Below, piece by piece: positions 1-64,000 of a DNA stretch of 64,000 bases. The translations under genes were made by a program, and so were the position numbers. The stretch spans positions 740,565 to 804,564 of the forward strand of contig NZ_BSFK01000016.1 in NCBI RefSeq assembly GCF_027922305.1, read 5' to 3'. The notes beneath the pieces are model-generated. The model did no database searches. It was not told the DNA's origin and saw only the letters and a program-made list of their open reading frames with translations. The first letter of the stretch is position 1. Every line of letters begins with the position of its first letter. Source of the stretch: Methylopila jiangsuensis (GTDB lineage Bacteria > Pseudomonadota > Alphaproteobacteria > Rhizobiales > Methylopilaceae).

Positions 1-111
1 GACGGCATCGCCGCCGGCGCCGCATGGCGCCGGTTTCTCGACCTCCACATGACCGCCGACCAGCGCCAGCGCCTCTCCGCGGCCATGCTGCCCATGGAGC
101 TGCGCCGATGA
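1..111 (+). CDS. 3' end of an unidentified phage gene (partial)
   Basis: An open frame runs from the left edge of the window to a TGA at 109-111 and encodes only the last 36 residues of a protein that begins outside the window. The tail is rich in Arg and Leu and shows no motif I recognise. Its stop overlaps the ATG of the helicase gene at 108 as ATGA, so the two are probably translationally coupled in one early operon. No function can be given from this fragment. Confidence 0.6.
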   Translation, partial: DGIAAGAAWRRFLDLHMTADQRQRLSAAMLPMELRR

Positions 112-1538
112 TCGCCGGACAGCCGGACGCATGGGCGACGCTGCTGGATCGCAGCCTGCCGATCGAGCAGGCGGTCCTCGGCGCCTGCCTGATCTACCCG
201 GACACGATCGACGCCGCGGTGGACGCCGTCGCGTCGTCCGACTTTATCGAGCCCGCGCACCGGCTCCTGTTCGACCGCCTCGCCGAAGCGCGCCGGGAAG
301 GACGGCGGGTGGACGTTGGGCTGCTCAGGGTCGCCGTTGGCGACAGCGCTGGCGTGGATCTCGGAGGCGTCACGCTCAGCGAGTACATCGCAAGGCTCGC
401 CGGCCAAGCCCCGGTCCCTGAATCCGTTCGAGAGCACGTCCGCGCGCTGCGCGACTTCTCGGACTACCGGGCGCTCTACAGCGCAGCAGAAGCGCTGCGC
501 GAGAAAGCGGCTCTCGGCATGGCGGCCGGGCTGCCGAAGGCGCTCGGCATCGACGCTATCGCGGAGATCGACCGCGTGGTGACCTCGCAGATGCCCGAAC
601 ACCTTCGCCGCGTCTCTGCCGGCGATGCGGCGTCCAGCGCCTTCGCCAAGATGGAGCGGGCGAGGGCAGGCGAGGCGACTGCGCGCGGCGCGCCCTATGG
701 CGTGCCTCAGCTCGACCGCATGACCTTCGGCATGCACCCCGGCCACCTGACGATCGTCGCGGCCCGGCCGTCCATGGGCAAGAGCGCCTTCGGCGTCTGC
801 GCGGCGCTGGCGGCGGCCAAGGCCGGGCACCCCTGCCTGTTCGTGTCGCTCGAAATGAGCGCGGAGGAGCTGGCGGAGCGCGCAATCTCCAACATCGCTT
901 CGCTCTCGGGCTCTCCGATCGCCTACACCGACATTCGGACGGGCAACCTCGGGGACGATCAGGTCGCCCGCGTGGAGGCCGCTGTGGGCCGTCTGCAGCG
1001 GCTTCCGCTGGCGATTGAGCAGCAGCCGGGCCTCTCCCCCGGACAGATCGTCACTCGCGCCCGGAACGCGGCTCAGAGGCTCGCGCGCAGCGGCCGGAAG
1101 CTCGACGTCGTGATCGTCGACCACCTCGGTAAGGTGCGCCCCTCCGACCGCTACGCCGGCAACCGGACGACCGAGCTTGGCGAAATCACCGGCGCCATGA
1201 AGGACATGGCGATTGAACTCGGCTGCGCGGTCATCGTGCTCTGCCAGCTCAACCGCCAGACCGAGCAGCGCGACAACAAACGCCCGACGCTTGGAGATCT
1301 GCGCGAGTCCGGCCGGATCGAGGAGGACGCGGACAACGTCCTGCTGCTCTACCGGGAAGCCTACTACCTCGAACGCACCAAGCGCGACGGCGAGAGCGCC
1401 TTCGACCGCCAGACGCGCATCGGTGAGGTCGCGCACGACCTCGAAATCATCGTCGCCAAGCAGCGCCAGGGCGAGACCGGCGTCGTCGAGGCTTGGTGCG
1501 ACATGGCCAGCAACACGATCCAGGGGAGGGCCGCATGA
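108..1538 (+). CDS. Replicative DNA helicase, DnaB family (phage-encoded)
   Basis: This 476-residue protein is a DnaB-type hexameric helicase that would unwind the phage replication fork. Residues 1-105 match the DnaB N-terminal domain (IEQAVLGACL near the start). The C-terminal RecA-like ATPase has a Walker A ARPSMGKS with K225 and a Walker B ending in D338, followed by the family segments CQLNRQ and DLRESGRIEEDAD. I start it at the ATG at 108, which overlaps the previous stop as ATGA; an in-frame ATG at 24 would add 28 residues that overlap the upstream gene. Its stop overlaps the next ATG. It belongs to the prophage and not to the host dnaB locus, judging from the DUF1376 and terminase neighbours. 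Confidence 0.9.
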   Translation: MIAGQPDAWATLLDRSLPIEQAVLGACLIYPDTIDAAVDAVASSDFIEPAHRLLFDRLAEARREGRRVDVGLLRVAVGDSAGVDLGGVTLSEYIARLAGQAPVPESVREHVRALRDFSDYRALYSAAEALREKAALGMAAGLPKALGIDAIAEIDRVVTSQMPEHLRRVSAGDAASSAFAKMERARAGEATARGAPYGVPQLDRMTFGMHPGHLTIVAARPSMGKSAFGVCAALAAAKAGHPCLFVSLEMSAEELAERAISNIASLSGSPIAYTDIRTGNLGDDQVARVEAAVGRLQRLPLAIEQQPGLSPGQIVTRARNAAQRLARSGRKLDVVIVDHLGKVRPSDRYAGNRTTELGEITGAMKDMAIELGCAVIVLCQLNRQTEQRDNKRPTLGDLRESGRIEEDADNVLLLYREAYYLERTKRDGESAFDRQTRIGEVAHDLEIIVAKQRQGETGVVEAWCDMASNTIQGRAA

Positions 1539-2458
1539 GCGGGCGTCCATGGTACCGCCGTTATGGCGGCGATTTCGTCATGGGGACCATGGCCCTCTCT
1601 CTGGAGGAGAAGGGCGCGTACTCGCTGTGCCTCGACCTGATCTATGACCGCGGCGGGCCGATCCCGGACGATGCGCGATGGCTTGCCGGCGTCTGCGGCG
1701 TGTCTGTCAGGAAGTGGACGTCTCTTCGCGCGGCGCTGATTGAGGCCGGCAAGCTGGTCGCGCGCGACGGGTGTCTGACGAACTCTCGGGCCGAAATCGA
1801 GATCGAAAACGCTGCGAAAACCGCCCGAAAACTCGCTGAAAACGGCGCGAAAGGTGGAAATAAAAGGGCCGAAATGGATGGCCGATCCAACAAAAACAAT
1901 GGCTTAGACGAAGCCGGGCTTAAGCCTACGTGCGGGCTTCCAGAACCAGAGCCAGAAGAAGAAACAAAAACTGACGTTTTTGTAGAGCGCGCGAGCGCGC
2001 CTGACCGAAAGCCGGAAAAGCGGGAGAGGCGCGCATCCCGGATGCCTGCGGACTGGCAGCCGAGGCCCGAAGATGTCGATCGGTTTAAGCGGGAAATGGG
2101 CGCGACCGATGGCGACATTCGCCGCGAGGTCGCGAAAGCCAAGGATTGGTCCGCCTCGCACCCCAACGGGGCGAAGAAGGACCACGACGCGTTCTTCCGA
2201 AACTGGATGCGCTCCGCTGCGGAGGCGAGGAAGTTGTCCGGCATCCCTTCGCGGATGGCGCCCGACGTATCCCGCCAGCCGGCGGCTGCGCCTCGCGACG
2301 ACCCTCGCCAGTGGGACGAGGCGCGCTGGCGCCGCGAACTCGCCTACGCCCGCCAGCTCGATCGCTGGCCCGCCGACATGGGCCCGCCCCCCGGACAGCC
2401 GGGCTGCCTCGTGCCGCCAAGCCTGACAGCCGTCCCTGCCCAAGGGCGGGCCGCATGA
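1535..2458 (+). CDS. DUF1376 (YdaU-like) phage replication-region protein
   Basis: The 307-residue product begins WYRRYGGDFVMGTMALSLEE, the signature of the DUF1376 domain found in YdaU-like proteins of lambdoid prophages. The domain covers about residues 4-85 and looks winged-helix-like. Next comes a Lys/Glu-rich stretch and a C-terminal part (about 170-235) reminiscent of a primosomal or DnaT-like tail. Such proteins lie beside a helicase gene and are thought to act as replication initiators or helicase loaders; that role is inferred from context. The ATG at 1535 overlaps the helicase stop. The AT-richer stretch near 1,850-1,990 contrasts with the surroundings. Confidence 0.75.
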   Translation: MSGRPWYRRYGGDFVMGTMALSLEEKGAYSLCLDLIYDRGGPIPDDARWLAGVCGVSVRKWTSLRAALIEAGKLVARDGCLTNSRAEIEIENAAKTARKLAENGAKGGNKRAEMDGRSNKNNGLDEAGLKPTCGLPEPEPEEETKTDVFVERASAPDRKPEKRERRASRMPADWQPRPEDVDRFKREMGATDGDIRREVAKAKDWSASHPNGAKKDHDAFFRNWMRSAAEARKLSGIPSRMAPDVSRQPAAAPRDDPRQWDEARWRRELAYARQLDRWPADMGPPPGQPGCLVPPSLTAVPAQGRAA

Positions 2459-2667
2459 GCAACCTCGCCAACGTCAAGCGCCGGCAGGGCCACGCCATCG
2501 CCGCCGATCTCCGCGCCGCGATCGAAGGCCGCCCCGCCTCCATCCGCGCCGTCACCGCTGCTGACGACCTGTTGACGTGGATGCGAGCCGAGGTCGCGGC
2601 CGGCCGTACCGACTGGCTGGTCCGCCAGCCCGCCAAGACCTCCTCCGCCGTCAGGGAGCCAGACTGA
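2455..2667 (+). CDS. Small hypothetical phage protein
   Basis: A 70-residue frame starts with an ATG overlapping the previous stop (ATGA at 2455-2458) and ends by sharing bases with the next ATG (TGATG at 2665-2669). This double coupling is the main evidence that it is translated. The protein is Ala/Arg-rich and probably helical, with an Arg-rich first half and a Trp-containing second half. No domain is recognised. Its place between the DUF1376 gene and the NusG-like gene suggests early expression. Confidence 0.6.
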   Translation: MSNLANVKRRQGHAIAADLRAAIEGRPASIRAVTAADDLLTWMRAEVAAGRTDWLVRQPAKTSSAVREPD

Positions 2668-3326
2668 TGCACAGCGCCACCCGCCGCACCACCTATCGCG
2701 ACCGCAAGGCGGAGGAGCGCCGTGCCGCCATCGAGGCGGAGGCGGATCGCCGTCGGCTGGCGCGCGAGCTGTCCCTGTCCCGCGAGCGCCCCGGCATGGG
2801 CTGGTACGCGCTGTTCACCAACCCGATGCGGGAGCGCTCGGTGGAGGTGAGGGCGATCGAGGCGGGATTCTGCGCCTACGTGCCAGAAGGGTCGATCTGG
2901 ACCAAGCCGCAGCGCTCTACGGACTATGTGCGACGCGAGCGATGCGCGCTGCCGCGCTACGTGTTCGTCGCGGAGCCCAACGGCCGCCCGGTGGATTGGT
3001 TCTTCCTCCGCCGCATCGACGGCGTGCATGGCGCGCTCGGGAACGAGGGGCGGCCCCTCATGCTACGGCCCGGCGCGATCTCTCTGCTTCGCGCCATGGA
3101 GGCGGCTGGCGAATTCAACTTCAACAAGGATCCGAGCGCGCCGCCTCCGCCAGTGGCGACCTATGTCCGCGGCGACAAGATCACGATCAAGTCCGGCCCG
3201 CTTGCCGGCTTCACTGGCCCGGCCGTGGCGGCGTCTGATCGCCATGGTGTGGATATCGAGGTTCTTCTGTTCGGCCGGGCCACGATTACGCGCGTGCCGC
3301 TGGACTTCATCGCAGAAGCGGCCTAG
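2667..3326 (+). CDS. NusG/RfaH-family transcription antitermination-like protein
   Basis: The 219-residue protein has the layout of a NusG paralogue. A basic N-terminal extension (1-42) precedes an NGN-like domain (about 44-145; WYALFTNPMRERSVE, then LPRYVFVA and RRIDGVHG). A KOW-type beta-barrel follows at about 167-215 (GDKITIKSGPLAGFTG, then VLLFGR). Members of this family ride on RNA polymerase and suppress pausing or termination. In a phage, just ahead of the packaging genes, a role in switching on the late operon is likely, but that is inference. The ATG shares its A with the previous stop. The gene is followed directly by an intrinsic terminator (3428-3458) that such a protein could be needed to pass. 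Confidence 0.8.
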   Translation: MHSATRRTTYRDRKAEERRAAIEAEADRRRLARELSLSRERPGMGWYALFTNPMRERSVEVRAIEAGFCAYVPEGSIWTKPQRSTDYVRRERCALPRYVFVAEPNGRPVDWFFLRRIDGVHGALGNEGRPLMLRPGAISLLRAMEAAGEFNFNKDPSAPPPPVATYVRGDKITIKSGPLAGFTGPAVAASDRHGVDIEVLLFGRATITRVPLDFIAEAA

Positions 3327-3427
3327 ATTCGTCGCAGGATGAGTTGGTCGAGGCTTCGGATACCCGGAGGGCCAGCCCCAGGCTCCGCAATCGCGTTGGG
3401 CCTGAGGGAGGTTTATCGCCAAAGTCT

Positions 3428-3458
3428 AGCCCGCAGGTTCGCGCCGCGCGGGCTTTTT
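3428..3458 (+). terminator. Intrinsic terminator after the NusG-like gene
   Basis: A GCCCGC arm (3429-3434) pairs with GCGGGC (3448-3453) across a 13-base loop, with one more A-T pair at the base, and five T residues follow at once. It lies between the NusG-like gene and the small genes leading to terminase. Hairpins with the same GCCCGC/GCGGGC core recur at 27000, 30126 and 33289. Confidence 0.7.
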
Positions 3459-3476
3459 CGCACCCGGAGGCCCGCC

Positions 3477-3692
3477 ATGTCCCGCATCGACTGGACGCCG
3501 CAGAAGGTGGAGGCTGCGCGCCGCGCCAACTTCTGGTGCCTCGCGATGCTGCCCGTGGCCGCCGCCGTTGGCATGGCGATGATGGAGGCCGGCTTGGGGC
3601 ACGGGGAAACCGTAGCGATATCGATCTGCGGCGTTCTGGCCCGTTGGCTGGACGACCCGGAGTTTGTCGAGGGTCTGCGCTGCGATGCCTGA
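3477..3692 (+). CDS. Small hypothetical protein with hydrophobic middle
   Basis: A 71-residue frame starts at the ATG at 3477, preceded by the Shine-Dalgarno-like CCGGAGG. Residues 19-37 are hydrophobic with Ala and Met and could form a single membrane helix, though the segment is short. The end is acidic. It is the first gene after the terminator at 3428-3458, and its stop overlaps the next start. No family is recognised. Confidence 0.55.
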   Translation: MSRIDWTPQKVEAARRANFWCLAMLPVAAAVGMAMMEAGLGHGETVAISICGVLARWLDDPEFVEGLRCDA

Positions 3693-3894
3693 GCCGTACA
3701 AGACCGGACGCTACCGCCTGCGCCCCGATGGATCGAGGGTTGTCCTCCAGGTCGAGGAAGCCGGCATGTTCCATTGGCAGCAGCGCTTCGCCTCCACCCG
3801 CTGGCGGGACGCCACGCCGGCCGATCTGATCGAGGCCGCCTCGTTCGACCTGCGGCCCGCGGCTGTCGAAGCCTCGGTGAGCCTGAACACCTGA
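3685..3894 (+). CDS. Small hypothetical phage protein
   Basis: The 69-residue product begins MPEPYKTGRYRLRPDG and looks like a small beta-rich domain (alternating hydrophobic residues, VVLQVEE, then WQQRF and a W-R-D turn). Its ATG lies inside the end of the previous gene, and its stop overlaps the next ATG as TGATG. Both junctions support translation. No function is recognised. Confidence 0.6.
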   Translation: MPEPYKTGRYRLRPDGSRVVLQVEEAGMFHWQQRFASTRWRDATPADLIEAASFDLRPAAVEASVSLNT

Positions 3895-4070
3895 TGCCCG
3901 CGCTCCTGCTGCTTGTCATCGTGGCTCTGGTGGCCGCCGCCGCTGCAACCTACGCGGCTCTGTGCGTCGTCGTTTGGCTTGCGTGCTGCGCCGCCCTGGC
4001 TGGGCTCTCCACATTCGAGCGGGGCAGACAGAGGCTGGTCACGGCTCTAGGACTATGGGCGGCCCGCTGA
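3894..4070 (+). CDS. Small membrane protein
   Basis: This 58-residue frame is mostly one or two hydrophobic helices (residues 2-42, rich in Leu, Val and Ala), followed by a short basic tail. It is coupled at both ends by TGATG junctions (3892-3896 and 4068-4072). The product is probably inserted in the inner membrane; no phage role can be assigned. Confidence 0.55.
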   Translation: MPALLLLVIVALVAAAAATYAALCVVVWLACCAALAGLSTFERGRQRLVTALGLWAAR

Positions 4071-4402
4071 TGCCCGTCCGCCCGCCGCTCCGGCTCGCTG
4101 CAAAGCGTCTCACCACCCGAGACGGCCGCAAGGTCACGATCGGGCCGAAGGAGGCGGATGCGCACTACCGCACACAGGAGCATCAGGCGTGGCGGGCCAA
4201 GGTGCTGGAGCGGGCCATGTTCTGCTGCCAGCACCCGGGCTGCACGGCGACGGTCCACACCGCCCGGCTCTACGCCGACCACATCGTCGAGCTTAAGGAC
4301 GGCGGCGCGCCGCTCGACGTCGAGAACGGGCAGGCGCTCTGCGGGCTCCACCACACGCGCAAGACCATCGCGGAGCGGGCGCGCCGGGCGGGGCGCGGCT
4401 GA
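4070..4402 (+). CDS. HNH endonuclease
   Basis: The 110-residue protein carries an HNH fold. A zinc-knuckle Cys pair (C53 and C58) comes first, then the ADHIVEL core with D70-H71, an Asn in VENGQALC, and C91 with the H94-H95 pair. HNH proteins next to the terminase genes of HK97-like phages and cos phages are needed for cohesive-end cleavage with the large terminase, so a role in genome packaging is likely. The ATG at 4070 forms TGATG with the preceding stop; an in-frame ATG at 4055 is possible but less well placed. Confidence 0.85.
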   Translation: MPVRPPLRLAAKRLTTRDGRKVTIGPKEADAHYRTQEHQAWRAKVLERAMFCCQHPGCTATVHTARLYADHIVELKDGGAPLDVENGQALCGLHHTRKTIAERARRAGRG

Positions 4403-4484
4403 CCCCACCCCCCGGTCGAAAGTCTGGACCCCTCAAGGGCCAGCACCGCATGGGTCTACAGCGACAGATTTTTTCCATCTCACG

Positions 4485-4513
4485 GGTCCGCACCTGCGGA
4501 CTAGGTGCGGACC
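4485..4513. promoter_or_regulatory. Perfect 11-bp inverted repeat abutting the terS start codon
   Basis: GGTCCGCACCT at 4485-4495 is repeated exactly in inverted form as AGGTGCGGACC at 4503-4513, with a 7-base spacer, and the next base is the A of the small-terminase ATG. The only other obvious start, a GTG at 4505, lies inside the right arm. As RNA it would hide the ribosome-binding region; as DNA it could be a binding site for the terminase or a repressor. Which of these is true cannot be told from sequence. Confidence 0.7.
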
Positions 4514-5074
4514 ATGGCGTCAAAACGCGACAAGCCGATTGATTGGCAGGGTATCGAGCGCGACTTCATCGCCGGCGTGATGAGCGTTCGGGAGATGGCC
4601 CGCTGGTACGGTGTCGACGAGAAGGCGATCCGGAAGAAGGCGCAGCAGTCCGGCTGGATCCGCAAGCAGGCGGCGCCCCACCTTAGGGCAGACCGGGCGA
4701 GGCCGATCGAGCCGAGCGAGATCATCCCGCCAGCGTCCGAAAACCCGGAGGCACTGGCGGATCGCGGGCGCACCATCGCGACGCGGCTGATGGACGAGCT
4801 TGAGAGCGTGACCGCCCATATTGGCGAGATCGAGGACATGATCTGCGCCGAAGAGAGCGACCCGCGGCGCCGGCAAGCCCTCCTGAAGGCGGTCTCGCTC
4901 GGTGAGCGAACCCAGACGCTCAAGAACCTGAGCGCGGCAGTGAAGACGCTGAACGAGACAGCGGCTCCGGCTGGGAAGAAGGCGCAGCGCCAGGCGTCCG
5001 CGGAGCGCGCGGCTGGATCCGGTGGAAAATATGCGCCGCCACCTCCGCCGCGGCTGGTCGTGGACAATCACTGA
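4514..5074 (+). CDS. Terminase small subunit (TerS-like)
   Basis: The 186-residue protein precedes the large terminase by a TGATG overlap, the usual place of TerS. Residues 15-50 form a helix-turn-helix (FIAGVMSVREMARWYGVDEK, then AIRKKAQQSGW) of the kind TerS proteins use to recognise cos or pac DNA. The middle (about 90-150) is helical and could oligomerise, and the end is a Lys/Pro-rich tail. The family call rests on the HTH, the length and the position. The start is embedded in the inverted repeat at 4485-4513, suggesting controlled translation. Confidence 0.75.
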   Translation: MASKRDKPIDWQGIERDFIAGVMSVREMARWYGVDEKAIRKKAQQSGWIRKQAAPHLRADRARPIEPSEIIPPASENPEALADRGRTIATRLMDELESVTAHIGEIEDMICAEESDPRRRQALLKAVSLGERTQTLKNLSAAVKTLNETAAPAGKKAQRQASAERAAGSGGKYAPPPPPRLVVDNH

Positions 5075-6768
5075 TGGAGTGGACGACAGCCTGTCCCGAC
5101 TGGCGGGGGCGCATCGTTGAGCGTCGTTCGATCATCCCGGCGCCATTGTTCCCGGACGAGGCGGAGGCGGCGCTGGAGGTATTCCGCGGCCTGCGCATCG
5201 TGGACGCCCCGGGCAAGCCGACGTTTGGCGAGGCGTGCGAGGAGTGGGTATTCGAGTTCGTGGCCGCCATTTTCGGGGCCTACGACGCCGGGCGGGCGAA
5301 GCGGATGATCCGCGAGTTCTTTCTCCTCATCAGCAAGAAGAACTCGAAGAGCACGATCGCCGCCGGGATCATGGTCACAGCGCTGATACGCAATTGGCGG
5401 CATTCCGCGGAGCTGCTGATCCTGGCGCCCACGATCGAGGTCGCGAACAACGCGTTCCATCCGGCGCGCGACATGATCCGGGAAGACCCGGAGCTTGACT
5501 TCACCCAGGGCGGGTTCCTGCATATCCAGGAGCATACCCGGACGATCACCCACAAGACGACGGGCGCCACACTGAAGGTCGTGGCCGCGGACTCCGACAC
5601 GGTGTCGGGCAAGAAGGCCGCCTTCGTCCTGATCGACGAGTTGTGGATCTTCGGCAAGCGCCCGAAGGCGGACGCGATGCTGCGCGAGGCGACGGGCGGC
5701 CAGGTGGCCCGGCCTGAAGGCTTCGTCATCATCCTGTCGACGCAATCGGATGAAGAGCCGGCCGGGGTCTTCAAAGCCAAGCTCGACTATTATCGCGAGG
5801 TGCGCGACGGCAAGCGCAAGGACCCGCGCAGTCTTCCGGTGCTGTACGAGTTCCCGAAAGAGATGGTGGAAGCCGGGGCTTACAATGACCCGGAGAATTT
5901 CTACGTCACCAACCCGAATATTGGCCGGTCGGTCGATCTCGAATGGCTGATTGATGAGCACGAGAAAGTGCAGGGCGCCACAGACGGCGCGCTGCAGGTG
6001 TTCCTCGCCAAGCATCTGAACGTCGAGATCGGGTTGCGCCTCGCGGCCAACAGGTGGCCCGGCGCGGAGTATTGGGAGCGCAGGGCCGCTGGCGAGCTGA
6101 CCGATCTGAAGGAACTGCTCGCGCGATGCGAGGTCATCACCATCGGGATCGACGGCGGCGGGCTCGACGACCTGTTCGGCCTTTGCGTGCTTGGTCGTGA
6201 GAAAGGAACGAAGCGCTGGCTCGCCTGGTCGCGAGCTTGGGCTCATTCCGGCGTGCTGAAACGCCGGCCTCTGATCGCCTCGAAGCTGCGAGACCTTGAG
6301 CGCGAAGGCACTCTCCGCATTGTCGGCGACAGCCTCGAAGACCTGACCGAGATCGTCGGCATCGTGAAGGCCGTGCTGGATGCGGGGCTCCTGGGTGGCG
6401 TCGGCGTGGATCCGGCTGGCCTCGGCGAATTCGTCGACGAGATGGACGCGATCGAGGTGACGCAGGACGCCGGGCTGCTGATGGGCGTTCCCCAAGGCAT
6501 CCGTTTGATGGACGCCATGAAGACCGCGGAGCGGAAGCTCGCCAACGGCACGCTTCTGCATGGCGGAACGCTTTTGATGAACTGGTGCGTCGGGAACGTG
6601 AAGGTTGAGCCGATGGCGACAGCCATTCGCGCGACGAAGCGCACCGCAGGCGATGCGAAGATCGACCCCGCCATTGCTCTCTTCAATGCCGTGTTCGTCA
6701 TGCAGACGAACCCGGAGCCCGTGAACCTCCGCTCGGTCTACGAGGACCGCGGCATCCTGACCGCGTGA
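5074..6768 (+). CDS. Terminase large subunit (HK97-like TerL)
   Basis: This 564-residue packaging motor has the ATPase and nuclease halves of Terminase_1/HK97-type TerL. The P-loop is the family variant SKKNSKST (about 87-94) in place of a classic GKT, and Walker B is AAFVLIDELW near 184-193. The C-terminal RNase H-like nuclease begins GIDGGGLDD and has a second acidic patch, GVDPAG. It would translocate DNA into the prohead and cut it, with TerS and probably the HNH protein at 4070. Length is normal for the family. Confidence 0.92.
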   Translation: MEWTTACPDWRGRIVERRSIIPAPLFPDEAEAALEVFRGLRIVDAPGKPTFGEACEEWVFEFVAAIFGAYDAGRAKRMIREFFLLISKKNSKSTIAAGIMVTALIRNWRHSAELLILAPTIEVANNAFHPARDMIREDPELDFTQGGFLHIQEHTRTITHKTTGATLKVVAADSDTVSGKKAAFVLIDELWIFGKRPKADAMLREATGGQVARPEGFVIILSTQSDEEPAGVFKAKLDYYREVRDGKRKDPRSLPVLYEFPKEMVEAGAYNDPENFYVTNPNIGRSVDLEWLIDEHEKVQGATDGALQVFLAKHLNVEIGLRLAANRWPGAEYWERRAAGELTDLKELLARCEVITIGIDGGGLDDLFGLCVLGREKGTKRWLAWSRAWAHSGVLKRRPLIASKLRDLEREGTLRIVGDSLEDLTEIVGIVKAVLDAGLLGGVGVDPAGLGEFVDEMDAIEVTQDAGLLMGVPQGIRLMDAMKTAERKLANGTLLHGGTLLMNWCVGNVKVEPMATAIRATKRTAGDAKIDPAIALFNAVFVMQTNPEPVNLRSVYEDRGILTA

Positions 6769-6775
6769 GGTTTGC

Positions 6776-8113
6776 ATGGGCCTGTTGAGCTGGCTTCGCC
6801 GGGAGGCGCCGGATAGCACTCACGCGCCTGCCGCCCGCGCCCAAGGCGCCGGGTCTTATGTCAGCCTCGACGACCCGAGGGTGATCGAGTTCCTGAAGTT
6901 CGGGACCATGACGGCTTCCGGCGTGGAGGTGAGCGTCGAGCGGGCGCTGAAGAACACGGCGATGTTCCGGGCGGTCAGCCTGATCTCTTGCTCAATGGGC
7001 ATGCTGCCGCTGAATCTGATCGATGACGAGACGAAAGAGAAAGCGAAGGACCACCCTCTTCACCGCCTGATCCATGACGAGCCGAATGGCTGGCAGTCGG
7101 CCTACGATTTCCGCTCGCTGATGCAGCTCCGCGCTCTTGTCCGTGGAGACGCCTACGCTCTGGTGGTGAGGAGCTTCGACATCCGGCGCGGCCGGAAGGT
7201 CATCCGTCAACTTGTCCCGCTCGATCCTCTCCGGATCCGCGTGAAGCAGAGGGACGACTGGTCAGTCGTCTACGAGTACACGCCGCCGACCGGCGGCATG
7301 CGGGTCTACGCGGCTTCGGACATCTTCCATCTGCGGGGACTCAGTCTCGACGGCTTGCACGGACTGTCTGTGGTCAAGCAGGCGGCTGAGGCGATCGGTT
7401 TGGCTCTCGCCGCGGAGTTGGCGGCGGCGCGATATTTCAGGAACGGCTCGTTCGTCGACAGCGCGTTGAAGATGCCCTCCGGCAAACGGCTGTCGCCGGA
7501 TGCGTTTGAGCGCCTGCGCGAAAGTCTTGCGGAGAAGCGCGGCGCCGATAATGCCGGCGAGCACCTGATCCTTGAGGAAGGTTTGGAATTTCAGGAGCTG
7601 GGGAAAACGGCTCGGGACGCGCAACTCGCCGAAATCCGCAAGCTTCAGGTCGAGGAAATCGGCCGCGCGACCGGCGTGCCTCGTCCGCTGCTGATGGTCG
7701 ACGAGACCTCTTGGGGCTCCGGCATTGAGGCGCTTGGACGCTTCTTCGTCCAGTTCGCCCTCAACCCTTGGTTCACAGCCTGGCAGCAGGCGATTGAGCG
7801 GGTGCTGCTCGACAGTGACGAGAAGGGCCGGTTCGTCGCGCGGTTCAACGCGGACGCGCTGCTGCGGGGCTCGACCAAGGATCAGGGCGAGTTCTTCGCC
7901 CGGGCGCTGGGCTCCGGCGGCAGTCCCGGCTTCATGAAACAGAACGAAATCCGCGCGGTCATGGACCTGCCGCGGGACGACGATCCCGCGAGCGACAGGC
8001 TGAATCCGGGGACGGCAGCGATGGCCGGCGGCGGTGATGCCGCGCCCGAAGAATCCACCCCCGGCGCGGCTGACGCGCCCGCCAGGAAGGACGATGACGA
8101 TGACGAAGATTGA
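6776..8113 (+). CDS. Portal protein, HK97 family
   Basis: The 445-residue protein matches HK97-type portals in length and pattern. It has an early segment reading KNTAMFRAVSLISCSMG, the region HPLHRLIHDEPN, and a middle HLRGLSLDGLHGLSVVKQA stretch. Twelve copies would form the DNA channel at one head vertex. An acidic, Ala-rich C-terminal tail (about 400-445) overlaps the start of the protease gene. It sits 7 bases after terL. Confidence 0.92.
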   Translation: MGLLSWLRREAPDSTHAPAARAQGAGSYVSLDDPRVIEFLKFGTMTASGVEVSVERALKNTAMFRAVSLISCSMGMLPLNLIDDETKEKAKDHPLHRLIHDEPNGWQSAYDFRSLMQLRALVRGDAYALVVRSFDIRRGRKVIRQLVPLDPLRIRVKQRDDWSVVYEYTPPTGGMRVYAASDIFHLRGLSLDGLHGLSVVKQAAEAIGLALAAELAAARYFRNGSFVDSALKMPSGKRLSPDAFERLRESLAEKRGADNAGEHLILEEGLEFQELGKTARDAQLAEIRKLQVEEIGRATGVPRPLLMVDETSWGSGIEALGRFFVQFALNPWFTAWQQAIERVLLDSDEKGRFVARFNADALLRGSTKDQGEFFARALGSGGSPGFMKQNEIRAVMDLPRDDDPASDRLNPGTAAMAGGGDAAPEESTPGAADAPARKDDDDDED

Positions 8114-8975
8114 GCGCCCGCAGGTGTTCGCAATGGCGCGGCCGTCGGCTCTGCCCCTCCCTGTTCGCGACGACGTACACGCCTACACGAAGCCGTCCGT
8201 TTTCGACCGATGGTCGGACGAAGCCGCGGGGGTGCGAGCGGTCGAGCGTGGCGATAACGTCATCACCATGTTCGACGTGATCGGCGAGGACTTCTGGTCT
8301 GGCGGCGGCGTCACAGCGAAAAAGGTGACTGCGCAGCTTCGCGCCATCGGCGACCGCCCTGTGGAGGTCCAGATCAACTCGCCCGGCGGCGACATGTTCG
8401 AGGGCATCGCGATCTTCAATGTGCTGCGGGAACATCCGCAGCAGGTCACGGTCAAGGTGATGGGCATGGCGGCTTCGGCGGCCTCCATCATCGCCATGGC
8501 GGGCGACCGGATCGAGATCGGTTCCGCCTCCTTCATCATGATCCACAACTGTTGGGTCCTGGCGATCGGCAATCGACACGACATGCAGGAGACGTCGGAA
8601 TGGTTGGAGCCGTTTGATCAGGCCATGGTCGATCTCTACGCCAGCCGGACCGGTCAGACGACGCAGGATATCGCGAAGTGGATGGACGCCGAGACCTACA
8701 TGTCCGGCACCATGGCGATCGAGCGCGGGTTCGCCGATGAGTTGCTGGCGTCCGACCAGACCACGACCGACGAGGACGCCAAGAGCCGCGATCGCGAGGT
8801 GAACGACCTCCGCGCGATGGAGCTCCAGCTCGTCTCCGCTGGCATGTCGCGCTCTGCGGCGCGCGCCCGCATCAACAAGATCAAGGGCACGCCCGGCGCT
8901 GCCCCTGCCGCCACGCCCGGCGCTGGCGATGACTGGTCCGGCCTGACCGGACTTCTCGCAACGCTTCAGCCCTGA
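8094..8975 (+). CDS. ClpP-like prohead protease
   Basis: This 293-residue serine protease is of the ClpP/S49-like type used by HK97-like phages to mature the capsid. The nucleophile motif GMAASAAS places S128, the active-site His is H151 in IMIHN, and INSPGGD (94-100) forms the oxyanion strand. The C-terminal 80 residues are helical and may act as a scaffold extension. Two ATGs, at 8094 and 8100, both fall after AGGAAGG; either could be used. The start overlaps the portal gene by 20 bases. Confidence 0.88.
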   Translation: MTMTKIERPQVFAMARPSALPLPVRDDVHAYTKPSVFDRWSDEAAGVRAVERGDNVITMFDVIGEDFWSGGGVTAKKVTAQLRAIGDRPVEVQINSPGGDMFEGIAIFNVLREHPQQVTVKVMGMAASAASIIAMAGDRIEIGSASFIMIHNCWVLAIGNRHDMQETSEWLEPFDQAMVDLYASRTGQTTQDIAKWMDAETYMSGTMAIERGFADELLASDQTTTDEDAKSRDREVNDLRAMELQLVSAGMSRSAARARINKIKGTPGAAPAATPGAGDDWSGLTGLLATLQP

Positions 8976-8984
8976 GAGGACACC

Positions 8985-10253
8985 ATGAAGCATTTCTCCC
9001 CGGCCGCGGCGCTTGCGGCCTCGACGGCGCTCGTCTCCGTGCCGCGCTCCGTCCTGAACGCCCGCCCTCGCGCGGACGGTAGCGACCCCAAGGCCATGAT
9101 CGCGGCGCTGAACAAAGCGTTCGAAGAATTCAAGGCCGCCCACGACGACAAGCTGAAGTCCAAGGCCGATGATGTCGTCGTGACCGAGAAGATCGAGCGC
9201 ATCGACGCTGCGGTCGGCAACTTCCAGACGGCGATCGATGACCTGTCCGCCAAGATCGCCGCGGACAAGGCCGGCGGCGGCGTCATCGGCGACCTGCCGT
9301 CCACGACGCCGGAATATCTGGCGGCCTTCAAGGCCAACATGCGCCACGGCACGCCCAACGCGGCCCTGACCAAGAGCACGGACGGTGAAGGCGGGTACCT
9401 CGCTCCGGTGGAGTGGGACCGCACCATCATCAACAAGCTCAAACAGGTGTCGAAGATCCGGCAGAACGCGCGGGTTATCTCGATCACCGTGGCCGGCTTC
9501 CGCAAGCTGTTCAACGACCGCACGCTCGGTTCGGGCTGGGTGGGTGAGACCGCATCTCGTCCGGCCACCACCACGCCGGCGCTGGGTTCGCTCGACTTCG
9601 TTCCGGGCGAGCTGTACGCCAACCCGGCGATCTCTCAGCAGCTTCTGGATGACGCGGCGATCAACCTCGAGGAATGGCTCGCGGCCGAAGTCGAGGCGGA
9701 ATTCGCTCGCCAGGAGGGCATCGCGTTCCTGTCCGGCGACGGCGTCAACAAGCCCTATGGCATCCTGACGTTTGTGACCGGCGCGGCGAACGCGGCGCGT
9801 CACCCGTGGGGCGCAATCCAGGCGGTCAACACTGGGGCTGCGGCCGCTCTCACCGGCGACGGCTTCATCGACCTGATGTATTCGCTGCCGTCCGAATTCG
9901 CGGCCAACGCGAAGCTCTACATCAACCGCGCATCCCTCGGCGCGGCTCGAAAGCTCAAGGATGGGCAGGGGAACTATCTCTGGCAGCCCGCCTATGTGGC
10001 GGGCGAGCCGGCGACCCTGAATGGCGCGCCGGTGGTCGAGGTGCCGGGCATGCCGAGCGTTGCCGCCGGCAACATCGCGGCGCTCTACGGCGACATGGAG
10101 GCCACCTATCTGGTGGTGGACCGTATCGGCGTTTCGGTGCTGCGGGACCCGTTCAGCAATAAGCCCTTCGTGCACTTCTACACGGTCAAGCGCGTCGGCG
10201 GCGGTGTCTACAACCCCGAGCCCATGCGCGCCCTGAAGGTCGCCGCGTCCTGA
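8985..10253 (+). CDS. Major capsid protein, HK97 gp5 family
   Basis: The 422-residue protein has the two-part plan of HK97 gp5. A helical N-terminal delta/scaffold region (about 30-105) is normally removed by the prohead protease. The capsid fold follows, with signatures such as GGYLAPVEWDRTII, GWVGETASRP, NPAISQQLLDDA and FLSGDGVNKPYGI. It would form the icosahedral shell. A strong hairpin without a full T-tract follows at 10265-10285. Confidence 0.93.
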   Translation: MKHFSPAAALAASTALVSVPRSVLNARPRADGSDPKAMIAALNKAFEEFKAAHDDKLKSKADDVVVTEKIERIDAAVGNFQTAIDDLSAKIAADKAGGGVIGDLPSTTPEYLAAFKANMRHGTPNAALTKSTDGEGGYLAPVEWDRTIINKLKQVSKIRQNARVISITVAGFRKLFNDRTLGSGWVGETASRPATTTPALGSLDFVPGELYANPAISQQLLDDAAINLEEWLAAEVEAEFARQEGIAFLSGDGVNKPYGILTFVTGAANAARHPWGAIQAVNTGAAAALTGDGFIDLMYSLPSEFAANAKLYINRASLGAARKLKDGQGNYLWQPAYVAGEPATLNGAPVVEVPGMPSVAAGNIAALYGDMEATYLVVDRIGVSVLRDPFSNKPFVHFYTVKRVGGGVYNPEPMRALKVAAS

Positions 10254-10264
10254 CGAAAGCCGAT

Positions 10265-10285
10265 CCGGCGGGGCGCTCCCGCCGG
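10265..10285 (+). terminator. Strong hairpin after the capsid gene
   Basis: CCGGCGGG at 10265-10272 pairs perfectly with CCCGCCGG at 10278-10285 across a 5-base loop. Only a broken pyrimidine run (CTCTTCCCTC) follows, so it is a partial terminator or a 3' mRNA stabiliser more than a full stop. Confidence 0.5.
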
Positions 10286-10312
10286 CTCTTCCCTCGTGAC
10301 AAGGAGGCCGAA

Positions 10313-10558
10313 ATGGCCGTGAAGAAGAGCGATCTGCCCGAAGGCGAGGCTCCTGCCGACATCGCGCCGGCGACCGGGTTCACCCCTGCCGGTGCGCCCG
10401 ATCAGATCGTGCCGGACGTCGACCCCAGCCACCCCGCGGTCGACGATAACCCGCGGGCGGGCACGTCGATCAATCAGAACCGGATCGACTTCAACGACCC
10501 GAACCTGACCGACGAGCAGGCGGTCGAGAAAAACCTCAACGAGACTGCCAAGTCCTGA
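10313..10558 (+). CDS. Small acidic hypothetical protein after the capsid
   Basis: An 81-residue protein starts after AAGGAGG and is rich in Pro, Asp and Asn with few hydrophobic stretches, so it is probably largely disordered. Its stop overlaps the start of the connector gene as TGATG. In this position some phages encode a capsid decoration or head-completion peptide, but no motif supports that here. Confidence 0.65.
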   Translation: MAVKKSDLPEGEAPADIAPATGFTPAGAPDQIVPDVDPSHPAVDDNPRAGTSINQNRIDFNDPNLTDEQAVEKNLNETAKS

Positions 10559-11193
10559 TGAACTCCGTCATCGTCGTCACGCCCTCCGCGCCGCTCGTCA
10601 GCGTGGCGGACGCCAAGCTGTGGTCGCCGGTGCTGGCGGGCGACGATGACGGTCGCATTGCGGCGCTGCTGGCCTGCGCGCAGGCGGCGCTTGATCCGCC
10701 GTCGTGGCTGGGCTCGACGCTTGGCGAGGCGGTGCTGGAGGTGCGGTGGCCGGGGCTGCCGCGATTTGGGCCTGTCCGACTGCCTTACGGGCCTGCGACT
10801 GAAGTCGTTTCTGTCGCTTACGACGACCCGGACGGCGTCGAGCAGACCGTTGACCCTTTCATCTATCGTCTTTTCGGCGCCGGCACGGTGCGTGCTGAGT
10901 TGGGGCTCCGACACAGACAGTCATGGCCGTTTGTGGCCTGCGGCAACGACGCCGTCCGCGTGCGCTACAAGGCGGGCTATCCGATCAACGATCCTCACTT
11001 GATCCCGGCGAAGCACGCGATCGTGCTGTCCGCCGTTCAGCTCCGGTCGCTCTCGACAGATGATCTGGCGCTGCGCAGCGTGGACGTCGACGGCGTCGAA
11101 AGCCGCACCTTCACCGTCTCGGACGCGGCTGAAAAGCTGGTCCGGAACGCCGTCGAGAACCTGCTGTCGGGGTATCGGGTATGGGCGGTCTGA
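10558..11193 (+). CDS. Head-tail connector (phiE125 gp8/HK97 gp6-like)
   Basis: The 211-residue protein follows the capsid gene and has the pattern of the helical connector family seen in phiE125 gp8 and HK97 gp6. It has an N-terminal SVADAKLWSPV segment, a central RLPYGPATEVVSVAYDD stretch, and VRVRYKAGYP towards the end. It would sit under the portal as the first neck ring. The overlap with its neighbours at both ends fits one morphogenesis operon. Confidence 0.78.
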   Translation: MNSVIVVTPSAPLVSVADAKLWSPVLAGDDDGRIAALLACAQAALDPPSWLGSTLGEAVLEVRWPGLPRFGPVRLPYGPATEVVSVAYDDPDGVEQTVDPFIYRLFGAGTVRAELGLRHRQSWPFVACGNDAVRVRYKAGYPINDPHLIPAKHAIVLSAVQLRSLSTDDLALRSVDVDGVESRTFTVSDAAEKLVRNAVENLLSGYRVWAV

Positions 11194-11531
11194 CGCCGGC
11201 GCAGGCGAAGCGGGACCTGCGCGGGTCGCTGACCCGCGTGGGCGGTCCCGTTACGCTGCGCCGCGGCGCCGGGCCCGATGCGCCCGAGGTGACGTTCAAG
11301 GCCCGCATGACCGGCGCGCGGGCGGTGGAAGGCCCGGCCGGGACCGTGAGCCACGAGCACACGGTGATCCTGCATGCGGATGATCTGGAAGGGTTTCCGC
11401 TGCCGATCCGCGCCAAGGCGCAGGACGCCATCTGGCAGGACGGGCGGAGGTTCACCGTCCAGCAGGTGGACGACCAGAAGCGCCGCGTCGCCGGCGTGCT
11501 GATCGGCGTCGAGCTGGTGGTGCGGGGATGA
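11181..11531 (+). CDS. Head closure / head-tail joining protein
   Basis: This 116-residue beta-rich protein has the size and position of the head-closure ring (SPP1 gp16/HK97 gp7-like). It contains VTLRRGAGPDAPEVTFKA and a DDQKRRVAGVLIGVELVV ending typical of these small barrels. It overlaps the preceding gene by 13 bases and the following gene by 4. Confidence 0.68.
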   Translation: MGGLTPAQAKRDLRGSLTRVGGPVTLRRGAGPDAPEVTFKARMTGARAVEGPAGTVSHEHTVILHADDLEGFPLPIRAKAQDAIWQDGRRFTVQQVDDQKRRVAGVLIGVELVVRG

Positions 11532-12193
11532 GCATCCGCGGTCGGGTCGCGCCGATCGACCTCGACGTACGCGCCATCCTCGACGAGGAGCTTTCGCCTG
11601 CGGCGCAGAGCCGCCAGCTCGCGGCCTACGCCAAGGAGCAGCTTGCCGAGGCGCAGGAGATCAACCGCCGGGCGCTCGGACGTGTGCCGGATCACGCCAC
11701 TTTCGTGGACGGCCGCCCCGGCGGTTCGGTAGACGCGGTTCGGCCGGATGGCACGATCGTCTTCGCCTTCGAGTTTCTGGACGACGTGTTCAACTTCATC
11801 GCGGAGGAGCTGGTTCAGGCGGCGCCATTTCTGACCGGCGAATACCGGGACAGCTTCTTCATGCTGGCTGATGGCGTGCTGGTGCCAGAAGGCGCGGCCT
11901 ATCCGGCGGCTGTCGAATACGCGTTCCTTCCGGGCGTTCCTTACGCCCGCAAGATCGAGCGTGGACTTTCGGATCAGGCGCCGGACGGCGTGTTCCAGGT
12001 GGTGGCGGAGTTGGCGTCGCGGAGGTTCGGCAACCTTGCGCGCATTCGGTTCTCCTATCGCTCCGCGCTGCTGGACTACGTGGCGCTCGGTGGCCGCAAA
12101 GGCGGTCGCTCCGCGGCACCGGCCAAGCGCGCGGCCCATGCGATCGAGCGTGAGACCCGCCAGCCGGCGATCGTGGTGACGGAGCGTGGATAG
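11528..12193 (+). CDS. Neck/tail-completion protein (HK97 gp10-like)
   Basis: The 221-residue product occupies the slot of HK97 gp10-type tail-completion proteins, and its FLTGEYRDSFFMLADG segment recalls their core. The N-terminal third is helical (SRQLAAYAKEQLAEAQE) and the C-terminal 30 residues are Arg/Ala-rich. It would help attach head to tail. The ATG overlaps the previous stop as ATGA. Confidence 0.62.
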   Translation: MSIRGRVAPIDLDVRAILDEELSPAAQSRQLAAYAKEQLAEAQEINRRALGRVPDHATFVDGRPGGSVDAVRPDGTIVFAFEFLDDVFNFIAEELVQAAPFLTGEYRDSFFMLADGVLVPEGAAYPAAVEYAFLPGVPYARKIERGLSDQAPDGVFQVVAELASRRFGNLARIRFSYRSALLDYVALGGRKGGRSAAPAKRAAHAIERETRQPAIVVTERG

Positions 12194-12196
12194 GAC

Positions 12197-12598
12197 ATGG
12201 CGCACCCGGACGTCGTCGCGGCCGTCACATCGCGGCTCACAAGCAACTGGACCAAGTCCGTCGTGCTGGCGCCGAACGTGGAGGGCGACGCGCCGGCGGA
12301 CGGCTCGCCTTATCTCCGGCTCCAGTTCCCGGCCTCCGGCCGTCGCCGGCCGGTGGTCAACCGCCGCCTCTATCGTGAGACCGGCGGCTTTCGGATCGTG
12401 ATCGCGGTGGAGCTTGGCGAGGGGCTGAGCAAGGCCTCGGCGTGGGCTGACGAGCTTTCGACCCTGTTCCGGGACCGCAAGTTCGGCGGCGTCCGCACCT
12501 TCGTGCCCGGCGACATCTTCGTCGGCCCAGAGAACGACGACGGCAATCACTTCGTGACCGCCTTCGTGACGCCTTTCGCCTTCTCGTTCACCGGCTGA
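12197..12598 (+). CDS. Tail terminator-like protein (DUF4128 type)
   Basis: This 133-residue protein has the length and order of a tail terminator (lambda gpU-like/DUF4128). It begins with a helix (DVVAAVTSRL), then beta strands (YLRLQFPASG), and ends FVTAFVTPFAFSFTG. It would cap the tail tube at the head end. The assignment rests on size, secondary structure and synteny. Confidence 0.62.
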   Translation: MAHPDVVAAVTSRLTSNWTKSVVLAPNVEGDAPADGSPYLRLQFPASGRRRPVVNRRLYRETGGFRIVIAVELGEGLSKASAWADELSTLFRDRKFGGVRTFVPGDIFVGPENDDGNHFVTAFVTPFAFSFTG

Positions 12599-12609
12599 CG
12601 GAGGAACCG

Positions 12610-12846
12610 ATGCCGACCTACACCAACACCACCCGCCAGTCGCTGGATTTCGTCACGGGCGGCACGCCGGACAAGCCGGAGATCACCAGCTTCCGAGCCG
12701 GTGAGACCAAGGAGGCGAGCCTGAATGCCGATCACCCCTCGGTCGTCGGTGCGCTGCAGGCTGGCGCCCTGGTCGAGGTCGTCGAGACCGCTCCCGAGAT
12801 TCCCAACGTGCGTCGCGCCAAGGCCGACCTCGTCCCCCAATCCTGA
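12610..12846 (+). CDS. Small hypothetical tail-region protein
   Basis: The 78-residue frame starts after GGAGGAACCG and begins MPTYTNTTRQSLDF. It resembles a small beta domain with a charged tail. It is transcribed with the tail genes between the terminator and the tube protein. No family was recognised. Confidence 0.6.
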   Translation: MPTYTNTTRQSLDFVTGGTPDKPEITSFRAGETKEASLNADHPSVVGALQAGALVEVVETAPEIPNVRRAKADLVPQS

Positions 12847-12935
12847 CGGCCTCCGCCGTCAGCACGCCAAACGGCCCTTAGGCAAGGCCGCCCGGCCCGT
12901 CGCGAGACGCGCCAAGCCCTCAGAAGGAGCCTCCT

Positions 12936-13421
12936 ATGGCTGGTGATCTGATCACGGCGACCGACGCCCGCATCTACATCGGGCCGGTCGTGCTGCCCTC
13001 CGTTGACACCGCGGCGGAGTTCGCATCGCTCACGTTCACCGAGATCGACATGGTCGAAAACCTCGGCGAGTTCGGCGACCAGCACAACATCGTCTCGGGC
13101 ACGACGCTGAAGGACGGCCGCGTGCGCAAGGCCAAGGGCGCCGCGGACGCCGGCGAACTGGCGCTCGTGTGCTTCCATGATCCGCTCGACGCCGGACAGG
13201 CGGCTCTCATCGCCGCGTCGAAGACCAAGCGGAACTACGCCTTCAAGATCGTGCTGCCGGACGCGCCCGACGTGACCTATTCCAGCACCACGATCTACTT
13301 CCGCGCGCTGGTCGCCTCGCGCCGCCTGAACGTGGGCAACAACGACAACCTGCTGCGACGCAACTACAGCCTCGCGATCAACTCCGATCTGGCCGAGGCG
13401 CTGGCGGCTCTGCTGCCGTAA
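12936..13421 (+). CDS. Major tail tube protein
   Basis: The 161-residue protein directly precedes the frameshifting tail chaperones, which fixes it as the tube subunit. It shows typical features of the siphovirus tube fold: an early RIYIGPVVLP strand, the EFGDQHNIVSG loop, and an alternating beta pattern ending with NYSLAINSDL. A Shine-Dalgarno AAGGAG lies ahead of its ATG. Confidence 0.8.
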   Translation: MAGDLITATDARIYIGPVVLPSVDTAAEFASLTFTEIDMVENLGEFGDQHNIVSGTTLKDGRVRKAKGAADAGELALVCFHDPLDAGQAALIAASKTKRNYAFKIVLPDAPDVTYSSTTIYFRALVASRRLNVGNNDNLLRRNYSLAINSDLAEALAALLP

Positions 13422-13424
13422 CCC

Positions 13425-13453
13425 GCCGCCGGCATCCCGCGGGCGGCCTTTCT
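13425..13453 (+). terminator. Weak terminator-like hairpin after the tail tube gene
   Basis: GCCGCC (13425-13430) can pair with GGCGGC (13442-13447), followed by CTTTCTT. The stem is short and the T-run is interrupted, so termination would be partial. It may lower expression of the chaperones relative to the tube protein. Confidence 0.4.
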
Positions 13454-13467
13454 TCACGAGGTCTCAC

Positions 13468-13902
13468 ATGAAGCTGTCCGCCCTGCGGATCGACAACGCG
13501 CGTCTGGAAGAAGGCGCATGGGTCGGCGACATCCCTGAGCTTGAGGGCGTGCGTCTCCACGTCCGCGGCCTCGGCAACACCGACTTTCGCCGGCTCCAGA
13601 ACAAGCTCGTCATGGCCGTGCCGCGCAAGAACCGTCGCAACGGCCTGAGCCTCGAGGATCAGGCCCGGATCGAAGCCCGCTGCCTCGCGGAGACGGTCCT
13701 TCTCGGCTGGGAGGGGCTGGAGAACGAGGACGGGTCGCCGCTGGACTACAGCCCTGTCGAGGCTCTGCGGCTGCTGTCCAACCCCGATTTCGTGCGCCTG
13801 CGCGAGGGCGTGAACTACGCCGCGGCGATCGTCGCGGAGGACGACGCCGAAGCCGACGAGGATCTGGAGGGAAACTCCGAGCCTGCCTCCGCTGGCACCT
13901 GA
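13468..13902 (+). CDS. Tail assembly chaperone, short form (G-like)
   Basis: The 144-residue protein is the zero-frame product of the two-part tail chaperone. It lies between tube and tape measure, as in lambda G. The C-terminal part becomes acidic (DDAEADEDLEG), where the slippery heptamer GGGAAAC is embedded. It would bind the tape measure during tail assembly and leave before completion. Ribosomes that do not slip stop at the TGA at 13900-13902. Confidence 0.8.
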   Translation: MKLSALRIDNARLEEGAWVGDIPELEGVRLHVRGLGNTDFRRLQNKLVMAVPRKNRRNGLSLEDQARIEARCLAETVLLGWEGLENEDGSPLDYSPVEALRLLSNPDFVRLREGVNYAAAIVAEDDAEADEDLEGNSEPASAGT

Positions 13903-14276
13903 GATGGAGCGGAGAGCGGGCGGCGATCGAGCGGCTAGAGAAAAAAGGCCGTGAGGTCCCGGCCGACTATCTCAACCGGCCCGAGCTTGAGCCGGAAGGA
14001 GCGTTCTATTTCGACGCGTTCTTCCGGCTCAGCCCGTCCCGGCGGGTCGGCTTCAGCGAGGGGCCGATCCCATTCGAGGCGATAGACGCTTTCGCCCGGC
14101 GCTGGCGCATCTGGGGCTCCGAATTCGACCGCTTCGAGCGTATGATCCGGGCGCTGGACAGCGAACACCTGACAAAGCGGTCGGCGGGCAAGGACGACCC
14201 GCAGAACCTCACGTCCATGAAGGACGCCGCGGGCCTGCGGGCGCTGTTGCAGAGCGTGGGGTCGAAGGGCGGATGA
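13468..14276 (+). CDS. Tail assembly chaperone, frameshifted long form (GT-like)
   Basis: Translation joins 13468-13875 to the -1 frame from 13875 to the TGA at 14274-14276, giving about 269 residues. The downstream frame encodes WSGERAAIERLEKKGREV, then FYFDAFFRLSPSRR and the end LLQSVGSKGG. It has no ATG, GTG or TTG suitably placed near its beginning, so it needs the upstream start. Zero-frame codons GAG GGA AAC re-pair as GGG AAA, the canonical X XXY YYZ pattern. In lambda the equivalent GT protein links the tape measure to tail tube subunits. Confidence 0.82.
13869..13875 (+). promoter_or_regulatory. Slippery heptamer GGGAAAC for -1 ribosomal frameshift
   Basis: GGGAAAC is placed in the reading frame as G GGA AAC, 27 bases before the zero-frame stop. 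The -1 frame then stays open for 133 codons after the site. Lambda uses the closely related GGGAAAG at the same gene junction. Confidence 0.85.
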
Positions 14277-14960
14277 TCACCGCCGCCCTCGGCTCCGGTA
14301 ATAGCTTCGGACATAGGTTCCGTTCTTGCGGTAGTAGCCGCTGACATACTGTGTCTTGGCGCGTCCGGTGATGCAGCTCGTGGCGCCGTAGTAGTTGCCG
14401 GAATAGCAGCCGCCGCCACCGTAGCTTGACGGAGGCGTGTAGGCCGCGTTGGACGGCGCGACGGGTGTTGGGACGGAGGCGAGCCCCGCGTCAGCATGGG
14501 GGCTGTCGAGAGATTTCCAGGTCGCGATCGACGCGGCGTCCGGAATGGGCTCCGGGGCGGGGTCTGCAATTGCCGCGACGACTGGCACCGGCGGCGCGAT
14601 GACTGACGCCGCGAGGCTGCCGAACGCGACGTTGCCGACCGAGCCATCCGTCATGGTGACGGTGCCGGAGCCGGACAGGAGATCAGGCGACCGGGTGAGC
14701 CTGATGACGCCGACCCGGCCGTCCGAGCATGTGACTGGTGCGCTGAGTTCGATGGAGCTGGAGAACTGGTCGTAGTTGCCGAAGCAGCGGAGCCTGGATG
14801 CAGGGTCGACGACCTCGAACGTGCCGGCGGACAGGGCTGCGGTCGCGGTGCCGGTCAGCAGCCGACCATCGGTCATGCGGACGGCCGCAGGCGTGGTGTG
14901 CGAGCAGGCGGCGAGCGCCGCGCATGCGAGAGCGAGTAGCGCGGTTCTGATCGCCGCCAT
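14277..14960 (-). CDS. Predicted lipoprotein encoded antisense in the tail region (moron)
   Basis: The 227-residue protein has a classic lipoprotein signal: a hydrophobic stretch LLALACAALAA followed by Cys19. The body contains repeated TDG-type motifs (MTDGRLLTGTATAA and MTDGSVGNVAFG) suggesting a small duplicated beta domain, and the end is rich in Tyr, Gly and Arg. It is transcribed against the tail genes, and its stop abuts that of the tail chaperone. It likely sits in the periplasm or outer membrane of the lysogen. A role in superinfection exclusion is possible but is not shown by sequence. Confidence 0.72.
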   Translation of the reverse strand: MAAIRTALLALACAALAACSHTTPAAVRMTDGRLLTGTATAALSAGTFEVVDPASRLRCFGNYDQFSSSIELSAPVTCSDGRVGVIRLTRSPDLLSGSGTVTMTDGSVGNVAFGSLAASVIAPPVPVVAAIADPAPEPIPDAASIATWKSLDSPHADAGLASVPTPVAPSNAAYTPPSSYGGGGCYSGNYYGATSCITGRAKTQYVSGYYRKNGTYVRSYYRSRGRR

Positions 14961-15077
14961 TGGTATCCCCCGAGCAATTTGGGCGAAACCGTGGCGCGCT
15001 AAAGCGCCGAAGGTCGAGTCAGTAGAACGACGTAGGGCTCAGTCGGAGGTGGGGCGGGGATGTGTCTACCAACCGCG

Positions 15078-15099
15078 CTCCAAAGTCGGTGCTTTGGAG
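15078..15099 (-). terminator. 8-bp perfect hairpin right after the RHH gene stop
   Basis: CTCCAAAG (15078-15085) and CTTTGGAG (15092-15099) form a perfect stem with a 6-base loop, starting at the base next to the stop codon at 15100-15102. There is no T-tract, so it may stabilise or partly terminate the leftward transcript. Confidence 0.45.
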
Positions 15100-15549
15100 T
15101 CAGCGCCGCCCGCGAGACGAAGGCGGTTTGTCGCTTCCGTCGGGATCGATGGCGTGGGTTTTTTCCATGCTTTCCATCAGCGCCGAGCGAAGTTCGCTAA
15201 GTTGTTCTTTAGAGACTTGACCGCCCTGCTTGTCGAGGGCGACGGCCATGGCGCGCAAAATTCTCAATTCCCCACCAAGGATAGATCTCATTTCGCGGCT
15301 CCAACGTTTTGTCTCCGCAAGATCGATTTCCATACGATCTAGCTTGGAAGTAAATTCTGGATCGTTGAATGCGAAACTATCTTCTAGCCGAGCAACTATC
15401 TCAGCGTTCAGTGAGCGCTTGTTCTCAGCGGCGAGGGACTTGAGCCGGTCCCGCATCCCGTGTGGGAAGCGGACAATATATTGGTCCAGCTTGCGGCTGG
15501 GGGTGTCCTGCGCCACGGCGGCATGCTCCCTTTCGGTGGATAGTCGCAT
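15100..15549 (-). CDS. Arc/Mnt-like ribbon-helix-helix regulator with coiled-coil tail
   Basis: This 149-residue protein has an Arc-type DNA-binding domain at about residues 20-60 (DQYIVRFPHGMRDRLK, then SLNAEIVARLE). A charged helical region at about 65-130 looks like a coiled coil, as in the tetramerising tail of P22 Mnt. It is divergent from a second Arc-like gene across an operator at 15550-15615. By analogy with P22 it would repress the antirepressor operon in the lysogen. The ATG at 15549 is 75 bases from the other start. Confidence 0.8.
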   Translation of the reverse strand: MRLSTEREHAAVAQDTPSRKLDQYIVRFPHGMRDRLKSLAAENKRSLNAEIVARLEDSFAFNDPEFTSKLDRMEIDLAETKRWSREMRSILGGELRILRAMAVALDKQGGQVSKEQLSELRSALMESMEKTHAIDPDGSDKPPSSRGRR

Positions 15550-15615
15550 TAGGCGATAAACAGTGATTGACGCAATTATCTCACTAGGCGATATTTATAT
15601 CGCAATAGGAGATAT
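15550..15615. promoter_or_regulatory. Operator region between the two divergent RHH genes
   Basis: The interval contains TAGGCGATA at 15550-15558 and again at 15585-15593, 35 bp apart, and a related ATAGGAGATA at 15606-15615. A palindrome GCGATAT-TT-ATATCGC spans 15588-15603. Arc-family repressors bind such short repeated palindromes, so this is the probable shared operator and promoter region. It is far more AT-rich than its surroundings. Confidence 0.7.
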
Positions 15616-15624
15616 GGAGGTGTC

Positions 15625-15873
15625 ATGGACGTTGTCGGTAGGGGGGCGGATCAGTTCGCCCTTCGCTTCCCCGATGGAATGCGAAACCGGATCAAGGTCC
15701 GGGCGGCGGTGAACCGCCGCTCGATGAACGCAGAGATTATTCTGATGATCGAAACCGTGCTCGGGCAGAGCACGCAGACGACGGCGGGGAACAGCTTGCA
15801 GGCCACGGACCCCGCCGTCGCCGTCAACCCCAGCGCCTTGCAGGGCGCTGACGTCACCACCTACGGCAATTGA
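15625..15873 (+). CDS. Arc-like ribbon-helix-helix regulator
   Basis: The 82-residue protein carries an Arc-like domain (residues 9-48; QFALRFPDGMRNRIK, then RSMNAEIILMIE) very similar to that of the divergent 15100 gene. The remaining 35 residues are Ala/Thr-rich and probably flexible. It is preceded by GGAGG and followed 10 bases later by the antirepressor gene, the same order as arc-ant in P22. It likely dampens expression of its own operon. Confidence 0.8.
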   Translation: MDVVGRGADQFALRFPDGMRNRIKVRAAVNRRSMNAEIILMIETVLGQSTQTTAGNSLQATDPAVAVNPSALQGADVTTYGN

Positions 15874-15883
15874 GGTGCCACAG

Positions 15884-16672
15884 ATGACGACCAACGATAT
15901 GCTTCCGAACGAGGCGGAGCGCAATCCGATCGTGCGGATCGAAAACGGCGAGGTGCTTGCGGACAGCCGGGATGTGGCTGCGTTCTTCGGGAAGCGCCAT
16001 GACCATGTGATGGAAGCGATTGCCAACCTGATCGAGTCCGGCAAACCCGAAAATCCGGGTTTGGCAAACATGTTCATCGAGCGAACGTCGCCGCGCGACG
16101 GCGGCGGGCGGCCGCTGCGGAACTACTCGATGAACCGCGACGGGTTCACGCTGGTCGCGATGGGTTTCACTGGCGCGAAGCCGCTCAAGTTTAAGTTGGC
16201 ATACATTGCGGCTTTTAACGCGATGGAGCGCGAACTGATGGCGCGCCGCGGCGGAGACCCCATCCAGGTTCTGAACGACCCGGCGGCGATGCGGGGATTG
16301 CTGCTGACGTACAGCGAGAAGGTCATCGCGCTCGAAGGCGCTCTTACCGACGCCAAGCCGAAACTTGACGCGCTCGACCGCATCTCGGAGTCGTTCGGGT
16401 CGGTCTGCCCCACGGTCGCGGCGAAATCACTTAACAAGCCGCCGCGCTGGCTCACCCGCTGGCTGCGGTCCAACGGGTGGCTGTACAGACGCCCGGGTGG
16501 GCGGGACACCGCTTATCAAACGAAGATCGAGGCCGGTTACCTCGAAAATAAGCCGAGTACCGTGGACGGGCCTGATGGCCCGAAGACGTACTACCAGCCT
16601 CTGATCACGCCGAAGGGGGTGGCAAAGCTGGCGCAAATTTTCAACGCCGATGAGCGGGGGGCAGCGGCGTGA
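15884..16672 (+). CDS. Phage antirepressor (Rha domain plus KilAC/ANT-type C-terminus)
   Basis: The 262-residue protein has an N-terminal Rha-type domain (about 22-120; SRDVAAFFGKRHDHVMEAI, then NYSMNRDGFTLVAMGFTG and FKLAYIAAFNAMERE). The C-terminal half resembles phage antirepressor KilAC domains (RWLRSNGWLYRR, then the segment LITPKGVAKLAQIF). Such proteins inactivate prophage repressors or alter host regulation on induction. The start is at the ATG at 15884 behind GAGGTG. It is cotranscribed with the Arc-like gene just upstream. Confidence 0.85.
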   Translation: MTTNDMLPNEAERNPIVRIENGEVLADSRDVAAFFGKRHDHVMEAIANLIESGKPENPGLANMFIERTSPRDGGGRPLRNYSMNRDGFTLVAMGFTGAKPLKFKLAYIAAFNAMERELMARRGGDPIQVLNDPAAMRGLLLTYSEKVIALEGALTDAKPKLDALDRISESFGSVCPTVAAKSLNKPPRWLTRWLRSNGWLYRRPGGRDTAYQTKIEAGYLENKPSTVDGPDGPKTYYQPLITPKGVAKLAQIFNADERGAAA

Positions 16673-16971
16673 GCGGGAATATCATCCATTTTCAGAATTG
16701 CGCCTCGGAAGTCGACCGCCGTCTCGAAGCTCTGGACGCACAAGGCATCGAAATCTGGGTCAAGTTCTCAAGCTTCGGCAACGACATTCTGTTCGAGCTT
16801 CAACCCGAAGCGCTCACCGTGAAGGCAATGGATCTGGTCGCAGACACGGTGCGGCGCTTCAAGGGCGACCCCGAATTCCGAGAGCATATTGAATCGTATG
16901 CGATTTCGGTCGGAGTAGCCGTCCACGGCGTCGAACAAGAAGCGTGGAAGTTCACTCCGGTCGCTTCCTGA
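16669..16971 (+). CDS. Hypothetical protein after the antirepressor
   Basis: A 100-residue protein begins with a GTG overlapping the antirepressor stop (GTGA at 16669). It has a mixed alpha/beta pattern (IEIWVKFSSFGNDILFEL, then AMDLVADTVRRF) and ends in a beta strand with Trp. No family is recognised. The coupling indicates that it belongs to the antirepressor operon. Confidence 0.6.
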   Translation: MSGNIIHFQNCASEVDRRLEALDAQGIEIWVKFSSFGNDILFELQPEALTVKAMDLVADTVRRFKGDPEFREHIESYAISVGVAVHGVEQEAWKFTPVAS

Positions 16972-17046
16972 AATAGCCGGGGCGCGAAAGGCGGGCAGGC
17001 CAATCGCGCCCCATCACCGAAACGCCGCTGATAGGAGCACCGGCGA

Positions 17047-17604
17047 ATGGCTAACCACGACTCTACCACGGAAGAACACGACGCGCCGCAACCTTCGCGC
17101 CGCGGCTTCTTCGGGCACATTGCTGGCGCCGCGTTCGCCGGCGGGGTGGTGTATCTGACGAGCGGCGCGCCGGAGACGGTTTCGGAGGTGTTCCGCGCTT
17201 TCGCCGCGCGCCTCGCGGAGGCTGAAGCTCGGCACGAGGTGGCGGTCCGGGCGTCGGTCGCGGCGGAGACCGCTTACTACGCCAGCCGCCCCGTCAGGAT
17301 CGAGGTGGGCAACAACGAGAGCCTGCCCTTCGACGAGATGGTGAGGGACCGGCACAGGCGGCAGAGAGAGGCGAACGTTTCGCATTTTCAGCGGGACAGG
17401 GCCGCGCGGGCGCGATGCGACCTTGATGGCTGCCACCGGCGACAGGCCGAGATCATTACCGAGATCGACGGCATCCTTGGCGACCTCGTGAAGACGCCGG
17501 CGCGGACTGTCGACGATTTAAGGCTGAAAGCGCAGCTTGTTTTGGACAGGGACCAGGAACTGGCGGCCGAGGTTCTGGAGGAGTTCCTGACGCTGGTGGC
17601 GTGA
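17047..17604 (+). CDS. Hypothetical protein with twin-arginine-like N-terminus
   Basis: The 185-residue product has a Tat-like start: SRRGFF followed by a hydrophobic segment HIAGAAFAGGVVYLTSG (residues 17-40). No clear cleavage site is seen, so it may be a membrane anchor. The rest is charged and helical (residues 50-185), probably coiled coil, facing the periplasm if exported. Function is unknown. It is the last rightward gene of the island before the leftward HigBA pair. Confidence 0.6.
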   Translation: MANHDSTTEEHDAPQPSRRGFFGHIAGAAFAGGVVYLTSGAPETVSEVFRAFAARLAEAEARHEVAVRASVAAETAYYASRPVRIEVGNNESLPFDEMVRDRHRRQREANVSHFQRDRAARARCDLDGCHRRQAEIITEIDGILGDLVKTPARTVDDLRLKAQLVLDRDQELAAEVLEEFLTLVA

Positions 17605-17626
17605 GGATGAATGAGCTACCTCGTCG

Positions 17627-18004
17627 TCACGCCGCCCGTAGATCGTAAGGTCTGGCGACGAGGTCGGACGGGAGGCCCCAATCGGCGCGCAGGCGATAAA
17701 CCATGTTGAGCGTGAGCGCGCGCTTCCGGTTGAGCACCTCGGAGGCGCGGGACTTAGATCCGAACAGTTCGGCGAGATCGGCCTGGGTCTTGCCGGCGCT
17801 CTCCATGAACGCCTTCAGGGCTTCGATCGGGTCAAGATCGGGCAGGGGGAAGCGCTCCGCCTCATAGGAGGCGATCAGGGTGGAGAGCACGTCGAACCGA
17901 TCGCCTTCCGGCGAGCCAATCGCGGGCGGCTCGTCGAAATAGCGCTCGACCTCGGCGAGAGCCCAGTCGTAATCGGCTTCGGTGCGGATCGGGCGAATGT
18001 CCAT
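17627..18004 (-). CDS. higA: HigA-type antitoxin (XRE family)
   Basis: This 125-residue protein has the features of HigA antitoxins. An acidic N-terminal part (YDWALAEVERYFDE) is followed by an XRE helix-turn-helix at about 75-110 (GKTQADLAELFG, then SRASEVLNRKRALT). It would neutralise the HigB toxin and bind its own operator. Its ATG shares a base with the toxin stop (TGATG), giving the toxin-first order typical of hig loci. Confidence 0.85.
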   Translation of the reverse strand: MDIRPIRTEADYDWALAEVERYFDEPPAIGSPEGDRFDVLSTLIASYEAERFPLPDLDPIEALKAFMESAGKTQADLAELFGSKSRASEVLNRKRALTLNMVYRLRADWGLPSDLVARPYDLRAA

Positions 18005-18297
18005 CACACGGTCTCCGGGTTGATCTTGTCGTACTCTTTGTGCGTACCAACGAATTTGATCATCACGCGCTTGAACGGGTAGGAGACGCGGACGATCAGG
18101 CGGTACTTGTTGCCGCCGATGTTGAAGATCACGCGGTCGTCGGCCACGAAGTCGGCCGATCCGAACATGTCCTTCACGTCCTGCGGGCCGCTCCAGTCCG
18201 CCTTCTCGACGCGCTTGAACCACACCGCCAGCGGCGTTTCGGCGTCGGGATGGACGTCCCAGAAAGCCTTCAGCGTGCGGCGCGCGATGATCTGCAT
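18004..18297 (-). CDS. higB: HigB-type toxin (RelE superfamily mRNA interferase)
   Basis: The 97-residue protein matches the HigB subfamily that begins MQIIARRTLKAFW. It has the core FNIGGNKYRLIVRVSY (59-74) and the ending KFVGTHKEYDKI (81-92), where the basic and His residues serve ribosome-dependent mRNA cleavage in this family. I start it at the ATG giving the usual length. Expression would stabilise the prophage or guard against other phages. Confidence 0.87.
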   Translation of the reverse strand: MQIIARRTLKAFWDVHPDAETPLAVWFKRVEKADWSGPQDVKDMFGSADFVADDRVIFNIGGNKYRLIVRVSYPFKRVMIKFVGTHKEYDKINPETV

Positions 18298-18313
18298 GAG
18301 GGGAACATAGCAG

Positions 18314-18356
18314 GTTCCCGCTTTGGGAACAAGGGCTAAGTTCTCACTTCGGGAAC
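18314..18356. promoter_or_regulatory. Duplicated operator upstream of higBA
   Basis: A perfect inverted repeat GTTCCC-N5-GGGAAC at 18314-18330 is followed 26 bp away by an imperfect copy GTTCTC-N5-GGGAAC at 18340-18356. A lone GGGAAC half-site at 18301-18306 lies just before the higB start. This is the expected layout for autoregulation by HigA or the HigBA complex. Confidence 0.7.
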
Positions 18357-18381
18357 CCGCCTGACTTGGCCCCCACAAGCA

Positions 18382-18407
18382 AAAGGCCCCGAGGGATCGG
18401 GGCCTTT
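18382..18407 (-). terminator. Perfect terminator for the leftward membrane-protein gene
   Basis: AAAGGCCCCGA (18382-18392) pairs with TCGGGGCCTTT (18397-18407) across a GGGA loop. On the minus strand the stem runs into TTTT, so it can end transcription from the gene at 18521-18817; the T-rich other side makes it partly bidirectional. It shields higBA from that transcript. Confidence 0.8.
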
Positions 18408-18520
18408 CCTAAGGTCCGGTTGAATGGTTCAGAGACTGCGGTGCTGCGCAACTCGCGGGGCGATGTGCAAGCGGCAGGCAGACAAAAATGCGGTGATGTA
18501 GATACCGAGAAGTGTATTTA

Positions 18521-18817
18521 TCAGCGTAGATATCCAAGTATATTGCAGTTATTAATAATCTGCCTTAGATATTCATTGCTTCGAAGCTCAGTATGGCGAA
18601 GCGAATAATCTGCCTGACTGCACCAGCTCCTGACTTTGTCATCCTCGCCGGGTTTGGCTTTAGAGATTTCAAATAATTCCTGGCGATCTTCCTCAGCTCG
18701 CATCGCGCGTTCAATTTTCGCTTGATGGGCTGAATACTGTGTCCAGCCGAACCAGCCTACATAGGCCAGCACGGCCACGCACGTCACGGCGATCAACGCC
18801 TTAAGCCACCCGTCCAA
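18521..18817 (-). CDS. Small single-pass membrane protein (moron)
   Basis: The 98-residue protein has one transmembrane helix near its start (ALIAVTCVAVLAYVGWFGW), then a charged coiled-coil-like region and a Cys-containing tail. I use a TTG start because GGGGAGG lies 7 bases upstream; an ATG at 18844 would add nine residues but overlap the tape-measure start. The 3' third is AT-rich for this window, suggesting transfer. It has its own terminator at 18382-18407. No family is recognised. Confidence 0.6.
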   Translation of the reverse strand: MDGWLKALIAVTCVAVLAYVGWFGWTQYSAHQAKIERAMRAEEDRQELFEISKAKPGEDDKVRSWCSQADYSLRHTELRSNEYLRQIINNCNILGYLR

Positions 18818-18831
18818 CTGGAAGCCTCCCC

Positions 18832-21800
18832 ATGGCGATGACACTCTCGGCCATCCGCGAGCTGACCGTGCGCGGCCGCTCGGTCGGCCTCGACAAGCTC
18901 CGGGCGGACCTCGACGCTGTCAAGGACGCGCACACGGGCGTCACGCGCGCGGTGTCCGAGGCGGGCGACGCGTCTGACGTGAATTCGCGCAAGCAGGACG
19001 CGGCGGCGCGCGCGTGGGAAAAGCATCAGGCTCGTGTCGACCGGGCGGCCGCCGCCTACGCCCGGTTCCAGCGGGATTTTGACCGCATGGTGCGCACGAT
19101 GGACAACGGCGCCATCAGCGCCGACGCGGCGGCGCGCGAGATCGAGCGCATGCAGCGGGCGCTTGAGGCGGCCGGCACGATGGGGCTGCCGTCCATCGAC
19201 CAGTCGGCGTTCAACCGCTCGCTTGGCATCATGGAAGAGGAGGTGAAGGGCGCGGCGCGGGAAAGCGCTCAGGCGTTCGAGCGGGAGCTTCGACGGATCG
19301 AGGCCGCGGCCATGGGCCTGCGCGAGCACCTGGACCCGGTGGCGGCCGCCACGGCGAAGTTCACCCAGGAGGTGACGGACCTTCAGCGCATGTCGGCCTA
19401 TGGCCTGGTGACCCAGCGAGAGTTCTCCGCGGCGGTGGCTGAGGCGGAGACCCGGTTCAATTCGGCCTCGGCGGCTGCCCAAAAGCTGGTCGCCGCGGAA
19501 CGCGCGGCCGCCGACGCGGCGGCGATCGCCAACGCGCAGCGATCCCAGGACACGATCAACGGGCGTCTCGGCGTGCGCACCGATTTCGGCACGGCGCAGA
19601 GGGGCGAGGACATCAAGGCGTATGGCGCGGAGATGGACGGGCTTCGGGCACGGTTCTCCCCGCTGTTCGCCGCGCAGGAGCGCTACCGGAACGAGCTGGA
19701 GGAGATCAACCGAGCGCACAAGGTCGGCGCCATCAACGATGTGGAGCGCGCTGCGGCGCTGTCCCGGGCCAAGAGCGCGTTTAGCGAGCAGATCGGCGTC
19801 CTCAACGGCACGGCGGCGGCGGCGCGGCAGGCGGAGGACGCGCTGGCGGCGACGACCCGTGAAGCAGAGCGCGCGGCAGCGGCACAGACCGTGCATCGCG
19901 CCGGCGGTTGGGACCGGCTGGGGCAGCTTGGCGGCGACAATCTGGCGAACATCGAGGCGTCCCGTAAGCTCGCCGGCATGGGCGCCAGCGGCCGGGAGGC
20001 GGCCGGCGGCCTGAAGCTCGCCGCGCACGAGCTGCAGCAGGTGTCCTACAACGCCAACGACTTCTTCATGGGCCTGATGACCGGGCAGCCGGTCTACACG
20101 ACGTTCCTGCAGCAGGGCCTCCAGACGGTTCAGATCTTCGGGCCGAATGTGGGCGTGGGCGCGGCGCTCAGGTCGCTCGGGACCGGGCTGCTGACGTTCC
20201 TCATCAGTCCTTTGAACCTCGCCATTCTCGGCTTCGCCGGCGCGGCGGCCGCCGGCGCATACTTCTTCAATTCGGTGACGAGCGGCGCGGACAAATCGCA
20301 GCGGGCTTTGGACAGCCATCGGGAGACCGTCGCGCGCATTCGCGAGCTTTATGGAGACGCCGCAAAGGCGGTGCGCGAGTACGCGGCCGAGAGCGAGAAA
20401 ATCGTGCGTTTCAACGCGGTCCAGAACGCGAGGCTTCTGCAGGAGAGCTATCAGAAGGCCGCCCGAGCGGACATGTCTGAGCTCGGCACGACCGAGTACC
20501 GCCGCAACGCGGGCGGCGCCGATTTCAACTTCGTCGTCGCGAACCGCTACAAAGCGTTCGAGGGGCCGATCCAGGACCTCGTCTCAAGCATCCGTTCCGG
20601 GCAGCCTGAAGTGGAGCGGTTTCGTGAAAGTCTGAACGACATCTCGTCGTCCAACCCGATGAACAAGCGGCTGCAGGACATCGCGGTCGAACTACGTGAC
20701 ATCACCAAGCGCTCGTATGACGCGCAGCGCGCGGTTATGGGGGCGAAGGGGGCTCTCGACCTGTTCGGGACCTCCGCCGCCGACGCTCTCGCCAAGCTCC
20801 GCGCCGACCGCTTCAGCCTGTCTCTCCGCGAGATCAACGCCCGGACGGCGGCTGAGCGCGGACAGGTGGCCTACGACCGTCGTTGGGATCAGGTGCGGGA
20901 CGATCCGCAGTTCAGCAACGATGCGGCGCGCCGGCTGGAGGCCGATCGCGCCCGGGCGCTGGAGATGGCGCGGATCAACCGGGACACGATCGACGCGGAG
21001 CGCCGCTCGCGGTCCGCGCACGGCTTCGACCTGCGCGAGATCGAGGCGCGGACGGTGGCGCAGCGGGCGGCCATCGCCGCCGACCGCGCGCGCGCCGACG
21101 CGCTGGAGGACGTCAGCCGCCGCGTGAACGCCGACGCCGAGGCCGCGCGGGCCTCCGCAGCCGTCTACGCGCAGGCGCGCCGCGAGGCGCAGGACTACGC
21201 CGACCAGCAGGTGGAGGCGACCCGGCAGCGCGTGGACGCGGCGGTGATCGAGCGCCAGTCGGTGGGCAAGACGGCGATCGAGACCGAACGCCTGCGGATG
21301 ACGAGCGACCTCATGAACGAGGCGCGTCAGCGGGCCTACCAGCTCACCGGCGACTACAGCCGCGTCTCGGACGCCGCGGTGGCGGCGATCCTGCGGGAGG
21401 TGGACGCGACGACGAAGCTGAACGAGGCGACCCGCAAGGCGGCCCTTGAGCGCGATCTGTTGCATGAGCGGGAGGCGGTGTTCCTGTCGGACCGGGAGGC
21501 GGCGATCCGCGACCGCATCCGCTCCGCCGGATTCGATCCTGAGAGCGAGTATGGCCGAACCACGGCCGCGATCATGCGTGCGACCGACGCGCTCCGCGAG
21601 ATGAAGGAGATGGGCCGGGACGCGTGGAGCACGCTGGGCGATGGGCTCGCCAGCGGCGACGGCGTGGGCAAGTCGTTCGCAGACGCCGGCCGGAAGCTGC
21701 TGGAGGACGCGCGCAAGAAGGCCTGGGACAACATGTACGATCAGGCGTGGGGCATGCTCGGCGAGAGCATCCCGGGCTTGAAGGAGCTGGGGATTGGCGG

Positions 21801-23082
21801 CGCGAAACCGGACGGATCGGCGCAGCGGCCTTATCATGTGGTGCTTGGCGGAGCCGTGCCGGGCCTGCCTACGCTCTCCGACGTGACGCGCTCGCCGCTG
21901 GCGCCGCTCGGGGTGAACGACAACGGCGCCAACGCGGCGGCGCAGGCCTTGGACGCCGGCGGCTGGCTCAAATACTCGAACGGAGGCGCGACCCGAAGCC
22001 AGCCGCTCGACCCGTCGCTGGTGAACGCCTTCTCGTTCCTGAAGGACAAGGGCATCTCCATGGAGGTGTTCTCGGGCGGGCAGCCGGGCATCGGATCGGT
22101 CGGCGCGCGGGTGGGCTCGACGCGGCACGACCACGGCAATGCGGCCGACGTGTTCTTCTCGCAGAACGGTCGCCGGCTCGACTGGTCGAACCCGGCCGAC
22201 GTGCCGATCTATCAGGACATTGTGCGGCAGGCCCGCGCCAACGGCGTCACCGGCTTCGGCGCGGGGCCGGGCTATATGGCGCCGGGCTCCATGCACGTCG
22301 GCTTCGGGACGCCGGGCGTCTGGGGCGCCGGCGGACAGGGCGCCAACGCGCCGGACTGGCTGCGCACCGCGTTCAACAGCCCGGCCGCAACAGCCTCGAT
22401 CGCGCCGCAGACCACGGAGGCGGCGTCCGCGCTGACCAACCTGACGCAGAACGCGCAGGCGGCCACCTCCGGCCTCGGGGGGCTCGGACAGCAGGCGACC
22501 GGCCTTGGCGGTTTGTTCCAGTCGCTGTTCAGCGGCGGCGGGGCCAACGCCGCAGCCGGGGCCGCAGGGGCCGCGGGCGGCGGCGACTGGTTCGGGTCGG
22601 CGCTGGGGCTCGGACTGAAGCTGTTCGGTTTCGCGGAGGGCGGCCACGTCACCGGCCCCGGCACGGACACCAGCGACAGCGTGGTGGCGCGGCTCTCCGC
22701 CGGCGAATTCGTGGTCAACGCGGCGGCGACGCGCTCGAACCGCGGCCTGCTGGAGGCGATCAACGCCGGCCGCTTCGCCGGGGCCTATGCAATGGGCGGG
22801 TACGTTGCGAACGACGACTACGGCTACGGGAACGACAACTGGGACAGTTGGGCCTCGGTGCGCGCGCCAGCCGCGGAGCCGGCGCCGTCCGCCGACGCCC
22901 GGATCGCCGGGGCGCTGGTGAAGCTGGAGCTGGACAGCAAGTTCATCAAGGCGACGGTGGAGAAGCAGTCCCGGCCGGTGGCGCGGCAGGAAGCGGCCTC
23001 CGCCGCCGGGCAGGCCGTGGAGGTGTCGCGCCGCGGGGCGTCGGCGCAGGCCGCGCGTGAGCGCCGGCTCGGGTGGTCGTGA
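18832..23082 (+). CDS. Tape measure protein with embedded peptidase-like domain
   Basis: At 1,416 residues this is the largest gene, as expected for the protein that sets tail length. It has long helical stretches (1-370 and 590-960) and a hydrophobic segment near 452-485. At about 1066-1160 lies a compact domain with TRHDHGNAADVFF (from about 1096) and PGSMHVGFG (from about 1152), resembling the His-Asp-His zinc site of M15-type peptidoglycan peptidases. Near residue 1265 a conserved tape-measure motif EGGHVTGPGTDTSDSVVARL appears, followed by SAGEFVVNAAAT. The peptidase would help cross the cell wall during DNA entry. Confidence 0.85.
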   Translation: MAMTLSAIRELTVRGRSVGLDKLRADLDAVKDAHTGVTRAVSEAGDASDVNSRKQDAAARAWEKHQARVDRAAAAYARFQRDFDRMVRTMDNGAISADAAAREIERMQRALEAAGTMGLPSIDQSAFNRSLGIMEEEVKGAARESAQAFERELRRIEAAAMGLREHLDPVAAATAKFTQEVTDLQRMSAYGLVTQREFSAAVAEAETRFNSASAAAQKLVAAERAAADAAAIANAQRSQDTINGRLGVRTDFGTAQRGEDIKAYGAEMDGLRARFSPLFAAQERYRNELEEINRAHKVGAINDVERAAALSRAKSAFSEQIGVLNGTAAAARQAEDALAATTREAERAAAAQTVHRAGGWDRLGQLGGDNLANIEASRKLAGMGASGREAAGGLKLAAHELQQVSYNANDFFMGLMTGQPVYTTFLQQGLQTVQIFGPNVGVGAALRSLGTGLLTFLISPLNLAILGFAGAAAAGAYFFNSVTSGADKSQRALDSHRETVARIRELYGDAAKAVREYAAESEKIVRFNAVQNARLLQESYQKAARADMSELGTTEYRRNAGGADFNFVVANRYKAFEGPIQDLVSSIRSGQPEVERFRESLNDISSSNPMNKRLQDIAVELRDITKRSYDAQRAVMGAKGALDLFGTSAADALAKLRADRFSLSLREINARTAAERGQVAYDRRWDQVRDDPQFSNDAARRLEADRARALEMARINRDTIDAERRSRSAHGFDLREIEARTVAQRAAIAADRARADALEDVSRRVNADAEAARASAAVYAQARREAQDYADQQVEATRQRVDAAVIERQSVGKTAIETERLRMTSDLMNEARQRAYQLTGDYSRVSDAAVAAILREVDATTKLNEATRKAALERDLLHEREAVFLSDREAAIRDRIRSAGFDPESEYGRTTAAIMRATDALREMKEMGRDAWSTLGDGLASGDGVGKSFADAGRKLLEDARKKAWDNMYDQAWGMLGESIPGLKELGIGGAKPDGSAQRPYHVVLGGAVPGLPTLSDVTRSPLAPLGVNDNGANAAAQALDAGGWLKYSNGGATRSQPLDPSLVNAFSFLKDKGISMEVFSGGQPGIGSVGARVGSTRHDHGNAADVFFSQNGRRLDWSNPADVPIYQDIVRQARANGVTGFGAGPGYMAPGSMHVGFGTPGVWGAGGQGANAPDWLRTAFNSPAATASIAPQTTEAASALTNLTQNAQAATSGLGGLGQQATGLGGLFQSLFSGGGANAAAGAAGAAGGGDWFGSALGLGLKLFGFAEGGHVTGPGTDTSDSVVARLSAGEFVVNAAATRSNRGLLEAINAGRFAGAYAMGGYVANDDYGYGNDNWDSWASVRAPAAEPAPSADARIAGALVKLELDSKFIKATVEKQSRPVARQEAASAAGQAVEVSRRGASAQAARERRLGWS

Positions 23083-23801
23083 TGACGCCCGACACCTATC
23101 CGACCGATCTGCTGCAGTGCCAGACCATGAGCTGGCAGGTGATCGGCGGCGTGATCGAGGGCCTGCGGTCGATCGAGGGCGCCAGCCCCGACCGGCTGCC
23201 GATCGGGCGCGGAGGCCTCTGGCGGATCGAGATGCAGGAGGTGTTTCTGGAGACCCGCGAGGAGTGGGCCACCTGGCGCGCGATCCGCGCCCGCCAGCGC
23301 AACGGCGCGACGGCGATCGTGGTGCCGCTCGAACGGCGGCCGTATTTCGCGCAAGGGGTGACCGCCATGGGCTCCGCGCCGCACTCGGACGGTTCGCCGT
23401 TCAGCGACGGCTCGGAATACGCCACGGCCACGATCACCGCGGAAGTCCTGTCTCCCGCGGCCCATGCCGCCGTGGCGCTCAGGGTCCGGGTCTGGAACGC
23501 GGAGCCGCTGATCGGCGCGGAGCCGTTCACCATCGTCCACCCGCTCGCCGGCGCCCGGCTCTACGAGGTGATCGGGCTGGAGGCCGCCGCCGGCCCGGGC
23601 GGCTCTACGGATTACGAGCTGCGCATCAGCCCGCCGCTGCGGCAGGCGGTGAGCGCAGGAGAGGCGATCGACTTCAACCGACCCCGCTGCCTGATGCGGC
23701 TCGAAGACCCCAACGGCATGGAGGTGGAGGAGGACATCGTGTCGTTCCCCTCCGTCGCTTTTGTGGAGCACCTGACGTCCCTGCGCGGCGAACCCGCATG
23801 A
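23082..23801 (+). CDS. Distal tail protein-like hypothetical
   Basis: The 239-residue protein follows the tape measure with a one-base overlap (TGATG). It is beta-rich, with WRIEMQEVFLETREEWATW near the start and a C-terminal pattern GEAIDFNRPRCLMRLE seen in tail proteins of alphaproteobacterial siphophages. By position it corresponds to a distal tail or adaptor ring. The family identity is not certain. Confidence 0.65.
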   Translation: MTPDTYPTDLLQCQTMSWQVIGGVIEGLRSIEGASPDRLPIGRGGLWRIEMQEVFLETREEWATWRAIRARQRNGATAIVVPLERRPYFAQGVTAMGSAPHSDGSPFSDGSEYATATITAEVLSPAAHAAVALRVRVWNAEPLIGAEPFTIVHPLAGARLYEVIGLEAAAGPGGSTDYELRISPPLRQAVSAGEAIDFNRPRCLMRLEDPNGMEVEEDIVSFPSVAFVEHLTSLRGEPA

Positions 23802-24412
23802 GCGCGTGGCCCGAGATCCCCGTGGACCCGCGACTGGAGACCGCCGCAGGCATCGACGTAGTGGTGCGGATCGCGTGGACCAATGACGAGGTGTCGCGGC
23901 TGGCCTCGTCGCTGATCGGGCTGGAGCTGCCGGCCGACCTCGTCGAGGACGAGGATGGCGCGTGGTATCGCGGCCTGCCGGGGATCGCGGAGCTGCCAGC
24001 CTTCAAGCAGATGATGAACGGACAGGCGGACGAAAATACGTTCACGCTGAGCGGCCTCGACCCGGAACTCGCCGCGATCTTCGACGCGGAGCAGCACCTT
24101 GCCGAGGGCGCCGTCATCCACGTCGGCAAGGTGTTCTACGACGCCAACCAGCAGATCATCGGCGGCGCCCGCTGGCGCTGGCGCGGCGAGGGCGGCGAAT
24201 TCGGCCTGCACCGCGCCGGCGGCGACCACAGCCTCGACGGCGCGACCCGAACCGTGTCGCTGACCGCCACCACGGACCTGATCCGACGCGCCGGCGCGCA
24301 GCTCCACTCGTGGACCGACGCGCAGCAGCAGCGGCTGCATCCCGGCGACCGCGGCTGCGAGCGGACGAACGGGCTCTCGACCGGCAAGCGCAAGGCCTGG
24401 CCGAAGGTTTGA
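23798..24412 (+). CDS. Tail protein of unknown fold
   Basis: A 204-residue protein starts with an ATG overlapping the previous stop. The middle contains FTLSGLDPELAAIFDAEQHL and the C-terminus LHSWTDAQQQRLHPGDRG, a motif I associate with phage tail-tip proteins that end in WTDA-QQRLxPGD. It probably builds the tail tip with the genes on either side. The exact role is unknown. Confidence 0.65.
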   Translation: MSAWPEIPVDPRLETAAGIDVVVRIAWTNDEVSRLASSLIGLELPADLVEDEDGAWYRGLPGIAELPAFKQMMNGQADENTFTLSGLDPELAAIFDAEQHLAEGAVIHVGKVFYDANQQIIGGARWRWRGEGGEFGLHRAGGDHSLDGATRTVSLTATTDLIRRAGAQLHSWTDAQQQRLHPGDRGCERTNGLSTGKRKAWPKV

Positions 24413-24413
24413 C

Positions 24414-24854
24414 ATGATCCATTCCGACCGTGCGGAACGCCTCGCCGAATATCTCGCCGGGGTGGGCGCCGACGCGCGCTTCTGGCCGAACGACCACTGC
24501 CTGCTCTATCTCGCGCGCTGGGCCGGCATCGTCCGACCGGACTTCGACGCCTCGGTCTATGAGTGCCGCGTCGCGGGCCGTGTGTCGGCGCACAGGCTGC
24601 TGCTGGCGTCGGGCGGCGTGGAGCCGCTGCTGAACGCGCAGGCGACGGCCGCAGGTTTCGAGCGCGTGGACGCGGCGGGCGCGGGGCTCGGCGCCATCGG
24701 ACTGATCCGCGTGCCGCGCGTCGAGCGGCCCGGCCACATGACCTTCGGCTGCATCCGCACCCCGCGGCGATGGGCGATCCGTAGCCATGACGGCGTGGTC
24801 TCGCTCTCCGCGGACACGATCAAGGTGCAGCCCCACATGGTCTGGAACGTCTGA
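24414..24854 (+). CDS. DUF6950-like tail-tip region protein
   Basis: The 146-residue protein begins with a helix and a FWPNDHCLLYLARW segment, in which a Cys and later conserved His and Gly residues recall small papain-like or NlpC-like folds. Proteins of this size before the central tip protein are annotated DUF6950 in related phages. A peptidase role is only a guess. It overlaps the next start by one base. Confidence 0.55.
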   Translation: MIHSDRAERLAEYLAGVGADARFWPNDHCLLYLARWAGIVRPDFDASVYECRVAGRVSAHRLLLASGGVEPLLNAQATAAGFERVDAAGAGLGAIGLIRVPRVERPGHMTFGCIRTPRRWAIRSHDGVVSLSADTIKVQPHMVWNV

Positions 24855-26977
24855 TGCCGGCGGCGATCGGGGCGGCCATCTTCGCCATCGGCGGGACGGC
24901 GGGCGCGACGCTTGGCGCGACCACGATCGCGGGCGCGACGCTGTCATCCATCGTCGGCAACGTGGTGCTGTCCGGCGTGCTGCTCGGAGCGCAACTGCTG
25001 CTGGCGCCCAAGCCCGACCTGCCGAAGCAGGACGGGAACCTTATGCTCAAGCAGGGCATCCCGCCCGCCATCTACGGCTATGGCCGCTGCCGCATCACCG
25101 GCGCCTACATGGCCTACGAGCTGAAGGGCTCGACCAGCCACGACGTGATCGCAATCCATCAGGGGCGGATCGACGCCTTCGAACGGTTCTGGCTGCACGA
25201 GGACCCGGTGTCGTTCCGCGACGGCGACGACGGGTGGGTCAAGTCGTACAAGGGCCGCTACGCCGGCTCGGGCGTCGTCAAGATCCACTGGCGGTTGGGC
25301 GACGTCCCCGAGACGCCTTACGCCGACATGGTGGCGGCCTTCGGCGCCGCCGACATCTGGACCGAGAGCCATCGCCTCGACGGCATCGCGTCCGCGCACC
25401 TGTCGTGCGAGAGCCCGTCCGCCAAGGTCGTCGCCAAGCGCTACCCGTTCGGCCTGCCGCAGCTTTCCGCGGTCGGACGATGGCGGCGCGTCTGGGACCC
25501 GCGCGATCCGGCGCAGATCGAGACCGATCCTGCGACGTGGAGGTGGAGCCGCAACCCGGCGGTGATGCTGCTGGATTACCTGACGAAGCACCCGGCCGGT
25601 TTCGGTCTGCCGACAGCCTCCGTCTTCGCGCCGACCATCGCCTGGTGGCTCGCCGCCATGAACCGCTGCGACGAGGATGTGGCGCGCAAGGACGGGACGA
25701 CGGAACCGCGCTACGCCGCCGGCGGCTGGTTCGACGCGGAGACGCCGCGGGAGAAGGTGATCGGCGCGCTCCTGCGGGCCATGGACGGCATGCTGATCGG
25801 CGTCGGAGACGGCTCGTTCTTCCTCTACGCCGGCGACTACCAGACCCCGGCGCTCGTGCTCGACGACAGCCACATCGTCGACATGGACATCCGCCGGGGC
25901 CGCAAGGCGGACGAGCGGATCAACCGGCTTCTGCCGGAGATCGCCTCGCCGGACCACGGCTACAACAAGGTTCAGCTCGATCCGGTCGATGGGGCCTCGG
26001 TCGACGAAGGCGCGCCGATCGTCTCGCGCCCGGTCGCCGCCGAATGGGTGACGTCCTACGCGCAGGGCTATCGCCTCGCCGACATCGAGATGGACCGGGC
26101 GACCGCGAAGGTGCGCGGGCGATTGCTGGTCAACAGCTACGGCGAGAACCTGTCGGGGCGGCGGTATTTCATGCTCAACAGCATGGAGAGCGTCGATACC
26201 CGCGGCCTGCCTTGTGAGGTCGTGGATTTTCGGGACAACAGCCTGAAGAACGGCACCTACGAGGTGGAGTTCGTCTCGGTCAGCCCGGACCGCTATAGCC
26301 GGTGGGTCGCGGCGATGGAGGGCCGCCGGCCGGCGATCACGGCGGACACCGAGGACGATGACATTCCGGTCCCGCCGCTGCCGACGCTGTCAGTGGTGCG
26401 AGAGACGGTGGGCGGCGTGACGGTGGCGAAGATCAGCGCCACCAACCCGCCCGTGGAGGGCTGGCCGAACCTCACGCTGTCGGGCCGATTCCGAAAGGTC
26501 GGAACCTCGTCCTGGCGCACCATGACAGCACCGAACGACACCGAACTCCGCACGCTTTCCGACGCTGTCGAGGACGCCGTCTACGAGGTCCAGACCGCCT
26601 ATGGCGAGGCGGACGATTCCGACACCGGCGACTGGTCACCGATCGAGACCATCACCGTCGTCTCCGACAACGCGGCCCCGCTCGCGCCGGTCTCCATTGC
26701 CGCCGTCGACCTCGACGACCGCGCCTCGGTAACGGCGGCCGCCTCAGAGAGCGCCAACAACCGAACCCTGCGCATCTGGCGCGCGGGCTTGGGCGGCAGC
26801 TTCGGGGCCGCAACCGACGTCTCCGGGCCGCTGGCAATCACCGCCGGCGCCACGCGGACCTGGATCGACACGACCGTCTCGCCGGCCGCGACCTACCGCT
26901 ATTGGGCCACGTCCGAAAACGCTTCCGGCGTGCGATCCGGCCCGACCGGCCCCGCCGAAGTCACCATCCCCGCCTGA
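24854..26977 (+). CDS. Central tail tip/host-specificity protein (gpJ-like)
   Basis: The 707-residue protein has a Gly/Ala-rich hydrophobic N-terminus (1-60), a large central beta-rich region (TAWWLAAMN-like and EMDRATAKVRGRLLVNSYG stretches), and a C-terminal fibronectin-III-like pair (about 510-705). That arrangement matches gpJ-type hub proteins that end the tail tube and contact the receptor. A terminator follows at 27000-27028. Confidence 0.75.
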   Translation: MPAAIGAAIFAIGGTAGATLGATTIAGATLSSIVGNVVLSGVLLGAQLLLAPKPDLPKQDGNLMLKQGIPPAIYGYGRCRITGAYMAYELKGSTSHDVIAIHQGRIDAFERFWLHEDPVSFRDGDDGWVKSYKGRYAGSGVVKIHWRLGDVPETPYADMVAAFGAADIWTESHRLDGIASAHLSCESPSAKVVAKRYPFGLPQLSAVGRWRRVWDPRDPAQIETDPATWRWSRNPAVMLLDYLTKHPAGFGLPTASVFAPTIAWWLAAMNRCDEDVARKDGTTEPRYAAGGWFDAETPREKVIGALLRAMDGMLIGVGDGSFFLYAGDYQTPALVLDDSHIVDMDIRRGRKADERINRLLPEIASPDHGYNKVQLDPVDGASVDEGAPIVSRPVAAEWVTSYAQGYRLADIEMDRATAKVRGRLLVNSYGENLSGRRYFMLNSMESVDTRGLPCEVVDFRDNSLKNGTYEVEFVSVSPDRYSRWVAAMEGRRPAITADTEDDDIPVPPLPTLSVVRETVGGVTVAKISATNPPVEGWPNLTLSGRFRKVGTSSWRTMTAPNDTELRTLSDAVEDAVYEVQTAYGEADDSDTGDWSPIETITVVSDNAAPLAPVSIAAVDLDDRASVTAAASESANNRTLRIWRAGLGGSFGAATDVSGPLAITAGATRTWIDTTVSPAATYRYWATSENASGVRSGPTGPAEVTIPA

Positions 26978-26999
26978 CGGCCGCCGCCGTCCCTGACCT

Positions 27000-27028
27000 G
27001 CCCGAGGCTCGCGCGATGCGGGCCTTTT
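27000..27028 (+). terminator. Terminator between the tip protein and the first appendage gene
   Basis: GCCCG (27000-27004) pairs with CGGGC (27019-27023) over a GC-rich loop, followed by CTTTTT. The sequence after the T-run, TGTTGGAGCC, is nearly repeated after the hairpin at 30126. Confidence 0.6.
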
Positions 27029-27043
27029 TCTGTTGGAGCCGAC

Positions 27044-30000
27044 ATGGCGAGCATCCTTGATCTGGCCCGAACCGCCTATCGCAATTACGAGGTGGACGGG
27101 CTGCCGTCCACGTCCGAACACGAACCCGAGAAGTCCGAGATCATCTCGATTTTCGCGGCCGTCTACGCGGCTCTGGCGGCGATCGGGATCAGCGGCGCGG
27201 TGTCGGTGGCGAAGGCGACGCGAGCGAGCCTCTACGCGGACCTCGCCTATCCGGCCGGCGCTCTGGCGATCGTGCATTCGGACGCCGCCGCGGCGCTGAA
27301 CGGCGTCTACAAAAAGGCGGGCGCTTCGGGCTCGGGCTCCTGGTCGCTGGTGTTCCAGCTCGACGTGGCCGCGCTCGCGCAGTTGAGCGCGCTGCAGAGC
27401 GAGGTGGACGCGCAGGCTGGGCAGATCGCGACCGTCGCGGCGGAAAGCGCAGCCAGCAAGATCCGGCTCGACACGCTTCTCGCGGGCGCTCCGGCCACTC
27501 GCGACACGCTGGCCGAACTGAGCACGGCGATCGATGCTGTGCGCGACGACCTCAAGGGCGGCGTGCCTGCCACTCGAGACACGCTCGCCAAGCTCTCGTC
27601 CGCGCTGGACAGCGCCGTCACCACTCTCGGCGCAAGCATTTCTGCCGGCGACGCCGGAATCGTCGGTGCGGCGACGAGCGCTGGGAACACGCTCGGCAAG
27701 CTGGAGGCCCTGATCGGCGCGACGCGCGGTGCGGTGGACGCGATCCTCGCAGGCGCGCCGAGCGCGCTGGACACGTTCGCGGAGGTGTCGGCTGCGCTGG
27801 ACGCGATCGGCGTGGCGCTCGCCGCCGAAGCCGACGCCCGCTCCGCCGCGGACACGACGCTGGACGGCAAGATCGAGAACGCGCTTGCGGGCCTCGCCGC
27901 CATCACCGATCTGGTCGGGCAGGCCTACGAGCGGCCGGGCGACGCGCGCCGGCTGTTCTCGTCGGCGCTCACCGGCCCGGCTCTGGCGCGCGCTCCGATC
28001 GCCGCCGGCGTCATCGCGGTCAGCTCCGCGCTGGGCTCGGTGCTGCGCATCCGCGGCGAGGACACGGACCCCGGCGCCGGCTATCTCGACATCGCGCGCC
28101 GCATCGACTTCGCGATCGAGCAGGGCCGGACCTACCTCGTCCGGGCCGTCTTCGCCCGCTCCGCAGACCCGACCGACCCCGAACAGAACGCGGTGGAGCT
28201 GCGCTGGCAGAACCTCAACGCGAACAAGGCCCACGTCAGCAACGTGCGGCTGGGCGCGGCCTATGCGCCGACCGTGGCCGCCGGGCCGGTCATCGCCTCG
28301 GCCCTGATCGGCAAGGCTGGCGCGCCGGGCGATCTCTCCTACACCATCCCGGCGACCGCGCTCTACGGCGTCCCGCTCGTCCGGGTCTACGGCAACGGTC
28401 AGCAGACCGACATCGCGGCGATCCATATTGACGACGTCACCGACGATGCGGCTGGCGGCGTAGACCTCGGGGCCATTACTGCGCGGGTCGCCGCGCTTGA
28501 GGCGGCCGATGCCGCTCTTGCGGGCCGCGCGACGGCCGTGGAGGGGCGGGCTTCTGCGCTGGAAGCCGGGCTGGCGGCGGAGGCGACGACCCGCAGCGAC
28601 GCGGATACGACCCTTGCCACCCGCGCCACCACACTGGAGGGCCGCGCAACCGCGCTGGAGGGGCGTGCGACCGAGGTGGAGACGCGCACCGGCGTTGTCG
28701 GCACGTACGACGTGCCCGGGATGCGGATCATCTCGGTGGTCAAGGCGGCCGGCGGCATGTGCATCTGGTCGGCGGGCCTGAAGGACGACCTGAGCCGCCT
28801 TGGCGACATGCACTTCGTGGCGCGCGTGCCGGGCGTGGCGGTGGCCGTGTTCAAGGACCCGTGGCAGTTCACCGCGGCGCTGCGCACGGACCTGACGCGC
28901 ATCGGCGGGTCGGACGGCGCGGAGCAGGCTGAGGCGATCCCGTTCGCGAGCGGCGCGACGCGGGCGCTCTGCACGCGGGTGATGGCGGAACAGTCCTACT
29001 ACGACAGCCCGACCGGGCCGAAAACCTGCCGCATGGCGGCGGCGTTCGGCGACGGCGCGATCGAGCTGGAGTTCATCTTCAGTTCGTGGCGCTGGGACGA
29101 CGACGTGGTGGCCTCCGCCTACACGACCCGGGCCGCGTTCGAGTTCGGTGGCGCGCTCTATCCCGTCACTTTCGCCGGCGCCGACGCGGTGCTGATCGAG
29201 CCGGAACAGACGGTCATCTCCGACAAGCTGTTCGTCTCGGTCCCAGTGGGCGCGACGGGCTACAACGTTGAGGAGCGCACGCTGCTGTCGGCGGGCGGAC
29301 GCTGGGGACGCCATCTCCCGGCCGATCTGGCGCAAGGTGATGGCGTGATGGCTGGCGCTCACGCCCGCACGGCGCCCGCCGACCGGCCCGCGCTCGCCGC
29401 GGAGCGCATGTTCGGCCCGGTGGCGGTACGCGGCCGCACGAAGCGCGTGGCGGCGAAGCCCTCGGTTTTTGTCCGCGGTTCGTCGTCCTACGTGGACAAC
29501 GGCTATGCGCCGATGGCGCTGGCGGCGCTCGGCATCAATGCGCCGAACGGCTCCCAGCAGGGCCGCAAGCTCGCGGACTGGCTCGCCGACCATGAGGAGC
29601 TTCTGGCGCAGGAGCGTCGTTCGGGCGCGACCGACGTCATGTTCGGCCTCGGCTCCAACGACCTGCAGGCTGGCGCCACGCTGGAGCAGATGATGATCTG
29701 GACCCGCGCGGTGCTCGACATCTACGCCACCGCCGCCCTTGGCGTGGTTCTCGCCACCCAGACGCCGCGCGTCACCGGCTCCTTCACCAGCAAGGACGGT
29801 CAGGTTCTGGGGGCCGGCGCCGACACCCGGCTCGCCTATTCGGCGGCGCTGCGCACGCTTTCGCATCCGGCGCTCCGCGGCGTCATCGACCCGGAGATGG
29901 CGTTGGGCGACCCGACCGATCGGCGCTACTGGCGCACGGACGGCGGGCAGGCCCGCACCTCGGACGGCACGCACACCACGACGCTCGGGACCACCGAGGC

Positions 30001-30094
30001 GGCGACGTTCATCAAGCCGCAGTTCGCTGCGATCTTCGGTCTCGACCGCCCGCTCTACGACGAGTTCGTGGCGCTGCTCGGCGTCGCCGCCTGA
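27044..30094 (+). CDS. Tail fibre with C-terminal SGNH/GDSL-type hydrolase domain
   Basis: This 1,016-residue protein has an N-terminal attachment region (1-110), a long fibre region with repeated heptad-like units (120-300, and ALEGRATALEGRA units near 478-549), and a C-terminal hydrolase. The hydrolase shows SGNH blocks: GSSSY with S814 as likely nucleophile, GLGSND (868-873), and DGTH with D974 and H977. Such enzymes remove acyl groups from capsule or LPS sugars. It is likely trimeric and determines host range with its neighbours. Confidence 0.8.
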   Translation: MASILDLARTAYRNYEVDGLPSTSEHEPEKSEIISIFAAVYAALAAIGISGAVSVAKATRASLYADLAYPAGALAIVHSDAAAALNGVYKKAGASGSGSWSLVFQLDVAALAQLSALQSEVDAQAGQIATVAAESAASKIRLDTLLAGAPATRDTLAELSTAIDAVRDDLKGGVPATRDTLAKLSSALDSAVTTLGASISAGDAGIVGAATSAGNTLGKLEALIGATRGAVDAILAGAPSALDTFAEVSAALDAIGVALAAEADARSAADTTLDGKIENALAGLAAITDLVGQAYERPGDARRLFSSALTGPALARAPIAAGVIAVSSALGSVLRIRGEDTDPGAGYLDIARRIDFAIEQGRTYLVRAVFARSADPTDPEQNAVELRWQNLNANKAHVSNVRLGAAYAPTVAAGPVIASALIGKAGAPGDLSYTIPATALYGVPLVRVYGNGQQTDIAAIHIDDVTDDAAGGVDLGAITARVAALEAADAALAGRATAVEGRASALEAGLAAEATTRSDADTTLATRATTLEGRATALEGRATEVETRTGVVGTYDVPGMRIISVVKAAGGMCIWSAGLKDDLSRLGDMHFVARVPGVAVAVFKDPWQFTAALRTDLTRIGGSDGAEQAEAIPFASGATRALCTRVMAEQSYYDSPTGPKTCRMAAAFGDGAIELEFIFSSWRWDDDVVASAYTTRAAFEFGGALYPVTFAGADAVLIEPEQTVISDKLFVSVPVGATGYNVEERTLLSAGGRWGRHLPADLAQGDGVMAGAHARTAPADRPALAAERMFGPVAVRGRTKRVAAKPSVFVRGSSSYVDNGYAPMALAALGINAPNGSQQGRKLADWLADHEELLAQERRSGATDVMFGLGSNDLQAGATLEQMMIWTRAVLDIYATAALGVVLATQTPRVTGSFTSKDGQVLGAGADTRLAYSAALRTLSHPALRGVIDPEMALGDPTDRRYWRTDGGQARTSDGTHTTTLGTTEAATFIKPQFAAIFGLDRPLYDEFVALLGVAA

Positions 30095-30125
30095 TCCTTC
30101 GACTTCTACCGATCCCGCCCTGACA

Positions 30126-30149
30126 GCCCGCCTTCGCGCGGGCCTTTTT
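30126..30149 (+). terminator. Terminator between appendage genes
   Basis: GCCCGC (30126-30131) pairs with GCGGGC (30138-30143), followed by CTTTTT and then CGTTGGAGCC before the next ATG. It shares both stem core and downstream sequence with the element at 27000. Confidence 0.7.
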
Positions 30150-30167
30150 GCGTTGGAGCCCCGCACG

Positions 30168-30902
30168 ATGGCGCGAACCTTTGGACTGATGAACGGCGAC
30201 CCGAACGCCGCGCCGCTCGGCGTCGCGCTGCCGCACATGGACGGGCTGGCTCTGTTCCACAACTTCCTCGAGCCGGACCCGGCAAAGGCCCTGGTGAACC
30301 TCGCCGACTTCGACAACGACGAGCGGGTGCTCCCCGAAGTGGTTGGCGACGTGGCGTTTTCGGCGGGCGGCGTCACGGTGGACGCGGCGGCCGGTCAGCG
30401 TCTTCGGACCACGATCCGGCCGACGCCCGCCCGCACCACCATCGCCGTGATCTGGACGCCGGCGCCGGCCGTGGGCACCTCGCGCGTGCTCTCCAACCGT
30501 ATCCCGACCGGTGGCGGCGACGGGCTGCAGGTGGAGGCCGGCGGACAGCTCAACATGACAGGCGTCTATGTGGGCGGCATCGACACGGCAGGCTCCGCCT
30601 CGGGATTTGTCACGCGCGGCAAATGGCGCACCGTCGCCGGCGTGATCCGGCCGGGCGTCGGGCGCAAGGTGTTCAATTTCCAGTCGGGACAGAGCGCGGC
30701 GACGGCCAACACGACCGAGCGAGCGGTGACCGATGCGCCGGCGTTCGCGCTCGGCTCCACGCCGACCAACGCGGCGGCAGCCGACACGGTGCGGGAGGCG
30801 CTGGTCGGCGAGTTCGCGACCGATCTCACCGACGCGCAGATCATCGAGAACATGGCGGCGTTCACGCTGTTCGCCCTGTTCTACGGCGTCGATTTTTCGT
30901 GA
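30168..30902 (+). CDS. Tail appendage protein, possible concanavalin-like fold
   Basis: The 244-residue protein is beta-rich and begins MARTFGLMNGDPNAAPLG. The middle (about 75-200) has the alternating pattern of a lectin-like jelly roll (TTIAVIWTPAP, then WRTVAGVIRPG and KVFNFQSG). It ends in a hydrophobic helix-like segment TLFALFYGVDFS. It resembles the protein at 32508 in style and sits in the same appendage cluster. A sugar-binding role is inferred. Confidence 0.6.
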   Translation: MARTFGLMNGDPNAAPLGVALPHMDGLALFHNFLEPDPAKALVNLADFDNDERVLPEVVGDVAFSAGGVTVDAAAGQRLRTTIRPTPARTTIAVIWTPAPAVGTSRVLSNRIPTGGGDGLQVEAGGQLNMTGVYVGGIDTAGSASGFVTRGKWRTVAGVIRPGVGRKVFNFQSGQSAATANTTERAVTDAPAFALGSTPTNAAAADTVREALVGEFATDLTDAQIIENMAAFTLFALFYGVDFS

Positions 30903-30912
30903 GGGGGCGGAC

Positions 30913-32511
30913 ATGACGGATCGGGACAACGCCACGCGAGGCGATCTCTCCAAGGTCTATGCGGACAGCCGCGCGCGCACCGACGCGCTCGACGAAAAGC
31001 TCGGCGCAAGGCCTGCGACCGAACCCTCATTCGCCGTGCGTGACCAGGCCGGCGGGGTGCTCGTCTCTGTCACGCGAGACGACATCCATCATCCAGTCAT
31101 CCGCGGCCTCAGCGCCCGCGCCGACGCCGCAGAGCCCGCGGCTCGCGCGGTGCGCGAGGGCTTCAGCGACGGCGCCTTCGCCATCGGCGACGAGGTTGGT
31201 CACCTCGCATTCAGCGGCGATGCGCTGGAGCTTCGCCACGCTCACATTCGCCGCATCGACGGGCGCCTCGCCGCGCTGGAGGCCGGCGGAGGCGGGTCCG
31301 GCGATGGCTGGCGCAGCGCGGCGACGCTGGCTGAGCTGCTGCACTTCATGTCGCTCGGTCAGTCGCTGTCCACGGGCTACAGGTCGACGCCGGTCCTGTC
31401 CTCCGCCGCTCTTACCGGCGCCTACCGCTTCGTCGGCGGCGTCCGCCCACAGGAGGGGACGACGACTTCGGCCAATGACGAGAGCGACGACGCGGCCAAC
31501 TACGCGTCTCTCGTGGGGCTGAACGAGGTCCTAACGCCGCACGATGGGCTGCGCGGCGAGACGCCTTGCTACGGACTGGCGCAAATGCTCAAGCAGCTTC
31601 TGGCCGATGAGGATGGGATTGACCTCGAGGCCGGAACCGAGCTGCTGCTGTCGGCGCCCGGCCAAGGCTGGTCGACCGTGCAGGAGCTGTCCAGCGGCTT
31701 CCGCTGGGACCGCATCCCGCGCAACATCTCCAACGGCTCCGCACGCGCCGGCGACGGCGGGAAATCCTACGCTCTCTCCGGCATCGCCTGGACGCAAGGC
31801 GAAAATGATTATCTCGGCGGCACGGCCCGCGCGGCCTACCGCCAGAGCGTGATCGCCTATCTGGCGCAGGTGCGCGCGGCGGCCTTCGCGGCGACGGGCG
31901 TCGACCGGCCGATCCCGATGCTGCTGGCTCAGACCGCGACCCATCTGGACGCGGGCCGGGCCACGCCAACGATCGCGCTGGCGCAGCTCGACCTGGCCTC
32001 CGAAGAGATGATCGGCTTCGCCACGCCGCTGTACTTCATGGCGCAGGCCGATGACCTGCACATCACCAACGCGTCGTCGAAGTGGCTTGGGGCCTATTAC
32101 GGCCTCGGCTTCAAGCGCTGGCTGTTCGACGGCGAGAAGCCGAGGCCGCTGACGATCGAGAGCGCGCAGGCTTATGGCTCAATCGCCATCGCCCATCTCC
32201 CGTCCGCCGTCGGCGGCCTGACGCTGGACGTCACCACGGTCCCGGCTCAGCCGCAGAACGGCTTCACCGTCGTCGACAGCGGCGGCGCCAACGTGCCCGT
32301 GGCCCTCGAACTGATCAGCCGGGACCGCATCAAGTTCACCGCCGCCGTCCCGCTCGCCGGCTGCACGCTGCGCTACGCGTGGGCTGGCAGCGCCACCAAG
32401 GGGCTCGGCAACGTCAGGGACAACGCGGGCGCCTCGCTCATCTTCGATCCGGCCGGGATCAACCAGCCGATGCACCGCTGGCTCCCCATCTGTGAGGTTC
32501 CTTTCGAATGA
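30913..32511 (+). CDS. Tail appendage with sialate O-acetylesterase-like (SASA) domain
   Basis: The 532-residue protein has a helical N-terminal quarter (1-135) and then an esterase core. FMSLGQSLSTGY gives S151 as likely nucleophile, AWTQGENDYLGG (292-303) is the hallmark QGEND motif of SASA-type esterases, and DDLHITN supplies D380 and H383. This family removes O-acetyl groups from sugars. The C-terminal part (about 410-532) looks like a small beta domain. Expected site of action is the capsule or LPS of the target cell. Confidence 0.78.
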   Translation: MTDRDNATRGDLSKVYADSRARTDALDEKLGARPATEPSFAVRDQAGGVLVSVTRDDIHHPVIRGLSARADAAEPAARAVREGFSDGAFAIGDEVGHLAFSGDALELRHAHIRRIDGRLAALEAGGGGSGDGWRSAATLAELLHFMSLGQSLSTGYRSTPVLSSAALTGAYRFVGGVRPQEGTTTSANDESDDAANYASLVGLNEVLTPHDGLRGETPCYGLAQMLKQLLADEDGIDLEAGTELLLSAPGQGWSTVQELSSGFRWDRIPRNISNGSARAGDGGKSYALSGIAWTQGENDYLGGTARAAYRQSVIAYLAQVRAAAFAATGVDRPIPMLLAQTATHLDAGRATPTIALAQLDLASEEMIGFATPLYFMAQADDLHITNASSKWLGAYYGLGFKRWLFDGEKPRPLTIESAQAYGSIAIAHLPSAVGGLTLDVTTVPAQPQNGFTVVDSGGANVPVALELISRDRIKFTAAVPLAGCTLRYAWAGSATKGLGNVRDNAGASLIFDPAGINQPMHRWLPICEVPFE

Positions 32512-33257
32512 AAACGCTCGTTCTCACCGTCCCGGACAGCGGCGCCAGTTTCGCGGGCGCCGGCAACGGCTCGATCCCAACGCTCGAAACCGGGCCGACC
32601 GCGTTCGCCGCATACTTCTTCGGCTCCGACTTCCTGGACGTTTCGGGCCGGCCCACCGAAATGATCGCCGGCCGCAACGTCATTGTGTCGGGCGATCCGA
32701 CGCTCAGCGCGCGTCATGCTCGACTTGATCGTCTGAACTGCTATCGGACGGAGTGGACGGCCACCGAGCTTATCGCGGCCGGCGACGGCTCTGGCTACAC
32801 GCTGATCGCCATGGCGCGGGCTGAGGCGGCGAGCAACTTCCCGCTCATCTCCAACTTCGTCAACTCGTCGACGCCTTACGGCCAGGTGATCGCCCACGCC
32901 AGCGCGCTCGCGCGCGGCTATTCCGGCGTCCCCGCCCAAAGCGTCGACGTCGCCGCCTCGGATCCCGGTCGCGGGGCGCGCTGGGGCGCCTACGCGGTGA
33001 CCGTCACCAACACCCGCGTGACGATCTACGAGCGGCACGCGGGCTCGGAGATGATCTCTGCACTGGTGGCGTTCAGCTCGCGCGCGATCGGGTCGGCGAA
33101 CGGCTTCCGCATGGGCGGGCACTATCTCGCCGACTTCGCAGGCGCCGGCGACATGGCCCACGCGGCCTTCCACTCCGCGCCGCTGACCGCCGCCCAGGTT
33201 GCGAGCGAGTTCGACGCTCTGCGCGACTATTACGCGCTGATCGGGATGGCTGTGTGA
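32508..33257 (+). CDS. Tail appendage protein, LamG-like
   Basis: A 249-residue beta-rich protein starts at an ATG overlapping the esterase stop. Phrases such as GSGYTLIAMARAE, NTRVTIYERHAG and FHSAPLTAAQVASEFDALRDYY are typical of concanavalin/LamG-type modules in phage tails, the last being the usual C-terminal helix. It probably binds carbohydrate next to the esterases. A clear terminator follows. Confidence 0.65.
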   Translation: MKTLVLTVPDSGASFAGAGNGSIPTLETGPTAFAAYFFGSDFLDVSGRPTEMIAGRNVIVSGDPTLSARHARLDRLNCYRTEWTATELIAAGDGSGYTLIAMARAEAASNFPLISNFVNSSTPYGQVIAHASALARGYSGVPAQSVDVAASDPGRGARWGAYAVTVTNTRVTIYERHAGSEMISALVAFSSRAIGSANGFRMGGHYLADFAGAGDMAHAAFHSAPLTAAQVASEFDALRDYYALIGMAV

Positions 33258-33288
33258 GCCATCGCTCTTCCGAAGCCTGACCGTCCCG

Positions 33289-33310
33289 GCCCGCCTCGAG
33301 CGGGCTTTTT
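33289..33310 (+). terminator. Terminator ending the tail appendage genes
   Basis: GCCCGC (33289-33294) and GCGGGC (33300-33305) pair over a CTCGA loop and run directly into TTTTT. It separates tail genes from the lysis cluster. Confidence 0.8.
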
Positions 33311-33328
33311 CATTTCAGGAGAGACGAT

Positions 33329-34054
33329 ATGGACGCAGCCGCATTCTTCGCGGCCGTGCGGGCGCAGCCGTTTGGAGGCACGCTCCCGCAGAAGGCCGTG
33401 GATGGCCTGACCGCCATCCTCAAGGGCTGGAGCCTGTTCGGCGACGGCGACCTGCGCAAGCTCGCCTACATCCTCGCCACGGCCTTCCACGAGGCGGACC
33501 GCTTCCGCACCATGGAGGAATACGCCTCGGGCGCGGCCTACGAGGGCCGGAAGGATCTGGGCAACACGCAAACGGGCGACGGCAAGCGGTTCAAGGGCCG
33601 CGGCTTCGTGCAGATCACGGGCCGCCGCAACTATGCGGACTGGTCGGAGCGCACCGGGTACGACCTCGTCCGGCTCCCCGAGATGGCGGCGGAACCCGCG
33701 CTCGCGGCCCGCATCCTCGTGGAAGGCTCGCTGCTCGGGACCTTCACCGGCAAGAAGCTCGGCGACTACATCACCGCCGCCAAGGCCGACTACACGAGCG
33801 CGCGTCGGGTGATCAACGGCACGGACAAGGCGGCGCTGATCGCCGGCTATGCGGCGAAGTTCGAGGCCGCTCTGAAGGCGGCGGGCTATGGCGTCGCGCC
33901 GGCCCCGCTGCCCGACATCCTCGACGGCGCGAAGCCCGAGCCCACCCCCGAGCCTGACGACCGCGCCGCCCGGCTGGCGGAGTTCGACGCGGCCTTCGCC
34001 GCAGCGAACGAGGCGTTCGTGACCCTGCGGCTGGCGCGGGAGAGGCTGCTGTGA
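33329..34054 (+). CDS. Endolysin, glycoside hydrolase family 19
   Basis: The 241-residue protein is a chitinase-like GH19 lysozyme that cuts peptidoglycan glycan strands. Catalytic E55 lies in ATAFHEADRF, a second Glu pair in TMEEY (63-64), and the core is GDGKRFKGRGFVQITGR, then NYADWSERTG. A Pro-rich linker (about 195-212) joins a short helical C-terminal tail that may help binding or multimer formation. There is no signal peptide, so release probably depends on a holin from the genes downstream. The ATG follows GGAGAG. Confidence 0.88.
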   Translation: MDAAAFFAAVRAQPFGGTLPQKAVDGLTAILKGWSLFGDGDLRKLAYILATAFHEADRFRTMEEYASGAAYEGRKDLGNTQTGDGKRFKGRGFVQITGRRNYADWSERTGYDLVRLPEMAAEPALAARILVEGSLLGTFTGKKLGDYITAAKADYTSARRVINGTDKAALIAGYAAKFEAALKAAGYGVAPAPLPDILDGAKPEPTPEPDDRAARLAEFDAAFAAANEAFVTLRLARERLL

Positions 34055-34131
34055 GCCCGCCCGACGATCCCGAACCCTACGAGCCGCCGCTTCCGCCCGT
34101 GCCGGGCGCGGACGACGGCGCGGACGCGTGA
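34051..34131 (+). CDS. 26-residue Pro/Asp-rich small ORF
   Basis: A GTG overlapping the endolysin stop (GTGA at 34051) opens a frame of 26 codons ending at 34129-34131. The peptide is almost all Pro, Asp and Glu. Coupling to the endolysin supports translation, but such short frames arise easily in this GC-rich DNA. Confidence 0.35.
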   Translation: MSPPDDPEPYEPPLPPVPGADDGADA

Positions 34132-34142
34132 TGGAGGCGGCC

Positions 34143-34481
34143 ATGAACCTGCTCGCCATCCTCGGGCTGCTGCTCGCCGCCCACGCGCTCTGCGACTACC
34201 CGCTGCAGGGCGACTGGCTCAGCCGAGCCAAGAACCACACGCTCAACCTCGTGCCGGGCGAAGCGATCTGGCCCGGCGCGCTCGCCGCGCACGCAGCGAT
34301 CCACGGCGCCGCTGTCGGGCTCATCACGGGCTCGCACTGGCTGGGCCTCGCGGAGACCGTCGCCCACGCGGCCATCGACTACGCCAAGTGCGACGGCCGC
34401 CTTTCCTACAACGCAGATCAGGCGCTGCACGTCGCCTGCAAGCTGGCCTGGGTGGCGCTGCTCGCCGCCGGGTTGGCGTGA
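34143..34481 (+). CDS. DUF3307 membrane protein in the lysis cluster
   Basis: This 112-residue protein matches DUF3307, with helix 1 LLAILGLLLAAHALCDYPLQG, a W-L-S-R-A-K-N turn, and GALAAHAAIHG later. It probably has two or three membrane helices. GGAGG lies 5 bases before the ATG at 34143. Members of this family are common beside phage lysis genes; the exact role is not known. Confidence 0.7.
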   Translation: MNLLAILGLLLAAHALCDYPLQGDWLSRAKNHTLNLVPGEAIWPGALAAHAAIHGAAVGLITGSHWLGLAETVAHAAIDYAKCDGRLSYNADQALHVACKLAWVALLAAGLA

Positions 34482-34496
34482 TCGGACCCCACCCCC

Positions 34497-34895
34497 ATGG
34501 ACATCCTCTCCGAAATCTGGGCCGGCCTTCGGCCTCACGTCGTCGAGACCGCGGTCGTCATCGGCGCGGCCGCGATGGCCTTCGCCGCAGCCAAGGCGCT
34601 CGAAGCGCTGAAGACCATCAAGGATCGCGAGCTGGCGCTCTCGCTCTACCGCACGATCGAGAACGGCCTGAAGGCGATCATCGCCCGCCGCGCGCTCGCC
34701 GGCGCCGACCTCGGGCCGGCCACCACCGGCGCGATCGTCCGCGAGGTGATCGACTTCGCGAAGGACAACAACCCGGCGGCGGTGACGAAGCTCGGGCAGT
34801 CCGACGACGCGCTGCACGAGAAGGTGCTGGCCCGCCTGCCGGAGGCCAAGGCCGCCGTCGTGGAGGCGGCTGCGAAGCTCGCCGACGCGAAGTGA
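34497..34895 (+). CDS. Holin-like membrane protein
   Basis: A 132-residue protein with one hydrophobic helix (residues 16-35, VETAVVIGAAAMAFAAAKAL) and a mostly charged helical tail. Location after endolysin and size fit a class III-like holin or accessory lysis protein of alphaproteobacterial phages. The evidence is topology and context only. Confidence 0.55.
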   Translation: MDILSEIWAGLRPHVVETAVVIGAAAMAFAAAKALEALKTIKDRELALSLYRTIENGLKAIIARRALAGADLGPATTGAIVREVIDFAKDNNPAAVTKLGQSDDALHEKVLARLPEAKAAVVEAAAKLADAK

Positions 34896-34905
34896 GGCGA
34901 CGTGC

Positions 34906-35181
34906 GTGTCCGAGGTCCTGACGGCCGTACAGAGCTTCCTCGCGTTCCTGTTCAAGGAGCTTGGCCCGGCGGGCGGCCTGCTCGCCGGGTTCTGCGGATT
35001 CCTCGTGTGGAGGCTCTGGCGGGCGGACAACCGCATCGACGAGTTGACCGACAAGCTCCTCGCGGTCGGCGACAAGGCCACCGACAAGGTGACCGAACTC
35101 GCCGGCGAACGTCGATCCTCGGACAGCAAGCTCGCGAAGGCGCTGGAAGACATCACCACCCAGATCAGAAGCGGGCGGTAA
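34906..35181 (+). CDS. Small membrane-anchored lysis-region protein
   Basis: The 91-residue product starts with a GTG and has a single membrane helix (about 18-38, ELGPAGGLLAGFCGFLVWRL), followed by a charged coiled coil. This layout fits an inner-membrane spanin (Rz-like) or a holin partner. No outer-membrane lipoprotein partner is obvious nearby. Confidence 0.55.
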   Translation: MSEVLTAVQSFLAFLFKELGPAGGLLAGFCGFLVWRLWRADNRIDELTDKLLAVGDKATDKVTELAGERRSSDSKLAKALEDITTQIRSGR

Positions 35182-35183
35182 CG

Positions 35184-35390
35184 ATGAGGTGGATCATGCA
35201 GGTGGTCAGCCGCGTCTGGGCGAAAGCCACACTCCGATCCGACCGGCGCGCCGCCGGGGCGCTGCGGTTCGCGGACGCCAAACTGGCTGAAATCGACAGG
35301 ATCGCGGGAGAGGCGACGCCGGGCTCTGAACGGCTGCGGCGCGCTCTCGACCATCTCGGCGTGGCGTTGCATGGCAGGGGGGGGCGATGA
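35184..35390 (+). CDS. Small hypothetical lysis-region protein
   Basis: A 68-residue basic, helical protein starts at the ATG at 35184. It overlaps the next gene by 4 bases (ATGA). No motif is seen. Its start lies just 2 bases past the previous stop, indicating one operon. Confidence 0.55.
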   Translation: MRWIMQVVSRVWAKATLRSDRRAAGALRFADAKLAEIDRIAGEATPGSERLRRALDHLGVALHGRGGR

Positions 35391-35878
35391 CCGTCGAATG
35401 GACCTATTGGCTGTATGCGGCGATCCAGTCGCTGCTTCTGCAGGTGTGCGCGATCTCCTGCGTCGTGTTCGCGGTCTGGAGCTGGGAGACGCGCCGGCTC
35501 CGGCCGCGGCCGGAGCTGTGGCCGATCCTGCCGCTCTCGATCTTCACGCATGCGGCCATCGCCGTGCTGGCCGTGCGATGGATCTACCCGCGGGCGATTG
35601 ATGCGAGCTTCTCGGTTCGGATGCTCCAGATCGTCACCGAGAGCCAGTCCTACACGGCCTATGCGATGACGCAGGCGGCGCTTCTGACGGCCGTGGCGTC
35701 GAAGATGGTCCTGGTCTGGCGCGTCCGAGGCTGGTCGCGGCCGGGGCTGACGCTGCTCCTGGCTGCGATGCTGGCGGCCGCGGTCGGCGCGACCGAAGCA
35801 CACCGCCGGGCCATCGGCGCCTTCTGCCAGCGGGAGCCGGCGGTCTGCGCCGCGCCGACGTGGGAGGCGCCGGGGTGA
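35387..35878 (+). CDS. Multi-pass membrane protein
   Basis: The 163-residue protein has about four hydrophobic helices (roughly 10-32, 45-65, 90-110 and 120-138) and a Cys-containing C-terminal segment ending in Pro and Gly. It is the last rightward gene of the lysis cluster. A holin-like or host-interaction role is possible; no family is recognised. Confidence 0.6.
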   Translation: MTVEWTYWLYAAIQSLLLQVCAISCVVFAVWSWETRRLRPRPELWPILPLSIFTHAAIAVLAVRWIYPRAIDASFSVRMLQIVTESQSYTAYAMTQAALLTAVASKMVLVWRVRGWSRPGLTLLLAAMLAAAVGATEAHRRAIGAFCQREPAVCAAPTWEAPG

Positions 35879-35880
35879 TT

Positions 35881-36018
35881 TCACCCCGCCCACATCGCCG
35901 GCCATGCCAGTGCCAGCCCGAAGCCAAGCGCCGCGGATGCGAGCAGGACCGCCCGCCAGCCGGGCCATCTCGGGTCCGGCTCGTCGTCGCCCCAGTGGCC
36001 GCGGCCGTCGCGTTTCAT
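35881..36018 (-). CDS. 45-residue single-pass membrane protein
   Basis: A leftward frame encodes a charged N-terminus (MKRDGRGHWGDDEPDPRWPG) and then one hydrophobic helix (residues 21-43) ending WAG. Its ATG overlaps the stop of the gene at 36015 as ATGA, so it is probably coupled to that gene. It would be missed by length filters. No function is known. Confidence 0.55.
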   Translation of the reverse strand: MKRDGRGHWGDDEPDPRWPGWRAVLLASAALGFGLALAWPAMWAG

Positions 36019-36332
36019 TTCTGCGCGCCGGCCGGCGCTGCGGGGAGCCCGCCGCCACGGATCATATGAGCGAGCGCCATCACCGCGACGCGTCCTTGCG
36101 CGACGATGATGTTGGGCGCGAGCGTCATCTGCTTGGCGATCCGCGGGCTGTGGAACTGCTTGACCTCTATAGACAGCCCGTGGTCAGGCAGATCGAAGTC
36201 GAGGGCGCCGGCGCCAAGGTGCGTATCGTGCGGGATCACATAGCGTATGCCGGCGCTGTCCAGAGCTTCGCGGATCGCGCGCTCCATCGGGTCATCCCGA
36301 AAGTCGTTTTGGTTTCGTGTTTCATGTTGCAT
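36015..36332 (-). CDS. Small protein with possible PD-(D/E)XK nuclease motif
   Basis: The 105-residue protein contains an N-terminal helix with E17, then GAGALDFDLPDHG and the strand SIEVKQF, giving D45 with E56-V-K58. That spacing matches the PD-(D/E)XK restriction-endonuclease fold in very short form. I use the ATG at 36332, shortly after a GGA-rich stretch. A DNA cutting or repair role is inferred from the motif only. It is followed by a coupled membrane peptide. Confidence 0.6.
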   Translation of the reverse strand: MQHETRNQNDFRDDPMERAIREALDSAGIRYVIPHDTHLGAGALDFDLPDHGLSIEVKQFHSPRIAKQMTLAPNIIVAQGRVAVMALAHMIRGGGLPAAPAGAQK

Positions 36333-36365
36333 CTTTTCCAGGAGGGCGGCAGTATGCGTGGGCTT

Positions 36366-36468
36366 GCACGCAGTCAGCGTGAGCCGCCGATGCTCCGGCG
36401 TCGGTTGGCAAGGGCGAATGCCCAACAGATAAGGCCCGCGCTCCGGCGCGGGCCGCTGTGTTTTCAGG
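36366..36468. repeat. Copy 2 of a ~103-bp duplicated intergenic block
   Basis: This block is repeated at 36768-36871, with about 15% differences and one indel. Both start GCACGCAGTC and end TTTTCAGG, and both contain the same terminator stem and an ACAGATAA segment. Each copy lies directly after a leftward gene and before the next one. Confidence 0.8.
36433..36454 (-). terminator. Terminator of the leftward XRE gene
   Basis: GGCCCGCGC and GCGCGGGCC form a 9-bp stem with a four-base loop. On the minus strand it is followed by TTAT and lies 10 bases after the stop at 36464. The same stem occurs at 36836-36857. Confidence 0.65.
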
Positions 36469-36697
36469 GCTCGATTCCAGCCTTGGCGCGAAACATCTCC
36501 CAAAGCGCAGGCCGCATCGCCCGCCCTTCGGGAGAGCCCACGGGCGCCTCCCAATTCTGCCACGCGCGGGAAGACGCCTGCACCAGATCGGCCGCCTGCT
36601 TCTGTGTCAGCCCGACAGCCTCTCGGGCGGCCTTGATCTGCTCAGGCGTCGGCGTGCCAGGACGGTTTCGCGTGCTGCGCTTTGGGTGGTTGACCAT
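36464..36697 (-). CDS. XRE-family transcriptional regulator, small
   Basis: This 77-residue protein has a helix-turn-helix of XRE type at about 19-50 (PEQIKAAREAVGLTQKQAAD, then SSRAWQNWE). Proteins with the ending WEMFRAKAGI are found widely in phages and plasmids. It likely controls genes on this accessory arm. Start is the ATG at 36697 behind AAGGGA. It lies between the two copies of the terminator block. Confidence 0.75.
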   Translation of the reverse strand: MVNHPKRSTRNRPGTPTPEQIKAAREAVGLTQKQAADLVQASSRAWQNWEAPVGSPEGRAMRPALWEMFRAKAGIEP

Positions 36698-36767
36698 TGG
36701 GCCGTGGTCCCTTTTACTTGGATCGCCCGCTGGCAATCTCTGAGAACGGTGCGCGGCGGGCGCTGCT

Positions 36768-36871
36768 GCACGCAGTCGGTGTGACCCGCCGATGCTCCGG
36801 TGTCGGTTGGGAAGGACGATATGTCCAACAGATAAGGCCCGCGCTCCGGCGCGGGCCGTTCTGTTTTCAGG
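36768..36871. repeat. Copy 1 of a ~103-bp duplicated intergenic block
   Basis: This is the partner of the block at 36366-36468. It lies between the stop of the gene at 36867 and the start of the XRE gene. The most conserved stretches are the stem at 36836-36857 and the adjoining GCCGATGCTCCGG. Confidence 0.8.
36836..36857 (-). terminator. Terminator of the leftward gene at 36867
   Basis: The stem sequence is identical to that at 36433-36454 and also reads into TTAT on the minus strand, 9 bases after the stop. Confidence 0.65.
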
Positions 36872-37175
36872 CTTCGGCGTAGCGATCCAGCCGCTCCTGC
36901 GCGTCCGGCGCAGTGAGGTCGATGCGGTCGATGATGCGGCCTTGCGCGCCAAGAGACAGCACCATCACGCTCATGTCGGCGGTCGTGTCCGCCATGATCT
37001 GGCGTCGCGGACGGGTTTTGTAGCGGCCATCACGAACGGCGAAGTTGGTCTGCCGAACAGGGCCGCTTTCGCGCCAGACGTTGCACGGACAGCCGGCCGG
37101 ACGAGAGGCCATGTGGTTCATGTCGGCGATGATGTCGGCCTTGCGGGCGGCGGCGACAGTGGCGAGCGCGATCAT
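36867..37175 (-). CDS. Hypothetical phage accessory protein
   Basis: The 102-residue protein starts at an ATG with GGAG 8 bases upstream. It has a possible zinc-ligand-poor Cys pair (CPCNVW) and a basic stretch RYKTRPRRQ, then a beta pattern ending in LDRYAEA. No family recognised. It follows the gene at 37204 by 28 bases in the same direction. Confidence 0.6.
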   Translation of the reverse strand: MIALATVAAARKADIIADMNHMASRPAGCPCNVWRESGPVRQTNFAVRDGRYKTRPRRQIMADTTADMSVMVLSLGAQGRIIDRIDLTAPDAQERLDRYAEA

Positions 37176-37203
37176 TGTGATTTCTCCGGTGGTGGGCTGT
37201 GGA

Positions 37204-37569
37204 TCAGGCGGCGCGAGCGAGGTCGCGCTGGCACATGTCGATCATGAGCGAGGCGTACGACTTGGTGAGCATGTCGCGGTTGATGACGTCGTAGGGGCTG
37301 CCGCCCGTCTGCTCCAGCAGGCCGGCGAGGAACCAGACCTGCTTCGAGGTCGCCGGCGTGGAGCGCCATGCGCGGTCGGCGTACATGTCGAGGGTCTTGG
37401 CGATCTCCTTGCGGGTGAGGGCCGGCTTGCGCAGCTTGGCGTAGGCCTGGCAGAGGGCGTCCTGCCAGAAGGCGCGGGCCGAGCCGCCGAGGCGCGCGGC
37501 CGCTTCACGGGCGAAGCCCCACGCCATCGCGAAGGCGCTGCGGGTCTGGGTGGAAGTGAGCTTGGTCAT
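37204..37569 (-). CDS. Hypothetical phage accessory protein
   Basis: The 121-residue helical protein begins MTKLTSTQTRSAFAMAWGFA. It has an N-terminal Arg/Ala-rich helix, an AKLRKPALTRKEIAKTLDMY stretch, and a Trp-containing turn. A longer frame to 37659 would place the promoter at 37631-37659 inside coding DNA, so the ATG at 37569 is preferred. No function is known. Confidence 0.6.
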   Translation of the reverse strand: MTKLTSTQTRSAFAMAWGFAREAAARLGGSARAFWQDALCQAYAKLRKPALTRKEIAKTLDMYADRAWRSTPATSKQVWFLAGLLEQTGGSPYDVINRDMLTKSYASLMIDMCQRDLARAA

Positions 37570-37630
37570 TTTCGCCGTCCAGCCCCTGTTCCGGCGAGGC
37601 GCCCGTATCGGCTCGCTGCCGATGTCTAGA

Positions 37631-37659
37631 TAAGTACACACATTGAGTGTCATCGTCAA
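37631..37659 (-). promoter_or_regulatory. Promoter for the leftward 37.6-35.9 kb operon
   Basis: On the minus strand TTGACG (37654-37659) is followed by 17 bases and TACTTA (37631-37636), about 60 bases ahead of the ATG at 37569. The -10 match is imperfect. Confidence 0.45.
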
Positions 37660-37749
37660 CGGATTTTACGATTTTTCTTTTGTGATGGCGAAAGTTTCTT
37701 GTTCTCTTTCCGTTCTCATGGAATCCAGGGTATTCGAAAAGGATGGTGG

Positions 37750-39183
37750 TTAGGTCAATCCCGCCAGATCCATTTCGATGGTGGCTAGGCCGCTCTGGCG
37801 GCCTGTACTGACGTAGCGGCCGCCTTCGACCTGGCGGAAGGATTCGAAGCTCGACTGCATGGCCCGCGTCGCCTTGTCGATGTCGACGCCCCACGCTGTC
37901 GACGGCAGGGGCGGAGCCTCTCCGATGTACTGGACGGACTTGCCGGGATGCCGGTCGCGGAAGGTGCGTTTCTCCAGCGGCGACGACAGCATCAGCTTGC
38001 CGCGGATGATCGGGAACGAATAGCCGCGACCGGCGGCTTGCATCGTGTCGAGCATGCGGTTGACGCTCTCGACATAGGCCGTCGTATATCGATGGTCGAA
38101 GTAGTTGAAGACGTGCTCGTACCAGTCCCTGCCGATCGTCAGCTTGGCTTTGAACTCCTTCGCAATCGGGTCGGGCAGCGCCCGCCGCCACGTCGCATAG
38201 TCCCTCTCAGCTTCGACCCGGGTCTGGCAGTTGTAGATCTCGAAGAACCGCTCCTTCGTCCAGTAGGCGTGAGCGAGTTCGGGGTAGCGGTTCCACCACT
38301 CCCTAACGGTCGCTCGGGCTTCCCCCTCCAGATCGTTCGACCGAGTCCAGAACAACGTCTTCGACATCTTCAGGCGAACCGCGCGGCCGACGTGCTCGGA
38401 GCGGATGCCCTTGGCGACGCGGATGCGAACGGCGTCCATCGCCTCGTTGGCGCGGCGGATCACGTGGAATTTGTCGGTGACGACCGGGACGCCCTTAAAA
38501 ATGTCCTGCGCCATCGTGAGGTAGGCTCGATATTGGTCGATGCAGATGACCTCGACCTTGTGTCGGTCCGGCAGATCCTCAAGATAGGCCCTAAGAGCCT
38601 CCCGGCGGTCAGGAAGGACGTTCAAAACGGTCCTCTCCTCGATGTTGCCGATGACCGCTCGGAAGTCGCCCAGGAGCTTCTTTTCGTCGATCCCGAGCAC
38701 CCGCGGCGTCTCGCGTTGGACGAGCGCAACCTTCGCGTTGATGTACTCGTGGATGATGGCGCGGGCCGTGCCCTCGCTGACGTAAGCAATCCTTGCGACC
38801 TCGGAGTGGGTGTTGGATTGCTTCAGGCCCTCGCGGGCGATGAACACGTAAAGCCGATCCGTCATCCAGCGATCGGGCCGGACGTGCGGCAGGATCTCTG
38901 ACAGTCCGCGGCGCCCGCAGTTCCGGCATCTACCCTTCTGAACCTGCATGCTGATCAAGACGGGACGCCCGCCATGAGGCGTGTCGTTGATGTCGCGATG
39001 CCGAACGCCGTCTTTAACGACGTCCGGGTCGGTGCAGCAGATCTGGAAGCTTGGAGCGACGGTCTCTGCATCGACCATCAGCACGACGTCGGCTTCTTGG
39101 CCGCGCCTAGTTGGACGGATCTGCTCCGTTACGTTCGTCGTCCGGATGCCAGGCAGTCCCAGAAAGTCGAAGCTTCCGCTCAC
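37750..39183 (-). CDS. ISL3-family DDE transposase
   Basis: This 477-residue protein has the ISL3 plan: N-terminal FDFLGLPGI, a zinc finger with paired Cys (QICC and CRNCGRRG), a winged-helix-like region (about 110-150), and a DDE catalytic core. The core shows LGIDEKKLLGDF, then CIDQYRAY followed by VTDKFHVIRRANEAMD, and the final Glu in AYVESVNRMLDTM. It starts with a GTG and overlaps the upstream ribbon-helix-helix gene by 77 bases. I see no clear terminal inverted repeats, so it may be a phage-borne, domesticated or decayed element. Confidence 0.85.
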   Translation of the reverse strand: MSGSFDFLGLPGIRTTNVTEQIRPTRRGQEADVVLMVDAETVAPSFQICCTDPDVVKDGVRHRDINDTPHGGRPVLISMQVQKGRCRNCGRRGLSEILPHVRPDRWMTDRLYVFIAREGLKQSNTHSEVARIAYVSEGTARAIIHEYINAKVALVQRETPRVLGIDEKKLLGDFRAVIGNIEERTVLNVLPDRREALRAYLEDLPDRHKVEVICIDQYRAYLTMAQDIFKGVPVVTDKFHVIRRANEAMDAVRIRVAKGIRSEHVGRAVRLKMSKTLFWTRSNDLEGEARATVREWWNRYPELAHAYWTKERFFEIYNCQTRVEAERDYATWRRALPDPIAKEFKAKLTIGRDWYEHVFNYFDHRYTTAYVESVNRMLDTMQAAGRGYSFPIIRGKLMLSSPLEKRTFRDRHPGKSVQYIGEAPPLPSTAWGVDIDKATRAMQSSFESFRQVEGGRYVSTGRQSGLATIEMDLAGLT

Positions 39184-39358
39184 GCCGTTTGATCTCTCGC
39201 TCTACAGCCTCTTGGACGAACGCTGTGCGCGTCTGTCCCTCAAGCACGCCGTCGATGCGCTCGAACGTCCCAGCCGGGAAGCGAGCGGGCATCTGCTCAT
39301 GATTGACCTTTGGGCGCCCCACGGCCGCAGCATTTCTAGATATCAGGTTATGAGTCAA
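39107..39358 (-). CDS. Ribbon-helix-helix regulator preceding the transposase
   Basis: The 83-residue protein has a short RHH domain (MPARFPAGTFERIDGVLEGQ, then TRTAFVQEAVEREIKRRERK) like YlcI/YnfO or antitoxin-type proteins. A TTG start is used because GAGG lies 5 bases upstream. The coding region overlaps the first AGATATCAG repeat, which suggests autoregulation. The overlap with the transposase gene suggests that the two are coexpressed. Confidence 0.65.
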   Translation of the reverse strand: MTHNLISRNAAAVGRPKVNHEQMPARFPAGTFERIDGVLEGQTRTAFVQEAVEREIKRRERKLRLSGTAWHPDDERNGADPSN

Positions 39359-39429
39359 ATCCGCCTCAAATTAGATATCAGATATTGTCCGCGTATCAGA
39401 TATCAGATACGGTCGCAATCAGATATCAG
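39338..39429. promoter_or_regulatory. Array of four AGATATCAG operator repeats
   Basis: AGATATCAG occurs at 39338, 39373, 39398 and 39421 in the divergent interval between the RHH gene and the rightward gene at 39443. The copies share a GATATC palindrome and are spaced 35, 25 and 23 bp. Such an array is a typical operator for RHH proteins. Confidence 0.75.
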
Positions 39430-39442
39430 TTTGGAGGTTCCG

Positions 39443-39778
39443 GTGAGCGCAAAAAATCTGACTTTGGCCGATGCACCTGCCAGCCTTGCGCTGCATGAAG
39501 GCCTGAACGCCCGCAGATCGGTTCAGGTCGCAGCTTTCAAGAAGTTCCAGCAGCGATCCGAATATCAGGGCGCGCTGATGGACATCGAGGCTCGTCGCAG
39601 GCGGTTCGTCGACAACGCGCTGTTCACCGCCTTTCTGGCGGGCTTTGCGGCCGGACGCGACGTGATCAAAGGCATCGCCGACGACTACATGACGAGTGAG
39701 AAACATCATCCCGACTACGTGCTGATACCTAAAGAAAAGTTTGAACAGCTTCTCTCGGCTGCAAAGGATTGCGCCTGA
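39443..39778 (+). CDS. Hypothetical protein divergent from the RHH-transposase pair
   Basis: The 111-residue product starts at a GTG behind GGAGG and is probably helical, with a charged middle (DIEARRRRFVDNAL) and a small hydrophobic patch FLAGFAAG. Its C-terminus reads YVLIPKEKFEQLLSAAKD. No domain is recognised. Its stop overlaps the next ATG (TGATG). Confidence 0.55.
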   Translation: MSAKNLTLADAPASLALHEGLNARRSVQVAAFKKFQQRSEYQGALMDIEARRRRFVDNALFTAFLAGFAAGRDVIKGIADDYMTSEKHHPDYVLIPKEKFEQLLSAAKDCA

Positions 39779-40443
39779 TGGGCAATTGGCGTGCAAACGA
39801 CGGAAACGCCGATCGCGCAATTTTCGATCGCGCAAAACAACGTGAGATTGATAGACTTAGAATAGAATCTGAGAATTTTCAATCCTTCTACGAAGAGCGT
39901 GCATGGCGCATGGCTTTTGCACTAGTCGAGCATTTCGAGATGCTGCAAAGCACGTTTTTAGCAGCGCAGCGCGACGCAATATACGAGTCTGACGGTCAAG
40001 CCAATTATGCTCTCTTAGCAAACGAAATCCACGATGTTTTGAAAAAGCATTTGGAAACTTACGAGGAGGCGAAGGAGTTGATCGAAAACGTAAATTCGCG
40101 GGTCATAAGCAAGAACAAGGAAACTTACGAGGGCAGCCTCGGTTGGCTCTACCACAGCCCCGACAGTGGGACGGAGTGGTCTGACCAGCATCCGGTCAGC
40201 AGTGGCGAGGTTCCGGATGCGTTGGAAATAAGACCCGCAACGGCGCAGAACTTGCGTGACGAACTTATCCGAGCTTGGGCGGCTCTGGATGAAATGTGCG
40301 CAGACTACAACGCATCTGAGGAAGCAATCGAAGATCTTCAAGCGGATTACGAGGAACTGAAATTCTGGGTTGATAACAACGACGCCCGCCCCATCGCGGA
40401 ACCTAAGCGCGCCTCCAAAGCGGCTCCGCCGAGTAAGACCTAA
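39778..40443 (+). CDS. AT-richer coiled-coil hypothetical protein
   Basis: The 221-residue protein is largely charged helix (residues 15-120 and 160-205, with LQADYEELKFWV) and has no recognised domain. Base composition and codon use (many AAA, GAA and ATA codons) differ clearly from the phage structural genes, pointing to a separate origin. It is coupled to the gene at 39443. A defence or counter-defence role would be guesswork. Confidence 0.6.
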   Translation: MGNWRANDGNADRAIFDRAKQREIDRLRIESENFQSFYEERAWRMAFALVEHFEMLQSTFLAAQRDAIYESDGQANYALLANEIHDVLKKHLETYEEAKELIENVNSRVISKNKETYEGSLGWLYHSPDSGTEWSDQHPVSSGEVPDALEIRPATAQNLRDELIRAWAALDEMCADYNASEEAIEDLQADYEELKFWVDNNDARPIAEPKRASKAAPPSKT

Positions 40444-40464
40444 GTCCTTCTGGAGCCGCCGTCC

Positions 40465-40499
40465 GGGGCTGCTGCGATACTTGACGTCTACGCAGCCCC
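40465..40499 (+). terminator. Hairpin downstream of the 39.4-40.4 kb operon
   Basis: GGGGCTGC (40465-40472) and GCAGCCCC (40492-40499) form a perfect 8-bp stem with a 19-base loop, 20 bases past the stop. There is no T-run. The rest of 40500-40625 holds no supported gene on either strand. Confidence 0.45.
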
Positions 40500-40625
40500 G
40501 GCCGTCTCCGTCGCGCCCTACGAACCACCATCCCTTGCGGAATCGGCCGTCAACTCGGAACGTCGAAAACCACCAGCCGTTTCGAATACACGGAATCCAT
40601 GGCCCGATCAGACCGGGAGGGCAGG

Positions 40626-40871
40626 ATGACACGACAGGCGGAGGCCGCCGAGTCGGCCGACGAGCTATTTCGTGACGAGCGCTTGGCCGCGGAGGCGGCG
40701 GAAATCGAGGATCTGATCGCCAAGGCTCACGGTGATCCGAGGGCGGCGATCGGCGCGCTGCTGGTGCAGCTCGCGGAGGTCGAGCGGGCGCGGCTGGAGG
40801 CGGATCGAGCGGCCTCGCTGGGCTATCGCCGTGGGCTCCAGCCGGAGCGGCCGGCGGAGGCGCAGCGATGA
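40626..40871 (+). CDS. Small helical hypothetical protein
   Basis: The 81-residue frame is preceded by GGGAGGGCAGG and is Ala/Glu/Arg-rich and helical, probably coiled coil. It overlaps the next start by 4 bases. No family recognised. Confidence 0.55.
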   Translation: MTRQAEAAESADELFRDERLAAEAAEIEDLIAKAHGDPRAAIGALLVQLAEVERARLEADRAASLGYRRGLQPERPAEAQR

Positions 40872-41122
40872 GGCCCGACAACCTCGACGGCGCCTATCAG
40901 GTCGAACACTGGCGGCGCGGCGTGCGTGGCTATGAGGTGACCGTGCGCGCGAGTGGGATCAGCGTCGCGCGGACAGCGTTTTGGGCGGTGGTGGACCAGC
41001 GCGGGGGCTCGCTGCATGAGGGCGATCAGCTCCTGCTCAGGCACGGCGCACGGGTGATCCTGACCTATCCACCGGAGGCCAGGGTAAAGGATGGCGAGGT
41101 CGCAACCTCTCGCAGCCTTTAA
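40868..41122 (+). CDS. Small hypothetical protein
   Basis: The 84-residue product has a beta-rich pattern (YEVTVRASGISVARTAFWAV, then ARVILTYPPEARV) and begins at an ATG overlapping the previous stop. It faces the leftward nuclease gene. Function unknown. Confidence 0.55.
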   Translation: MRPDNLDGAYQVEHWRRGVRGYEVTVRASGISVARTAFWAVVDQRGGSLHEGDQLLLRHGARVILTYPPEARVKDGEVATSRSL

Positions 41123-41159
41123 TCACACGCCGGCGGCGGCTGTAATGCAGCTCAGCCTT

Positions 41160-41573
41160 TCATTCCGGCCCGCACCACGTCGGGCGATCAGCCCGCCTGA
41201 GCGTGGGCCAAGGCTTAGCATGGCCCTCGCGGACGAGCAGCGCGCCGACGTCGCGGCCGTCAACGAACACCACAGCGACCGTCCGGCCGTAGCGGTCGGC
41301 GCCGGTGCGGCGGATCGTGACTGCGCCTGCCGCCACCAGCGCCTTGAGCCGGTCCCGCGCCGCCTCCGCGCGATAAAGCTCCAGCGGGCATTGCGCCTTG
41401 CGCAGCTCCGGCGCGTCGATGGGGCCGGCCTCCGAGCGTAGGCGGATGCGCTCGCCGTTGAGTTTCATCGTATCGCCGTCGATGACAATCAACCCGCCTT
41501 GCGTCTCGCTGGCGAGAGACAAGGCCGGGCTGACGAGCACCAAGAGCGCGGCGAGGTAAATCGAAGACCTCAT
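41160..41573 (-). CDS. Secreted staphylococcal-nuclease-like protein
   Basis: The 137-residue protein has a signal peptide (hydrophobic residues 5-19, cleavage likely near ALSLAS) and an SNase domain. The DNase motifs are IDGDTMKLNG (31-40), a variant RLRSEAGPIDAPE segment, and ADRYGRTVAVVFVDG. The segment before IDAPE is longer than usual. It would degrade nucleic acid outside or in the periplasm. It ends the leftward operon and overlaps the upstream gene by 4 bases. Confidence 0.82.
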   Translation of the reverse strand: MRSSIYLAALLVLVSPALSLASETQGGLIVIDGDTMKLNGERIRLRSEAGPIDAPELRKAQCPLELYRAEAARDRLKALVAAGAVTIRRTGADRYGRTVAVVFVDGRDVGALLVREGHAKPWPTLRRADRPTWCGPE

Positions 41574-41812
41574 CCCTTTTCCCCGTGGGCTTGTCGAATA
41601 ATCGAGGCGAGGCACTCGACAATTTCTTTACGGGTGTCGTCCTCTTCAATTTCTTCAAACGACCATTTTATGCCGCGGCGGCCTCGCAAATTGGCGACGA
41701 CGCCGCGCGCCGCAAAATGAGCCCAGTCGGGCGAAGGCTCGGCTTCGCCATTGTTGTCGCAGTCGTAAGGATATTTTTCGCCGTGGGTGAGGTCGCCTGA
41801 TGCATCGCTCAT
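41570..41812 (-). CDS. Small acidic hypothetical protein
   Basis: The 80-residue acidic protein begins MSDASGDLTHGEKYPYD and contains an alpha-helical end (EIVECLASIIRQAHG). Its stop and start overlap its neighbours by 4 bases. No motif recognised; it could be a partner of the nuclease, but nothing shows this. Confidence 0.55.
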   Translation of the reverse strand: MSDASGDLTHGEKYPYDCDNNGEAEPSPDWAHFAARGVVANLRGRRGIKWSFEEIEEDDTRKEIVECLASIIRQAHGEKG

Positions 41813-41859
41813 GCTTGTTTCTCCAGGGGCGCGGCGAGAGTGAGGGCGAGGCGGGTCAT
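41809..41859 (-). CDS. 16-residue coupled small ORF
   Basis: An ATG at 41859 overlapping the previous stop opens a 16-codon frame whose TGA overlaps the next ATG. The peptide would be MTRLALTLAAPLEKQA. It fills exactly the gap between two genes, which supports translation, but it is too short to be sure. Confidence 0.4.
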   Translation of the reverse strand: MTRLALTLAAPLEKQA

Positions 41860-42065
41860 CTCTCCCTGATATCGTCGAAATTGCGCTCTGCGAATGGCTG
41901 GTCGTGCTCGCCGCGCGCGAACACGATGATGTCGCGGTCGAAGTCGATTTCGCGCCGCGCGCGCCTGTCCCATCCCCGATGGATGAAGTGCGGACGGCCC
42001 CAGACCTTCACCGCCGACCAGAACTCGTCGCCGCGGAACCAGACGAAGTGGACGTGGCGGGTCAT
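41856..42065 (-). CDS. Small hypothetical protein with aromatic N-terminus
   Basis: The 69-residue protein begins MTRHVHFVWFRGDEFWSAVK and continues with a basic region and DFDRDIIVFARG. It is likely a small alpha/beta domain. It overlaps both neighbours by 4 bases in the leftward operon. No family recognised. Confidence 0.55.
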   Translation of the reverse strand: MTRHVHFVWFRGDEFWSAVKVWGRPHFIHRGWDRRARREIDFDRDIIVFARGEHDQPFAERNFDDIRER

Positions 42066-42379
42066 CGTGGTGTCAGCATGTGCGAGACGATGAGGCTCGC
42101 CATGTCGTCGCGGAGCACGTTGACGCGGACTGGCGTGGCGCGCTCGCCGGTGAACCCAATCGCGACCCAGCATAGGCTCCCGTCGTTTAGGCGCTCGTAG
42201 CGCAGGAGCCACGGACGCCGGTCCTTGCTGTAGCCCAGGGCGGTCAACCCTTCCGCGACCGGGCCTCCGCGGCCGTCGTCGCAGGGCAGGCCGCTACAAA
42301 GCTGCAGGTGCAGGTCGCGCAGGATCGGCGCGCCATCGAGTGGCTCGCTCATGTGCGGATAGCAGATTGGCGGCCTCAT
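42062..42379 (-). CDS. Hypothetical protein of the leftward operon
   Basis: The 105-residue protein begins MRPPICYPHMSEPLDG and has a mixed pattern with LHLQLCSGLPCDDGRGG (three Cys in the protein) and WVAIGFTGERATPVRVNV. No catalytic motif is apparent. Coupled at both ends. Confidence 0.55.
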   Translation of the reverse strand: MRPPICYPHMSEPLDGAPILRDLHLQLCSGLPCDDGRGGPVAEGLTALGYSKDRRPWLLRYERLNDGSLCWVAIGFTGERATPVRVNVLRDDMASLIVSHMLTPR

Positions 42380-42576
42380 GCTCGGCTCCCATCCGGGTGC
42401 GTGGGCGTCACGTCGAATGGAGACGGCTCGCGCCAGATCAGCCGACCGTGGGCGTCCTCGACCCTCAGGGTGCCCGGATTGCATTCGGCGTTGGCGACGG
42501 CTTCGGCATCGGAGCCGAGCTCCAGCGGATACCAGCCGTTCGCGCGGAAGAAGATGTAGACGCGCTTCTTCGCCAT
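42376..42576 (-). CDS. First gene of the leftward operon, hypothetical
   Basis: The 66-residue protein begins MAKKRVYIFFRANGWYPLEL and looks like a small beta domain. GGAGG lies 7 bases before the ATG at 42576. It is downstream of a promoter with an inverted repeat at 42617-42657. Confidence 0.6.
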   Translation of the reverse strand: MAKKRVYIFFRANGWYPLELGSDAEAVANAECNPGTLRVEDAHGRLIWREPSPFDVTPTHPDGSRA

Positions 42577-42616
42577 CACCGCGCCTCCGAGGGGAGGGCG
42601 GGGAGGGAATGGAGAC

Positions 42617-42657
42617 GAGATAGATCAAGGCGTTGGCCGAAACAACCGGTTAACGCC
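42617..42657 (-). promoter_or_regulatory. Promoter and inverted-repeat operator of the leftward operon
   Basis: On the minus strand TTGTTT (42640-42645) is followed 17 bases later by TATCTC (42617-42622). The -35 box lies in the loop of an inverted repeat (GGCGTTGGCCG at 42629-42639 and CGGTTAACGCC at 42647-42657, two mismatches). This suggests repression by a dimeric regulator. The rest of 42658-42884 holds no supported gene. Confidence 0.5.
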
Positions 42658-42884
42658 AAGAGATCGTAAGGCTTCACAGGCGCGCCCGCGTCGCGGCCAG
42701 TGGGCCGCGCACGCTCGCCTGCCCGCCTCTTGCGCCGCGAACGCCCGCGTCACGGGCGTGTTGGTCTTTTGACGAGGATGTCTCGGGCGCGAAATGAATC
42801 CATAAAAGACCCATAAAGCGCCGAACGGGTTCCGGCGGCTCATTGGGGGGCGGCCGGCGCGGCGCTTGGGGACAGGGGGACGAC

Positions 42885-43799
42885 ATGCTGGCCAAACGCC
42901 TGCACGTGCAGCTCAATTCATGGACGCCGAACGACTATTCCGAAAGCCGCGGCCACGTTCACGAGCTGGAATGGTATCTCTGGTTCGAGGGGCGGCTCGC
43001 CTACAGCCTGTTCGATTACGGGCCGAGCGACGTGGTTCCGCTGCCCGGCTACTTCAGGGACACCCGCACCAACCAGATGGCGATCCGGCCGATGATCTAT
43101 CCGCTGGTGGTCGCGAACCGGTTCAAGGTCCGGCTGGTGGCGATCGAGCGGGACGGGCCGCAATGGCTCGATCCGGACGACACCGCCAAGGGCGAGTTCG
43201 TCATCGACATGGACAAGGACCCGCCGCTCTCCACCTGGCGCATCATCGCCGCCGACCCGCGCAACACCGACCTCAACGTGGAGGCCTCGTTCGAGATCAA
43301 ATGGCTCGATTACGTGGTGACGGACGAGATCAAGACGGACGATCCGCCCGCCATCGTCGACACCGGAAACCATCCCTACCCGTGGGGCGCCGCCGTGGTG
43401 GCGTTCGAGCACTGGCTCGGGCTCGGGCGCCGCGCCGATTTCCGCTTCACCGACCAGAACCGCGCCTCGCGCCGGGAATACTGGATGTTCACCGGCGGGC
43501 CCGGCCGGCCTGGGATGGCGAAACGCATGGTGCAGGACGTCTACCGCTTCGGCGTGAACCAGATCGGCCTGCCGAACGACGTCATCAGCAGCCTGTTCGT
43601 GCCGAAGATGCAGACCGGGACGGTGACCGTGACGCTCTACGAGCACGACTTCGGCGACGCCCGCTTCGCCCAGGGCGCCAAGACGTACTTCGGAACCCCC
43701 GGCCTCTACAATCTGAGAGAGCGCGGCTTTGACGACCGGGCCTCGGCGGTGGAGATTTCGCACACCTATCCGAAGCCCAACCCGTCGCCGGTGAACTGA
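42885..43799 (+). CDS. Hypothetical protein with possible beta/gamma-crystallin-like end
   Basis: The 304-residue protein has no signal peptide and no known catalytic motif. An early part has a beta pattern around FEGRLAYSLFDYG; the last 45 residues read VTLYEHDFGDARFAQG, then LRERGFDDRASAVEI, which resembles a beta/gamma-crystallin Greek-key unit. It is the first host-side gene after the prophage. Start at the ATG at 42885 is chosen over one 42 bases upstream because GGGGAC lies closer. Function is unknown. Confidence 0.6.
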   Translation: MLAKRLHVQLNSWTPNDYSESRGHVHELEWYLWFEGRLAYSLFDYGPSDVVPLPGYFRDTRTNQMAIRPMIYPLVVANRFKVRLVAIERDGPQWLDPDDTAKGEFVIDMDKDPPLSTWRIIAADPRNTDLNVEASFEIKWLDYVVTDEIKTDDPPAIVDTGNHPYPWGAAVVAFEHWLGLGRRADFRFTDQNRASRREYWMFTGGPGRPGMAKRMVQDVYRFGVNQIGLPNDVISSLFVPKMQTGTVTVTLYEHDFGDARFAQGAKTYFGTPGLYNLRERGFDDRASAVEISHTYPKPNPSPVN

Positions 43800-43830
43800 A
43801 GGACGGGACGCCGTGACCGGCGGCGGGGCG

Positions 43831-44415
43831 TCAGCGCCCCGCCGTGAAGCGCGGCCTGAGGCGTTCGATCACGCCAGCCGCGTCGATCGCGTCCGCCGCG
43901 GCCGGATCGTCCGCTTTGACCATGCGAATGACGATGTGCCCCATGGGCTTGATCTCGCGGGGGACGCGGATCGAGGACGGTCCGACGTATGGCGTCTTGG
44001 GCGTCAGTCCGGCGCTGAGATAGAGCCGCGACATGTCTGGTTCGCCGCCGGTCGCGAACGACATGTCGGAGCCGCCGGCGGCCGCCTTGAGCACGTTGAA
44101 ATATCCGACGCCGATCTGATTGTCCGTGACGATGAAACGATCATAACCCGCCGCTCGGGTCAGTTCGGCGGCGCGCAGCATGGCCATGCCCTCGACGAAG
44201 CCGAGGCTCGCATAGGCGTTGCCGGCGGATTGCACGCGATACGTGTCCGGACCAAGGCGCTGCTCGGCGTACCCGCCGGTCAGCGCCTGCGGCTGATAGG
44301 TCGTCTCCATGGTGACGCAGCCGCCGAGCGCGCCCAGCGCGGCGGCGAGAAGCGCGAACCGGAGCCGACGCGCGAAGCTGGCGCCGGCGCGAGCCCGGAA
44401 TCGTGTCTGCGGCAT
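43831..44415 (-). CDS. CC0125/CC1285-family lipoprotein
   Basis: The 194-residue protein has a signal sequence and lipobox ALGGC at residues 28-32. The body has TYQPQALTGGYAEQRLGPDT, and a segment FVEGMAMLRAAELTRAAGYD, matching lipoproteins of the CC0125/CC1285 type in alphaproteobacteria. It probably lies in the outer membrane or periplasm. Role unknown. It is divergent from the exporter gene. Confidence 0.8.
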   Translation of the reverse strand: MPQTRFRARAGASFARRLRFALLAAALGALGGCVTMETTYQPQALTGGYAEQRLGPDTYRVQSAGNAYASLGFVEGMAMLRAAELTRAAGYDRFIVTDNQIGVGYFNVLKAAAGGSDMSFATGGEPDMSRLYLSAGLTPKTPYVGPSSIRVPREIKPMGHIVIRMVKADDPAAADAIDAAGVIERLRPRFTAGR

Positions 44416-44523
44416 GAGAGCGTCCCCGATTCGAAGCGTAGGCAGTATATGTCGGCGTGCGATCTGCGCGCCGTGCCGGCGCCGTCGTGCTTTTGTCCCG
44501 ATCCACAGGGAACCGCTCCGCCC

Positions 44524-46323
44524 ATGACGCCGTCCTTTGGCCTGTTCGCCACCTACCGCCGCGCCATCGGGCTGCTCGGGCCGGAGAAGCCGCTCGCGGC
44601 GGCGCTGGTGGCGGGCAACGTGGCGCTGGCGCTCGCCGCCTTCGCCGAGCCGGTGCTGTTCGGCCGCATCGTCGACGCGCTGACCCGGGGCGAGACCGGG
44701 GACCTCGGCCTGATCGCGGCGCTGTGGGCGGGCATCGCGCTCGCGGCCATCGTGGGCCGGGTGCTGGTGGGGCTGAACGCGGACAAGCTCACCCATCGCC
44801 GGCGCCTCGCGGCGCTCACCGAGGCCTTCGGCCACACGCTGTCGCTGCCGCTGAGCTTCCACCGCCGCACCCATTCGGGCCGGGTGGTGAAGGCGCTCGT
44901 CACCGGCGCCAACGCGCTCGCCGACGTGTGGCTCGCCTTCTTCCGCTCCGGCTGCGCCACGCTGGTGGGGCTCGCGGCGCTGCTGCCGGCGAGCCTCGCG
45001 CTCAACCCCTGGCTCGGCCTGATCCTGATCGGCCTCGTGGTCCTGTTCGGCGTCGCTATCACCGCGCTGCTGCGCAAGACCCAGTCGCGGCAGGAGAACG
45101 TGGAGAGCTTCCATTCCGACGTCGCCCAGCGCGCCGCCGACGCGGTGGGCAACGTGGCCGTGGTGCAGAGCTTCGCCCGCATCCGCGCCGAGGTGGGCGG
45201 CCTGCGGGACGTGATGCAGCGCCTGCTGGATGCGCAGATGCCGGTGCTGTCCTGGTGGGCGTGGGCGGCCGCCGCGACCCCCGCCGCGGGCACGCTCACC
45301 GTGCTCGGCGTGGTGCTGGCGGGCGCGGCGCTGAACGCCCAGGGGCTCGCCAGCGTCGGCGACATCGTCACCTTCGCGGCGCTCGCCACGCTTGTGATCG
45401 GCCGGCTCGGCGAGGCGGTGCAGCTCGTCAACATGGCGCTGCTGAACGGGCCGCGCATCGCGGAGCTGCTGGCGCTGCTCGACGCCGCACCCGAGGTGGC
45501 GGAGCGGGAGGGCGCCCGCGATCCGGGCCGGGTGAAGGGCCTGATCGCCTTCGAGGACGTGTCCTTCGCCTATGAGCCGTCCCGGCCCACGCTGGTCGAC
45601 GTCAGCTTCGAGGCCCGTCCCGGCTCCATGGTGGCGCTGGTGGGCGCCACCGGCTCGGGCAAGTCCACCGCGCTGTCGCTGCTTCACCGGGCGTTCGACC
45701 CGCAAGGAGGCCGCGTCGCCATCGACGGGGTGGACATCCGCGACATGACGCTGGACGGGCTCCGGCGGAACATCGGCGTGGTGTTCCAGGAGCCGATGCT
45801 GTTCGCCCGCACCATCGCCGACAACCTGCGCGTCGGCCGGCCCGACGCCACCGACGCCGAGCTGGAGGAGGCTTGCGCCAGGGCCGAGGTGCTCGACGTG
45901 GTGCGCCGGCTGCCGAACGGCTTCCAAACCGAGCTCGGCGAACGCGGCGCCTCGCTCTCGGGCGGCGAGCGCCAGCGTCTCGCCATAGCCCGCGCGCTGC
46001 TGAAGGACCCGCCGATCCTGGTGCTGGACGAGGCCACCAGCGCGCTCGACGCCGGCACCGAGGCGCGGGTGCAGGCGGCGCTGGACGCGGCGCGGGAAGG
46101 CCGCACCACGCTGGTCATCGCCCATCGGCTCGCCACCGTGCGCAGCGCCGATCAGGTGCTGGTGTTCGAGCGCGGCCGCATCGTGGAGCGCGGCCGCTTC
46201 GACGACCTCGCGACCGCCGGCGGCCCGTTCTCGCAGCTCGTCGCAGCCCAGGCGCTGGCGCGGGCCCAGGGCCCGAAGGCGGCGTCCTCCACCGTAAAGG
46301 ACGGGCTCGTGAACGCCCCGTGA
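44524..46323 (+). CDS. ndvA: ABC exporter, cyclic beta-1,2-glucan type (NdvA/ChvA-like)
   Basis: The 599-residue protein is a half-size ABC exporter with six membrane helices (1-310) and an ATPase (340-560). The ATPase has GATGSGKST (about 374-382), LSGGERQR, and ILVLDEATSALDA. The N-terminal segment FAEPVLFGRIVDALTRGE and SWHH/SFHRR-type region resemble NdvA/ChvA, which export beta-1,2-glucan to the periplasm. Orthology is likely but not proven; other lipid or glycan exporters are close in sequence. Confidence 0.8.
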   Translation: MTPSFGLFATYRRAIGLLGPEKPLAAALVAGNVALALAAFAEPVLFGRIVDALTRGETGDLGLIAALWAGIALAAIVGRVLVGLNADKLTHRRRLAALTEAFGHTLSLPLSFHRRTHSGRVVKALVTGANALADVWLAFFRSGCATLVGLAALLPASLALNPWLGLILIGLVVLFGVAITALLRKTQSRQENVESFHSDVAQRAADAVGNVAVVQSFARIRAEVGGLRDVMQRLLDAQMPVLSWWAWAAAATPAAGTLTVLGVVLAGAALNAQGLASVGDIVTFAALATLVIGRLGEAVQLVNMALLNGPRIAELLALLDAAPEVAEREGARDPGRVKGLIAFEDVSFAYEPSRPTLVDVSFEARPGSMVALVGATGSGKSTALSLLHRAFDPQGGRVAIDGVDIRDMTLDGLRRNIGVVFQEPMLFARTIADNLRVGRPDATDAELEEACARAEVLDVVRRLPNGFQTELGERGASLSGGERQRLAIARALLKDPPILVLDEATSALDAGTEARVQAALDAAREGRTTLVIAHRLATVRSADQVLVFERGRIVERGRFDDLATAGGPFSQLVAAQALARAQGPKAASSTVKDGLVNAP

Positions 46324-46449
46324 TTGGCAAGCGGGGGCGCGGGAGGTACAACGGTCCGCGTCGGCCGGCCCCCCGCCGCCGCGCGGCCGGGGGGCGCGGC
46401 GCGGCTTCCGCCGATCCCCGTCCGACGCAAGCGCGAGTTCCACCGCCCC

Positions 46450-47817
46450 ATGCTTCAGACCTTCCGCCGCCGCGCCGCCATGTGGCTCGCCATCGCCGCC
46501 GCCGCGGGCCTCGCCCTGCCGGCGCAGGCCCAGCCCGTGCTGGTGGCCGACATCGCCACCGGGCAGGTGCTTGAGGCCAACGAGGCCACAACGCCGTGGT
46601 ATCCGGCGTCGCTCACCAAGCTGATGAGCACCTACGTGGTGCTGACGGCGGTGCGCAACGGCAAGCTCCGTCTCGACACGCCGCTGATCTACACCGCCCG
46701 CGCCCAGGCCGAGCCCCCGAGCAAGATGGGCTTCCAGGTGGGCCAGACGGTCACCGTGGACGACGCGCTGAAGATGCTGATGGTTCAATCGGCCAACGAC
46801 ATCGCCTTCCTGCTGGCGGAGGGCGTGTCCGGCTCGGTGGAGGGCTTCGTGGCGGACATGAACCGCACCGCCCGCCAGCTCGGCATGACCAACACCAATT
46901 TCGTCAACCCCAACGGCCTTCCGGTGCGTCCCGGTCCGGACCTGCAGCGCACCACCGCGCGGGACATGGCGCTGCTCGCCACCGCCCTCTACCGGGATTT
47001 TCCGGGGCAGGCCGGGCTGTTCTCGCTCGACGCCATCCAGATCGGCGACCGCATCCTGCGCAACCACAACGGGCTGATCGGCCGCTATCCGGGCGCGGAC
47101 GGCATGAAGACCGGCTATGTCTGCTCCTCCGGCTTCAACGTGGTGGCGACCGCGTCGCGCGGCGGCCGGCGGCTGGTGGCGGTGGTGCTGGGCTCCCAGA
47201 CGCCGATCGAGCGCTCCGAGACCGCGATCGACGCCTTCGAGCGCGGCTTCGCGGCCACCACCGCGCGGGGCACGCTCGCGGGCCTGCCGCAGACGGTGGG
47301 CGCCTTCCCCGTCGACCTGCGCGAGAAGATGTGCGGCAAGTCCACCGCCAAGGCCCGCGCCGAGCGCAAGCTCGACCCGACGGGCCACCCGTGGCGGCCG
47401 ATCCTGATGTCGAAGACGCAGGTCAGCCCGGTGCGGGTCTACGCCACACCGGCGCCGAACGCGCCGGCGGCGGCCCCGAAGCCGAGCGGCCTCGACGAGG
47501 ACGCCCCGACCGCCTTCGCGCCCGCGGCCGCAGCCGCCACGGGCGCCGCCGCGGCGGTGGCGGGCGCCAAGGCGACGTCCGGCGCGGCCAAAGCCAAGTC
47601 GCTGCGCGTCGACGCGCCCAAGAAAAAGGCTGCGAAGCCCGCCGCCAAGGCCGCCAAGAAGGACGGCCGGGTGAAGGTGGAGCTTGCGCCCAAGACCGGA
47701 GCCAAGGCCGCACCCAAGACGGGGGCGAAGACGCTCGGGGCGGGGACCGTCGCGCCGCAGCCGCTGTCGGGCTCCATCGGCCGCAACGCCCAGCCGGCCG
47801 GGCCGTCCGCGTTCTGA
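46450..47817 (+). CDS. D-alanyl-D-alanine carboxypeptidase (S11)
   Basis: The 455-residue protein has a signal peptide (cleavage near AQAQ, residues 25-28) and an S11 serine peptidase domain with S54-x-x-K57 in PASLTKL, S114-A-N116, and K220-T-G222. It removes the last D-Ala from muropeptides in the periplasm. The C-terminal region after about 330 is Ala/Lys/Pro-rich and low in complexity, unlike the classical C-terminal beta domain, and may bind the wall or membrane surface. Length and order match dac-type enzymes. Confidence 0.9.
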   Translation: MLQTFRRRAAMWLAIAAAAGLALPAQAQPVLVADIATGQVLEANEATTPWYPASLTKLMSTYVVLTAVRNGKLRLDTPLIYTARAQAEPPSKMGFQVGQTVTVDDALKMLMVQSANDIAFLLAEGVSGSVEGFVADMNRTARQLGMTNTNFVNPNGLPVRPGPDLQRTTARDMALLATALYRDFPGQAGLFSLDAIQIGDRILRNHNGLIGRYPGADGMKTGYVCSSGFNVVATASRGGRRLVAVVLGSQTPIERSETAIDAFERGFAATTARGTLAGLPQTVGAFPVDLREKMCGKSTAKARAERKLDPTGHPWRPILMSKTQVSPVRVYATPAPNAPAAAPKPSGLDEDAPTAFAPAAAAATGAAAAVAGAKATSGAAKAKSLRVDAPKKKAAKPAAKAAKKDGRVKVELAPKTGAKAAPKTGAKTLGAGTVAPQPLSGSIGRNAQPAGPSAF

Positions 47818-47833
47818 CGGCCGCGCCTGCGCC

Positions 47834-48871
47834 ATGCCCGATCCGCGCCGCCCGGAGCCGCTGCCGCTCGTCCTGCTCACGGGCTTCCTCGGCGCGGGCA
47901 AGACCACGCTGCTGAACCGGCTGCTGCGCGATCCGGCGCTGGCGAACGCCGCCGTGCTGGTGAACGAGCTCGGCGAGATCGGCGTCGACCACCTGCTGGT
48001 GGAGCATGCGGAGGAGGGCGTCATCGCGCTCGCCGGCGGCTGCCTGTGCTGCGGCGTGCGCGGCGAGCTGGTGGACGCGCTGGAGAACCTGCTCCGGGCC
48101 CGAGACAACGGACGCCTGCCGCCGTTCGACCGGCTGGTGATCGAGACCACGGGCCTCGCGGATCCCGCGCCCGCGCTGCAGACGCTGATGCTGCACCCCT
48201 ATCTGGCGCTCCGGTTCCATCTCGCCGCCGTGGTGACGGTGGTGGACGCCTCCGACGGCGGCGCCACGCTTCTCGCTTCGCCCGAGGCGGCGCGGCAGGC
48301 GGCGATGGCCGACCGGATCGTCCTGTCCAAGACCGATCTCGCCACGCCCGAACAGTTCGCCGCCACCCGCGCGGCGGTCGCCCGTCTGGCGCCGACGGCG
48401 GAGGTGGCGAGCGCCACGGAGGCGGACGCCGCCGCGCTGCTCGCCCCTGCGGAAGGGCCGCGCCGGGGGCTCGACGCCGCCCCTCTCGGCCACGGCGCCG
48501 TGCGCGCCGTCAGCATGGAGAGCGAGGCGCCGCTGACGCGGGCGGCCTACGACCTGTTCGTGGAGCTGCTGCGCTCGGCCCACGCCGCCAAGCTGCTGCG
48601 GCTGAAAGGTCTGGTGCGGCTGGTGGAGGAGCCGGATCGGCCGCTGCTGGTGCAGGGCGTGCGCCATGTGTTCGCGGAGCCGCGCGTCCTCGACGCCTGG
48701 CCCGACGACGACCGGCGCACCCGGCTCGTCGCCATCGGCGAGGGACTGGAGCCCGGCCTGCTCGCCGGGCTCTACGCCGCCTTCGCCGGGCAGGTCGCGC
48801 CGGACCGGCCGGACCGCGCGGCGCTGACCGAGAATCCGCTGGCGCCGCGCTCCGGCGGCCTTCTCGGTTAA
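47834..48871 (+). CDS. COG0523/CobW-family GTPase metallochaperone
   Basis: The 345-residue protein has Walker A GFLGAGKTT (17-25), the metal-binding CLCC (C70, C72, C73), and a Walker B at VIETTGLADP. The C-terminal domain has GLVRLVEEPDRPLLVQGV and the typical ending. Members insert zinc, cobalt or nitrile hydratase metal; the target here is not evident. It lies 16 bases after the carboxypeptidase. Confidence 0.85.
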   Translation: MPDPRRPEPLPLVLLTGFLGAGKTTLLNRLLRDPALANAAVLVNELGEIGVDHLLVEHAEEGVIALAGGCLCCGVRGELVDALENLLRARDNGRLPPFDRLVIETTGLADPAPALQTLMLHPYLALRFHLAAVVTVVDASDGGATLLASPEAARQAAMADRIVLSKTDLATPEQFAATRAAVARLAPTAEVASATEADAAALLAPAEGPRRGLDAAPLGHGAVRAVSMESEAPLTRAAYDLFVELLRSAHAAKLLRLKGLVRLVEEPDRPLLVQGVRHVFAEPRVLDAWPDDDRRTRLVAIGEGLEPGLLAGLYAAFAGQVAPDRPDRAALTENPLAPRSGGLLG

Positions 48872-48991
48872 CGTTATCCCACCGCTCTGGACACCGCCCG
48901 CCGGGGCGGGCTTCATGGGCGGCGAACGCAACGATACGACGCGCCGAAGCCTGTCCGCTCAGGCTGCACGGCGCGCAGCGGGAGGTGGTTC

Positions 48992-50800
48992 ATGGCTCGG
49001 GCGTCACGACTGACGCGGGAATGGCGCTGCGTCACCGGCGCGCTGAGGGCGCTGAGGGCGACGACCCATATCGGCCGCAACCGCTCCCGGGTGTTCCCGC
49101 ATGTGGTGGCGGAGCTCGCCGCGAAACACCGCGACCGGATCGCGCTGATCTCGGACCGGGAGACCTTCACCTACGCCGAGCTCGACGCCCGCGCCAACGC
49201 TTACGCCCGCTGGGCGAAGGCGAACGGCGTCGGCAAGGGCGACGTGGTGGCGCTGATGTCGCTCAACCGGCCGGACTATCTGGCCTTCTGGGTCGGCGTC
49301 ACGCGGGTCGGCGGCGTGGTCGCGCTGCTCAACACCAACCTGACCGGCGCGCCGCTCGCCCATTGCGTCAGCATCGTCGCGCCGAAGCACGTGGTGGTGG
49401 GCGCCGACCTGGCGGAGGCTTACGCCGGGGCCGAGGCGCTGGTGACCCATCAGCCCCCGCCGCAGGTCTGGGTCCATGGCGGCGAGGCGCAGGGCTGGCC
49501 GCGGGTGGACCTCGCCGCCGAAGCGCTCGGGCGCGCGCCGCTGCGGGCCGAGGAGCTGCCGGCGCTCTCCATCGACGACCGGGCGCTGTTCATCTACACC
49601 AGCGGCACCACCGGCATGCCCAAGGCCGCCAACATCAACCATTACCGGCTGATGGCGATCTCCCACGGCTTCATGGGCGTGATGGGAATCCGGCCCGACG
49701 ACCGCATGTACGACTGCCTGCCGATGTACCACACGGTGGGCGGCGTCATCGCCGCCTGCGCGCCGCTGCTTGTGGGCGGCTCGGTGGTGATCCGGGAGAA
49801 GTTCCGCGCCAGTTCGTTCTGGGACGACGTGGCGGCCACCGACTGCACCATGATCGAATACATCGGCGAACTCTGCCGCTACCTGATCCACACGCCTGTG
49901 AGCGAGGGCGAAACGCGCCACAAGGTCCGGCTCGCCTGCGGCAACGGCATGCGGCCGGACGTGTGGCCGACCTTCGTGGAGCGCTTCCGCATCCCGCGGG
50001 TGCTGGAATGGTACGCGGCGACGGAGGGCAACGTGGCGCTGTTCAACTTCGACGGCGCCGAGGGAGCGGTCGGGCGCATCCCGTTCTACATGAAGCGGAA
50101 ATTTCCCACCAAGGTGGTGCGCTTCGACATGGAGGCGGGCGAGCCCGTGCGCGGCCCGGACGGGCGCTGCATCGAATGCGCGGCCGGAGAGGTGGGCGAG
50201 ATCATCGGCCGCATCCTGAACGACCCGTCCAAGCCCTCCATGCGCTTCGAGGGCTACGCCGACCCGGAGGCGACCCGCCGCAAGATCCTCGCCGACGCCT
50301 TCGAGCCCGGCGACCGCTGGTTCCGCACCGGCGACCTGATGCGCCAGGACGAGCAGGGCTATTTCTATTTCGTCGACCGCATCGGCGACACCTTCCGCTG
50401 GAAGGGCGAGAACGTGGCCACCTCCGAGGTCGCCGAGACCATCTCGGTGTTTCCCGGCGTCCGAGACGTGAACGTCTACGGCGTCCGCATCCCCGGCTAC
50501 GACGGCCGCGCCGGCATGGCGCTGGTCGCGCCGGGGGAGGGCGGCGTCGATCTTGCGGGCCTGCACGAGCATGTGCGCCGGAACCTTCCGCACTACGCCC
50601 GTCCGGTGTTCCTGCGGCTCGCGCCGGAGGTGGAGGTCACCGGCACGCTGAAGCAGCGCAAGGTGGATCTGGTGGACGAGGGCGCCGATCCGTCGCGGGT
50701 GCGCGATCCGCTCTACTTCGCCCACCCGACGGACGGCCGCTATGTGCCGCTCGACGCCGCGCTCTACGACGCGATCGCGACCCAGCGCCTGCGGCCGTGA
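48992..50800 (+). CDS. Long-chain or very-long-chain acyl-CoA synthetase (FATP-type)
   Basis: The 602-residue protein belongs to the AMP-forming ligases. The P-loop-like motif is FIYTSGTTGMPKAANINHYR, the adenylate motif YAATEGN, and the hinge region RWFRTGDLMRQDEQGYFYFVDR, then GDTFRWKGENVATSE. This last motif characterises the FATP/FadD2-type very-long-chain branch. It would activate fatty acids as CoA esters. Preceded by a GGGAGG-like site. Confidence 0.88.
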   Translation: MARASRLTREWRCVTGALRALRATTHIGRNRSRVFPHVVAELAAKHRDRIALISDRETFTYAELDARANAYARWAKANGVGKGDVVALMSLNRPDYLAFWVGVTRVGGVVALLNTNLTGAPLAHCVSIVAPKHVVVGADLAEAYAGAEALVTHQPPPQVWVHGGEAQGWPRVDLAAEALGRAPLRAEELPALSIDDRALFIYTSGTTGMPKAANINHYRLMAISHGFMGVMGIRPDDRMYDCLPMYHTVGGVIAACAPLLVGGSVVIREKFRASSFWDDVAATDCTMIEYIGELCRYLIHTPVSEGETRHKVRLACGNGMRPDVWPTFVERFRIPRVLEWYAATEGNVALFNFDGAEGAVGRIPFYMKRKFPTKVVRFDMEAGEPVRGPDGRCIECAAGEVGEIIGRILNDPSKPSMRFEGYADPEATRRKILADAFEPGDRWFRTGDLMRQDEQGYFYFVDRIGDTFRWKGENVATSEVAETISVFPGVRDVNVYGVRIPGYDGRAGMALVAPGEGGVDLAGLHEHVRRNLPHYARPVFLRLAPEVEVTGTLKQRKVDLVDEGADPSRVRDPLYFAHPTDGRYVPLDAALYDAIATQRLRP

Positions 50801-52984
<2,184 letters not shown>

Positions 52985-53007
52985 GGGGCGGCGCTGACGA
53001 GCTGGGA

Positions 53008-53034
53008 GCGCCCGTCGCGGTTCGCGACGGGCGC
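53008..53034 (+). terminator. Hairpin after thiC
   Basis: GCGCCCGTCGCG (53008-53019) and CGCGACGGGCGC (53023-53034) form a perfect 12-bp stem with a 3-base loop. There is no T-run, so termination may be Rho-linked or the hairpin may protect the mRNA end. Confidence 0.55.
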
Positions 53035-53212
53035 GAAAGGCCTGCGGCCGAAACGCGGCGGCGAACCGCGATCGTTGCGAAATTGTGAAGCCTTGGCCCG
53101 CGGCTCATGCGAAAGTCGCATGGCTCCGGCGATCAGAACGCTCGTTGTGCGCTGCGGCATCGGGTTTACATTGTCTCCAACACCTTCGGGTGACTAATGT
53201 TTGGAGATGATC

Positions 53213-53425
53213 GTGGCTCGCAATCTGTCCGTCGCGATGGGCCGTCCGCTACCGGCCTTTCGCATGCGCAACATACTCCGGGACGCCGTTCAGGCGGTGG
53301 GGCTGGTCTTCGCCGCCGGCCGCGTGGCCCGCGCCATGGAGGCCCGCCGGGCCCCGGCGCTCGGCGACCTTGAGACCCTCGGCCTCGGCGACGTGGCCGA
53401 GCTGAAGCAACCTTACCGCGCCTGA
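53213..53425 (+). CDS. Small basic hypothetical protein
   Basis: The 70-residue basic protein starts at a GTG with GGAG 6 bases upstream; an ATG at 53207 is too close to that site. It is helical, with FAAGRVARAMEARRAPALGD, and ends in LKQPYRA. Small proteins of this type occur widely in alphaproteobacteria; function unknown. A strong terminator follows. Confidence 0.55.
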   Translation: MARNLSVAMGRPLPAFRMRNILRDAVQAVGLVFAAGRVARAMEARRAPALGDLETLGLGDVAELKQPYRA

Positions 53426-53455
53426 CGCCGGCTGTTCCGGCTCGAGCGACGTTTC

Positions 53456-53491
53456 AAGCGCGCCGCGCCTTTCGGGGCCGGCGCGCTTTTT
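53456..53491 (+). terminator. Intrinsic terminator
   Basis: AAGCGCGCC (53456-53464) pairs with GGCGCGC (53480-53486), followed by five T residues. It ends the transcript of the small basic gene. The 53492-53739 stretch has no gene I can support; its AT-rich part before tRNA-Leu likely holds the tRNA promoter. Confidence 0.75.
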
Positions 53492-53739
53492 CGTGCGCGA
53501 CTCAAAGCGGCTCGGCTTGGACAGGGCCTGCCGCGCTCGTCCCGATGACGCGGCCCGACCGCGCGTGCGGACGTGGCGAACCCGGCGGACGCACGAGACT
53601 TGGAATCCCGCCATTTTAGCTAAAAAATGAAATCAAATCAGTAATTTGACTCTGATCTCATGTTGTCGGGCCTGACATAGGCTTGAGGCGCGTGGCTCGC
53701 ATAAGTCGCAGTCATGGGTTATGGGGCGGGAGACGGATT

Positions 53740-53825
53740 GGCCGCTTGCCGAAACTGGTAGACGGAAGGCACTTAAAATGCCTCGGGCAGCGCCCGTGTG
53801 GGTTCGAGTCCCACAGCGGCCACCA
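53740..53825 (+). tRNA. tRNA-Leu (TAA anticodon)
   Basis: The 86-base gene has acceptor arms GGCCGCT/AGCGGCC, a variable arm typical of tRNA-Leu (CGGGCAGCGCCCG), the T-arm GTGGGTTCGAGTCCCAC, and an encoded ACCA end. The anticodon loop CTTAAAA gives TAA. Confidence 0.95.
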
Positions 53826-54027
53826 CGCCACTACGCTCCATGACCCAACCGGGCGCGACGCTCGCCCGGCGTTCTCGATCGAGTTCTTCCTGAAAAACCC
53901 CAGCCCGCCGGTCAGCGTATTGACGATCGAACCAGGCGTTTTTCAATTTAGGCTTCTGCACATCCTGCATTTGCGACGTAACGTCGGGATTCGTCTTCGG
54001 GGATAGGCGTCGAGGGTGAATCGACAT

Positions 54028-54581
54028 TCACCGCATCCCGAGCTTTGCTGATGCGAGGTGGATGAAGTTCAGGAAGTGGACGGCGCGGCTGTCATAGGCC
54101 GTGTCGGCGAGCACGTGGTCGGCGCGCCGGCCTTTGATGAGCGTCGGGGCTTGCGTCACGTCGTCGGTCTGGCCGGGCGTGGGAATGAAGCGCAGCGGCC
54201 GGCCGAAGCCGTCGGCCAGCATGTGGACCTTGGTGGTCCGTCCTCCTCCGGAGCGCCCCGGAGCCTGGTCGCGCGCGCTCCTTTTCCGGTCGCGGCCTGC
54301 TGAGGGGCCCTGACCAGCGTCGTGTCGAGCATCAGGTCGTCGTTCTTCAGATCAGCGCTTCGAACGCGCGCCCCCAGACGCCGGCCTTGGCCCAGCGCGA
54401 GAAGCGCTTGCGCAGGCTCTTCCATTTGCCATAGCGCTCGCGCAGATCGCGCCTGAGCGCAGCGCCCAAGGCGCGCCGCCGACAAACAGCCGGTTGTCTG
54501 CGGCCCGGATCCCCGGCCTTGCCCGGAAGCAGCGGCGCTATCCGCGTCCCTTGCGCCCGTCAGCTCGCAACGTCTTGCCAT
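54028..54581 (-). pseudogene. IS5-family (IS427-like) transposase remnant
   Basis: On the minus strand, pieces of a transposase appear in more than one frame: KWKSLRKRFSRWAKAGVWGR, then LKNDDLMLDTTLVRA, then MLADGFGRPLRFIPTPGQTD, and ADHVLADTAYDSRAV. These are successive segments of IS427-group IS5 transposases, shifted by frame changes. The normal C-terminus is replaced by an unrelated ending at 54028. The element is inactive and lies next to tRNA-Leu. Confidence 0.8.
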
Positions 54582-54712
54582 CCAAGCCCTCCGAATCGAA
54601 CGATCCGGAGCGCAAGGAATTCAGCGCTTACGCCTCGCGTGAATCCTGAGTGTCGATGCGGGCTAGGGCAATGTTTGCTGCGATTCCAAGGCAAGGGCGC
54701 GTGCGGGTCGCG

Positions 54713-55798
54713 TCACGGCGCGCGGAAGTGCTTCGAGAGCTTGAGGCCCTGGCCCTGGTAGTTCGAGGTGGCGAGTTCGCCGTAGAGCGTCCTGGGGCGC
54801 TCCAGCATGCGTTCGTAGACGAGGCGGCCCACCGTCTGGCCGTGCTCCAGGATGAACGGCACCTCGTGGCTGCGCACCTCGAGCACCGCGCGGGCGCCGG
54901 CGCCGCGGCCTTGCGCGTGGCCGAAGCCGGGGTCGAAGAAGCCGGCGTAATGCACCCGGAACTCGCCCACCAGCGGATCGAACGGCGTCATCTCCGCGGC
55001 GTGGTCCGGCGGGGCGGAGACCGCCTCCCGGGAGGCGAGGATGTAGAACTGGCCGGGGTCCAGCACCAGCCCTGAGCGTCCCGCCCGCACCGGCTCCCAG
55101 AACTCGCCCACGTCGTGGGCGCCCGGACGGTCCATGTCCACCACGCCGGTGTGGCGCTTGGCGCGCCAGCCCACCACCCCGTCCGCGCCGCCGCGAAGGT
55201 CGACCGTCACGGCGACGCCGTCCCGGATGTCGGGCTGTTCGGTGTCGATCAGCCGCTCGCGCGCCTGCAGCGCCGCGAGCTCCGCGTCGTCGAGTCGGGC
55301 GTGGCCCCGCCGGAGGCGGAGCTGCGACAGCCGCGAGCCGGCGCGCACCAGCACCGGGAAGGTGCGCGGGCTGATCTCCGCGAACAGCGCGCCGCGATAG
55401 CCGGCGGGAACCACGTCGAAGGCGCGGGCGCCGTCGGCGATCACGCGGGTGAACACGTCGAGCCGGCCGGTGGAGCTTTTGGGGTTGGTGGCGCCGGCGA
55501 CGCCCGCCGGCAGGTCGAGGCTCTCCATCAGCGGCGCGACGTAGACGCAGCCGGTCTCCAGCACCGCGCCGGCGGAAAGGTCGATGGTGTGCAGCGTCAG
55601 CTCGGCGAGGCGCTCCGCCACCGTGCGCCCCGCGCCCGGCAGGAAGCTCGCCCGCACCCGGTGCACCACCGGACCGAGCCGCAGGTCGAGGCTCGCGGGC
55701 TGCGCCTGGTCGGCGGCCGCGGGACGTTCGAGCCGGATCGCGCCCGTCGCGATCAGCCGCTCGATCTCCTGGCTCGGAAGGATGCCGCCCTGGCTCAT
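54713..55798 (-). CDS. dcd: 2'-deoxycytidine 5'-triphosphate deaminase (two-domain form)
   Basis: The 361-residue protein is about twice the size of E. coli Dcd and consists of two dUTPase-like domains in tandem, as in many alphaproteobacteria. The first (about 8-180) has DLRLGPVVHRVRASFLPG and NPKSSTGRLDVFTRVI; the second (about 190-355) has VPFILEHGQTVGRLVYERM and YGELATSNYQGQGLKLSKHF. It deaminates dCTP on the way to dUMP. The start ATG gives the expected N-terminus GGILPSQEIERLI. Confidence 0.85.
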   Translation of the reverse strand: MSQGGILPSQEIERLIATGAIRLERPAAADQAQPASLDLRLGPVVHRVRASFLPGAGRTVAERLAELTLHTIDLSAGAVLETGCVYVAPLMESLDLPAGVAGATNPKSSTGRLDVFTRVIADGARAFDVVPAGYRGALFAEISPRTFPVLVRAGSRLSQLRLRRGHARLDDAELAALQARERLIDTEQPDIRDGVAVTVDLRGGADGVVGWRAKRHTGVVDMDRPGAHDVGEFWEPVRAGRSGLVLDPGQFYILASREAVSAPPDHAAEMTPFDPLVGEFRVHYAGFFDPGFGHAQGRGAGARAVLEVRSHEVPFILEHGQTVGRLVYERMLERPRTLYGELATSNYQGQGLKLSKHFRAP

Positions 55799-55875
55799 GT
55801 GGTTCGCGTCTCCCGGCCTGCCCGCCGCGCATGGCTCTCGCGCGCGGCCAACCGTTCGTTTACGCGAACGCGGCG

Positions 55876-55904
55876 TTGACGCAAGGCGGCATGGGGTCTA
55901 GGCA
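55876..55904 (+). promoter_or_regulatory. Promoter of metZ
   Basis: TTGACG (55876-55881) and TAGGCA (55899-55904) are separated by 17 bases. The start would fall around 55911, exactly at the 5' edge of the SAM-II riboswitch. The -10 box is weak. Confidence 0.5.
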
Positions 55905-55909
55905 TCGTT

Positions 55910-55970
55910 CCCGTGGTTCCTTGGGCCGGCCGGCTTGCAGCCACGTTAAAACAACCCGTTAAAAGGCCGG
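55910..55970 (+). ncRNA. SAM-II riboswitch upstream of metZ
   Basis: The leader contains CCGGCTTGCAGCCACGTTAA, then ACAACCCGTTAAAAGG, the conserved core of the alphaproteobacterial SAM-II (metA) motif. CGTGG at 55912 can pair with CCACG in the core to form P1. It lies 75 bases ahead of metZ, where S-adenosylmethionine binding would reduce translation. Confidence 0.85.
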
Positions 55971-56045
55971 ATTGCGCGCTTGAACCCCTGAACGCGTCGG
56001 GGGATCGCCCGTGCGACCCGGCCCGTTTCGAGGTCGCATCGTCCG

Positions 56046-57245
56046 ATGAGCCGTCGCCCCCTTCCCGCCGACCGGGCGCTTTCGCCCGCCACCCTGCTGA
56101 TCCACGAGGCCGAGGCCCGCTCCGGCTACGGCGAGATGTCCGAGGCCATGTTCCTCACCTCGGGCTTCGCCTACGACACCATGGAGGCGGCGGAGGCCCG
56201 CTTCGACGGCCGCGATCCGGGCTTCATCTACTCCCGCTTCTCCAACCCGACCGTCGCCACCTTCGAGAAGCGCATGATCGCGCTCGAAGGCGCGGAGGCC
56301 GGGCGCGCCACCGCCAGCGGCATGGCGGCGGTGACGGCGGCCATGCTGTGCCAGCTCAACGCCGGCGACCATGTGGTGGCCGCCAGGGCGCTGTTCGGCT
56401 CCTGCCGCTATGTGGTGGAGGACCTGTGCCCCCGCTTCGGCATCGCGTCCACGCTGGTGGACGGCGCGGACCTCGCCCAGTGGCGCGCGGCCATCCGGCC
56501 CGAGACCAAGGTTCTGTTCCTGGAGAGCCCCACCAACCCGACGCTGGAGGTCTACGACATCGCGGCGGTCGCGGCGATCGCCCACGACGCCGGGGCGCGG
56601 CTGGTGGTGGACAACGTGTTCGCCACCCCGATCCTGCAGAAGCCGCTCGCGCTCGGCGCCGACGTGGTGGTCTATTCCGCCACCAAGCACATCGACGGCC
56701 AGGGCCGGGTGCTGGGGGGCATGGTCCTCGGCTCCGAAAAGTTCATCATGGACCATCTGCACACCTTCCTGCGGCAGACGGGCCCCTCGCTGTCGCCGTT
56801 CAACGCCTGGACGCTGGCCAAGGGGCTGGAGACGCTGTCCCTGCGGGTGGAGCGGGCGCAGGCCACCGCGGGCCGGATCGCGGATGTCCTCGCCGAGCAC
56901 CCGAAGATCACGAAGCTGACCTATTGCGGCCGGGCGGACCATCCGCAGGCGGAGCTCATCAGGAAGCAGATGAAGGGCGGCGGCACGCTGGTGACGTTCC
57001 GGGTCGGGGACGACAAGGCCGCCGCCTTCCGCTTCGGCAACGCGTTGGAGATCATCAAGATCTCCAACAACCTCGGCGACGCCAAGTCGATCCTGACCCA
57101 TCCCGCCACCACCACCCATCAGCGCCTGTCGCCGGAGGCGCGGGCCGAGATGGGCGTCGTGGACGCCACGCTGCGGCTGTCGGTGGGGCTCGAGGATCCG
57201 GACGACCTGATCGAGGACATCCTCCGCGCGCTCGAGACGGTCTGA
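56046..57245 (+). CDS. metZ: O-succinylhomoserine sulfhydrylase
   Basis: The 399-residue PLP enzyme belongs to the Cys/Met metabolism family. K214 in YSATKHIDGQGR binds PLP, and markers include FIYSRFSNPTVATFEKRM and ESPTNPTLEVYDI. It forms homocysteine from O-succinylhomoserine and sulfide in methionine synthesis. Control by the SAM-II riboswitch fits. A 13-bp hairpin follows. Confidence 0.92.
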   Translation: MSRRPLPADRALSPATLLIHEAEARSGYGEMSEAMFLTSGFAYDTMEAAEARFDGRDPGFIYSRFSNPTVATFEKRMIALEGAEAGRATASGMAAVTAAMLCQLNAGDHVVAARALFGSCRYVVEDLCPRFGIASTLVDGADLAQWRAAIRPETKVLFLESPTNPTLEVYDIAAVAAIAHDAGARLVVDNVFATPILQKPLALGADVVVYSATKHIDGQGRVLGGMVLGSEKFIMDHLHTFLRQTGPSLSPFNAWTLAKGLETLSLRVERAQATAGRIADVLAEHPKITKLTYCGRADHPQAELIRKQMKGGGTLVTFRVGDDKAAAFRFGNALEIIKISNNLGDAKSILTHPATTTHQRLSPEARAEMGVVDATLRLSVGLEDPDDLIEDILRALETV

Positions 57246-57257
57246 GAGCCTCAAACG

Positions 57258-57287
57258 AAACGGGCCGGCGTCGCCGCCGGCCCGTTT
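57258..57287. terminator. Bidirectional terminator between metZ and gcrA
   Basis: AAACGGGCCGGCG (57258-57270) and CGCCGGCCCGTTT (57275-57287) form a perfect 13-bp stem with a 4-base loop. A/T runs at the base on both sides let it serve both convergent genes. Confidence 0.8.
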
Positions 57288-57324
57288 GAACGTTTCGTCC
57301 GCCCGCCGGAGCGGCGCGCGCTGG

Positions 57325-57915
57325 TCAGTGCGTCGGGATGCTCGGACGGCGGTCGCGGCGGCGGTCGTTGGCCGGCTGGTAGGCGATGGCCGAATGGCAG
57401 GCGCAATAGGCGCTGCCCGGCGTGGTGCGGGAGCCGCAGAAGCGGAAGTCCGGCTGGCTGGGATCGCCCAGCGGCCAGCGGCACATGTTCTCGCGCAGGT
57501 CCATGATGGTGACGTTTTCCGGCGTGACCGCGGGGCGGGTCTCCACCAGCCGCACCGGGGGCGCCACATGGACGGCGGCGCGGGGCTCCATCGCCGGGGC
57601 GGCGGAGGCGACGGCGAGCGCCGCGTTGCCGCGCGAGGCGTAAGCCGGAGCCTGGGGCGCGCGCGCCACGGCGGCGACGCCGACGGGAGCTGCGGAGACG
57701 CGGGCGGACGCGGGGGCCGCCGCCGTCGGCTTGCGCAGGCGGGGCGCGGAGCTCGGCGCGGCCACCTTGGCCCGGCCGGACAGGCCCAGCCGGTGCACCT
57801 TGCCGATCACGGCGTTGCGGGTGACGCCGCCGAGCTCAGCAGCGATCTGGCTGGCGCTCAGACCCTCCGCCCAGAGCTTTTTGAGCAATTCCACCCGCTC
57901 GTCGGTCCACTGCAT
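57325..57915 (-). CDS. gcrA: Cell-cycle regulator GcrA
   Basis: The 196-residue protein starts MQWTDERVELLKKLWAEGLS, the hallmark of GcrA, with its N-terminal helix-turn-helix (ASQIAAELGGVTRNAVIGK). A long Ala/Pro-rich linker leads to a Cys-containing C-terminal domain (MCRWPLGDPS and FCGSRT, YCACHS) that contacts sigma70. GcrA activates CcrM-methylated promoters in the alphaproteobacterial cell cycle. The ATG at 57915 has GGAGAG upstream; a start 12 bases earlier is less likely. Confidence 0.95.
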   Translation of the reverse strand: MQWTDERVELLKKLWAEGLSASQIAAELGGVTRNAVIGKVHRLGLSGRAKVAAPSSAPRLRKPTAAAPASARVSAAPVGVAAVARAPQAPAYASRGNAALAVASAAPAMEPRAAVHVAPPVRLVETRPAVTPENVTIMDLRENMCRWPLGDPSQPDFRFCGSRTTPGSAYCACHSAIAYQPANDRRRDRRPSIPTH

Positions 57916-58164
57916 TGGACTCTCCATTCGCGTTTCGGCGGAATCCGCTTCGCTTCGCCAGCACGTGACTTGAGATCACGCACAGGCGTCGCCGCCGTTT
58001 CTACGCCAAGGATTTTTCGCTGCGCGGTACTCGCGCTTAACGGAAGCTAAACTAAGGCGCCCGGCGACTCAGCGGCAAGAGTCCAGAATGCAACACCGGG
58101 GTTTTCCCCACCTGTCTTGCGTCAGACGCGGCGCGGCCCGCGCGCAAGCACGGACCGCCTATGA

Positions 58165-58192
58165 TTGACAAGGGGGCGAGCGCACATATTAT
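58165..58192 (+). promoter_or_regulatory. Consensus sigma70 promoter ahead of argD
   Basis: TTGACA (58165-58170) and TATTAT (58187-58192) are separated by 16 bases, one of the best promoter matches in the window. Transcription would begin near 58199, just before a terminator at 58207-58241, and argD starts at 58307. Confidence 0.75.
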
Positions 58193-58206
58193 CCGCGCGG
58201 AACGGA

Positions 58207-58241
58207 AGGGCCGCTCGGCTGGGGCGGCTCTTTTTGTTTTT
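58207..58241 (+). terminator. Terminator in the argD leader (possible attenuator)
   Basis: A 10-bp stem with two G-T pairs (AGGGCCGCTC with GGGCGGCTCT, 5-base loop) runs into TTTTTGTTTTT. It lies between the promoter at 58165 and argD, only about 8 bases past the predicted start. Either argD transcription must pass it, or it defines a very short RNA. Confidence 0.7.
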
Positions 58242-58306
58242 CGCGCCGCGGGCCCCTCCCGCCGATCGATCGAAGCGTAACGTCCGTCTCGCCAGGGAGG
58301 GGGTCC

Positions 58307-59524
58307 ATGTCCTCCGCCGCATCTCCGCTGCTTCCCGTGTTCGCCCGCGCCGACCTCGCCTTCGAGCGCGGCGAGGGCTGCTGGCTGACGGCGACGGACG
58401 GACGACGCTATCTCGACTTCGCGGCCGGCGTCGCGGTCAACTCCCTCGGCCACGCCCATCCCCATCTGGTCAAGGCGCTGACCGAGCAGGCGGCGAAGCT
58501 GTGGCACGTGTCCAACCTCTATCGCATCCCCGAAGGCGAACGCCTCGCGGAGCGGCTGGTGGAGGCGAGCTTTGCGGACGTGGCGTTCTTCTGCAATTCG
58601 GGCGCGGAGGCGCTGGAAGCCTCCATCAAGCTCGCGCGCAAGCACTTCCACGCCAACGGCCAGCCCGAGCGCTACCGGCTGATCACCTTCGAGGGCGCCT
58701 TCCACGGCCGCACGCTGGCGACCATCGCCGCCGGCGGGCAGGCCAAGTATCTGGAGGGCTTCGGTCCCAGGGTCGAAGGCTTCGACCAGGTCCCCTTCGG
58801 CGATCTGGAGGCGGTGAAGGCCGCCATCGGCCCCGAGACCGCCGGCGTGCTGGTGGAGCCGGTTCAGGGCGAAGGCGGCGTGCGGCCTGTGCCGCCCGCC
58901 ACGCTGCGGGCGCTGCGGGAGATCTGCGACGCGCACGGCCTGCTGCTGGTGTTCGACGAGGTGCAGTGCGGCGTCGGCCGGACCGGAACGCTGTTCGCCT
59001 ATGAGCAGGCGGGGGTGGCGCCCGACGTGATGGCGCTCGCCAAGGGCCTCGGCGGCGGCTTCCCCATCGGCGCCTGCCTCGCCACCCGCGCGGCCGCCGA
59101 CGGCATGACGGCCGGCGTCCATGGCTCCACCTTCGGCGGCAACCCGCTCGCCATGGCGGTGGGCAACGCGGTGCTGGACGTGGTGACCGAACCGGGCTTC
59201 CTCGACCATGTGCGCCGGATGGGCCTGCTCATCCGCCAGCGCCTCGCCGGGATCGTCGACGCCCATCCCCGCCTCGTGACCGAGGTTCGCGGCGAGGGCC
59301 TGCTGATCGGCCTGCGCTGCGCGGTTCCGAACACCGAGGTCGCCGCCGCGTTCCGCGCGGAGGGGCTGCTCACGGTGGGCGCCGGCGACAACGTGGTGCG
59401 GCTGCTGCCGCCGCTGGTGGCGACGGAAGCCGACGTTGCCGCCGCCATGGACATGATCGACCGCGGGCTCGCCCGCCTGGAGCAGGACATGGGCCTCTCC
59501 GCCGCGCGGGGAGCCGCAGAATGA
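58307..59524 (+). CDS. argD: Acetylornithine aminotransferase
   Basis: The 405-residue class-III aminotransferase has the PLP lysine K246 in [13 protein letters not shown], plus [24 protein letters not shown] and [12 protein letters not shown]. It makes N-acetylornithine in arginine synthesis. Its stop overlaps argF by 4 bases (ATGA), giving an argDF operon as in many alphaproteobacteria. A strong GGAGGGGG site precedes the ATG. Confidence 0.93.
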
Positions 59525-60450
59525 CCGCCGCCGAGCCCCGCCACTTCCTCGACCTGTGCGACTTCTCCCGCGCCGAGCTGCGCGCCATGCTGAACGCCGG
59601 GCGCGACATGAAAGCCCGCCGCCGCACCCCCGCGGCCGAGGCCGACAAGCCGCTCGCCGGCAAGGTCATCGCCATGGTGTTCGAGCAGCCGTCCCTGCGC
59701 ACCCGCATGTCGTTCGACGTCGGCATCCGCGATCTCGGCGGCGAGAGCATCATGGTGTCGGGCAAGGAGATCGAGCTCGGCGAGCGCGAGGCCATCGCCG
59801 ACACGGCGCGGGTGCTGTCGCGCTTCGTGGACGCGATCATGATCCGCATGCTCGGCCACGACCAGCTTCTGGAGCTGGCGGAGCACGCCACCGTGCCGGT
59901 GATCAACGGCCTGACCAAGCGCTCCCACCCCTGTCAGGTCATGGCCGACCTGCTGACCTTCGAAGAGCGCAAGGGCGACATCGCCGGCCGCACCGTCGCC
60001 TGGACCGGCGACTTCAACAACGTGCTGGCCTCGTGGATGCACGCCGCCGCCCGTTTCGACTTCCGCCTCAACGTGGCGACCCCCGCGGAGCTCGGCCCCA
60101 ACGCCGACATCCTCGCCTGGGCGAAGCGCGAGGGCGCGGACATCCGCGTCGGCGACGACCCGGAGGAGGCGGTCGCGGGCGCCGACGCCGTCATCACCGA
60201 CAGCTGGGTCTCCATGGGCGACAGCGACTGGGAGCGCCGCCACAACCTGCTGAAGCCCTATCAGGTCAACGCCGCGCTCATGAAGCGGGCCGCGCCGGAC
60301 GCCATCTTCCTGCACTGCCTGCCCGCCCATCGCGGCGAGGAGGTGACCGACGAGATCATCGACGGTCCGCAGTCGGCGGTGTTCGACGAGGCCGAGAACC
60401 GGCTGCACGCCCAGAAGGGCGTGCTGGCCTGGTGCTTCGGCGCGGTCTGA
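59521..60450 (+). CDS. argF: Ornithine carbamoyltransferase
   Basis: The 309-residue enzyme makes citrulline from ornithine and carbamoyl phosphate. Carbamoyl-phosphate site SLRTR (58-62, in [14 protein letters not shown], with Leu in place of the more usual Thr), HPCQVMADL, and [15 protein letters not shown] support the call. It is translationally coupled to argD. The following 275 bases (60451-60725) hold no gene I can support. Confidence 0.95.
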
Positions 60451-60725
60451 ACGCCCGCGCCGAAGCCGATCTTGGCGGCTCGATCCCGGACGCCGCCGCG
60501 CCGGATCGGCATGCGGGCGTCCATGAGCGTAGATGTCGCGGCGAGCCGGACCGCCGGCGATGGTCGCGACGACGCCGCAGACGACCAGCGTTCCGGGCAT
60601 GGGGGGACTCGCCGGTCGCGGCGAGCCGCGCCGCGAGCGACGCGCCGAGGTCACGCAAGGCGCCCGCAACGGACCGTCCTGAAGACCTTCCGCTTTTCCT
60701 TCGCCGTCGCTACATAGGCTGCATC

Positions 60726-61733
60726 ATGACAGACCTTGCTCCCTCCGCCCTTCGCGAGGACGGCGACGACCGCATCCTGCCGTTCCAGATCGAAGAGCTC
60801 GACGTGCGCGGCCGCATCGTGCGGCTCGGGCCGTCCATCGACGCCGTGCTGGAGCGCCACGCCTATCCGCCGGCGGTGTCCAAGCTCGTGGGCGAGGCCG
60901 CGGCGCTCACCGCGCTGCTGGGCTCCGCGCTCAAGATCGAGGGCCGCTTCCAGTTGCAGACCCGCTCCGACGGGCCGGTGGGCATGCTGGTGGTGGACTT
61001 CGAGGCCCCCGACCGGCTGCGCGCCTGCGCGCGCTTCGACGCCGACCGGCTCGACGGCGCGGCGGGCGCCGGCGCCCTGCTCGGCCGCGGCCACATGGCG
61101 CTGACGGTGGACCAGGGCCCCGACCTGTCGCGCTATCAGGGCGTGGTGGCGCTGGACGGCGGCTCGCTCGAGGACGCCGCGCACACCTATTTCCAGCAGT
61201 CGGAGCAGATCCCCACCAAGATCCGCCTCGCGGTGGCCGAGAGCTTCGGCGCCGGCGCGCGCCATTCCTGGCGGGCGGGCGGCATCCTGGCGCAGTTCCT
61301 GCCCGAGGCGCCGGAGCGCATGCGCGTGACGGACCTGCCGCCGGGCGACGCGCCGGAAGGCGTGGAAGCTTACGAGACCGAGGAGGACGACGCCTGGGTG
61401 GAGGCCCAGACGCTGGTGGCGACCGTCGAGGACCACGAGCTGATCGACCCGACGCTTGCGCCCGAGCGCCTGCTGATCCGCCTGTTCAACGAGCGCGAGA
61501 TCCGCGTGTTCGACAGCCTGGCCGTGCGCGAGGCCTGCCGCTGCTCCCGCGAACGGGTGCGGGGCATGCTGAAGAGCTTCTCCGGCGAGGAGCGTCGCGA
61601 CATGCGCATGGAGGACGGCGGCGTTACCGTCACCTGCGACTTCTGCTCGACGGCCTATCCCTTCGCCGCGCCGGAGGTGGACGCCATCGACGCCGAGGCC
61701 GAGGCCGACGCCGGGACCGCGACGCCGGCGTGA
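60726..61733 (+). CDS. hslO: Hsp33 redox-regulated chaperone
   Basis: The 335-residue protein is Hsp33. The zinc/redox cysteines are C271-x-C273 (ACRCSRERV) and C304-x2-C307 (CDFCST). The N-terminal domain has YPPAVSKLVGEAAALTALLG and FQLQTRSDGPVGMLVVDFEA. On oxidation it becomes a holdase for unfolded proteins. Clustering with argDF is common in alphaproteobacteria. Confidence 0.94.
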   Translation: MTDLAPSALREDGDDRILPFQIEELDVRGRIVRLGPSIDAVLERHAYPPAVSKLVGEAAALTALLGSALKIEGRFQLQTRSDGPVGMLVVDFEAPDRLRACARFDADRLDGAAGAGALLGRGHMALTVDQGPDLSRYQGVVALDGGSLEDAAHTYFQQSEQIPTKIRLAVAESFGAGARHSWRAGGILAQFLPEAPERMRVTDLPPGDAPEGVEAYETEEDDAWVEAQTLVATVEDHELIDPTLAPERLLIRLFNEREIRVFDSLAVREACRCSRERVRGMLKSFSGEERRDMRMEDGGVTVTCDFCSTAYPFAAPEVDAIDAEAEADAGTATPA

Positions 61734-61784
61734 TCCGCCGAGGTCCGGTCCCCCGCCTGCGACGTCATTCCCCTGTCGAAAACC

Positions 61785-61818
61785 CCGCCGCGGCGCTTGC
61801 CTGCCGCGGCGGTTTCTT
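61785..61818 (+). terminator. Terminator of hslO
   Basis: CCGCCGCGGC (61785-61794) and GCCGCGGCGG (61803-61812) pair across an 8-base loop, followed by TTTCTTCT. Confidence 0.7.
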
Positions 61819-61844
61819 CTAGGTTCCGCCGCGAAACGACCCGT

Positions 61845-61921
61845 GCCGCCATAGCTCAGTTGGTTAGAGCGCTTGATTGTGGATCAAGAGGTCCCTGGTT
61901 CGAGCCCAGGTGGTGGTACCA
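61845..61921 (+). tRNA. tRNA-His (GTG anticodon), no G-1
   Basis: The 77-base gene has acceptor GCCGCCA/TGGTGGT, T-arm with GGTTCGAGCC, anticodon GTG in the loop, A73, and an encoded CCA. It has no extra 5' G, as in alphaproteobacteria, whose HisRS recognises A73. The 61922-62219 stretch beyond it shows no gene. Confidence 0.95.
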
Positions 61922-62219
61922 ATCTTTCCCCCCGACTCTTCCGCTGACTGACGGGCCTGACCGCGGATGCGCGCCGCGGCGCGCTCCCATGTTCTGGTTT
62001 TGGCCGGAAAACGGCGCCCGTCGGCGCAGGCGGCCCGGGCGCGACGCCACGGCGTCGGCGCGAATGAAGCCCATGCGGCGAGGTCCCGCCGCCGCACGCG
62101 TTCAACGTTCAGGCCGCCGCCGCACGCGCCTTGCGCGCCTGTGGGAGAACCGCCTCCTGCACCTTGTGCGCCCTGTGGCTTTTGTGTATTGAGGCCGCCA
62201 TCGACGGCTCGCGAAATGC

Positions 62220-62309
<90 letters not shown>

Positions 62310-62348
62310 CGACTTAAGCTATTGTGATAGATAATATTTTTGGCTTTG

Positions 62349-62379
62349 AGGGTGCGAATTCCCTCGGATCTTCCCACCG
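62349..62379 (+). other. Possible tRNA 3'-end fragment
   Basis: GAGGG-TGCGAAT-TCCCTC has the size of a T-arm, and the region ends GGATCTTCCCACC like a 3' acceptor strand. Such fragments are left by integration at tRNA genes. The match is loose, and I see no 5' half. Confidence 0.25.
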
Positions 62380-62582
62380 TTACGGCCGCCTCGGCTGAGC
62401 CTCGCTCATCAGAGACGATTTCAGTGAGACTTCGGCGAACTTCTACGCTGAAGTCTCGCGCGGGCCTTTTAATGGTACGGCGGTCTCCCGGATATCTCGC
62501 TCGGGCGGACAGTCATCGAACCGTAGTGGGGAACGAGAGAAGCCGCACCGCAGGCGGCTCCGATGGGCAAGATGTTGTCCGA

Positions 62583-64000
62583 TCAGGCTAAGCGAAACGC
62601 CTCGCGCTGACTTCGCCAGTCGAGCGGAAACCGCGTGTCGGCCATCAGCTTGCTGGCGGTCAGATCGGGATATCGCCCGTCGAGCAGTCCCGCCACGATA
62701 TCCGGAGCGAGGAAGCTGATGCGGACCAGACGGGTCATGTAGGACGCGGTGAGGTTCTCCTCCCGTGCGACGTCGTCGATGCTCGCCCGGTCGTCGATCA
62801 GGCGGCTCCGGACGATCTGGGCGCGCGCCACGAGGCGGATCAGGCTGGCGTCGGCGGGCGCCTCTTCGGCCAGGCCGTCGATCACGAAGCGAAGTTCGTT
62901 CCCGCGCCGCTTCAATCGCGCCGGGACAGAGATGGTGGTCAAGTCTTCGTCCAGGCGATTCGGGATGGGGTGGGTGGCGGCCGAGCCTTCCGGGTCGGCC
63001 AGCCAAGCCTGCAGCCCGGTCAGCCCGATCGTCAGGTCGACCCTGTCCTGATGCACGTCGATGCGCGGAACGAAGGCCAGCAGCGCGGTGCGGACGTCGG
63101 GCGTTCCCAGCGCCGGCCAGCGCGCCGCGGCTTCTTGGCCAAGTTGGGTCAGCCGACGCTGGTCGCTGGCGCCGCGATCCGTTGACGAGCTCGCGTCCAT
63201 GGTCGAGGCTGGGTCGGCGAGCATCCGCCCTACGCGGTCCCGCACCAGTTGCTCCAACGCCGGCGCCGGGAGGCGCAGGCCTTGGGTGTCCGTCCTCTTC
63301 CCGCTGACGAGGTGATGGGACACGTAGTACCGATAGCGCATGCCCTTCTTGACCGCGTGGCTGGGCGTCAGCCGTTTGCCCGCGGCGTCATAGACGAGGC
63401 CAGCGAGCAGGCTCGGTTCGGCGGCCGCGGTTCCGGTCGTCCGCTCGACCCGATTGTCGGCGAGGACTTTCTGCGCCTCTGCGAACAGCACCTCGTCCAC
63501 GATCGCCGCGTGCTCGCCAGGATAGACCTCGGCCTTATGCACGATGTCGCCGCGGTAAATCCGGTTGGAGAGCATCAGATAGAGCGCGCCCCGTGAGAAC
63601 GCCTTGCCGCCATAAGGCGAACCGTCGGCCGCCGTCCTGCACTTGCTGATCACGCCGGAGGCGTCGAGCTCCGCCTTCAGCTCCCGAACCGACCCTAGCT
63701 CTACGTAGCGGCGGAAGATGTTTCGGACGGTCGCGGCTTCCGCCTCGTTGACCACGAGCTTGCGGTCGCGGACGTCGTAGCCGAGCGGCGGCTGGCCGCC
63801 CATCCACATACCTTTCTTCTTCGAGGCCGCGATCTTGTCGCGGATGCGCTCGCCCGTGACCTCGCGCTCGAACTGCGCGAAAGACAGCAGCACGTTCAAC
63901 GTCAACCGTCCCATGCTGGTCGTGGTGTTGAACGCCTGGGTCACCGAGACGAAAGAGACGCGATGCTTATCGAACAGCTCGACGATGCGTGCGAAGTCGC
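62583..64000 (-). CDS. Large serine recombinase (C-terminal part, continues past the window)
   Basis: The leftward frame enters the window at 64000 and ends at 62583 (473 codons seen). The visible part has the end of the resolvase domain (SMGRLTLNVLLSFAQFEREV), the recombinase domain (GGQPPLGYDVRDRKLVVNEA, then SNRIYRGDIVHKAEVYPGEH), a zinc-ribbon region with few Cys, and a long helical tail. The catalytic Ser is outside. It would integrate or excise a mobile element; the tRNA-Ser at 62220 is a likely neighbour of its attachment site. Confidence 0.88.
   Translation of the reverse strand, partial: DFARIVELFDKHRVSFVSVTQAFNTTTSMGRLTLNVLLSFAQFEREVTGERIRDKIAASKKKGMWMGGQPPLGYDVRDRKLVVNEAEAATVRNIFRRYVELGSVRELKAELDASGVISKCRTAADGSPYGGKAFSRGALYLMLSNRIYRGDIVHKAEVYPGEHAAIVDEVLFAEAQKVLADNRVERTTGTAAAEPSLLAGLVYDAAGKRLTPSHAVKKGMRYRYYVSHHLVSGKRTDTQGLRLPAPALEQLVRDRVGRMLADPASTMDASSSTDRGASDQRRLTQLGQEAAARWPALGTPDVRTALLAFVPRIDVHQDRVDLTIGLTGLQAWLADPEGSAATHPIPNRLDEDLTTISVPARLKRRGNELRFVIDGLAEEAPADASLIRLVARAQIVRSRLIDDRASIDDVAREENLTASYMTRLVRISFLAPDIVAGLLDGRYPDLTASKLMADTRFPLDWRSQREAFRLA

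Follow-up and report, generated by a model that had tools for sequence, protein, structure and literature searches.

Does a pair of divergent Arc-family RHH genes followed by an antirepressor gene, lying among the tail genes of an alphaproteobacterial prophage, reproduce immI, the secondary immunity region of Salmonella phage P22, and if so in function, in descent or in both? The window (the whole stretch of DNA analysed, 64 kb) belongs to a 3.7-Mb genome; the right part of a lambda-like prophage takes up the first ~42 kb of the window. The IMG/VR record matching this prophage is 62,014 bp long and runs, by coordinates, from about -19.6 kb to 42.4 kb of the window. Integrase, left operon, an S24 CI-like repressor and right operon lie 5' of the window. 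Within it, the late genes follow in the order terminase (5146), portal (6776), capsid (8985), tail tube (12936), chaperone (13468), tape measure (18832) and tail tip (24854). The genes relevant to the question are as follows.

Window -8418 to -7723 (L078:14147-14842): S24 CI-like repressor (PF00717, 1e-6), at the divide between left and right operons
13468..14276, plus strand: tail assembly chaperone G with its -1 frameshift extension GT (phrog_313, 1.6e-11); left border of the island
14277-14960, minus strand: putative lipoprotein with lipobox LAAC, read from sequence, no Pfam match; left end of the island
15100-15549, minus strand: RHH1, Arc-family repressor in the Mnt position (Pfam Arc PF03869, E 2.8e-14)
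15625-15873, plus strand: RHH2, short Arc-family repressor in the Arc position (Pfam Arc PF03869, E 2.2e-12)
15875-16672, plus strand: putative antirepressor, Rha N-domain plus KilAC (Rha PF09669, 1.3e-24; KilAC/ANT PF03374, 7.7e-24)
16669-16971, plus strand: 100-aa protein overlapping the antirepressor stop, no family match
17047-17604, plus strand: 185-aa protein with an N-terminal RR motif and hydrophobic stretch, no Pfam match
17627-18004, minus strand: HigA-like antitoxin (HTH; HTH_3, 9e-5; phrog_1373, 1e-20)
18004-18297, minus strand: HigB-like toxin (PF09907, 6e-32)
18521-18844, minus strand: one-TM protein adjoining the tape-measure gene (hydropathy 2.0), no confident family
18832..23082, plus strand: tape measure protein, assigned as a long ORF (1416 aa) and by synteny; right border of the island

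A slippery heptamer, GGGAAAC, lies in register at 13869-13875, and the -1 chaperone product ends at 14276. As the tape measure starts at 18832, the island comprises exactly 14277-18831 (4.55 kb), and its placement between these two genes, as proposed in a sequence-only reading of this DNA, is borne out. The same reading listed HigBA, a lipoprotein and membrane proteins after the antirepressor; all of these genes are present, but the lipoprotein gene stands at the left end rather than after HigBA. The G+C content of the island is 61.5%, against 66.4% for the late genes to its left and 70.9% for the tape-measure gene, and falls to 40% in the RHH intergenic region. Scans of viral contigs with the tape measure and with RHH1 matched no prophage other than the present one. 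Among prophages of the same genus, the tape measure ORF has homologs in ORFs of tape-measure size.

These same-genus prophages include several with closely similar tail tubes (MTP; 89% identical in L104, 86% in L105 and L106, 85% in L108), all of which lack the island. Their chaperones are 64-67% identical to the present one, and only ~0.4-0.6 kb separates chaperone T from the tape measure. Most of these slots hold a reverse-strand ORF that differs from phage to phage, although such ORFs are tentative, having mostly been missed by the gene caller. They are YbjQ-like in L103 and L108 (L103: PF01906, 1.6e-22), and membrane or secreted proteins in L104, L105, L107 and L110. The slot is empty in L109 and in several order-level relatives (L146, L147, L151, L153, L156). 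Since the relatives' slots lack the island and contain varying ORFs or nothing, the boundary between chaperone and tape measure is a hot spot for insertion in this phage group, commonly occupied by morons on the reverse strand. The present island is a pile-up of morons in that slot: the lipoprotein, an immI-like cassette, HigBA and a membrane protein. ES18 gp18-20 occupy the same slot, but are annotated neither as RHH nor as antirepressor proteins; HK97 gp15 lies there as well.

Both RHH proteins score well above the PF03869 gathering cut-off (53.1 and 47.1 bits for RHH1 and RHH2, respectively, vs 20.4). RHH2 is directly followed by the co-oriented antirepressor gene with a gap of ~10 bp, order and overlap being read from the sequence. 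The start of the antirepressor is probably ATG 15884, the Shine-Dalgarno of which overlaps the RHH2 stop, so the two genes are probably translationally coupled. The antirepressor gene also matches phrog_63 "anti-repressor Ant" (4e-53) and TIGR02681; like other Rha-KilAC proteins, its product is called an antirepressor by homology. All frames of the cassette are intact. The RHH intergenic region, 15550-15624, and the start of RHH1 hold three copies of one 17-bp palindrome (half-site 6, spacer 5, half-site 6), arranged around a putative promoter.

15542-15558: putative operator O1, AGTCGCATTAGGCGATA, two mismatches to consensus, overlapping the RHH1 start codon
15567..15595, plus strand: putative promoter TTGACG-17-GATATT for RHH2-antirepressor, 9/12 match
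15577-15593: putative operator O2, TATCTCACTAGGCGATA, exact consensus, in the promoter spacer and -10
15598-15614: putative operator O3, TATCGCAATAGGAGATA, exact consensus, covering the expected transcription start

The best palindrome pair (two copies with like arms) outscored 300 of 300 dinucleotide shuffles. Together with the Pfam matches, this confirms the proposal of two Arc-like RHH genes diverging over a palindromic operator, with an antirepressor behind the second. A promoter scan of 5.2 kb returned a single promoter-like site, the rightward one listed above, where 1.0 is expected by chance; the 9/12 match is thus statistically unremarkable alone, but it is positioned like P22 Pant. 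In the same manner as O2, a palindrome lies inside a TTGAC promoter at loci L010, L014 and L026, among others. The repeated-palindrome test is strongly significant at L014, L026, L046, L048 and L010, but not in P22, SPN3UB, KlebPhi8.1 or L011. Repeated identical operators are therefore no general rule: many relatives, P22 among them, fall short of significance.

The core of the island (15100-16672) is likely a secondary-immunity cassette operating in the manner of P22 immI, and one of several morons in the hot spot, a reading given a probability of about 0.7. Binding, an order of repression and a target for the antirepressor may be proposed as follows. In the lysogen, the leftward RHH1 would bind the palindromes in and around the rightward promoter, keeping it off, and no antirepressor would be made. 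Upon failure of repression, or entry of a new genome, the rightward promoter would yield RHH2 and then the Rha-KilAC antirepressor, which would disable the CI-like S24 repressor of the present prophage or of a resident one. RHH2 would afterwards shut the rightward promoter again. An S24 repressor apart from the cassette, together with an integrase and a right operon, is present in the prophage and supports this immI-like function.

Alternatively, the Rha-KilAC protein might be a regulator of transcription or replication, or an anti-host protein, kept silent by the RHH pair, which would make the unit a locked moron with no induction switch. Rha and KilAC are indeed domains of DNA-binding type that are shuffled among many phage regulators. 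Moreover, the antirepressors found behind RHH pairs are not homologous (P22_AR_N+P22_AR_C, Bro-N+P22_AR_C, Rha+KilAC, KilA-N+KilAC and AntA+KilAC), which suggests that their shared function may exceed CI inactivation. However, this alternative is unlikely given that the matches of the present protein to the PHROG "anti-repressor Ant" families (phrog_63/130) are full-length, and that RHH repressors are its constant companions, as in P22, the product of which is a proven antirepressor.

It is considerably less likely that the cassette is a degenerate passenger, transcribed only within the late message, in the sense direction, and no longer under lysogeny control. RHH2, the antirepressor and the genes at 16669-17604 do run in the same direction as the late genes, and terminators in the scanned 5.2 kb do not exceed chance (five terminator-like sites vs 4.1 expected). 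Intact frames throughout, well-conserved operators and the retained RHH2-antirepressor coupling all argue against such decay. With promoter and terminator counts no higher than chance, the suggested insulation of the island from the late genes by leftward promoters and terminators is unsupported; the sole promoter-like site is rightward. A strong hairpin at 18382-18407 (-21 kcal/mol), which lacks a long U tract, may be relevant to insulation.

The exact operator consensus occurs twice in the 64 kb, both times in the RHH intergenic region, and no further exact copies were found in the 22.5 kb of upstream prophage or elsewhere in the window. A wider RHH regulon was accordingly rejected, and the RHH proteins should act on their own promoters only. 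For RHH1 to be the main lysogeny repressor, with the S24 protein secondary, is scarcely credible: RHH1 could in principle act on other phage promoters, but these lack exact copies of its operator over the same range, and a canonical S24 repressor sits at the left/right operon divide.

The immI-like reading can be compared with P22 itself. The order and strands of mnt and arc-ant are reproduced, with divergent Arc-family genes and the antirepressor behind the rightward one. The annotated Oarc lies in the Pant spacer, as O2, judged from sequence, lies in the spacer and -10 of TTGACG-GATATT. Siting in a siphovirus tail region had been held up as a contrast to P22, but immI of P22, too, is embedded in the late operon, where genes 16 and 9 flank it (PMC8022706). 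Late-operon location is thus a likeness, and only the slot differs, being chaperone-tape measure here.

Other features differ. P22 Ant comprises P22_AR_N and P22_AR_C, in contrast to Rha and KilAC in the present protein. P22 Mnt carries the C-terminal tetramerization domain PF11423 (1.6e-20), to which RHH1 has no match, having instead long C-terminal helices of its own (predicted at 64-107 and 114-133, pLDDT 80-90); in the model, these could serve oligomerization, like the unrelated Mnt tail. The arc-ant gap in P22 is 68 bp and houses the sar antisense RNA, for which the ~10 bp here leave no room, and a search of Rfam gave no match to a structured or sar-like RNA. P22 uses two different operators, Omnt and Oarc, as opposed to three copies of a single palindrome type, so the division of labour between Mnt and Arc may not exist here. 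Orthology of RHH1 with Mnt and of RHH2 with Arc was rejected: in an RHH tree of only 39 columns (9 changes vs 14.5 in shuffles), the two positions are mixed and P22 Mnt pairs with P22 Arc. The Mnt and Arc names therefore denote position only. The claim that the locus copies Mnt, Arc and Ant thus holds for gene order and operator/promoter geometry, which support functional likeness well, but not for kinship, since the operator pair, antirepressor domains, Mnt C-terminal domain and sar gap of P22 were each sought and not found. By function the cassette is most likely immI-like; by descent it is not immI.

The RHH(-)/RHH(+)/antirepressor unit recurs in many phages, including loci found via the antirepressor. 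In Novosphingobium (L010) and Paracandidimonas (L015), the divergent pair and antirepressor are followed by a tape-measure protein. In Chromobacterium (L024), RHH(+) and the antirepressor precede it, as does an antirepressor with no detected RHH at L022 and L042. The module lies 3' of the tape measure at L026 and L053, and between an internal virion protein and the tail fibre at L028, resembling the position in P22. The order chaperone, Arc/Arc, antirepressor, tape measure, for which a search of other prophages had been suggested, is present in SPN3UB, S107, ST11-VIM1phi8.1 and Pyei1. Paracoccus phage vB_PyeM_Pyei1 (p50-p58) is likewise alphaproteobacterial and has chaperone, Arc(-)/Arc(+), a Rha-KilAC antirepressor and tape measure in the same order, but has a contractile tail, no intervening HigBA and other extra genes. 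Salmonella SPN3UB and S107 and Klebsiella ST11-VIM1phi8.1 show major tail protein, next gene, Arc(-)/Arc(+)/antirepressor, further morons and tape measure; their antirepressor, however, is Bro-N plus P22_AR_C. In Edwardsiella phage GF-2, Arc(-)/Arc(+)/antirepressor is placed just past the tail lytic/tape protein, and in Paraburkholderia phage 437 it lies beside the lysis genes. The gene table for phage 437 lists Arc(-), Arc(+) and Ant, with the pair uncommented (PMC5567305).

As the same arrangement has already been deposited in several named phages, the present locus adds one more example to a known kind. Literature searches on this arrangement turned up no paper that treats it as a system. 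With this locus, immI-like control reaches a siphoprophage of an alphaproteobacterium, where it is combined with another kind of antirepressor and a simpler operator of a single type; the picture of lysogeny control stays as it was. For prophage annotation, this means that RHH and Rha genes labelled "hypothetical" in tail regions are in many cases probably switches. It is tempting to speculate, however doubtful the idea, that the divergent RHH pair and its promoter-embedded operator travel together as a control module, which was put independently before antirepressors of at least five architectures and, time and again, into one and the same slot of the tail operon. The antirepressor would then be supplied by its own switch as well as by late read-through, for instance inducing co-resident prophages late in the cycle. 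Elsewhere in the island, the HigBA genes share 67-73% DNA identity with plasmid HigBA.

The HigBA pair of the island between tail chaperone and tape measure (17627-18297, reverse strand) shows 67-73% DNA identity to plasmid HigBA of Agrobacterium, Aureimonas and Phyllobacterium, so it was probably acquired separately from the cassette of two RHH genes and a Rha-KilAC antirepressor. In the same-genus prophages compared (L103-L110), the slot between chaperone and tape measure holds reverse-strand ORFs that vary among phages and encode YbjQ-like, membrane or signal-peptide proteins. Superinfection exclusion is a candidate role for these ORFs.

Three further features lie in the window:
2667-3326, forward strand, 219-residue protein with a NusG domain (PF02357, 8.8e-8)
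13869-13875, slippery heptamer GGGAAAC, in register within the tail chaperone gene
62583-63944, reverse strand, large serine recombinase-like protein (PF07508, PF00239)

The -1 product of the tail chaperone, as computed from the reading frame, terminates at 14276, and is of the same kind as lambda G/GT. The NusG-domain gene belongs to the phage right operon, immediately 5' of the packaging genes, and its product is a candidate antiterminator of the late genes.

A second tail-tube homolog, 41% identical, is encoded on another contig of the same genome (G000:C10:44080-44517), possibly marking another prophage, itself a potential antirepressor target. The serine recombinase-like gene lies beyond the prophage, close to tRNA-His and tRNA-Ser.
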